Assembly (NCBI GenBank): GCA_014378705.1
Contig: JACMND010000090.1
Span: 1-33,220 of the forward strand
Direction: 5' to 3'
Length of the DNA stretch: 33,220 nt
From: Pedobacter sp.
GTDB taxonomy: Bacteria > Bacteroidota > Bacteroidia > Sphingobacteriales > Sphingobacteriaceae
A model generated the notes under the pieces. That model was given only the letters and a program-made list of their open reading frames with translations, was not told where the DNA came from and made no database searches. The position numbers and the translations under genes are program-made. Positions 1 to 33,220 of the stretch are shown here, one piece after another; position 1 is the stretch's first letter, and the number at the start of each line of letters is the position of its first letter.

Positions 1-1439
1 GGTAACGGCCTTTAGGTAAGGCATTGAAATAAATATTTGTAGTTTTGCCATCCGCTCCTGTTAAAATATTGGCATTCCAGTATACTGTTTTTCTATTATC
101 CTGCATTTGAGCAAATGAAGAAGCAGTTGAGGTCTTATAAACCTCAGAAGCTCTATTAAAACCATCGATAGGATAGGTTATAAACCCTGCGGGGGAATCC
201 GAAACAATATAATTTTCAATACCAAAAGTCCCCTTTTCTGTAAGTTTTGACTTAGTGAACTCCCCTCGCAGGTTCATCTGAACTATTTTATATACTAAAG
301 GCTCATTCTTCATTGTTCCGGCATATCGCTTAGTAGTGACCAAGATAATGTCATCGGGAAAATTCCACCCTACACCGGCCCCCAGGTTCTCATTGCCCAT
401 AATATTATACAAGGTCTTGTAGATTCCACCTTGTAAAAGCTTTACATCTTCCACTTCATCAGGAGAGATACGCTGTAGAGCCTCCGTACTGTCTACACGA
501 CCATCGACTACCAAGTGAAATTTCGTTCCGAATTTATAAAAGTACCCGTTTCTATGAGAGACAGGGAGTTTTGTTATTAGTCCCTGAAGGAGCATTCCAA
601 AAGGTTCAAGCTTTTCTCCGCTAATCATCCAGGAATTATCGGTTCCATTAAGATTTCTTCTAAGGTTGGATTTTTCTGTTTTTTTGGCCGTAATAACAAC
701 CTCATTTAATTTATCTGCATCTTTTACATCACTTCTCTCTATAGAATTATCAATTTCTAGTTTATTTTTTAGAGCGGTGTTGGGGTCTTGTAAAACTGTT
801 GTGTCTGAAGGGACTTGATTTACTGTTCCGCTTTGATAACTGTACCTTCAACCGATATGCCCAAGCTATCAGAGTTGATCGCTTTTACAGCAACTTTGAT
901 CGTAAACCATTCACTAACGGAACTCCTTCAAAAAAAAAACTTACTTTAAAATTTATCGGTTCATTTTGAGCGTTAGATAAAGCGGGTGGTTGAAAAGCAC
1001 CTATGTTAATTTGACGATGGTAAAAATAAGCTTCGTCAGAGTTACGCATCCAGTTGGTGTAAGCTCTAAGAATATATTTACCAGGCTTTACTATAATATT
1101 ATTAAGAGGAAGGTTGCCCCCAACGCTACCCGCATTAAGTTGAAAGGTTAGCCTTTTAACGGAGGTTCCTTGTTCTGAGATTAATTCCACATACAAGATC
1201 TTGCTTAACGCAGAAGGTTGATTATTCTCATTGATAGTTGTATATGCTTTAAACCAAATCGTATCTTGGAAATTGTAGGAAGATTTGTCTAAATGCAGAT
1301 ATACCTTTTCTATTGGATACGATGGATTGTAAGCATTTACATCCTTAGATTTTTGTTGTAATATTAAATTACCAACCTGTGAAAAGCCCAAGAAAGTTGA
1401 GCAGCAAAAATTCATTAAGAGAAAGCACTGTCTGATCAT
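1..1439 (-). pseudogene. Decayed MG2-like/plug-domain surface protein gene (runs off the left edge)
   Basis: Reading from the ATG at 1439, frame one encodes a signal peptide and the N-terminal macroglobulin-like domain typical of Bacteroidota surface proteins (IEKVYLHLDKSSYNFQDTIW motif), then stops at 885-887. A one-base shift near 900 restores the expected continuation (KVAVKAINSDSLGISVEGTV), which stops at 820-822. A third frame, open from 847 to the window edge, encodes the C-terminal part: a LNEVVITAKK stretch, then a TonB-plug-like segment (LVVDGRVDS, IILVTTKRYAG) and the terminal YWNANI segment. In intact relatives, as I know the family, several hundred residues of repeated beta domains lie between the N-terminal and plug-like parts; here they are missing. 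The sequence therefore shows at least one frameshift and an apparent large out-of-frame deletion. Family function is not firmly known; outer-membrane or surface location is inferred. A sequencing error could explain the single-base shift but not the missing middle. Confidence 0.8.
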
Positions 1440-1476
1440 TCTGATGAATATAGTATCCTATCTAATATACCGCATT

Positions 1477-1507
1477 CAAAAATAGATATGTAAATAAAGA
1501 GATCAAG
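1477..1507 (-). promoter_or_regulatory. Bacteroidota-type promoter of the decayed surface-protein gene
   Basis: On the minus strand a perfect -7 element TATTTTTG (1484-1477) is preceded by CTTG (1507-1504) with a 19-bp spacer, close to the TTTG/TAnnTTTG consensus. The predicted start would give a leader of about 30 nt before the ATG at 1439. The promoter looks intact although the gene is broken. Confidence 0.55.
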
Positions 1508-1678
1508 GTTAAAAAGTCTGCATTGAATCATGCAGTTTTTGTAAACTATTAAAAGTTGAAAGTAGATTGAAATAAGCTTTTTGATTCGTCAAATTATTGA
1601 TAATCAGCAATTGTAGCTAACTAAATCGAAGAAAACAATGAAATTAAAATTGGGTTTAAAAATATTAAAAAAGATAAC

Positions 1679-1708
1679 AAAAAAAGCCCCGTTCAAGCTG
1701 AACGGGGC
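1679..1708 (-). terminator. Rho-independent terminator of the ribosomal cluster
   Basis: A perfect 10-bp GC-rich stem (1686-1695 with 1699-1708) and 3-nt loop is followed on the minus strand by seven T residues. It lies about 20 nt beyond the rplQ stop codon and closes the long rplC-to-rplQ run. Confidence 0.9.
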
Positions 1709-1730
1709 GTCAAAATATTATATAATCTAA

Positions 1731-2336
1731 CTATTCTCCTTTTGGTTCTTTACCTTCTGATTCCGAAGTTTCCTTGGATTCTTCTTCAGGTTTTTCCTCT
1801 TCAACTTCGGCAGCTTTCACTTTTTCCTCTTCAACTTCAGCAGCTTTCACTTCTTCGTCTTCAACTTTCGGGGCAACCTTAGCGTCCGTTACGGGAGCAT
1901 CTGTAGTTTTCTTCGCTTTGGCACCACGACGACGGGTTGATTTCTTTTCAATGGCAACATCACCAGAGATATAAAGCTCGTTAAAATCTACCAGTTCGAT
2001 TAACGCCATAGAGGCATTATCTCCCATACGGTTGCCTAACTTTAAGATACGGGTATAACCACCTGGACGAGTTGCTACCTTTTCCGCTATTTCGCGGAAA
2101 AGCATCGCAACCACTTCTTTATCTTTTAAGTAACTGAAAGCGGTACGGCGGGAATGCGTAGAGTCTGTTTTTGATTTTGTGATTAAAGGCTCCACATACA
2201 TCCGTAAAGCTTTTGCTTTTGCAAGTGTAGTGGTGATGCGCTTGTGAAGGATAAGCGAAGAAGCCATGTTAGAAAGCATCGACCTGCGATGACTATCTGT
2301 ACGACTTAAATGATTGTTTTTTTTTCCGTGTCTCAT
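1731..2336 (-). CDS. rplQ: 50S ribosomal protein L17 (bL17) with acidic repeat tail
   Basis: L17 binds 23S rRNA near the exit-tunnel side of the 50S subunit. Residues 1 to about 118 are the conserved fold, beginning [20 protein letters not shown] and including the [19 protein letters not shown] segment. The protein is 201 aa, against roughly 120-130 for compact L17. The extra C-terminal part has a basic linker (RRRGAKAKK) and then a Glu/Lys/Ala-rich, strongly acidic tail with a 10-residue repeat ([10 protein letters not shown] class) at 161-180. The tail is encoded by a near-perfect 30-bp tandem repeat. It is the last gene of the cluster, 3' of rpoA as in most bacteria, and is followed by a terminator. 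The function of the tail is unknown; it is probably disordered. Confidence 0.97.
1791..1865 (-). repeat. 30-bp tandem repeat inside the rplQ tail
   Basis: Units at 1791-1820 and 1821-1850 agree at 29 of 30 positions, and a partial third unit covers 1851-1865. The period is a multiple of three, so unit gain or loss would keep the L17 reading frame and only change tail length. Confidence 0.9.
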
Positions 2337-2410
2337 TTTTTATTTTTTTGTGCACGTGCATACCGTCAGTCAACCTTAAATAGGGACCGGGAATTATGCC
2401 GTTTCGCTGG

Positions 2411-3403
2411 TTATTCTTCGTCTAATTTAAATTTTGACAGGTTCATTCCAAAAGATAAGCTTTTAGATTTTACAAGGTCCTGAATCTCTGTTAATGATTT
2501 CTTACCGAAGTTTCTGAATTTTAACATATCAGCTACATCATACGAAACCAAATCAGCAAGTGAACGAATGTCTGCGGCTTTTAAGCAATTTAAAGCACGG
2601 ACAGAAAGATCAAGATCCACTAGTTCCATTTTTAAAATCTTGCGCATGTGTAAAATCTCTTCATCAACCTCTTTTGTTTCTTCCTTAGCTTGAGATTCAA
2701 ACATGATGTTCTCATCAGAAAATAACATAAAATGATGGATCAGAATCTTGGCTGCTTCCTTCAGTGCTTCTTCAGGATGAATGGACCCATCTGTGGTGAT
2801 GTCAAGTATTAATTTTTCGTAATCTGTTTTCTGTTCAACTCTAAAGTTTTCAATCGTATACTTTACGTTTTTAATCGGAGTATAGATAGAATCAATAGCA
2901 ATCACACCAACTGGCGCATCCGCGTTTTTATTTTCTTCTGCAGGGATATAACCACGGCCTTTATTAACAGTAAGTTCAATTTCCAGAGTAACAGATGTTT
3001 CCATGTTACAAATAACCATATCAGAGTTTAATACGGTAAAATTGTTAGAAAACCTCGAAATATCACCTGCCTTAAACTGATCCTGGCCGTTTATAATCAC
3101 GAATATTTTTTCTGAATCGCCAGTATCACCGATTTTTTGCAAGCGAACTTGCTTAAGATTTAGAATAATTTCAGTTACATCTTCAACAACACCTTTTATG
3201 GTAGAAAATTCGTGAGAGACACCTGAAAGCCGGACGGAAGTAATGGCAAAACCCTCTAAAGAAGATAATAAGATACGACGAAGGGCGTTACCAATAGTAA
3301 TACCGAAACCAGGCTCTAAGGGTCTGAATTCGAATGTACCGTCGAAATCCGTAGATTTCTGCATAATAACTTTATCAGGTTTCTGAAATGCTAAAATTGC
3401 CAT
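2411..3403 (-). CDS. rpoA: DNA-directed RNA polymerase subunit alpha
   Basis: RpoA dimerises to start core RNA polymerase assembly, and its C-terminal domain contacts UP elements and activators. The N-terminal domain occupies about residues 1-235, with the assembly motif [14 protein letters not shown] near 38-51. A charged linker follows (about 236-255), then the C-terminal domain with SVRALNCLK at 267-275, in which R269 and N272 match the DNA-contacting Arg265 and Asn268 of E. coli, and the GKKSLTEI helix-hairpin-helix. Length (330 aa) is normal. It sits between rpsD and rplQ, the standard alpha-operon order, so its level is tied to ribosome synthesis. Confidence 0.99.
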
Positions 3404-3466
3404 TTAATTATTGCTATTTGTAATTGATTAATTAATTTATACAGGATTTTCCTGTTAAAGTGCCGT

Positions 3467-4075
3467 TTACTTAGAATACAATTCCACAATCAGATTTTCC
3501 TTAATGTTTTCAGGAATCTCCTCACGGCTTGGGTAGTTAAGAAATTTACCAGTTAAGGTATTTGCGTTCCACTCTAACCAACTGAATTTGTTGATTGTAC
3601 GACCCGCAACTGAAGCAGAGATAGCCTCTAAAGATTTGGACCGCTCTCGTACTGCTACCACATCACCTGCACGCAAAGCATAAGAAGCGATGTTAACAAT
3701 CTCACCATTAACAGTAATGTGTTTGTGACCTACCAGTTGGCGGGCTGCGGACCGGGTTGGTGCAATGCCTAAACGGTATACTGCGTTATCTAAACGGGCT
3801 TCTAAAAATTTAAGCAGGTTTTCACCAGTAATTCCTTCTTTTGCGGAGGCTTTGTGAAAAAGATTTTCAAAATAGCGCTCCAGTACACCATAGGTATATT
3901 TTACTTTCTGTTTCTCCATTAGCTGCACAGCAAATTCGGATTGCTTTCCTCGTTTTCGAGAAGTTCCATGCATCCCTGGAGGATAATTTTTTCTTTCTAA
4001 TGCCTTATCAGGACCAAAAATTGGTTCTCTGAATCTACGGGCAATTTTGGATTTTGGTCCGGTATATCTAGCCAT
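3467..4075 (-). CDS. rpsD: 30S ribosomal protein S4 (uS4)
   Basis: S4 is a primary 16S rRNA binder that starts assembly of the 30S body; in E. coli it is also the translational repressor of the alpha operon. The protein is 202 aa, starting [20 protein letters not shown]. The S4 RNA-binding domain lies at about residues 92-155 ([20 protein letters not shown], then [12 protein letters not shown]). The N-terminal region has no cysteine cluster, so this is the zinc-free form. It lies between rpsK and rpoA. Whether it autoregulates here cannot be told from sequence. Confidence 0.99.
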
Positions 4076-4098
4076 TTTGTTTATTTTTAAAGTATCAA

Positions 4099-4113
4099 TC
4101 CGGCCATGCCGGA
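4099..4113. other. Short GC-rich hairpin in the rpsD-rpsK spacer
   Basis: A 6-bp perfect stem (4099-4104 with 4108-4113) with a 3-nt loop sits in the 70-nt spacer. No T-run follows on either strand, so it is not a standard terminator. It may be an RNA processing or stability element. Confidence 0.4.
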
Positions 4114-4145
4114 AGAATCTTAGCTTTAAAACTGATTATTAAAAT

Positions 4146-4535
4146 TTAAACTCTTCTCCTTTTTGGAGGACGACAACCATTGTGAGGAAGTGGGGTTATA
4201 TCCTGAATCGTTGTAACTTCAATACCTGATGTTTGCAAGGTACGAATAGCTGACTCACGGCCTGATCCAGGACCTTTTACAAAAACTTGCACCTTCCGTA
4301 AACCCAGATCATGAGCAGCTTTTGCACAATCACCGGCAGCCTGACCGGCAGCATAAGGAGTATTTTTCTTAGAACCTTTAAAACCCATTTTCCCGGCAGA
4401 AGACCAGGAAATAGTTTGTCCTTGGGTATTGGTTAAGGTTATAATTATATTGTTAAATGTAGCGTTTACATGAGCCTCGCCTATGGGCTCTACTATTACG
4501 ACACGCTTTTTAGTTACTTTTTTGCTTTTAGCCAT
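4146..4535 (-). CDS. rpsK: 30S ribosomal protein S11 (uS11)
   Basis: S11 forms the platform of the 30S subunit with S6 and S18, near the mRNA exit. The 129-aa product has the family core ([29 protein letters not shown]) and the conserved C-terminus [17 protein letters not shown]. Length and termini are normal. It follows rpsM in transcription order after an unusually long 134-nt spacer that contains an imperfect palindrome. Confidence 0.99.
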
Positions 4536-4539
4536 TTTT

Positions 4540-4666
4540 TGAGATTTGAGATATAAGACTTGGCATCTGCGATAAGACCACGCTACTTGTATCTATTTCT
4601 GTTTTATAATCATGAAATTGGGCTTTGAAATATTCTCATACCTCAAACCAGCTATCTCATATCTAA
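4540..4666. repeat. Imperfect palindromic word-repeat element in the rpsM-rpsK spacer
   Basis: The left arm 4540-4553 and right arm 4653-4666 are complementary at 12 of 14 positions. Each arm is made of degenerate repeats of a GAGATAT/GAGATTT-like word, and a further related word lies at 4635-4647. There is no ORF and no T-run, so it is neither a gene nor a terminator. It looks like an interspersed intergenic hairpin element. Confidence 0.5.
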
Positions 4667-4669
4667 TCA

Positions 4670-5047
4670 TTATTTAGTCGCCTTCTTTTTGTTTGCAACA
4701 GTTTTACGTTTGCCTTTTCTGGTACGTGAGTTATTCTTGGTGCGCTGACCACGAACAGGTAATCCCTTGCGATGTCGCAAACCGCGGTAGCAACCAATAT
4801 CCATCAAACGTTTAATGTTTAATTGAACCTCGGAACGTAAAGCCCCTTCAACTTTAATTTCATCGCTGATTAACCCACGGATTGAGGCTAACTGATCATC
4901 GGTCCATTCCTGAACTTTTATATCGTAACTAATACCTGCAGTATCTAAAATGCGTTGAGCAGTTGATTTTCCGATACCGAAAATGTACGTAAGTCCAATC
5001 TCTCCTCGTTTGTTTTTTGGTAAATCAATACCTGATATCCTGGCCAT
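4670..5047 (-). CDS. rpsM: 30S ribosomal protein S13 (uS13)
   Basis: S13 sits in the head of the 30S subunit and contacts the P-site tRNA and L5/L31 across the subunit bridge. The 125-aa protein begins [20 protein letters not shown]. It has the helix-two-turn-helix region ([13 protein letters not shown]), the [19 protein letters not shown] signature and a very basic C-terminal tail. Length is normal. It is the first of the alpha-type genes after rpmJ. Confidence 0.99.
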
Positions 5048-5067
5048 ATTTTTATTAAATAATTTTC

Positions 5068-5136
5068 GATTTACTATTTACGAACCGGCGACTCACCAAA
5101 CTTGCTAAATCAAACTTAGATCGTAAATCTAAAATC
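5068..5136. repeat. Imperfect palindromic element in the rpmJ-rpsM spacer
   Basis: Left arm 5068-5083 pairs with right arm 5121-5136 at 13 of 16 positions. The arms consist of GATTTA/TTTACGA-like words. The spacer of about 100 nt has no ORF and the hairpin has no T-run. It resembles in structure, but not in sequence, the elements at 4540-4666 and 12480-12529. Confidence 0.5.
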
Positions 5137-5147
5137 TATAATTTTTA

Positions 5148-5264
5148 TTATCCCTGACGTTGTTTAAACTTTGGGTTTTTTTTGTTGATTACATAAAGTA
5201 CACCCTTACGGCGAATGATCTTGCAATCAACACTACGCTTTTTAATTGATGCTCTAACTTTCAT
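5148..5264 (-). CDS. rpmJ: 50S ribosomal protein L36 (bL36), zinc-free form
   Basis: This 38-codon gene was found by reading the minus strand from the ATG at 5264 to TAA at 5148-5150. The product starts [11 protein letters not shown] and ends FKQRQG, matching the length and both termini of L36, which binds 23S rRNA in the 50S base. The zinc ligands of the C+ form are mostly gone: position 11 is Ser, 27 is Asn and 33 is Phe; only Cys14 remains. This is therefore the C- type, expected not to bind zinc. It lies between infA and rpsM, its usual place. Confidence 0.96.
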
Positions 5265-5295
5265 CTTATTAATATTAATTCTAAACTTCTTGTAA

Positions 5296-5514
5296 CTATT
5301 TGTATCTGTATGTAATTCTGCCTTTGCTTAAATCATACGGCGACATTTCTAACTTTACTTTATCACCAGGTAAAATCTTAATGTAATGCATTCTCATTTT
5401 GCCGGATATGTGCGCAATAATTTCATGTCCGTTTTCTAATTCCACACGAAACATCGCATTTGACAACGCCTCTTTAATTATTCCGTCTTGTTCAATTGAA
5501 GCCTGTTTGGCCAT
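5296..5514 (-). CDS. infA: Translation initiation factor IF-1
   Basis: IF-1 binds the 30S A site and supports IF-2 and IF-3 during initiation. The 72-aa product is a single S1-like OB fold: [17 protein letters not shown], then [20 protein letters not shown] and the closing [13 protein letters not shown]. Length is exactly that of the family. It lies between map and rpmJ, as in many spc operons. Confidence 0.99.
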
Positions 5515-5604
5515 AAACTTTTTTAATCTTTCTGTATTAACGTGTTGTTTGCCAAACTAAAGCACTCTATTCGGGGTTGCAAAATTAATAAAAAAAATCA
5601 CTTT

Positions 5605-6390
5605 TTATTTATTTTGTTTTAAACTTTCTTCGATGTAACTGAACGTTGAAAGTACATCTGCCTGGCCTCTTTTTACTGCAACAGTATGCTCATAATGAGC
5701 TGAAGGCTTACCGTCCATGCTACTAACTGTCCAGCCATCACTCCAAAATTTAACGGCAGCTTTACCAGCATTAATCATTGGTTCAATGGCAATGACCATG
5801 CCTTCTTCAAGTTTTGCACCCGTTCCTCTCTTACCATAATTAGGGACTTCCGGTTTTTCATGCAGTTTATAACCTACACCGTGCCCTACTAATTCTTTAA
5901 CAACACCAAAACCATTCCTTTCTGCATGTTCCTGTACGGCATGAGCTACATCACCAATACGCATTCCTACAACTGCCTTTTCAATACCTTTTATCAAGCA
6001 TTCTTTGGTTATTTCTAAAAGTTTATAAGTTTCCACATCAACCTTGCCAACAGGGAAGGTGTAAGCAGAGTCACCGTAAAACTTATTTAGAATTGCCCCA
6101 CAATCAACTGAAACAATATCCCCTTCTGCAAGTTCGTAGGCGCTTGGAAAGCCGTGTACAACCTGGTCATTAAGTGAAATACACAAAGAATATGGAAATC
6201 CGTTGTAATTTAAAAAGGCAGGAATTCCTCCGTGATCCCGAATAAAAGATTCTGCTATATTGTTTAATTCATTTGTTTGAACACCCGGCTTGATAAGTTT
6301 AGCAACTTCTCCTAAAGTTTTTGATACTAATAAAGAACTTTCTCTTATGAGTTCTATCTCTTCGATAGACTTATAATTAACCTTTGACAT
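5605..6390 (-). CDS. map: Methionine aminopeptidase, type I
   Basis: MetAP removes the initiator Met from nascent proteins whose second residue is small, after deformylation. The 261-aa protein has the pita-bread fold signature with all five metal ligands visible: D96 (VDCG), D107 (YGDSA), H170 (LVGHGVG), E203 (IEPM) and E234 (YEHTVAV). The catalytic-site H79 is in LNDQVVHGFPS. There is no N-terminal SH3-binding extension, so it is type Ia-like. It starts 4 nt after the secY stop, so translational coupling is likely, and is followed by infA. Confidence 0.98.
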   Translation of the reverse strand: MSKVNYKSIEEIELIRESSLLVSKTLGEVAKLIKPGVQTNELNNIAESFIRDHGGIPAFLNYNGFPYSLCISLNDQVVHGFPSAYELAEGDIVSVDCGAILNKFYGDSAYTFPVGKVDVETYKLLEITKECLIKGIEKAVVGMRIGDVAHAVQEHAERNGFGVVKELVGHGVGYKLHEKPEVPNYGKRGTGAKLEEGMVIAIEPMINAGKAAVKFWSDGWTVSSMDGKPSAHYEHTVAVKRGQADVLSTFSYIEESLKQNK

Positions 6391-6394
6391 TGTA

Positions 6395-7720
6395 CTAAAT
6401 TACGGATCCGCCTGCTGCCAGTGGCGTACGGCCTTTTATCCGGCCTGTTTTCATTAAACCATCATAATGGCGCATTAATAAATGACTTTCAACCTGTTGT
6501 AAAGTGTCTAATACCACACCCACCAAGATTAGTAAGGAGGTACCACCATAAAAGTGGGCAAACTGACTATTAACTCCAAATAGTATTGCGATGGAGGGCA
6601 TAATTGCTATGATTGCGAGAAATATGGATCCCGGTAATGTAATTTTAGAAATAACTGAATCGATATAATCACCAGTGGTTTTACCAGGTTTTACACCCGG
6701 AACAAAACCACCATTTTTTTTCATGTCATCAGACATTTGAACCGGGTTAACGGTAATGGCAGTATAAAAGAAAGTAAAGGCAATAATCATTATCGCAAAA
6801 GTGAGATTGTACGTCAAGGAGGTATAATCACTGTAAGATGCCAAAAAGGAGGATTGCATAGCTGGAAAAAAAGAACCAACGGTAGTTGGTATAAACATGA
6901 TAGCCTGAGCAAAAATGATAGGCATAACTCCGGCAGCATTAACTTTTAATGGAATGTATTGCCTAACTCCCCCATATTGTTTATTACCAACAATTTTCTT
7001 AGCGTATTGAACCGGAATTTTTCTTACTCCCTGTACAATTAATATGGTAAACATTACCACCAGGAAAAGGGCTCCAAGTTCCACAATAAAGGGAACTAAA
7101 CCTCCTTGGCCACCTAAGCGGGAAGTAAGTTCGGATGTGAATCCAAATGGTAATTGAGCAATAATCCCAACCATAATAATTAAAGAAATTCCGTTTCCGA
7201 TTCCTTTATCTGTAATTTTTTCTCCCAGCCACATTACAAATAATGTTCCGGCAGTTAAAATAAACATGGATGAAATTGTAAACATTGGTTCTGACATTAA
7301 TCGAGCATCTACGCTGATTTGAGAACGAACATAACCAATTGCCTGCAGAGCAGTAATTATAATAGTTAAGTAACGTGTAATCTGGTTAATTTTCTTACGT
7401 CCGCTTTCGCCCTCTTTTTGCAGTTTTTGAAATTTAGGAACTGCGATACCTAATAGCTGCACTACAATGGATGCGGAGATGTAAGGCATCACTCCTAACG
7501 CAAAAATAGAGGCTCTGGAAAAAGAGCCACCAGCGAACATGTTCAACAAGCCAAGCAGTCCATCTTTTGCTTCGGTTTGCAGAGTTGCATGATTTACACC
7601 AGGAAGGACAATAAAAGAACCGATCCGGTATATTAACAAACACAACAGCGTAAATAAGATCCTTGCTCTAAGGTCTTCAATTTTCCAAATGTTCTGTAAT
7701 GTTGTGAACAGTTTCTTCAT
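6395..7720 (-). CDS. secY: Protein translocase subunit SecY
   Basis: SecY is the channel of the SecYEG translocon in the inner membrane. The 441-aa sequence shows the expected roughly ten hydrophobic segments, beginning with the N-terminal RARILFTLLCLLIYRIGSFI helix. It has the plug-region segment GGSFSRASIFALGVMPYISA, the GEKITDKGIGNGISLII motif and the C-terminal LLMRHYDGLMKTGRIKGR tail that faces SecA and the ribosome. Length is normal. It follows rplO by 3 nt, the classic spc-operon position. Confidence 0.99.
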   Translation of the reverse strand: MKKLFTTLQNIWKIEDLRARILFTLLCLLIYRIGSFIVLPGVNHATLQTEAKDGLLGLLNMFAGGSFSRASIFALGVMPYISASIVVQLLGIAVPKFQKLQKEGESGRKKINQITRYLTIIITALQAIGYVRSQISVDARLMSEPMFTISSMFILTAGTLFVMWLGEKITDKGIGNGISLIIMVGIIAQLPFGFTSELTSRLGGQGGLVPFIVELGALFLVVMFTILIVQGVRKIPVQYAKKIVGNKQYGGVRQYIPLKVNAAGVMPIIFAQAIMFIPTTVGSFFPAMQSSFLASYSDYTSLTYNLTFAIMIIAFTFFYTAITVNPVQMSDDMKKNGGFVPGVKPGKTTGDYIDSVISKITLPGSIFLAIIAIMPSIAILFGVNSQFAHFYGGTSLLILVGVVLDTLQQVESHLLMRHYDGLMKTGRIKGRTPLAAGGSVI

Positions 7721-7723
7721 GTA

Positions 7724-8170
7724 TTACAATTTAACAATGACACCACCAACAGCCTCAATTGCTTTTTGGGCAGTAGCTGAAAACGCATGAGCTGTAATAT
7801 TAAGTTTTGCTGTTAATTCACCACGACCTAATACCTTAACCAGATCATTTCTAGAGGCTAATCCATGTTCTTTAAATGTATTGAAATCAATATCAACCAA
7901 ATTAAATTTTTCAGCCATAGATTGTATCGCATCTAAGTTAACCGAAACGTATTCAACCCGATTTATTGGATTAAAACCTACTTTTGGCACTCTGCGTTGT
8001 AATGGCATTTGGCCACCTTCAAAACCTACTTTACTTTTATAACCAGAGCGTGATCCTGCACCTTTATGTCCTCTTGTAGAAGTACCTCCCCGACCGGAAC
8101 CAGTACCGCGGCCTATACGTTTTCTATTTTTTGTTGTACCCTCTGCAGGTTGCAAATTACTTAAGTCCAT
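7724..8170 (-). CDS. rplO: 50S ribosomal protein L15 (uL15)
   Basis: L15 is a late assembly protein with a long glycine/arginine-rich N-terminal extension that threads into 23S r[22 protein letters not shown] is visible, followed by [19 protein letters not shown] place the start at the ATG at 8170 (148 aa, [11 protein letters not shown]). The longer reading from the TTG at 8176 would overlap the rpmD stop and add only two residues. The gene is flanked by rpmD and secY. Confidence 0.97.
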
Positions 8171-8172
8171 AG

Positions 8173-8352
8173 TCAAATACTTTCTACTGCTACTAAATGA
8201 TTTATTTTTCTAACCATGCCAATAATTGCTGGATTGGCTTCAACCTCAACAGAATGGTTTATTCTTCTCAAACCCAATGCCTGCATGGTTCTTTTTTGGC
8301 GTTCGCTTCTGTCGATAATGCTTTTTATCTGGGTAATTTTAATTTTGGCCAT
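8173..8352 (-). CDS. rpmD: 50S ribosomal protein L30 (uL30)
   Basis: This 59-codon gene runs from the ATG at 8352 to TGA at 8173-8175. The product begins [20 protein letters not shown] and continues [17 protein letters not shown], the L30 signature with the RxxQxxTLxALGLR pattern. L30 binds 5S/23S rRNA contacts in the 50S subunit. It sits between rpsE (4 nt upstream) and rplO, its standard place. Length fits the short bacterial L30. Confidence 0.96.
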
Positions 8353-8356
8353 GATA

Positions 8357-8875
8357 TTATCCGTTAAAAACTTTATTTAAATCCACACCCCTATTTTGCG
8401 CAACTGTGTAAGCATCCCGTAATCTCGACAGAGCCAAAACAGTTGCTTTAACCACATTGTGCGGATTTGATGATCCTTTTGATTTTGCGAGTACATTGTG
8501 TACACCGGCACTTTCAAGCACAGCCCGCATCGCACCACCAGCTATGACACCAGTACCTGGGGCAGCTGGTTTAATAAATACAAAACCACCGGAGTATTTC
8601 CCATATTGCTCATGGGGAATTGTTCCGTTTATTACCGGAACTTTTACCAGATTCTTCTTTGCATCATCAATTCCTTTAGCAATCGCTTCCGTTACCTCTT
8701 TGGCTTTACCTAATCCGTAACCTACAACTCCATGCTCGTCGCCTACAACTACGATAGCTGAAAAACTGAATGTGCGTCCACCTTTTGTTACCTTAGCAAC
8801 ACGCTGGATACTAACCAAGCGATCTTTCAATTCAATTTCGCTGGTCTTTACTCTTTTTATATTGATAGTTGACAT
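8357..8875 (-). CDS. rpsE: 30S ribosomal protein S5 (uS5)
   Basis: S5 lies at the mRNA entry side of the 30S subunit and affects decoding accuracy and mRNA unwinding. The 172-aa product has the N-terminal double-stranded-RNA-binding-like domain ([39 protein letters not shown]), and the C-terminal domain with [20 protein letters not shown] and the terminal [15 protein letters not shown]. Start and length are normal. An 85-nt spacer with a bulged hairpin separates it from rplR. Confidence 0.99.
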
Positions 8876-8960
8876 TTTCTATATTTAATGATTTCACCGG
8901 TTTAAAAGGACTGAACTAATTATATATGTGTAATCAGCCTTTTATGAGTGTAATCGATGC

Positions 8961-9314
8961 TTAAAATATTAAACCAGCTTCACGGGCTCCTTCAGCTAAT
9001 GATTTGATCCTTCCGTGATATAAATAACCGTTTCTATCAAAAACTACCTGACTCACACCGGCAGCAAGTGCTTTTTCGGCCACTGCTTTTCCTACTGCTT
9101 TTGATTGTTCAGTTTTGTTTCCGTCTGCTGTAAAATCTTTAGATAAGGATGACGCTGATACAATAGTTTTACCATTTATATCATCAATGACCTGTGCATA
9201 AATGCCTTTGTTGCTTCTATAAACTGATAAACGAGGGCGTTCAGCAGAACCGGTTAATCTTTTTCTGATTCCTTTTTTAATTCGATCTCTCCGAGATAAT
9301 TTTATTCCTGCCAT
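8961..9314 (-). CDS. rplR: 50S ribosomal protein L18 (uL18)
   Basis: L18 binds 5S rRNA and, with L5, places it in the central protuberance. The 117-aa protein starts [20 protein letters not shown] and carries the family blocks [40 protein letters not shown] and the ending AREAGLIF. Length is normal. It lies 5 nt after the rplF stop. Confidence 0.99.
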
Positions 9315-9319
9315 TACAA

Positions 9320-9877
9320 TTATTTTTTAGCTGCTGATTTACCAGCTTTCCTTCTTAATATTTCACCTACAAATTTTACACCTTTACCCTTGTATGGCTC
9401 CGGAGCTCGTAAAGAGCGAATTTTTGCAGCTACCTCACCCAACAACTGCTTGTCAATACTTTCCAAAGTAATTGTAGGGTTTTTTCCTTTTTCTGCAGCA
9501 GTGGTTACTTTAATTTCCTTGGGTAATTCAAATACGTAATGGTGAGAATATCCCAATACAAGATCTAAAGTGTTTCCCTGGTTTGTTGCCCGATAACCGA
9601 CACCAACTAATTCTTGTTGGGATTTGTACCCTTCCGTCACACCAATAACCATATTGTTAATTAATGAACGGTACAATCCATGTAACGCTTTGTGGCGTTT
9701 TTGATCTGAAGGGCGACTAACTGTGATTGTGCCATCTTCTTGCAATAAAGAAATTTCAGTATCTACCTGCTGGTATAATTCGCCTTTCGGACCTGTAACC
9801 GTAACCAGATTATTTTCTGAAACATTTATAGTAACTCCGCTTGGAATACTAATTGGGGCTTTTCCTATTCTTGACAT
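9320..9877 (-). CDS. rplF: 50S ribosomal protein L6 (uL6)
   Basis: L6 sits at the base of the L7/L12 stalk next to the sarcin-ricin loop and the factor-binding site. The 185-aa protein shows the two repeated L6 domains. The first begins [15 protein letters not shown]; the second holds the signature [20 protein letters not shown] near the C-terminus. The start codon is preceded by an AGGAGG Shine-Dalgarno sequence (about 9886-9891), uncommon in Bacteroidota. It follows rpsH closely. Confidence 0.99.
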
Positions 9878-9892
9878 TTTATAATCCTCCTA

Positions 9893-10291
9893 TTAGTAAA
9901 CGTAACACAACACTTCACCACCGATATTTAGATTTTTAGCTTCTTTGTCTGTCATTACACCTTTAGAAGTTGACAGAATTGCTATACCGAGGCCATTTAA
10001 AACACGCGGCATGTTATCAACATCAGCGTATTTCCTTAATCCTGGCCGACTGATACGGGCTATAGTACGGATAGCTGGAATTTTTGTGATTGGGTGATAT
10101 TTTAAAGCGATTTTAATAATTCCCTGTGCCGTGGTATCTACAAACTTGTAATTTGTGATATACCCTTTGTCAAAAAGAACTTTTGTAATTTCTTTTTTAA
10201 GGTTTGATGCAGGAATTTCAACCACCCGGTGATTGGCTTTAATGGCATTTCTTACTCTTGTAAGATAATCTGCTATTGGATCTGTATTCAT
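9893..10291 (-). CDS. rpsH: 30S ribosomal protein S8 (uS8)
   Basis: S8 binds the central domain of 16S rRNA; in E. coli it also represses the spc operon. The 132-aa protein begins MNTDPIADYLTRVRNAIKA and has the C-terminal signature GLGIAILSTSKGVMTDKEA. Length is normal. It is separated from rpsN by a 130-nt AT-rich spacer containing an 8-bp perfect hairpin but no T-run terminator. Confidence 0.99.
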   Translation of the reverse strand: MNTDPIADYLTRVRNAIKANHRVVEIPASNLKKEITKVLFDKGYITNYKFVDTTAQGIIKIALKYHPITKIPAIRTIARISRPGLRKYADVDNMPRVLNGLGIAILSTSKGVMTDKEAKNLNIGGEVLCYVY

Positions 10292-10421
10292 TTATTTATT
10301 TTATGATGAGGGTTTCTTTTCAGACCTTTCATCGATTCATATTTAAGTTTTAATCTGGGAATCAAAAGATTAAAGTAAGTTTTAGAATTTATAACTTTCA
10401 GCTTAAAAATTATATCTTAAT

Positions 10422-10691
10422 TTACCAACTTGCTTTTTTAACTCCCGGAATTTTACCTGCGAGGGCCATTTCACGAAATGTAACACGCGAGATTCCAAAT
10501 TGACGCATGTAACCGCGTGGTCTCCCAGTTAACTTACATCTATTATGTTGACGCACCGGAGATGAATTTTTTGGTAGTTTATCTAAACCTTCAAAATCTC
10601 CAGCCAATTTCATTGCAGCTCTTTTATCTGCGTACTTAGCAACTAATCTGGCACGTTTAACGTCACGTGCTTTTACACCTTCTTTAGCCAT
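10422..10691 (-). CDS. rpsN: 30S ribosomal protein S14 (uS14), zinc-free form
   Basis: S14 lies in the 30S head near the A-site decoding region. The 89-aa product has the core [20 protein letters not shown] and the C-terminal [11 protein letters not shown]. The paired cysteine motifs of the short zinc-binding S14 are absent, and the N-terminal part is the longer helical type, so this is the C- form. Its ATG overlaps the rplE stop by one base (TAATG), implying translational coupling. Confidence 0.98.
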
Positions 10692-11260
10692 TATTGATTT
10701 ATATTAGAGGTTTGATTTTTAAACGGCAAACCAAATTGCTTTAATAATTCCAATGCTTCCACATCAGTTTTAGCGTCGGTTACAAACGTAATGTCCATAC
10801 CCATTATCTTATTAATCTGATCAATATTAATTTCTGGAAATATGATCTGCTCAGTGATACCTAACGTATAATTACCACGGCCATCAAAACCTTTATCATT
10901 AATCCCTTTAAAATCGCGAATTCGGGGTAGAGCTACTGCAATTAAACGATCTAAAAACTCGTACATATTGTTATCCCTTAAAGTTACGCGTACACCAATC
11001 GGCATACCTTTACGTAATTTAAAATTTGAAATGTCTTTTTTAGACTTAGTGGATACCGCTTGCTGTCCGGTAATGGTAGTTAACTCTTTTAAAGAATTAT
11101 CTATCAGTTTTTTATCTGTAACAGCGGCACCAACTCCCTGGTTAATTGAAATTTTTTGCAATTTAGGAACCTGCATCACGCTTTTATATTGGAACTTGTC
11201 CTTTAAAGCCGAAATGATTTCCTCTTTATATTTTGATTTTAATCTTGGTATGTAAGTCAT
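10691..11260 (-). CDS. rplE: 50S ribosomal protein L5 (uL5)
   Basis: L5 binds 5S rRNA in the central protuberance and contacts the P-site tRNA and S13. The 189-aa protein starts [20 protein letters not shown] and has the signature [12 protein letters not shown] and [21 protein letters not shown] element precedes its ATG by about 10 nt, inside the end of rplX. The start overlaps the rplX stop (ATGA), so the two are probably coupled. Confidence 0.99.
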
Positions 11261-11598
11261 AACTTAATTTCCTCCCCAGACTTTTTACTTATACGTACAG
11301 ATTTACCTTCTGCATTTTTTTGTTTACTTACACGAGATGGTTTACCTGATTTCGCATCAATTACCATCACATTTGAAATATGCAGAGCAGCTTCTTTTTT
11401 AACAATACCCCCGTTTGGGGTAGCAGCACTTGGCTTCGTATGTTTAGAAACCATGTTGGCACCTTCAACAATTATCCTGCTCTTCGCTAGCAAAACTTCT
11501 AATACCTTACCCTGAGTTCCTTTAGAATCACCGGCCATTATCTGTACGGTATCACCTTTCCGGATTTTAAATTTTTGTTGTTGTTGTTTCTTTTCCAT
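11257..11598 (-). CDS. rplX: 50S ribosomal protein L24 (uL24)
   Basis: L24 is an early 50S assembly initiator at the tunnel exit. The 113-aa product has an N-terminal KOW motif ([20 protein letters not shown], about residues 12-31) and the block [21 protein letters not shown] poly-Gln stretch (QQQQ) near the N-terminus is a small oddity. Its stop overlaps the rplE start by 4 nt. A GGAGG sequence lies about 10 nt upstream of the ATG. Confidence 0.98.
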
Positions 11599-11600
11599 TA

Positions 11601-11969
11601 TTACAATACCTCCGGAGCTAATGAAACAATTTTCATGAATTGCTTTTCCCGCAACTCTCTGGCTACAGGTCCAAAAATACGTGTTCCACGAGGCTCATCC
11701 TGTGCGTTTAGCAACACTGCAGCGTTATCGTCAAAGCGGATATATGACCCGTCCTTACGCCTGATCTCTTTTTTCGTTCTTACAACAACTGCTTTCGAAA
11801 CAGTTCCTTTTTTAATATTTCCTGATGGAAGCGCACTTTTTACAGTAACGACAACTTTATCACCTATGGATGCGTAACGCTTGCCTGTGCCGCCCAAAAC
11901 CCGGATCACTAAAACCTCTTTAGCTCCGCTGTTATCAGCAACATTCAGTCTTGATTCCTGTTGTACCAT
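11601..11969 (-). CDS. rplN: 50S ribosomal protein L14 (uL14)
   Basis: L14 is on the intersubunit face, contacts 16S rRNA in bridge B8 and is the docking site of silencing factor RsfS. The 122-aa protein begins [20 protein letters not shown] and has the [18 protein letters not shown] and [15 protein letters not shown] blocks. Length is exactly typical. It follows rpsQ with no spacer and precedes rplX by 2 nt. Confidence 0.99.
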
Positions 11970-12224
11970 TTACTTAGCCTTTTCTAAAATTTCCACTAAT
12001 CTCCAATTCTTGGTCTTGCTCAGCGGACGGGTTTCCATAATCATAACCGTATCGCCTATGCCACACGTGTTTGTTTCGTCGTGAGCCATAAATTTGGTAG
12101 TTTTCTTCACAAACTTACCATAGATCGGGTGTTTCACTTTCCGTTCCACCGCAACTACAATGGACTTCTCCATTTTGTTACTAACCACCAACCCGGTCCT
12201 TGTTTTTCTTAATTGTCTTTCCAT
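11970..12224 (-). CDS. rpsQ: 30S ribosomal protein S17 (uS17)
   Basis: S17 is a primary 16S rRNA binder of the 5' domain with an OB fold. The 84-aa product begins [20 protein letters not shown] and contains the signature block [20 protein letters not shown]. Length is normal. It lies between rpmC (12-nt gap) and rplN, directly abutting the latter. Confidence 0.99.
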
Positions 12225-12236
12225 TTCGACTTTAAT

Positions 12237-12470
12237 TTATTCAGAAGCGGACTCTGGCTCGGCAGGTGCAGCTTTTGCTGCTTCCGCTTTACGCTTAGTC
12301 AATTCTGTATTTAAACGAGCTACATCTTTTCTAACTTTCGTAATCCGTGTGGGATTCTCAATAGTTGAAACCGTATGAGCGAATTTTAGTTTAGTGAGAT
12401 TAGCCTTCTCTTCATTAATCCGAGCGACAACCTCTTCAGTTGTGAGCTCTAGAATTTCTGCGTTTTTCAT
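12237..12470 (-). CDS. rpmC: 50S ribosomal protein L29 (uL29)
   Basis: L29 sits at the polypeptide exit beside L23, where trigger factor and SRP dock. The 77-aa product shows the two-helix core: MKNAEILELTTEEVVARINE, then LKFAHTVSTIENPTRITKVR. A short Ala/Glu-rich tail (about 68-77) extends beyond the usual 60-65 aa. It is separated from rplP by a 68-nt spacer that contains a palindromic element. Confidence 0.97.
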   Translation of the reverse strand: MKNAEILELTTEEVVARINEEKANLTKLKFAHTVSTIENPTRITKVRKDVARLNTELTKRKAEAAKAAPAEPESASE

Positions 12471-12479
12471 TTTTATCTT

Positions 12480-12529
12480 AGTTGTTAGTTGCGAGTTGTT
12501 AGTTTGTTAGCTACTGCCAACTAACAACT
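12480..12529. repeat. Palindromic word-repeat element in the rplP-rpmC spacer
   Basis: Two left copies of AGTTGTTAGTT (12480-12490 and 12494-12504) are each perfectly complementary (11/11) to AACTAACAACT at 12519-12529. The RNA could thus form two alternative hairpins. No T-run follows. It fills almost the whole spacer and is similar in design to the elements at 4540-4666 and 5068-5136. Confidence 0.6.
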
Positions 12530-12538
12530 AATCACCAA

Positions 12539-12961
12539 TTATGCTTCTACAAAGTCTCTGCGTGTAACGAATCTTGTTTGAACCGGCAACTTCTGGGCTG
12601 CTAATCTTAATGCTTCTTTAGCAACTTCTAAAGGAACGCCTTCGGCTTCAAAAATCATCCGCCCAGGTCTAACTACTGCAACCCAATATTCTGGCGCACC
12701 TTTTCCTTTACCCATCCTAACTTCGGCTGGTTTTTTAGTTATCGGTTTATCTGGAAAAATACGAATCCATACCTGTCCTTCACGTTTCATAAAACGGGTA
12801 ACTGCAATACGGGCCGCTTCAATCTGACGACTGGTTATCCAGGCCGGTTCTAATGATTTGATTCCGAAAGAACCGAATGCAAGCTCAGCGCCACGTGTGG
12901 CCAGGCCTTTCATTTTGCCTTTCTGCATTTTTCTGAACTTCGTTCTCTTTGGCTGTAACAT
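12539..12961 (-). CDS. rplP: 50S ribosomal protein L16 (uL16)
   Basis: L16 is a late-assembling protein at the A-site tRNA elbow near the peptidyl-transferase centre. The 140-aa product begins [19 protein letters not shown] and carries [20 protein letters not shown] and [19 protein letters not shown], the family signatures. Length is normal. It is placed 42 nt after rpsC. Confidence 0.99.
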
Positions 12962-13003
12962 GTTATTATTCTTTATTCGCTTTTATACGATTTTTAAATC
13001 TAA

Positions 13004-13897
13004 TTATTTCTTAGGCCTAAAACCACCACCGGCATTACCTCCGCCACGGTTTTGACCGGCACCTCCACTACGGTTAGCACTGCCGCCTGCACCACCTGCG
13101 CCGCCACGGTTCTGACCACTTCCGCCACGGTTATCACCGCTACGTCTGTTATCGCCACTACGTCTGTCCGGTCCGGCACCACCACGTCTTTCGCCACCAC
13201 CGTACGGTGCCTGGCTGCCTTCTTTGCCTTTTACACCAGTCGTTTGGCCAATATTTGGAGATAGATCACGTTTGCCATATACTTCACCTTTACAGATCCA
13301 TACTTTTACACCAATTTTACCATAGGTTGTTAATGCTTCCGCCAAGGCATAATCTATGTCTGCACGGAAGGTATGTAATGGGGTTCTTCCATCTTTGTAC
13401 TGCTCGGTACGTGCCATTTCGGCGCCACCTAAACGGCCAGAACACATAATTTTTATTCCCTCTGCTCCCATACGCATGGTTGATGCGATTGAAGTTTTCA
13501 TCGCACGACGAAAAGAAATTCTTGCCTCCAATTGCTTGGCAACACCTTCTGCTACCAACTGAGCGTCTAACTCAGGACGTTTAATCTCAAAAATGTTAAT
13601 CTGAACGTCTTTTTTGGTAAGCTTTTTTAACTCCTCTTTTATCTTATCAACTTCCTGACCACCCTTACCAATAACAATACCCGGGCGAGCAGTATGTATA
13701 GTGATGGTTATGCGTTTTAAAGTACGCTCGATAACTACTTTGGAAATACCACCTTTAGAAATACGAGCAGAAAGGTATTTTCTTATTTTTTCGTCCTCTA
13801 CTAATTTTTCGGAGTAGTCATTGCCACCGAACCAATTAGAATCCCATCCTTTGATGATACCTAGCCTGGCACCTATTGGATTTGCTTTTTGTCCCAT
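13004..13897 (-). CDS. rpsC: 30S ribosomal protein S3 (uS3) with Gly/Arg/Asn-rich tail
   Basis: S3 forms part of the mRNA entry tunnel and helicase site in the 30S head. Residues 1 to about 220 are the normal fold: N-terminal [22 protein letters not shown] type-II domain with VIGKGG at 75-80, and C-terminal domain ending [12 protein letters not shown]. The protein is 297 aa, about 65 longer than E. coli S3. The excess (about 228-297) is a low-complexity tail of RGG/NRGG and RRSGDN-like repeats, strongly basic and glycine rich. It probably is disordered and could bind RNA; this is inference. The tail DNA is GC richer than its surroundings. Confidence 0.98.
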
Positions 13898-13900
13898 TCC

Positions 13901-14263
13901 TTAATTAGCTATTGATTCAACATTTTTACTATCAACTATCAGAGTAACGTGGTTTGAACGCTTCCGTATCCTGTGCCCACGGCCCTGAGGAGCCGGTCTT
14001 AATCTTTTTAACTGACGTCCACCATCAACCATAATTGTTTTCACAAACAACTCATTGTCTTCCGGACGCTGTCCATCATTTTTGGATTCCCAATTCTTAA
14101 TCGCTGATAATAATAATTTCTCAACTCTTATTGCAGCTTCCTTATTAGTAAACTTTAATATGTAAAGTGCTTTCTCAACTCTCTCACCGCGGATCAGGTC
14201 GACAACCAATCTCATCTTTCGAGGAGAGGTAGGGCAATTATTTAATTTTGCTATTGCTTCCAT
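13901..14263 (-). CDS. rplV: 50S ribosomal protein L22 (uL22)
   Basis: L22 spans the 50S subunit, its long beta hairpin lining the exit tunnel next to L4; hairpin changes can cause macrolide resistance. The 120-aa product begins [20 protein letters not shown] and contains the [20 protein letters not shown] hairpin/C-terminal block, with no visible insertion or deletion. It sits 3 nt from both rpsS and rpsC. Confidence 0.99.
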
Positions 14264-14266
14264 TTC

Positions 14267-14533
14267 TTATTTTTTCTTTTCAGAGTGACCTCTAAATGTC
14301 CGGGTTGGGGAAAATTCACCTAGTTTATGACCTACCATATTTTCAGTTACATATACCGGTATAAATTTATTACCGTTGTGAACCGCGAAAGTATGACCAA
14401 CGAAATCCGGAGATATCATCGAGCGACGTGACCAAGTTTTGATCACTGATTTTTTGTTGCCTTCATTCATTGTAGACACTTTCTTATCTACGTTATGATC
14501 AATGTAAGGTCCTTTTTTTATTGAACGAGCCAT
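14267..14533 (-). CDS. rpsS: 30S ribosomal protein S19 (uS19)
   Basis: S19 pairs with S13 in the 30S head and contacts the A-site finger. The 88-aa protein begins [19 protein letters not shown] and contains the signature [20 protein letters not shown] and the C-terminal [14 protein letters not shown]. Its start overlaps the rplB stop by one base (TAATG), suggesting coupled translation. Confidence 0.99.
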
Positions 14534-15357
14534 TATTTCTTCCTTCTCTCTATAATGTAACGATCGGATGATTTCTTTTTATCGCGGGTTTTAAATCCTT
14601 TAGATAATAAACCTTTTCTTGAACGCGGATGACCACCGGATGATCTTCCTTCACCACCACCCATTGGGTGATCGACAGGGTTCATAGCAACACCTCTTAC
14701 TCTTGGTCTTCTTCCTAACCAGCGGTTTCTACCTGCTTTACCTAACACTTCGTTAGCTTTTTCAGAGTTTGAAACGGTTCCGATAGTTGCTATACAAGTG
14801 GCCAGAATCATGCGTGTTTCGCCAGAAGGCATTTTGATAATCGCATACTTGCCGTCACGGGCAGATAATTGTGCATACGTTCCTGCACTTCGCGCAATAG
14901 TTCCGCCCTGTCCAGGGTTCAATTCAATGTTATGAACTATAGAACCTAAAGGAATATTTTTTAAAGGTAATGCGTTCCCAATTTCTGGAGCTGAGGTTTC
15001 ACCAGACACAATTTTCTGACCAACAGTTAATCCCTCAGGAGCAATTATATAACGCTTCTCGCCATCGGCATAATTTACCAAAGCTATTCGAGCACTACGA
15101 TTTGGATCATATTCAATGGTAGCAACAGTTGCCTGGATATCATTTTTATCACGTTTAAAATCAATTAAACGGTATGACTTTTTATGCCCTCCACCAAGAT
15201 AACGCATAGTCATTTTTCCAGAATGGTTTCTACCACCTGATTTTTTAATTGAGGTTACCAGCGATTTTTCTGGAACGTTAGTAGTTACATCCGAGAATAC
15301 ACCTCCTACTCTAAAACGAGTACCAGGTGTAACTGGTTTAAATCTTCTTACTGCCAT
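14533..15357 (-). CDS. rplB: 50S ribosomal protein L2 (uL2)
   Basis: L2 is needed for subunit association and peptidyl-transferase activity. The 274-aa protein begins [19 protein letters not shown]. It has the OB/SH3 RNA-binding domains and the C-terminal signature [20 protein letters not shown], in which the conserved His preceding Pro is kept while the next His of E. coli is Met. The very basic C-terminus ([13 protein letters not shown]) is typical. Length is normal. Confidence 0.99.
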
Positions 15358-15364
15358 GTCTTAA

Positions 15365-15655
15365 TTATATATTGGTGTAAAAGTCAATAGTTTCGCCGTC
15401 CTTTAAAGTAACCACCGCTTTTTTGTATTTAGCCGCACGGCCAGATACCATACCTGCTTTGGTGTTACGGGACTTTATTTTACCTACAACTACCATGGTA
15501 TTGATAGCTACGATATTTACGCCATACATTTTCTCAATGGCACTTTTGATCTCCAGCTTATTTGCTTTGGGATCAGCTTTAAAAGTAAAGCGATTTAACT
15601 TCTCAGTTAATAATGACGCCTTTTCTGACAAGATCGGTTTCTTTAAAATTTCCAT
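15365..15655 (-). CDS. rplW: 50S ribosomal protein L23 (uL23)
   Basis: L23 sits at the exit tunnel and is the main docking site of trigger factor and SRP. The start is placed at the ATG at 15655 (MEILKKPILSEKASLLTEKL, 96 aa). The longer reading from a TTG at 15667 would overlap the rplD stop. The core includes LEIKSAIEKMYGVNIVAINT, and the ending EKA-to-DFYTNI is normal. Distances to rplD (1 nt) and rplB (7 nt) are minimal. Confidence 0.97.
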   Translation of the reverse strand: MEILKKPILSEKASLLTEKLNRFTFKADPKANKLEIKSAIEKMYGVNIVAINTMVVVGKIKSRNTKAGMVSGRAAKYKKAVVTLKDGETIDFYTNI

Positions 15656-15656
15656 C

Positions 15657-16286
15657 TTACTTGGCAAATGCCTCCTCCAAAGTTTTAACAGTTTCTGTAG
15701 TCAGCAATAGAGTACCTGCATTTAATACATCATATGTATTTAACTGCGCAGCGGTAACGACTTTTGCTTTCTTAATGTTTCTGCTTGATAAGTAAATATT
15801 ATTATTTGCAGTCGGTAAAACTAATAGGGTTTTCGAATCAGTTAAATTTAGATCTGCTACAAACTTGATGTAGTTCTGAGTTTTGATGGAATCAAAACTG
15901 AAATCTTCTAAAACAACAATATTTTTGTCCTGTGCTTTATAGGTCAATGCTGATTTACGAGCCAATGATTTAAGCTTTTTATTAAGCTTAAAACTATAAT
16001 CACGGGGTTGTGGACCAAATACTCTACCACCACCGTTAAATAACGGAGATTTAATAGATCCGGCCCGAGCTCCACCTGTTCCTTTTTGCTTGTATAATTT
16101 GCGGGTAGAACCAGCAATTTCATTGCGTTGTTTAGACTTGTGCGTTCCTTGGCGCTGGTTAGCTAAGTATTGCTTAACATCTAAGTAGATTGCGTGGTCA
16201 TTCGGCTTTACTGCGAATATCCCATCAGGAAGTTGCACCTTGGCACCTGTTTCTTTGCCTGATATATTAATTACGTTTACTTCCAT
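15657..16286 (-). CDS. rplD: 50S ribosomal protein L4 (uL4)
   Basis: L4 lines the exit tunnel with L22 and, in E. coli, represses the S10 operon at transcription and translation. The start is set at the ATG at 16286 ([14 protein letters not shown], 209 aa), 4 nt after the rplC stop. A TTG at 16304 would add six residues overlapping rplC. The tunnel loop ([20 protein letters not shown]) is intact, as is [20 protein letters not shown]. Confidence 0.97.
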
Positions 16287-16290
16287 CTCC

Positions 16291-16908
16291 TTATTTATCA
16301 ACAATTACGTAAGATCCCTTAGCTCCCGGAATAGAACCGCTAACTACTAACAAATTTTGTTCTGGATATACTTTTAAAACTTCAAGGTTTTGAATCTTAA
16401 CACGATCTCCACCCATGCGGCCTGCCATACGCATTCCTTTGAATACACGCGAAGGCCATGAAGACGCACCCAATGAACCTGGCGCACGTAGACGATTATG
16501 CTGTCCGTGGGTTTGCCCACCTACACCGCCAAAGCCATGACGTTTTACCACACCCTGGAAACCTTTACCTTTTGAAGTACCAACTACATCAACAAAATCC
16601 CCGGCGACAAAAATGTCAACGGTCACGGTATCTCCCAAACTTTTTTCATCAACAAACGTCTTAAATTCGACAATCTTGCGTTTAGGAGTCGTATTTGCTT
16701 TCGCGAAATGCCCTTTTAAAGGTCCGGATGTATTTTTTTCTTTCTTTTCATCGAAAGCTAACTGAACAGCTGCATAGCCGTCCTGATCAACGGTGCGTAA
16801 TTGCGTTACAACACAAGGTCCAGCTTCGATCACCGTACAGGGAATGTTTTTCCCGTCAGCACCGAAAATGCTGGTCATTCCTACTTTTTTTCCAATAATT
16901 CCTGACAT
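16291..16908 (-). CDS. rplC: 50S ribosomal protein L3 (uL3)
   Basis: L3 is one of the two 50S assembly initiators and reaches toward the peptidyl-transferase centre. The 205-aa product begins [20 protein letters not shown] and carries [20 protein letters not shown] and [20 protein letters not shown]. The Gln methylated by PrmB in E. coli (in QNQTPGK) aligns with Ser here (SSWPSR), so that modification cannot occur. In this genome rplC is the first gene of its transcription unit, not preceded by rpsJ; a good promoter and a structured leader lie upstream. Confidence 0.99.
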
Positions 16909-16926
16909 TTTCTATTTCTTCTTTTG

Positions 16927-16960
16927 TGCCCATCGAAGCAGTAGGGCTTCGTTCAAGGCA
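16927..16960 (-). promoter_or_regulatory. Structured leader hairpin upstream of rplC
   Basis: In the roughly 70-nt predicted leader, an inner 6-bp stem (16934-16939 with 16946-16951, 6-nt loop) is enclosed by an outer 4-bp pairing (16927-16930 with 16957-16960). It lies 19 nt before the rplC ATG. It could be a target for ribosomal-protein feedback, but no known leader motif is recognised. Confidence 0.4.
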
Positions 16961-16984
16961 TTTATAATCCCCTTTAAGGGAGGG

Positions 16985-17015
16985 CAAAGATAGAAAAGTC
17001 TGATTAATTATCAAA
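16985..17015 (-). promoter_or_regulatory. Promoter of the rplC-rplQ transcription unit
   Basis: On the minus strand TTTG (17015-17012), a 19-bp spacer and TATCTTTG (16992-16985) match the Bacteroidota housekeeping promoter consensus perfectly. The predicted start is near 16978, about 70 nt before rplC. This fits the loss of linkage to rpsJ, whose transcript ends at a terminator at 19226-19253. Confidence 0.75.
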
Positions 17016-17206
17016 TACTTAGTGAGTTATTTTGAAATAATACAAAATTAATTTCCGTAAAATTATTTAACTCAGCATATAATTCAGTGGTGAATCCTTA
17101 ACACACAATAAGTAAATTATTAAATTGTCAGTGTTAAAGTTTTGAAGAACTTATCATTAAAGTCTTGATTTAATAACAGAATGCATAAAATCTTAAATAA
17201 CTGAAC

Positions 17207-17233
17207 TTGCAAATACTAATTTTTATAAGTTTG
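17207..17233 (+). promoter_or_regulatory. Possible promoter of the coiled-coil membrane protein gene
   Basis: TAAGTTTG at 17226-17233 is a perfect TAnnTTTG element. The upstream match is only TTGC at 17207-17210, and the spacing (15-16 bp) is shorter than the usual 19-20. The predicted start would leave a leader of only 10-20 nt. The 16909-17248 intergenic stretch otherwise holds the rplC promoter and AT-rich sequence. Confidence 0.35.
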
Positions 17234-17257
17234 GGTTATGTGTTATAAATGATTTTT

Positions 17258-17866
17258 ATGAAATTAAAATTTACGCTTATTCTATTGTTACTAGTAACTG
17301 TTAAGAGTCAGTTCTCTGTTTTGGCTCAAGACAATACCAAATTGATTAATAAGAACCTTTCCAGTCAGTATTCTGAACTTATTTTAAAATCAAAAAACAA
17401 TGATCAGGGTTTTAAAATAATCAATCCAGAAAGGTTATCTACTTTTCAAAACAATCTTGCAGATACAATTAAATCTAAAAACTCTAAAATTTTTGAAATT
17501 CAAGGTAGGATAAATGAGCAGATCAAAACAATAAAATTGCTTAAATCAGAACTAGATTCTGAAAAACAGAATGTTAGTCAGTCAAAATCACTAATAAACG
17601 AAATTAGTCTTTTAGGCATCAGCATTAATAAATCAACTTATACTTGGATTATGTGGGGCTTAGTTATGGGATTAGGTGCGGCTCTTATATTTGTTGTATT
17701 TCAATCTTCAAGCGCACGCAAAGAGGCAAAGTACCGTACCAAATTATTTCATGATCTGTTTGAAGAATTTCAAACTTTTAAAACAAAATCTAATGAAAAG
17801 GAAAAAAAACTTGCAAGAGAACTGCAAACCGAACGAAACCGAGTAGAAGAATTGCTTAAAAAATAA
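17258..17866 (+). CDS. Membrane-anchored coiled-coil protein of unknown function
   Basis: The product of about 202 aa has a cleavable-looking signal peptide (MKLKFTLILLLLVTVKS, then VLAQDN). A periplasmic region with heptad-like helices follows (about 60-115), then one transmembrane segment (about 129-149, WIMWGLVMGLGAALIFVVF) and a Lys/Glu-rich cytoplasmic coiled coil (about 155-202). The architecture resembles a Bacteroidota protein family that I believe is often mislabelled tRNA (guanine-N1)-methyltransferase; no SPOUT or catalytic motif is visible, so I reject that name. I chose the ATG at 17258 because it gives a standard signal peptide; the in-frame ATG at 17249 is possible. It is the only plus-strand gene within the ribosomal region and converges on the tyrA-like gene with a 13-nt gap and no visible terminator. 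Confidence 0.8.
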   Translation: MKLKFTLILLLLVTVKSQFSVLAQDNTKLINKNLSSQYSELILKSKNNDQGFKIINPERLSTFQNNLADTIKSKNSKIFEIQGRINEQIKTIKLLKSELDSEKQNVSQSKSLINEISLLGISINKSTYTWIMWGLVMGLGAALIFVVFQSSSARKEAKYRTKLFHDLFEEFQTFKTKSNEKEKKLARELQTERNRVEELLKK

Positions 17867-17879
17867 CTGTTCCTAGTTT

Positions 17880-19139
17880 TTACTCTATTTGAAGGCGACG
17901 GATTAATTCTGCACTTTTTTCCCTGCCGTGGACCAAACGATCCGCAAAAAACATTTTGGTTTCATCAAAATGTTTCTTGTATCCTTCTTGGTCTCCGTAA
18001 AAAATTATTGAAGACCATTCAAGAACTGCCGAGTGAAATTCCAAATCATCATTGCGAATGGTTTTATCAAATAGCGCCGTTTGTATAGACTCTTCAAGGA
18101 GATCCTCATTCTTAAAAAGGTATTCGGCGATTCCAAGCCGAAGCCGGAAGGGCGGAGTCTGGCAAATAAGATTATCGTAGGGATTTACCTCTAAATGAAA
18201 CCATGCATCAACCATGCTTAATAAACTTAAATGGGAATTGGGTTTAAAATTTTGATGATGATCTGAAAGAGAAAATTCTTTCATAATCTTGTCATCAAGC
18301 ATTAAAGGCTTTCGGCTCTCATGAAATACAAAATCACGGGCTTGATAAAGTCTTTCCCTAAACTCCAGTTCTTCTTCTTTAATCATTAGCTTAAAAAGAG
18401 AAGACACTGATTGAGCATAACTCTTAACATGCTGGCGTGCGTATGGATTTAATATGGCTAATCCACTATAAATGTGAGATTTGTAACTGAATATCCTAAG
18501 CGTAGTTAAAATTTTAACGTTATCAATCCCACCTAAATAAGACCCGTTTTCCCAGGGAAAAAAACCTGCGCTTTTCCATGCGGATCCCATGCTCTCAAAT
18601 CCAACATGGGTAACAGCCTGGGTATCGGCTACAATTTTATCGTGTTCATGATAATCAGGTATTTCTACCATATCTGATCCTAATAAAGAAAGCACATCTG
18701 TCATCCGTTGATACGCCTCTTTGGTAGTTCTATGCGGGATTACCACCAGTTTTTGCCCTTTTGGATCAAACGCAGGGCCATGCAATGAATGACATGTAAT
18801 AATATTTACATCCTTGGGAAGATACTTTTCAAAGGCTTCAATTTCCGGGTGCTTTACGGATGTCTGCCCGGCTACAATAGCTCCGTATTTAGTTGATGGA
18901 CCATAAAGCTGAACCACGTTGGTAATTTTATCCGATTCAACAGAATAAAAAATGATGTCACATCTGCGGGACACCTCCTTGCCATCAAATAAAACTTCAA
19001 TTCCCAAAGGTTCGAGCTCTTCCTTTAGTTTTTCACGATGCTGGGGCATATCACACCCGAAAACCCTGTAACCGGCTCTAGAAAAAGCTTTTGCGTAAAC
19101 AATCCCCATATCACCAAGACCTATAACTCCAATTTCCAT
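17880..19139 (-). CDS. Prephenate dehydrogenase, fungal TYR1-like
   Basis: Prephenate dehydrogenase makes 4-hydroxyphenylpyruvate for tyrosine synthesis, in the cytosol. The 419-aa protein begins with a Rossmann dinucleotide-binding motif (GLGDMG at 7-12, with CD at 29-30 ending the second strand). HSLHGP at 117-122 holds the catalytic-type His; ADTQAVTH lies at 171-178, PNSHLSLL at 300-307 and PYDNLICQTPPFRL at 320-333. These blocks and the overall length match yeast Tyr1 as I remember it much better than the roughly 280-370-aa bacterial TyrA or the chorismate mutase fusions. No ACT or AroQ domain is seen. It lies between the rpsJ terminator and rplC, unrelated to its neighbours, and is a transfer candidate. 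Exact cofactor (NADP or NAD) is not decided by sequence reading. Confidence 0.85.
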   Translation of the reverse strand: MEIGVIGLGDMGIVYAKAFSRAGYRVFGCDMPQHREKLKEELEPLGIEVLFDGKEVSRRCDIIFYSVESDKITNVVQLYGPSTKYGAIVAGQTSVKHPEIEAFEKYLPKDVNIITCHSLHGPAFDPKGQKLVVIPHRTTKEAYQRMTDVLSLLGSDMVEIPDYHEHDKIVADTQAVTHVGFESMGSAWKSAGFFPWENGSYLGGIDNVKILTTLRIFSYKSHIYSGLAILNPYARQHVKSYAQSVSSLFKLMIKEEELEFRERLYQARDFVFHESRKPLMLDDKIMKEFSLSDHHQNFKPNSHLSLLSMVDAWFHLEVNPYDNLICQTPPFRLRLGIAEYLFKNEDLLEESIQTALFDKTIRNDDLEFHSAVLEWSSIIFYGDQEGYKKHFDETKMFFADRLVHGREKSAELIRRLQIE

Positions 19140-19225
19140 CTTTAAAGTATTTATTTGGTGCAGTTAAACATAAGGGACAAATTGAAGTACGTTGAAAATA
19201 GAATAACCTTCTCTTAAACTTGAAA

Positions 19226-19253
19226 AGGCCGTCATAAATAGATATGACGGCCT
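19226..19253 (-). terminator. Terminator after rpsJ
   Basis: A perfect 11-bp stem (19226-19236 with 19243-19253) with a 6-nt loop is followed on the minus strand by a short T-run (TTTT). It lies 24 nt beyond the rpsJ stop and should end the rpsL-rpsG-fusA-rpsJ transcript before the tyrA-like gene. Confidence 0.75.
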
Positions 19254-19276
19254 CTTCTGTGTTGTTATATCAAAAG

Positions 19277-19582
19277 CTATACTTTTATTTCTACTTCAAC
19301 CCCACTTGGTAATTCAAGCTTCATTAATGCATCGACAGTTTTAGAATTAGAACTGTAAATATCTAACAGGCGTTTATAAGCGCATAACTGAAATTGCTCA
19401 CGTGCTTTTTTGTTTACATGCGGAGAACGTAAAACAGTGTAAATTCTCTTTTCTGTAGGCAATGGAATAGGTCCGCTAACTACCGCACCCGTAGGCTTAA
19501 CAGTTTTTACGATTTTTTCGGCAGATTTATCTACTAAGTTGTAATCGTACGATTTTAATTTGATTCTGATACGTTGGCTCAT
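19277..19582 (-). CDS. rpsJ: 30S ribosomal protein S10 (uS10)
   Basis: S10 is in the 30S head and doubles as NusE in transcription antitermination. I start it at the ATG at 19582 ([20 protein letters not shown], 101 aa). The frame stays open 33 codons upstream, but that part has no homology-like features. Signature [20 protein letters not shown] is present. In most Bacteroidota, to my knowledge, rplC follows directly; here a terminator and two other genes intervene. Confidence 0.98.
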
Positions 19583-19717
19583 TTTTTTGTTTAGTTTATG
19601 GATATCGTTAGAGCTATTTATAACGAAAACCTGATTATTTATTTGATTTCGAGGCAAAAAACAAGGGTCATGAAGAATCAATTATCCTTATTCTTTACTC
19701 TCTTATCCTAATTCCAA

Positions 19718-21826
19718 TTAAGCGTTAGCTGCTTTTTTACCTTTAACTTTAGCAATTACTTCTTCCTGAACGCCTTTTGGGGCTTCGGCATAGTGGTCAA
19801 ACTCCATAGTGGAAGTGGCACGGCCTGAAGTGATGGTACGCAACTGTGTAACATAACCAAACATCTCTGAAAGCGGAACTGTAGCCTTAATAACCTGGGC
19901 TCCGGCACGTGAATCCATACCTAAAAGCTGTCCACGCCTTCTGTTCATATCACCAATTACATCACCCATGTTTTCTTCAGGGGTAAGTATTTCAATTTTC
20001 ATGATCGGCTCCATTAAAACGGGCTTACATTTTGGTAACGCTTCACGGAAAGCAGAACGGGCACAAATTTCAAAAGACAAAGCATCCGAATCGACTGCGT
20101 GAAATGATCCGTCAATCAAGCGAACTTTCATGTTTTGCAAAGGATAACCTGCTAAAACACCATTCACCATAGCGGCTGCAAAACCTTTTTCAATTGATGG
20201 AATAAATTCACGGGGTATTGAACCTCCGGAAATCTCGTTTACAAACTGCAAACCTGTCTTATCCTCATCATTCGGCGAAATAATTATTTGAATATCAGCA
20301 AATTTTCCCCGGCCACCAGTTTGTTTCTTATACGTTTCACGGTGTTGCGTGGTCCCTGTGATCGCTTCTTTGTACGAAACTTGCGGCGCACCCTGGTTTA
20401 CCTCCACTTTAAACTCACGTTTCAAACGATCCATTAAAATATCCAAATGTAATTCGCCCATTCCAGAAATAACGGTCTGACCTGTTTCATCATCCGTCTT
20501 CACATGGAAAGTAGGATCTTCTTCGGCCAATTTGCCTAAGGCCATACCCAGTTTATCCACATCGGCCTGAGTTTTTGGTTCTATCGCTAAACCAATAACC
20601 GGATCAGGAAAATTCATGGATTCCAATACAATCGGATGCTTTTCATCGCACAGTGTATCACCCGTTTTGATATCTTTAAATCCAACAACCGCAGCAATAT
20701 CACCGGCTCCAACATTTGGAATCGGGTTTTGCTTGTTCGCGTGCATTTGAAAAATCCTGGAAATACGTTCCTTGTTTCCAGATCTCATGTTATAAATATA
20801 AGACCCCGCTTCCAGATTACCGGAGTAAACCCGGATAAAACACAAACGGCCAACAAATGGATCGGTTGCTATTTTAAAAGCCAAAGCTGCAAACGGCTCT
20901 TTTTCAGATGGCTGACGTACAATTTCAGCGCCTGTATCCGGATGAGTTCCAACAATGCCTTCCACATCCATTGGCGAGGGAAGCAATTCCATCACATAAT
21001 CAAGCATGGTTTGAACACCCTTATTTTTAAAAGATGAGCCGCAAACCATAGGAACAATTTTCGCATCTAATACAGCCTGGCGCAAAGCGTCTAAAACTTC
21101 ACGTTCAGTGATTGTTTCAGGAGCATCGAAAAATTTCTCCATCAAGCCTTCGTCGTATTCAGCAACAGATTCCAGAAGTTTTTCCCTCCACTCTGTAGCT
21201 TCCTCAACCATATCTTCCGGAATAGGAATTTCTGTAAAAGTCATTCCTTTATCATGCTCGTTCCAAACAATACCACGAAAGTTTATCAGGTCAATTACTC
21301 CTTTAAAGTTTTCTTCGGCACCAATAGGTAACTGCAATGGAACAGCATTAGATCCAAGCATGTCTTTAACCTGCTTAACAACTTTTAAAAAGTCGGCTCC
21401 AGAACGGTCCATCTTATTAACGAAACCAATACGGGCAACATTGTAGTTATTAGCCAGACGCCAGTTGGTTTCAGACTGAGGCTCTACACCATCAACAGCA
21501 GAAAATAAAAAAACCAGCCCATCTAAAACACGTAACGAACGGTTTACTTCAACCGTAAAATCTACGTGCCCCGGCGTATCAATAATATTGATGTGATAAA
21601 CTTGATTTCTGTATTTCCAATCAACGGTGGTAGCCGCAGAAGTAATGGTGATGCCACGTTCCTGCTCCTGTGCCATCCAATCCATAGTAGCCGCACCTTC
21701 ATGCACTTCGCCAATTTTATGGCTCACTCCAGAGTAGTATAGAATACGCTCTGTTGTTGTGGTTTTACCCGCATCAATATGAGCAGCGATTCCAATATTT
21801 CTGGTATATTTTAAGTCTCTTGACAT
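19718..21826 (-). CDS. fusA: Elongation factor G
   Basis: EF-G is the GTPase that translocates tRNA-mRNA on the ribosome and, with RRF, recycles it. The 702-aa protein has all G motifs: AHIDAGKT at 15-22, switch I with ERGITI, DTPGH at 83-87 and NKMD at 137-140. Domains II-V follow, including the IV-domain block [11 protein letters not shown] and the C-terminal [20 protein letters not shown]. Length is typical. It sits between rpsG and rpsJ in the str-type operon. No fusidic-acid resistance interpretation is attempted. Confidence 0.99.
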
Positions 21827-21921
21827 TATATTATTTGATTTTTCCGATTCTTGAAGATGTTACATTAATTTTTAATCGGTGTAATCATTTCAATAATCTA
21901 TGTAATCTTCCTTAAATCCAA

Positions 21922-22389
21922 TTAAAACCGGAAGTGTGAAAACGCTTTATTCGCTTCGGCCATTTTGTGTGTATCTTCCTTCTTCTTCACCGCGGCACCC
22001 TCACCTTTAGAAGCAGAAATAATTTCACCTGCCAATTTCTCCATCATGGTTTTTTCTCCGCGACGGCGTGAATAACTAATCAGCCATTTCATTCCCAAAG
22101 CTATTTTACGCTCCGGACGTACTTCAGTAGGGACCTGGAAGTTGGCACCACCCACACGACGGGATTTAACCTCAACAGCAGGCATTACATTATTTAAGGC
22201 TTTTTTCCAAGCCTCTAGTCCATTTTCACTGGTTTTTTTCTCAACCAGTTCAACCGCGTCATAAAAAATAGAATATGCAATTGACTTCTTACCATCGTAC
22301 ATCATATTATTTACAAACCGGGTTACCATTATATCGTTAAACTTCGGATCTGGCAGTAAGATTCTCTTTTTTGGTTTTGACTTTCTCAT
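21922..22389 (-). CDS. rpsG: 30S ribosomal protein S7 (uS7)
   Basis: S7 initiates assembly of the 30S head and contacts the E-site tRNA; in E. coli it represses the str operon. The 155-aa protein starts [20 protein letters not shown] and has the signature [20 protein letters not shown] and ending [13 protein letters not shown]. The ATG is preceded by a clear GGAGG sequence (within 22396-22402), notable because most genes here lack one. It lies 15 nt from rpsL. Confidence 0.99.
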
Positions 22390-22404
22390 TTTGCTTTCCT
22401 CCGT

Positions 22405-22827
22405 TTATTTCTTTTTACCTTTTGCTGCGCCTTTAGCAGGAGCTGCAACCTGACCTGGTTTTGGTTTCTTAGTTCCGTATTTAGAACGACGCTGATTACG
22501 ACCGGCAACGCCTGAAGTATCCAGTGCACCACGGATGATGTGATAACGCACGCCTGGCAAATCTTTCACACGACCGCCACGGATTAATACAATAGAGTGT
22601 TCCTGCAAGTTGTGGCCTTCACCCGGGATGTAAGCATTCACTTCTTTTCCGTTTGTTAAGCGCACACGTGCAACTTTACGCATGGCTGAGTTTGGTTTTT
22701 TAGGGGTAGTGGTATACACACGGGTGCAAACTCCTCTTCGCTGTGGACAACTGTCCAACGCTGGCGACTTACTCTTGTCAACCAGAGCTACTCTACCTTT
22801 TCTAACTAATTGTTGGATAGTAGGCAT
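22405..22827 (-). CDS. rpsL: 30S ribosomal protein S12 (uS12)
   Basis: S12 is at the decoding centre and controls accuracy. The 140-aa protein begins [20 protein letters not shown] and contains [12 protein letters not shown] and [13 protein letters not shown]. The two lysines altered in streptomycin-resistant mutants of other bacteria (K43 and K88, E. coli numbering with Met) are wild type. A Lys/Ala/Gly-rich tail of about 15 residues follows the usual end. It is the first gene of its unit, about 40 nt downstream of a predicted start. Confidence 0.99.
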
Positions 22828-22872
22828 TTTTTCCTTTTAATGAATTGATATTCTCCTTTAATTTAAGGAATG

Positions 22873-22903
22873 CAAAAGTAGAATTTAATTTGTGATAATC
22901 AAG
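22873..22903 (-). promoter_or_regulatory. Promoter of the rpsL-rpsG-fusA-rpsJ unit
   Basis: Minus-strand CTTG (22903-22900), a 19-bp spacer and TACTTTTG (22880-22873) match the Bacteroidota consensus with one mismatch in the -33 element. The predicted start near 22866 gives a leader of about 40 nt. Confidence 0.65.
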
Positions 22904-23680
22904 AGATTGGGTGAGAATTTATTTGGTGAGGAATATGAAGTTGCCAGTGTAGAGTCACCAGTTGAGGGCATTAAGATAGGTGGTTTAAATGGTATAGATT
23001 GGAATGAAGCAGATAACTTAGTACCAGATAACTCGCCGCTGATACCTGATTGCTGATAACGAATAGCTTTATGAAAAACAAGTAAAATAGCTTTGTGTTA
23101 TGGTAGCCACGCTAATGCTTCAAGTTTTAAGGGAATGGTTGTTAATTATGAAAGTAGTTGCAACTTGAAGGCTTTCCGCGTATATCTGGTTTAGGAGGAT
23201 GATGCTATCAAATTGGGAAATAAATTAGTATTTATTAGGATCATGATATAAAAGTCTGTCCATGCAAATCAAACTAAATTTTTTTTCTAATATCTTGGCA
23301 AAACCAAAACCTTTACAATTGAATATAAAAGGTTTTGTCAAAAAATTTCTCAATTATAAAATGCCCTTTCAATTTACAGGACAAAAAAATATATTATTGT
23401 TTCTAATGAAAGCAAATACAAGAAATCGGTATTTTTCAACTAACAAATGTCAATCTTATTCTTTAAGCCTAAACTAACGCTGCCGCATTAGTTAACGTTT
23501 CCCATGGGGATTGCAATAAATTTAATTTCTATTCAGATAAATATCTCTGATGATTATCCGGAAGCAGACCCATCAATGATAATTTTAAAGTCTTCAGAGT
23601 TTTTTAAAATCATCATAAAAAATTCTGCCATGATAGCAAACCCACAGAACTAAAAATATTTAAAACTTATTTTTCTGCAA
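22904..23680. other. Gene-poor intergenic region upstream of rpsL
   Basis: About 780 nt hold no ORF I can support. I see degenerate direct repeats of an AGATAAC/TGATAAC word (about 23008-23060), two copies of AATAGCTTT(A/G)TG 25 bp apart (about 23063 and 23087) and an isolated TAGCTTTG (23088-23095). There are also 9-bp complementary arms at 23118-23126 and 23162-23170 and a hairpin at 23472-23493. Plus-strand ORFs of 22-71 codons exist but are AT-driven and unsupported. It may be remains of lost genes or hold a small RNA; undecided. Confidence 0.4.
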
Positions 23681-24466
23681 TCAAATTCCTGAATAATCCG
23701 TTGGCCGCAAAAACGTAATATCAATGTGCGAAACATTATTTTGATATTTTTCCATCGTGGAAAGCTTTTTCCATTCCGGATCATTTCCGAAAGTTTTCCA
23801 ATGTTCTTCTCTTGAGGTCATATCTTCAAAAGTGGTCATGTACATTAAATTCGGCATTTGACCCCCGGCGATAACGCTTGCGTAAAAAACGGCATTGAAC
23901 CCAAGGCGTTCAAATAATTTTACTTCACCACCTTCATTAAACATCCGTACTTTATTATCATAAATCTCTTCAGAATAGCCTTCATAACTGCGTAACTCGT
24001 ATACTCTTTCTTTAGAGGAATTTTTTAACGCAGGCACTTTTAAATGAGTCATTTCCGGAAAAGCCTGCAACAGTATAGACTCTAATCGCTTGTATGCGGG
24101 TTTGTTATATGTTACTCCCAAATACGGCGCACCTGCCTTTTTATAAAGAGCATCCCTTTCGAGTTGTTTCGGGAGGTCGATAAATTCATTTAATGATTTA
24201 AAAGGGATTAGAACATATATCCGCTGGTCTTTTAATGTATCGTTTCCGATAGGCTTGAAAACCCCGACGTTTTTAAAACCCCGTCTGCCAAGTGCGGGCA
24301 AATAAGCATCTTTCAAGTAACCGTCTATCAAATTCTCCTGGTCTTTCCCTTGAATGTGATAGACTTTTATTTCGTAAAACGATCTGGCTTTAGTTTGACT
24401 CATCCCTTTTTTAGAGAATGCCGATAACAAAATCAAAGCGATCAAAATGTTAAATTTAAATTTCAT
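23681..24466 (-). CDS. Secreted NIPSNAP-family protein
   Basis: The 261-aa product has a signal peptide (MKFKFNILIALILLSAFSKK, cleaved about residue 23). Two related alpha/beta barrel-like halves follow: one begins RSFYEIKVYHIQGK, the second ERVYELRSYEGYSEEIYDNK. The second half has the typical sequence of NIPSNAP/dimeric ferredoxin-like proteins (YMTTFEDMTSREEHWKTF, then WKKLS). The biochemical role of bacterial secreted NIPSNAP proteins is not established. It stands alone between gene-poor stretches, with no recognisable promoter or terminator. The call rests on pattern recognition only. Confidence 0.8.
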   Translation of the reverse strand: MKFKFNILIALILLSAFSKKGMSQTKARSFYEIKVYHIQGKDQENLIDGYLKDAYLPALGRRGFKNVGVFKPIGNDTLKDQRIYVLIPFKSLNEFIDLPKQLERDALYKKAGAPYLGVTYNKPAYKRLESILLQAFPEMTHLKVPALKNSSKERVYELRSYEGYSEEIYDNKVRMFNEGGEVKLFERLGFNAVFYASVIAGGQMPNLMYMTTFEDMTSREEHWKTFGNDPEWKKLSTMEKYQNNVSHIDITFLRPTDYSGI

Positions 24467-24826
24467 AGAGTTATTTTTAAGATGATAATATTACGGTTTT
24501 AAACGCATATCGCAGGATTTTGTCTTAAAATAATAACGGCATTAAAAAGAAGCTTTCCTTTTAACAAGTTCCATTTTTATTCGCCGGTCTTACAGAAACC
24601 ATGTATAAGTCACGACTATGTGAAGTCCGAAGCTAATCCATGGACTAATCAGAGACTTTAATTGCTAAAGGCAGTTAGGCAGCTTTTAAAAAATGCAATT
24701 AGGAAAATTAACGAACTATCTGGTTCTTCTTAAAGAAAACGAATAACGATTAGAAAATAACACGGCGTAATTATGGATTCTTGAGTAAAATGGCATCACG
24801 CATGTATACCCGTTAATTTTAAGATC
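24467..24826. other. Intergenic stretch between divergent genes, no gene seen
   Basis: About 360 nt between the NIPSNAP gene (minus) and the small basic protein gene (plus). It should hold the promoters of both, but no perfect TAnnTTTG element is seen; the closest on the plus strand is TAATTATG near 24769. An imperfect hairpin with AATTGC/GCAATT ends spans 24660-24700. No ORF is supportable. Confidence 0.4.
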
Positions 24827-25105
24827 ATGAAAAAAAGCATTTTTACGTTAATTTTTGCAGTTATATTTTCATCCCTGGCTTTTTCAAATGAGAGCAGATC
24901 GCAGATAAATACCTCTTCCGCTGAAACTAATTTCGCAAATTCTATCAACCGTACTTCTTCGAATGATCGCCAAAAGAAAAGGAAACTTAAGAAAAGAATT
25001 CGTCAGGCAGGGAATATCTTTCGCCTGGTTAAAACCAGCAAACAGGATAAAAAGAAATCACGAAAAGTGCAAAGGAAGATCCGCAAGATTGTTAATATTT
25101 GGTAG
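24827..25105 (+). CDS. Small secreted, highly basic protein of unknown function
   Basis: The 92-aa product has a clear signal peptide (MKKSIFTLIFAVIFSSLAFS). A short Ser/Thr/Asn-rich segment follows, then a C-terminal half dominated by Lys and Arg (QKKRKLKKRIRQAG, KKSRKVQRKIRKIV). No known domain is recognised. Mature charge is strongly positive, suggesting binding to nucleic acid, membrane or polysaccharide, but this is inference. The gene is isolated, ends at a hairpin at 25115-25135 and faces pth convergently. Confidence 0.7.
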   Translation: MKKSIFTLIFAVIFSSLAFSNESRSQINTSSAETNFANSINRTSSNDRQKKRKLKKRIRQAGNIFRLVKTSKQDKKKSRKVQRKIRKIVNIW

Positions 25106-25114
25106 CCGAAGTTG

Positions 25115-25135
25115 AGGCCCGGTAAAAACGGGCCT
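25115..25135. terminator. Hairpin terminator between convergent genes
   Basis: A 7-bp GC-rich stem (25115-25121 with 25129-25135) and A-rich loop lies 10 nt after the stop of the small basic protein gene and just beyond the pth stop. T-runs are weak on both strands, so efficiency is uncertain. It could serve both genes. Confidence 0.5.
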
Positions 25136-25145
25136 ATTAATCACA

Positions 25146-25706
25146 CTATTTATTATAGCGTGTCATCGCCAACTCCGCTCCGGCAGAAATGAAACTGTAA
25201 ATCATTTCTACAGAGCGGTCAAGCAAAGCAGGCAGCTCGGGTTGTTCATCATCATCAAAACCACTTAACACATAGTCTACCTGTCGTCCTTTTGCAAAAT
25301 TATCACTGATGCCAAACCGTAGCCGGCAATAATCTATCCCACCTAGAACACCTTCTATACTTTTTAAACCGTTATGGCCTGCGGCACTTCCCTTAGGTTT
25401 GATGCGGAGAGTACCAAATGGCAAGGCTAAATCATCAACAATTACAAGGAGATTTTTAATTGGAATTTTAAGTTCCTGCATCCAGAAATTAACTGCTTTA
25501 CCACTTAAATTCATGTACGTTGTTGGCTTAATCAAATATATTTTATGGCCTTTGTGGGATAACTCTGAATAGTATGCCAATCTTAAATTAGTAAATGAAG
25601 AACCGGCCTTTTTGGCCATTTCATCGGCAATCATAAATCCAATGTTGTGTCTGGTATCGGCATATTCCGGTCCGATGTTTCCTAAACCAACTAACAGGTA
25701 ATTCAT
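25146..25706 (-). CDS. pth: Peptidyl-tRNA hydrolase
   Basis: Pth frees tRNA from peptidyl-tRNA that drops off the ribosome. The 186-aa protein is normal in length. Catalytic and binding residues are visible: N10 (VGLGNIG), H20 (DTRHNIGF), N66 (PTTYMNLSG) and D92 (VDDLALPFG), with the GSAAGHNGLKSI block following. It lies downstream of rplY (L25/CTC) and prs, a widely conserved grouping, but a terminator at 25775-25805 separates it from rplY, and a possible own promoter precedes it. Confidence 0.98.
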   Translation of the reverse strand: MNYLLVGLGNIGPEYADTRHNIGFMIADEMAKKAGSSFTNLRLAYYSELSHKGHKIYLIKPTTYMNLSGKAVNFWMQELKIPIKNLLVIVDDLALPFGTLRIKPKGSAAGHNGLKSIEGVLGGIDYCRLRFGISDNFAKGRQVDYVLSGFDDDEQPELPALLDRSVEMIYSFISAGAELAMTRYNK

Positions 25707-25745
25707 AAAACAGAAGGATTAAAAACCAAGATTAAGAATTATAGA

Positions 25746-25778
25746 CAAAGGATAAAAGTAAATCTGTGAATGAACAAA
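25746..25778 (-). promoter_or_regulatory. Possible promoter of pth
   Basis: Minus-strand TTTG (25778-25775) is followed after 20 bp by TATCCTTTG (25754-25746), which has one extra base compared with TAnnTTTG. The location, just after the rplY terminator, makes it plausible. Confidence 0.35.
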
Positions 25779-25805
25779 AAAGCAGTACAGATAATCCTGT
25801 ACTGC
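25775..25805 (-). terminator. Rho-independent terminator after rplY
   Basis: A perfect 9-bp stem (25782-25790 with 25797-25805), 6-nt loop and a run of six T on the minus strand lie about 40 nt past the rplY stop. It separates prs-rplY from pth. Confidence 0.85.
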
Positions 25806-25846
25806 CTTCTCAGTATGCTTTTATAAATCAGCGTTACCTTAATTTA

Positions 25847-26425
25847 TTATTTCACTTTAGCTTCGGTTTCAGCCTGTTTCAAAGCACGGGACATGGTAAC
25901 CGAAACAATGGTATCATCCGGGTTATTTATGATTTTGAAATTGGTAAACTTCAATTCATCAACACCAACTGATTTACCAACTTCTAGTGCATCAATATTT
26001 ACTTCGACAAACTGCGGCATATCTTTTGGAAAAGATTTAACCCGGAGTTTGCGTAATTTCTGAATTAATTTACCACCTGTTTTAACGCCCGGGGAAGTAC
26101 CGGTTAGCTTTACAGGAATTTCCATGATAACCGGTTTTTGGTCGTTTAGCTCCAAAAAATCCACGTGTAACGGTAAATCTGTTAGGGGATGAAAGGTTAC
26201 ATCCTGTATGATTGCCTTCGTGATAACACCGGCAACATTAATGTCAACGAATTGAACGTCTGGCGTTACCACCAAACCTTTCAAATCACTTGCAGATACC
26301 GAAAAGTGGGTTTGATTTTTTCCACCATACAGAACCGCGGGCACTAAGCCTTTGTAACGCAGCTCCTTCGCGTCTCTTTTCCCTACGTTCTCTCTTGGAG
26401 AACCGCTAATAGCAATTGATTTCAT
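25847..26425 (-). CDS. rplY: 50S ribosomal protein L25, long TL5/CTC form (bL25)
   Basis: L25 binds loop E of 5S rRNA; the long CTC form carries an extra C-terminal beta domain and is often stress linked. The 192-aa product has the N-terminal 5S-binding domain (SIAISGSPRENVGKRDAKEL, then GLVPAVLYGG, HVDFLEL). The C-terminal domain (about 95-185) includes IPVKLTGTSPGVKTGGKLIQ and an alanine/lysine/glutamate-rich end. It lies between prs and pth and is followed by a strong terminator. Confidence 0.97.
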   Translation of the reverse strand: MKSIAISGSPRENVGKRDAKELRYKGLVPAVLYGGKNQTHFSVSASDLKGLVVTPDVQFVDINVAGVITKAIIQDVTFHPLTDLPLHVDFLELNDQKPVIMEIPVKLTGTSPGVKTGGKLIQKLRKLRVKSFPKDMPQFVEVNIDALEVGKSVGVDELKFTNFKIINNPDDTIVSVTMSRALKQAETEAKVK

Positions 26426-26493
26426 TATATAGTTATTTAGTTGTTAATGATTAGGATCTTCAACTTAATTGATCCTTATTATTCTTAATTTTT

Positions 26494-27438
26494 TTAATCT
26501 ACCTTAAACAATTCGCTTATCGATCCGTGTTCATTCACATTGGCGATAGCCCTGGCAAATAAGTCGGCGGTAGAAAGCACTTTAATCTTCTTGCTTTCCC
26601 GTTTTAGCGGAATTGTATCCGTTACAATAAGTTCGGATAAGGCCGAGTTCTCTATAGTTTCATAAGCCTCACCTGATAAAACCGGATGTGTACAAACCGC
26701 TCTCACACTATTGGCTCCGTTTTCCATAATTAAGCTGGCGGCTTTGGCAAGTGTGCCGGCAGTATCGCAAATATCATCTATCAGCACAATATCCTGGCCG
26801 GTAACATCGCCGATAATGGACATGGATTCAATTTCGTTGGCCCGTTTACGGCGCTTGTCGCAAATAACCACCTCCGCGTTAAAGAACTTAGCAAAAGAAC
26901 GTGCCCGGTAAGATCCACCCATATCAGGCGAAGCAATTGTGAGATTTGGTAAATTTAGAGCTTTAATATGCGGCACAAAAATAACCGAAGCATCAAGGTG
27001 ATCCACCGGAATATCAAAAAAGCCTTGAATTTGCGCAGCATGCAAATCCATGGTCATAATGCGGTGAGCACCAGAAGCAGTAATTAAATTAGCTATTAAC
27101 TTAGCCCCAATTGCTACCCGTGGTTTATCTTTTCTGTCTTGTCTGGCTAAACCAAAATAAGGTACAACTACCGTAATATAATGGGCGGAAGCACGTTTGG
27201 CAGCATCGGTCATTAATAAAAGTTCAATCAGGTTGTCATTAGGCTGATTGGTTGACTGGATTAAAAAAATATCGCAGCCCCTTACCGTTTCATTAAAATA
27301 AGGCTGAAATTCGCCGTCACTAAACCTTGTAATGGTAAGTTCACCGAGCTCTTTTCCATAAGCTTTCGCAATATTTTCAGCAAGAACAATGGTTCCGCTG
27401 CCAGAAAATAATTTTACAGGATTAAATGATAAAGGCAT
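26494..27438 (-). CDS. prs: Ribose-phosphate pyrophosphokinase (PRPP synthetase)
   Basis: Prs makes PRPP from ribose 5-phosphate and ATP for purine, pyrimidine, His, Trp and NAD synthesis. The 314-aa protein has normal class-I length. Visible motifs are DLHAAQIQGFF at 131-141 (metal/ATP site), PDMGGSYRAR at 171-180 and the PRPP-binding loop DDICDTAGT at 221-229. The flexible-loop region ICDKRRKR is also present. No clear promoter lies between it and the tRNA-Gln terminator some 20 nt upstream, so it may depend on read-through or on a non-consensus promoter overlapping the tRNA gene. Confidence 0.98.
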   Translation of the reverse strand: MPLSFNPVKLFSGSGTIVLAENIAKAYGKELGELTITRFSDGEFQPYFNETVRGCDIFLIQSTNQPNDNLIELLLMTDAAKRASAHYITVVVPYFGLARQDRKDKPRVAIGAKLIANLITASGAHRIMTMDLHAAQIQGFFDIPVDHLDASVIFVPHIKALNLPNLTIASPDMGGSYRARSFAKFFNAEVVICDKRRKRANEIESMSIIGDVTGQDIVLIDDICDTAGTLAKAASLIMENGANSVRAVCTHPVLSGEAYETIENSALSELIVTDTIPLKRESKKIKVLSTADLFARAIANVNEHGSISELFKVD

Positions 27439-27456
27439 GGTAGGTTAGTAACCGGA

Positions 27457-27488
27457 TAAAAAAATACGGATTGCGTTCGTGCAATCCG
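27457..27488 (-). terminator. Rho-independent terminator of tRNA-Gln
   Basis: A perfect 8-bp stem (27467-27474 with 27481-27488) and 6-nt loop is followed on the minus strand by a T-rich tract (TATTTTTTTAT). It begins 16 nt after the tRNA 3' end and ends about 20 nt before prs. Confidence 0.85.
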
Positions 27489-27503
27489 CTAATTCTGTTA
27501 TTG

Positions 27504-27574
27504 TTGCCCGACCAGGATTCGAACCTAGACAAACTGCACCAAAAACAGTTGTACTACCATTATACTATCGGGCA
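27504..27574 (-). tRNA. tRNA-Gln (anticodon TTG)
   Basis: Read on the minus strand, acceptor TGCCCGA pairs with TCGGGCA over 7 bp. T8 and A9 follow, then a 4-bp D stem around an AATGGTA loop. The anticodon stem ACTGT/GCAGT (one G-U pair) encloses loop TTTTGGT with anticodon TTG. A 4-nt variable region precedes T stem CTAGG/CCTGG with loop TTCGAAT, and the discriminator is A. CCA is not encoded (the next bases are CAA), so it is added after transcription. It has its own promoter and terminator and reads CAA, and by wobble CAG, glutamine codons. Confidence 0.96.
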
Positions 27575-27609
27575 ATTAAGATCAAAAATGTTGATTTTGA
27601 AATGGAACG

Positions 27610-27641
27610 CAAATATAGAACGTTATATGAACACCTCCAAA
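27610..27641 (-). promoter_or_regulatory. Promoter of tRNA-Gln
   Basis: Minus-strand TTTG (27641-27638), a 20-bp spacer and TATATTTG (27617-27610) match the Bacteroidota consensus perfectly, with a predicted start about 30 nt upstream of the tRNA. The stretch 27575-27887 holds no other feature I can support beyond upstream sequence for the plus-strand gene at 27888. Confidence 0.75.
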
Positions 27642-27887
27642 AGTATTTAAAGTTTTTTAATAACCCTGCTATTGCAGGAAGGATTGCAGGAAAAATACTT
27701 TTTGCCAGGCTGATCTTAGGCCATAAGCGGGCAAAAAGCCTGCTATTAGAAGCCCGGCCTTTTGGCATTACCCCAATCTTGAAGTTTTACTCCGGGTTAA
27801 ATTATGTTAAATGAATATCCTTGCTCGAACATTTTTAAATACAAATTGCTATTTTCGGCAGCGATTTTTTTATAAGCATAGCCAAAT

Positions 27888-30800
27888 ATGAATTACCAGA
27901 GAATTAACAACATTTTAGGTTGGGTAACCTTCTTCATTGCTGCAACGGTATACACCTTAACGCTTGAACCTACTGCAAGTTTCTGGGATACCGGCGAATT
28001 TATTTCCGCCGCATACAAATTACAGGTTGTGCACCAGCCTGGTGCCCCTTTGTTTTTAATGATCGGGAAAATGTTTTCCCTGCTCGCAGGTTCAGATGTT
28101 ACCCGTGTTGCCTTCTGGATTAATATGAGCTCTGCTCTGGCAAGTGCCGCCACTATCCTTTTTTTGTTTTGGACCATAACAGCTCTCGCAAAGAAAATCC
28201 TGTTGCAAACAAACGAAATTGTTAATAATAGCAAAATTTTAACAATCATGGGATCTGGTCTAGTTGGCGCTCTGGCTTTTACATTCTCAGATTCTTTTTG
28301 GTTTTCAGCTGTTGAAGCAGAGGTTTACGCTTTATCTTCCTTATGTACAGCTGTAGTTTTTTGGGCGATATTAAAATGGGATGCACACGCGGATGAGCCA
28401 CATGCTGATAAATGGCTTGTGTTTATTGCATACGTAATGGGTCTTTCTATAGGGGTTCACCTATTAAATTTATTGGCCATACCTGCCATTGCATTAGTTT
28501 ATTATTTCAGAAGATCAAAAACCCGAACTTCCGGGGGGGCAATTTTAGCATTATTTACAGGAATTGTTATTCTGGCTTTTATTCAATATGGAATTGTTCA
28601 GTACCTCATTAAATTTGCCGCTTACTCAGATCTTCTTTTTGTTAATACTTTAGGTTTGGGATTTGGGAGCGGGGTTATGTTCTTTGCTATATTGGTAATT
28701 TCATCTTTAACATTCGGCATACTCTATACCATTAATGGAAGTAAACGTAATTTAATAACCGCAGCAATTTCATTCGTTGCCTTAATGACTATTGGTGGTG
28801 GGATTTCTGGTTTAATAATGGCTGTTTTATTATTGGCGATCCTTGAATATCTGGTTAAGATACGTGATAAGCGCCGAGTTTTGAACCTTTCACTTATATC
28901 CATTGCGTTTATTATTATGGGATACGGTTCTTTTGCTATGATCGTTATCCGGGCAAAAGCAGATACTACCTTAAACAACAGTGATCCAGACAACGCATTT
29001 TCATTATTAAGTTACGTTAACCGTGAGCAGTACGGCGATCGTCCGTTGTTGTATGGCCAGTATTTTGACTCAAAACCTATTGACAGCAAAGAGGGTGATG
29101 TGATTTACCGTAAAGGCGATCAAAAATATGAGAAAGCCGGCAGAAAGTTTGAACGGATATATGACCGAAATACGCTACTTCCGAGAATGTACAGTGACGA
29201 TGGGCAACACGTAGCATATTACCGCGACTGGATGGGAATGTCTGAAAATCAGGTGCCTACTTTTTTTGATAATATTGGCTTTCTAATCAGTTATCAAACC
29301 AGTTTTATGTATACCCGGTATTTTGCATGGAACTTTATAGGACGCCAAAATGATGAACAAGGACATGGGGATTATATACATGGAAACTGGATAAGCGGAA
29401 TTAAGTTTATAGATAACATGCTTGTTGGCGGCCAGGATGCGTTGCCACAGGGCAATATGCAAAGCAAAGCATACAACCGTTTTTATTTTTTGCCATTTAT
29501 ACTCGGAATAATCGGTGCATTTTGGCATTTTCGTAAGAATCAAAAAGACGCGGGCATTGTGGGTCTTCTGTTTTTCTTTACCGGATTGGCCATCGTTATA
29601 TACCTCAATCAAAACCCATTGCAGCCGCGAGAGAGGGATTATGCATACACAGGTTCTTTTTATGCTTTCGCGATTTGGATCGGGCTAGGTGTTGCCGGCA
29701 TTGCTTCCATGTTGCACAATAAAATCAATGCGAAGGTCGGGGCCGCTGTCGCCACAATTATTGGGTTAATTGCTGCTCCCGTACTTATGGCAAAAGACGG
29801 CTGGGATGATCATGACCGTTCAGGAAAATTTACCACGCGTGATTTTGCAGCCAATTATCTTGAATCCTGCGCTAAAAATGCCATTCTTTTTACATATGGA
29901 GATAATGATACATACCCGTTGTGGTATGCTCAGGAAGTTGAAAACATCCGGACGGACGTACGGGTGGTAAACCTGAGTTTATTGGGGACTGATTGGTATA
30001 TCCGGCAAATGAAACAAAAAGTGAACCAAGCCCCTGGCCTGCCCATTTCTATGGATATTTCAAAATTCGTTCAGGGAAAACGGGATGTTTTATATTATGA
30101 TCCTAATTATTTTCAGATACAGGGGTCAGCAGAATTGAAAGACATTTTCGATGTTTTGGTTTCTGATAACCCGAACGATCAGGCTCCATCAAGATATGAA
30201 GAAGGTAAAACCGAAAACTTTCTTCCCACCAAAAACCTAAAAATTACAGTTGACCCAAAGCAGGTATTGGCTACCAATACAGTTCCATTAAATAAGAAAA
30301 ATCAGATAGCACCGGTTTTAGAATGGACTTACAACAAAAATTATGTTACTAAAACAGAGCTTGCCATTTTGGATATTCTTGCTCATAATCAATGGAAAAG
30401 GCCAATTTATTTTGCCATTACCGTTCCGTCTGATAATTACATTGGTTTAGACAAGTACTTATATAATGAAGGTTTTGCTTATCGTCTGCTTCCTTTGCTT
30501 AAAGCCGTGGCAGCAGATTCTACCAAACAACAGCCAGAATTAGTAAATACCAACGCGATGTATAGCCACATGATGGATAAATTTAGATGGGGTAATTTAA
30601 AAGACGCTTCATACCTTGATCCTGAATCCGTAAGAATGATTGCCGTTGTTATAAATAATTTTAACATCCTGGCAGAAAGTTTATACAAAGAAGGTAGAAC
30701 CGAAGATGCAAAAAAAGTGCTGAACAGGTGTTTAGATGTTATTCCAGATCGGAATTTTTCTTTAAACTTTACAATTAGAAAGTATTATATGGCTGATCTT

Positions 30801-31055
30801 CTATACAAGCTTAAGGAAACCCAAAAAGCCAATAAATTGGTTGAGTCGACAGCGGACTACATTTTAGCCCAGCTTAATTATTTGCATGCGATATCAGAAA
30901 CAAAAGAAAACTTGGGTGCTCAGGAAATACAGTTGGGAATGTCTATACTTAATGAACTTGTTAAAGTGACCGCGGAAAACGGACAGGCCGCTTTAAATAA
31001 AAACATTGAAAGCAGATACAAAGCCATTGAATCTAAATTTATTGGGAGCAGATAG
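27888..31055 (+). CDS. DUF2723 / GT117-family polytopic membrane glycosyltransferase-like protein
   Basis: The 1055-aa protein starts MNYQRINNILGWVTFFIAAT, a first transmembrane helix. The DUF2723 signature FWDTGEFISAAYKLQVVHQP follows, with D34 and E37 placed as the acidic residues of the first extracytoplasmic loop of GT-C enzymes. About 10-12 hydrophobic segments span residues 10-320 and 545-640. A conserved NQNPLQPRERDYAYTGSFYA loop separates them from a large soluble part (FTYGDNDTYPLWYAQEVENI). The C-terminal helical region (about 920-1055) looks TPR-like (EGRTEDAKKVLNRCLDV). Human TMEM260, a family member, is a protein O-mannosyltransferase. A role in periplasmic protein O-glycosylation in Bacteroidota is therefore a reasonable inference, not proven here. 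It is a single gene ending at a terminator. Confidence 0.9.
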   Translation: MNYQRINNILGWVTFFIAATVYTLTLEPTASFWDTGEFISAAYKLQVVHQPGAPLFLMIGKMFSLLAGSDVTRVAFWINMSSALASAATILFLFWTITALAKKILLQTNEIVNNSKILTIMGSGLVGALAFTFSDSFWFSAVEAEVYALSSLCTAVVFWAILKWDAHADEPHADKWLVFIAYVMGLSIGVHLLNLLAIPAIALVYYFRRSKTRTSGGAILALFTGIVILAFIQYGIVQYLIKFAAYSDLLFVNTLGLGFGSGVMFFAILVISSLTFGILYTINGSKRNLITAAISFVALMTIGGGISGLIMAVLLLAILEYLVKIRDKRRVLNLSLISIAFIIMGYGSFAMIVIRAKADTTLNNSDPDNAFSLLSYVNREQYGDRPLLYGQYFDSKPIDSKEGDVIYRKGDQKYEKAGRKFERIYDRNTLLPRMYSDDGQHVAYYRDWMGMSENQVPTFFDNIGFLISYQTSFMYTRYFAWNFIGRQNDEQGHGDYIHGNWISGIKFIDNMLVGGQDALPQGNMQSKAYNRFYFLPFILGIIGAFWHFRKNQKDAGIVGLLFFFTGLAIVIYLNQNPLQPRERDYAYTGSFYAFAIWIGLGVAGIASMLHNKINAKVGAAVATIIGLIAAPVLMAKDGWDDHDRSGKFTTRDFAANYLESCAKNAILFTYGDNDTYPLWYAQEVENIRTDVRVVNLSLLGTDWYIRQMKQKVNQAPGLPISMDISKFVQGKRDVLYYDPNYFQIQGSAELKDIFDVLVSDNPNDQAPSRYEEGKTENFLPTKNLKITVDPKQVLATNTVPLNKKNQIAPVLEWTYNKNYVTKTELAILDILAHNQWKRPIYFAITVPSDNYIGLDKYLYNEGFAYRLLPLLKAVAADSTKQQPELVNTNAMYSHMMDKFRWGNLKDASYLDPESVRMIAVVINNFNILAESLYKEGRTEDAKKVLNRCLDVIPDRNFSLNFTIRKYYMADLLYKLKETQKANKLVESTADYILAQLNYLHAISETKENLGAQEIQLGMSILNELVKVTAENGQAALNKNIESRYKAIESKFIGSR

Positions 31056-31062
31056 AGAAAAA

Positions 31063-31106
31063 ATTAAGGAACAAAGAATACTTATTTTAAATTTTTGTTC
31101 CTTAAT
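31063..31106. terminator. Bidirectional terminator between convergent genes
   Basis: A perfect 13-bp stem (31063-31075 with 31094-31106) encloses an 18-nt AT-rich loop. A-rich sequence on the left and T-rich on the right let it act for the DUF2723 gene (plus) and accA (minus), whose stop codons lie on either side. Confidence 0.75.
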
Positions 31107-31112
31107 CCTTTA

Positions 31113-32066
31113 TCATTCTACAACTACACCCATTGCACAGAATTTTTCTATACGATCATTTATAACCTGATCTATATTTTGGGCCTTTAAAATGCCCAAA
31201 TCCATCGTGATCTGCTCTTTTATCGTAGCGGCCATCTTTACCGGATCGTAATGAGCCCCGCCAAGTGGTTCTTTGATAATGCCGTCAATTAACTTATTTT
31301 TTAACATATCATCTGCAGTAAGCTTCAAGCATTCAGCCGCACGCTCTTTAAAATCCCAGCTACGCCATAAGATTGATGAACATGATTCCGGAGATATTAC
31401 AGAGTACCAGGTATGTTCAAGCATATACACTTTATCGCCGATTCCGATACCAAGGGCACCGCCTGAAGCACCTTCGCCAACAACAAAACAAAGGATGGGA
31501 ACCCGTAAAACAGACATTTCCAAAAGATTGCGGGCTATGGCTTCACCTTGTCCTCTTTCTTCCGCTTCAAGTCCGGGATAAGCACCCGGAGTATCTATTA
31601 GCGTTACAACCGGTTTATTAAATTTTTCAGCAAGCTTCATCAGTCGAAGCGCTTTGCGGTATCCTTCCGGATTGGCCATCCCAAAATTGCGAAACTGGCG
31701 CATCTTGGTATTAATCCCTTTTTGATGGCCAATAAACATTACGGTTTGCCCGTTTAGTGTTCCAAAACCACCTACAATCGCTTTATCGTCCCCAACCGTC
31801 CGGTCTCCGTGCATTTCAATAAAATCATCACACATCATTTCGATGTAGGCCAGTGTATAAGGCCGCTCAGGGTGCCGGGAGATCTGAACATTTTGCCAGC
31901 CTGTAAGATTCGAATAAATCTCTACACGCGTGCTCGTAATTTTAGCTTCAAGTTCCAGAATGGACTCTGACATGTCCATTTTTGTTTTCTCGGAAACTTG
32001 TTTAATATTCTCAATCTGAGCCTGCAGATCAGCTATTGGCTTTTCAAAATCGAAAGTGGTATTCAT
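31113..32066 (-). CDS. accA: Acetyl-CoA carboxylase carboxyltransferase subunit alpha
   Basis: AccA with AccD transfers the carboxyl group from carboxybiotin to acetyl-CoA to give malonyl-CoA for fatty acid synthesis. The 317-aa length is that of the family. Blocks seen are the N-terminal helix pair, the [20 protein letters not shown] segment, the crotonase-like core [20 protein letters not shown], and the [20 protein letters not shown] and [15 protein letters not shown] oxyanion/CoA segments. accD is not in the window. It lies 47 nt downstream of a small periplasmic protein gene on the same strand and may be co-transcribed. Confidence 0.98.
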
Positions 32067-32113
32067 TATTATTTTTAATGGGCCCGCTAAAATAAGATTT
32101 TTAACTGATGCAA

Positions 32114-32659
32114 TTAAGGCTTTTGTGTGATATGCCTAAGCTTACCAATTTTTTTTATTTGATCAGGAGTAAGGATTCTCCTTGTTTTGAGGTGGGCTTG
32201 TAAATGCGCATTTCTTAATTCGCCTTGATACAAGCCATATTGATTCGTGTAATAGATAAGTGATCCGTCATCAATTTTTCCGCTTAAAAACAGGTCATAC
32301 AATTTTTTTTCATTTTGAATAATAAACCTACCCATTTCTTTCGCTTTAAAATCCAAAGCTTCCTGAACAAAATTTAATTTCGATTTTTGCGCAGGAGTAA
32401 TTTTAAGTTGACTTTGCAAACTAAGCACTTTTGAAGGCGACGGGTAATTATTCATTTCAGCTAGTGCTGTCAATCCCATAGGCTCAGCATTCAGATAAGC
32501 TTCATACTCAGTTTTACTTAAAAACTTAACCGGAGAACTTAAGTTAGAAATGATTTTTACAGTATCAGAAAAATCAACCATTTTTTCTATTGGTTTCTTT
32601 TGGGCAATTAATGTAGCTGTTGATAAAATGAGAAAAGGAAATATCAATATCGATTTCAT
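32114..32659 (-). CDS. Periplasmic LTxxQ (Spy/CpxP-like) helical protein
   Basis: The 181-aa product has a signal peptide ([20 protein letters not shown]). The mature part is mainly helical. It carries two spaced LTxxQ-type motifs, [16 protein letters not shown] near residue 87 and [14 protein letters not shown] near the C-terminus, flanking a long amphipathic helix pair, the arrangement seen in Spy/CpxP-like periplasmic chaperones and metal sensors. Similarity is at motif level only, so the function stays uncertain. It precedes accA on the same strand with no terminator between. No consensus promoter is recognised upstream. Confidence 0.65.
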
Positions 32660-32939
32660 TGTATTTGTTTTAGTTTAAAGGATCTGTAAAACATCGGCTA
32701 GTCTAAACCAAATAAGAACGGTTAATTGTATTGTAGGTTTTAAAGATTTACGCAATAATTTAAAAGACAAAAAACTTATACTTAAAAAGTTTAACCATAA
32801 TTATTGATAAACGGCAACCTAAATAATTATAACGTTCCAGATATTTACCATTTTAAGATGTTAGAATTATTAAATTTTTTTCAACTTTTAAGCCCCGCAT
32901 TTGTTAATCCTTTTGTAAATCAAATTTAAAATTAAGATT

Positions 32940-33161
32940 ATGGGCTTCATTAAAAGTTTAGTTATTGGTGCTGCGCTAGTTGCGGGTGTCAATTATATTA
33001 CTAAAAAAAGACCTGATGGAACATCTTTGGTAGATGATATTAAAGATAAAGCTCCGGAATGGATTAACAAGGCAAAAGATTTTGCGAATCAGAAGAAAGA
33101 CATGATTAACCAAAATTCCGGTTCAACCTTTCGTAATCCAAATACCATGGATAATTTCTAA
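32940..33161 (+). CDS. Small YtxH-like membrane-anchored protein
   Basis: The 73-aa product begins with a short hydrophobic segment (MGFIKSLVIGAALVAGVNYI). A Lys/Asp-rich amphipathic helix follows (SLVDDIKDKAPEWINKAKDF), then an Asn/Ser-rich end. The plan resembles YtxH-type small proteins linked to stress or envelope functions in other bacteria, but this is a loose likeness. Codon use and a well-placed terminator (33184-33210) support a real gene. The preceding 280 nt (32660-32939) are AT-rich with no other gene seen. Confidence 0.7.
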   Translation: MGFIKSLVIGAALVAGVNYITKKRPDGTSLVDDIKDKAPEWINKAKDFANQKKDMINQNSGSTFRNPNTMDNF

Positions 33162-33183
33162 AGGTTTTAATTTTTAAAAACAG

Positions 33184-33212
33184 AAAAGGCTTCGTACATC
33201 GAGGCCTTTTTT
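33184..33212 (+). terminator. Rho-independent terminator of the YtxH-like gene
   Basis: An 11-bp stem with one G-T pair (33184-33194 with 33200-33210), a 5-nt loop and a run of six T lie 23 nt after the stop codon. Confidence 0.85.
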
Positions 33213-33220
33213 GGTTTAAA

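Follow-up and report, generated by a model that had tools for sequence, protein, structure and literature searches.

A predicted fungal-type prephenate dehydrogenase with a putative tandem dimerisation domain in Sphingobacteriaceae

A TyrA-like gene in the rpsJ-rplC junction

The window analyzed here is a 33,220-nucleotide stretch of Pedobacter sp. DNA (contig JACMND010000090.1), for which a preliminary description had reported a 419-residue open reading frame (ORF) between the ribosomal protein genes rpsJ and rplC. The ORF is real and occupies exactly positions 17880-19139 of the minus strand, an orientation that the description had not given, and it does lie between rpsJ and rplC, both of which are also on the minus strand (Table 1). 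Across the same interval, the first frame of the plus strand contains stops throughout. All of the short blocks previously listed for the protein (HSLHGP, ADTQAVTH, PNSHLSLL and PYDNLICQTPPFRL) are present in the translation. Given that 34 relatives align with the protein at 58-84% identity, and that prephenate dehydrogenase models match it, the ORF is far beyond chance expectation, and it encodes a real, unusual and well-conserved TyrA, probably of the fungal type. An atypical base composition was considered and rejected, as the G+C content of 39.4% for tyrA compared with 38.2% for the window gives no signal.

Table 1. Features at and around the tyrA-like gene (positions are those of the window)
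Feature	Position	Strand	Basis
tyrA-like gene, 419 aa, predicted fungal-type prephenate dehydrogenase	17880..19139	-	ORF, profiles, model, alignment
NAD(P)-binding Rossmann domain (PDH_N), residues 1-160, motif GLGDMG	18660..19139	-	Pfam, alignment
First helical dimerisation domain (predicted), residues 163-293, R215 = E. coli R294	18261..18653	-	hhalign, model helices
Second, divergent copy of helical dimerisation domain (predicted), residues 295-419	17883..18257	-	hhalign with shuffle and decoy controls
205-aa ORF, unknown family and function, unrelated to tyrA	17249..17866	+	frequent tyrA neighbour in family
rpsJ	ORF 19277-19681	-	NCBIfam match from residue 34; ATG at 19582
rplC	16291-16908	-	profile match
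rpsJ-rplC junction segment, 2,368 bp, tyrA and 205-aa ORF	16909..19276		ORF layout
Hairpin of 11 pairs in the rpsJ-tyrA interval, a possible terminator but uncertain for the rpsJ direction	19226..19253		terminator scan

In the direction of transcription, fusA and rpsJ are located upstream of tyrA, and rplC, rplD, rplW and rplB downstream. The scan rates the hairpin between rpsJ and tyrA as terminator-like on the plus strand only, the T-run on the minus strand is short, and four terminator-like sites were found compared with 2.0 expected by chance; from the sequence, it is possible that tyrA is transcribed separately from rpsJ. At gathering thresholds, tRNA was the only Rfam match.

The junction was compared across 43 loci that have both rpsJ and rplC within the flanks, taken from L051-L130 and L223-L277. 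The gap between the two genes measures 52-309 bp in four of these, none of which contains tyrA, and 2.4-11.5 kb in the remaining 39. The tyrA gene is found inside the gap in 35 of the 43 loci, representing at least six genera (labels g1, g2, g3, g12, g15 and g205), and the four wide gaps that lack it belong to genomes in which no TyrA was found (G005 and G015), in which tyrA is elsewhere (G001), or in which a canonical TyrA is elsewhere (G023). L097 has an rplC fragment only, and L085, L086 and L089 have fragments of both genes. Of one set of 20 junction stretches, seven show both genes and 13 reach a contig end or show no rplC within the stretch. Homologues of the 205-aa ORF lie near tyrA in either orientation, at 32-57% identity where measured, and are neighbours in 63 of 80 named loci (80 of 127 being listed) and inside the junction in 36 of 43. 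In 45 of the 80 named loci, rpsJ or rplC falls within the fetched flanks; none of these ribosomal genes was seen in the fetched flanks of listed loci titled Daejeonella or Pedobacter. The rpsJ-rplC junction is a variable-cargo island within the ribosomal gene cluster.

Previously, the position of the gene in this cluster had been read as a sign of arrival by transfer. This reading is not supported, and location as a sign of recent transfer is rejected, because the same gap carries tyrA in so many loci and genera and can be wide without it. Rather, the recurrence of tyrA in the gap across at least six genera indicates that the location is an old, common arrangement reflecting long residence.

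Passengers in the junction vary and include, among others, a YefM/YoeB pair and rhomboid, TonB C-terminal, phospholipase B-like, thioesterase and glyoxalase-like proteins. At L120 (1-13257), tyrA sits in the rpsJ-rplC gap and is encoded on the other strand from the ribosomal genes, which implies an inversion of either the island content or the tyrA segment.

Domain matches, fold and catalytic residues

The NCBIfam models closest to the window TyrA are PRK08655-type prephenate dehydrogenases (NF006411 and its kin), the best of which scores 2.3e-25 and 89 bits against a cut-off of 464. All NCBIfam prephenate dehydrogenase matches, from 89 to 58 bits, fall far under their curated cut-offs and are confined to residues 1-286, leaving the C-terminal part of the protein unmatched. 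The Pfam PDH_N model (PF02153) scores 24.3 bits by hmmscan, compared with a cut-off of 26.5, and 26.9 bits in the genome search, and the only models above the Pfam cut-off by hmmscan are the general Rossmann models NAD_binding_2 (33.4 bits) and F420_oxidored (30 bits). Across the family, PDH_N is matched by all 35 aligned members (best E 2.6e-7), and PDH_C (PF20463) by only three of the 35 (best E 3e-4). The protein was said to lack chorismate mutase and ACT modules, and Pfam scans bear this out: there is no CM_2 match in the window TyrA, CM_2 in this genome being located on the DAHP synthase protein, and no ACT domain was detected in the window TyrA or in the C-terminal part of 17 members.

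Residues S94, K96, H117 and R215 align with S176, K178, H197 and R294 of E. coli TyrA and are invariant in all 35 aligned members. We take the E. coli residues to comprise the SxK motif, the catalytic His and the substrate-binding Arg. Searched as a single sequence against the PDB, the window TyrA matches 5je8, a 3-hydroxyisobutyrate dehydrogenase, first (4.1e-7) and soybean prephenate dehydrogenase next (1.5e-6); with a profile, the soybean enzyme is clearly first (4.5e-13, residues 1-254), and a lower-ranking match is the H. influenzae T-protein (1.1e-5). An AlphaFold2 model built from 35 sequences (pLDDT 91.2, pTM 0.88), which supersedes an earlier model from 17 sequences (pLDDT 73), was compared with known structures by VIA-align. 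The top twelve rows are all TyrA entries, headed by 4wji (Z 23.2) and closing with 2g5c (Z 20.5), with 5whx (Z 22.1) and 2pv7 (Z 21.4) among them, and other Rossmann dehydrogenases come just behind, such as 3-hydroxyisobutyrate dehydrogenase at Z 20.5 with a larger rmsd. The window protein is a TyrA-fold enzyme with TyrA catalytic residues.

A putative second dimerisation domain

Pfam assigns no family to the last 130 residues of the window TyrA and gives only stray weak matches there in 17 members. Used as a profile against the PDB, the C-terminal piece has its best match in the helical part of 2pv7, at an E value of only 0.42. We compared both helical parts by hhalign with a target built from the dimerisation domains of 15 AroQ-TyrA proteins. 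Residues 160-293 match it over 107 columns (prob 95.1, E 3.3e-8, score 50.7), and residues 295-419 match it over 100 columns (prob 92.4, E 5.1e-7, score 43.7). When the columns of the target were shuffled (n=150 for each copy), the best scores were 24.8 for the first copy and 21.0 for the second. Decoys, consisting of the reversed target, the AroQ domain and seven unrelated families, together with the PDH_N domain against the second copy only, scored at most 21.9 and 18.9, respectively. In addition, the second alignment reported by full-length hhalign spans query residues 164-419 (prob 71.6, E 3.5e-5).

The helical sets of canonical Bacteroidota TyrA, three short TyrA and three other TyrA gave no match to the second copy (prob at most 0.8), and for the first copy the single match among these sets was to the short TyrA, over no more than 20 columns (prob 43). 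Compared directly with each other, the two copies align weakly, over 26-27 columns (E 0.0012-0.0016), and Tyr340 of the second copy stands at the position of the catalytic Arg (E. coli Arg294). The window TyrA reads as a PDH_N domain followed by two divergent AroQ-TyrA-like dimerisation domains. The second copy is predicted to pack on the first as a partner subunit would, forming, we infer, an internal pseudo-dimer with one active site. For comparison, class II ketol-acid reductoisomerase carries a duplicated helical domain, and entry 5e4r is titled domain-duplicated. Like the window TyrA, it joins a Rossmann domain to the duplicated helical domain, and it appears at Foldseek ranks 11-12; however, it is a different enzyme that superposes poorly (rmsd 17-19), and the likeness is an analogy only.

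If correct, the duplicated dimerisation domain would explain the long C-terminus of the fungal-type TyrA and predicts a monomer, or internal pseudo-dimer, in place of the TyrA homodimer. PDB sequence searches returned no close solved relative of this type, and the window protein would give it a bacterial representative amenable to study.

Relationship to other TyrA enzymes

AroQ-TyrA, the type represented by E. coli TyrA, the H. influenzae protein 2pv7 and some Bacteroidota proteins, shares with the window TyrA a homologous core (hhalign prob 99.3, E 4.1e-20), the catalytic residues and the fold, and both helical parts of the window TyrA match its single dimerisation domain. Nevertheless, the window TyrA has no chorismate mutase domain and two dimerisation domains instead of one, and the cores are only 19-25% identical. 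The canonical TyrA of Bacteroidota, of ~280 aa and adjoining an aminotransferase in several genomes, is expected to catalyze the same reaction. Its PDH_N homology extends over residues 2-180 of the window TyrA (hhalign E 2.7e-12), whereas core identity is 12-17% and the helical parts are unmatched.

For the trees, 19 of the 35 aligned members were combined with a selection of TyrA from outside the family. The 44-sequence tree resolves the 19 members as a clade (UFBoot 100), which three short TyrA of ~240 aa join at 91, followed by AroQ-TyrA at 100. The identification of the protein as a TyrA type outside ordinary Bacteroidota TyrA, made in the preliminary description, therefore stands on a tree made up of database sequences only.

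The comparison with fungi uses a provisional yeast Tyr1 sequence that does not come from a database entry and has 452 residues, the length expected of Tyr1. Tyr1 is prephenate dehydrogenase (NADP+), EC 1.3.1.13, and stands for the 'fungal type' referred to here. The window TyrA is 48% identical to this provisional sequence (203/423, 387 bits, 10 gap positions), the core reaching 51% and the C-terminal part 42%, compared with 12-25% between its core and those of 25 other TyrA. In this comparison, the two proteins are collinear over their full length, C-terminal part included, and both lack chorismate mutase and ACT domains. In contrast to Tyr1, the window protein is bacterial, is 33 residues shorter, and has Tyr where the provisional sequence has Asn at the position of E. 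coli Q298. Adding the provisional sequence gave a 45-sequence tree in which the family and Tyr1 are split from the 25 other TyrA by a branch of 1.75 (UFBoot 100), and the split of the family from Tyr1 itself has a UFBoot of only 53. The lists of PDB matches, from single-sequence and profile searches alike, contain no fungal Tyr1. Since the Tyr1 sequence is provisional, the likeness to yeast Tyr1 noted previously, with its 48% identity over 423 columns, is a strong lead and not a database result. The sections of PMC5681985 considered here place fungal TyrA in one clade with gammaproteobacterial, archaeal and Chloroflexi TyrA, which fits the AroQ-TyrA affinity of the window family; Sphingobacteriaceae are not named in those sections.

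Distribution of the fungal-type and canonical enzymes

With the window protein as query, the fungal-type TyrA was found in 23 of 60 relatives, in every case with at least 59% identity. Among 395 sampled Bacteroidota genomes, nine, each a member of Sphingobacteriaceae, score at least 655 bits, and 63 others match at 53 bits or less; AroQ-TyrA was the closest protein for 17 of the 21 weak-match loci examined. A family profile detected, at E 1e-10 or better, members in 81 of 249 relatives (708-847 bits), again all Sphingobacteriaceae. The profile searches of genomes covered Bacteroidota. A scan of one genome per species requires exact peptide matches and is only moderately informative; it yielded the 127 confirmed loci of which 80 are listed. 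The relatives that share 58% identity or more make up a family with sharp bounds, which the three Bacteroidota searches recovered only in Sphingobacteriaceae. In plasmids, tblastn returned three records, all with less than 27% identity to the window TyrA, and no relative was found in viral contigs using the profile, a motif pattern or the provisional Tyr1.

A strong canonical PDH_N match (101-146 bits) is present in 15 of the 60 relatives, none of which has the fungal type. The 37 Sphingobacteriaceae among the 60 comprise 23 with the fungal type, seven with the canonical type and seven with neither. In the genomes compared, the fungal-type and canonical TyrA are mutually exclusive. In an EF-G/S10 tree of 40 genomes, the canonical holders G023 and G026 branch early, and the canonical holders G022, G034, G035 and G036 nest among the fungal-type holders, with several nodes weak. 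The nesting of these four genomes calls for more than a single event of gain or loss, so that later loss, renewed gain or a long period of coexistence belongs to the history of the fungal-type TyrA. The aminotransferase that adjoins canonical tyrA in G022, used as query, was detected at E 1e-90 or better in five of 41 genomes, namely G022 and four of other families, and at this threshold in none of the 20 genomes of the window's genus.

Canonical TyrA in the Sphingobacteriaceae genomes G022, G026, G035 and G036 has an aminotransferase partner and no pheA in the stretch, and in G047 the gene order is pheA-aminotransferase-tyrA (loci compared: L240, L242, L244, L245 and L250).

Origin and role of the window TyrA

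The genome search detected a single PDH_N match in the genome of the window; the question of whether another tyrA exists, raised in the preliminary description, was thus answered by finding no second PDH_N match. The genes for PDT, DAHP synthase-chorismate mutase, EPSP synthase and chorismate synthase are together at one other locus of this genome, and tyrA is not among the genes of that locus. As the sole TyrA found in the genome, the enzyme would convert prephenate and NAD(P)+ to 4-hydroxyphenylpyruvate by oxidative decarboxylation, and a transaminase would then yield tyrosine.

We consider it probable that a fungal-type prephenate dehydrogenase with a tandem dimerisation domain displaced the canonical TyrA anciently, early in the Sphingobacteriaceae. 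The family would have acquired the gene early through transfer, with a fungus or some relative of the lineage of the fungal enzyme as the most likely donor, and the gene would have taken the place of the canonical aminotransferase-tyrA pair. Inheritance afterwards may have been mostly vertical, often within the variable rpsJ-rplC island. The broader proposition, that a TyrA passed between fungi and the common ancestor of the main Sphingobacteriaceae and displaced the resident enzyme, and that the type is defined by the tandem duplication of the dimerisation domain, with one chain imitating the usual dimer as class II ketol-acid reductoisomerases do, we hold to be evenly balanced.

The long stem of the family, at 1.7 substitutions per site, would also suit a third, unsampled lineage that gave the gene to both fungi and Sphingobacteriaceae, or an old paralogue kept in few places, and the deep search covered Bacteroidota only. 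Weighing against such a source, the titles in the 80 listed loci of 127 are Sphingobacteriaceae-like or unspecific Bacteroidota, with the exception of Flavihumibacter soli, whose match has the same coordinates as that of G012, a genome in the genus of the window (g1). We regard this origin as unlikely, if the most plausible of the alternatives to transfer from the fungal side. Somewhat less likely still is transfer in the reverse direction, with the duplicated-domain type arising in bacteria and being received by an early fungus. The helical domains of the window TyrA resemble those of bacterial AroQ-TyrA, whose core is a clear homologue, as such an origin would have it; however, among the Bacteroidota sampled the type is restricted to one family, in a phylum with canonical TyrA, which makes an old origin inside Bacteroidota unlikely.

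The specificity position of the plant enzymes, residue 222, aligns with F217 of the window TyrA, or with Y219 if it is the equivalent of E. coli Q298, and both residues are non-acidic. In the sections of PMC5681985 considered here, a non-acidic residue at this position goes with prephenate. As the residue is non-acidic in both alignments, prephenate is the best guess for the substrate. An arogenate or dual-specificity dehydrogenase is improbable on the same residues, although TyrA specificity is not safely readable from sequence and the predictor of PMC1173090, in the part considered here, places yeast in the arogenate group.

It is very unlikely that the likeness to fungi is in part an artefact of the provisional Tyr1 sequence and the protein just a divergent AroQ-less Bacteroidota TyrA: the provisional chain is the only fungal sequence in the comparison, but it has the length expected of Tyr1 and differs from the window TyrA at about half of its positions, and the tree sets the family far apart from each of the 25 other TyrA.

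Should the fungal link be borne out, the family would provide a clean inter-domain replacement of a central biosynthetic enzyme, one that has gone to fixation across much of a bacterial family. The kind of enzyme is itself known, and the points of interest are the duplication, the bacterial distribution and the displacement of canonical TyrA. Among the literature matches listed (title and start of abstract), there is no report of the enzyme in Sphingobacteriaceae or of the domain duplication, and a search of papers for motif strings of the window TyrA found none.

A biopterin-dependent hydroxylase domain is present in the genome of the window and in 15 of 19 other genomes of the genus. Such a hydroxylase might make tyrosine from phenylalanine, in which case tyrA may not be essential. 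Four of the 20 genomes of the genus (G005, G008, G013 and G015) have neither the fungal-type nor a strong canonical TyrA, and the hydroxylase domain is present in three of the four; these genomes may therefore obtain tyrosine by hydroxylating phenylalanine or by taking it up. The hydroxylase matches (G000 C2:5146-5952 and those of relatives) comprise two separate stretches of an ORF of ~600 aa, and the corresponding frames in G039 and G045 are ~250 aa.
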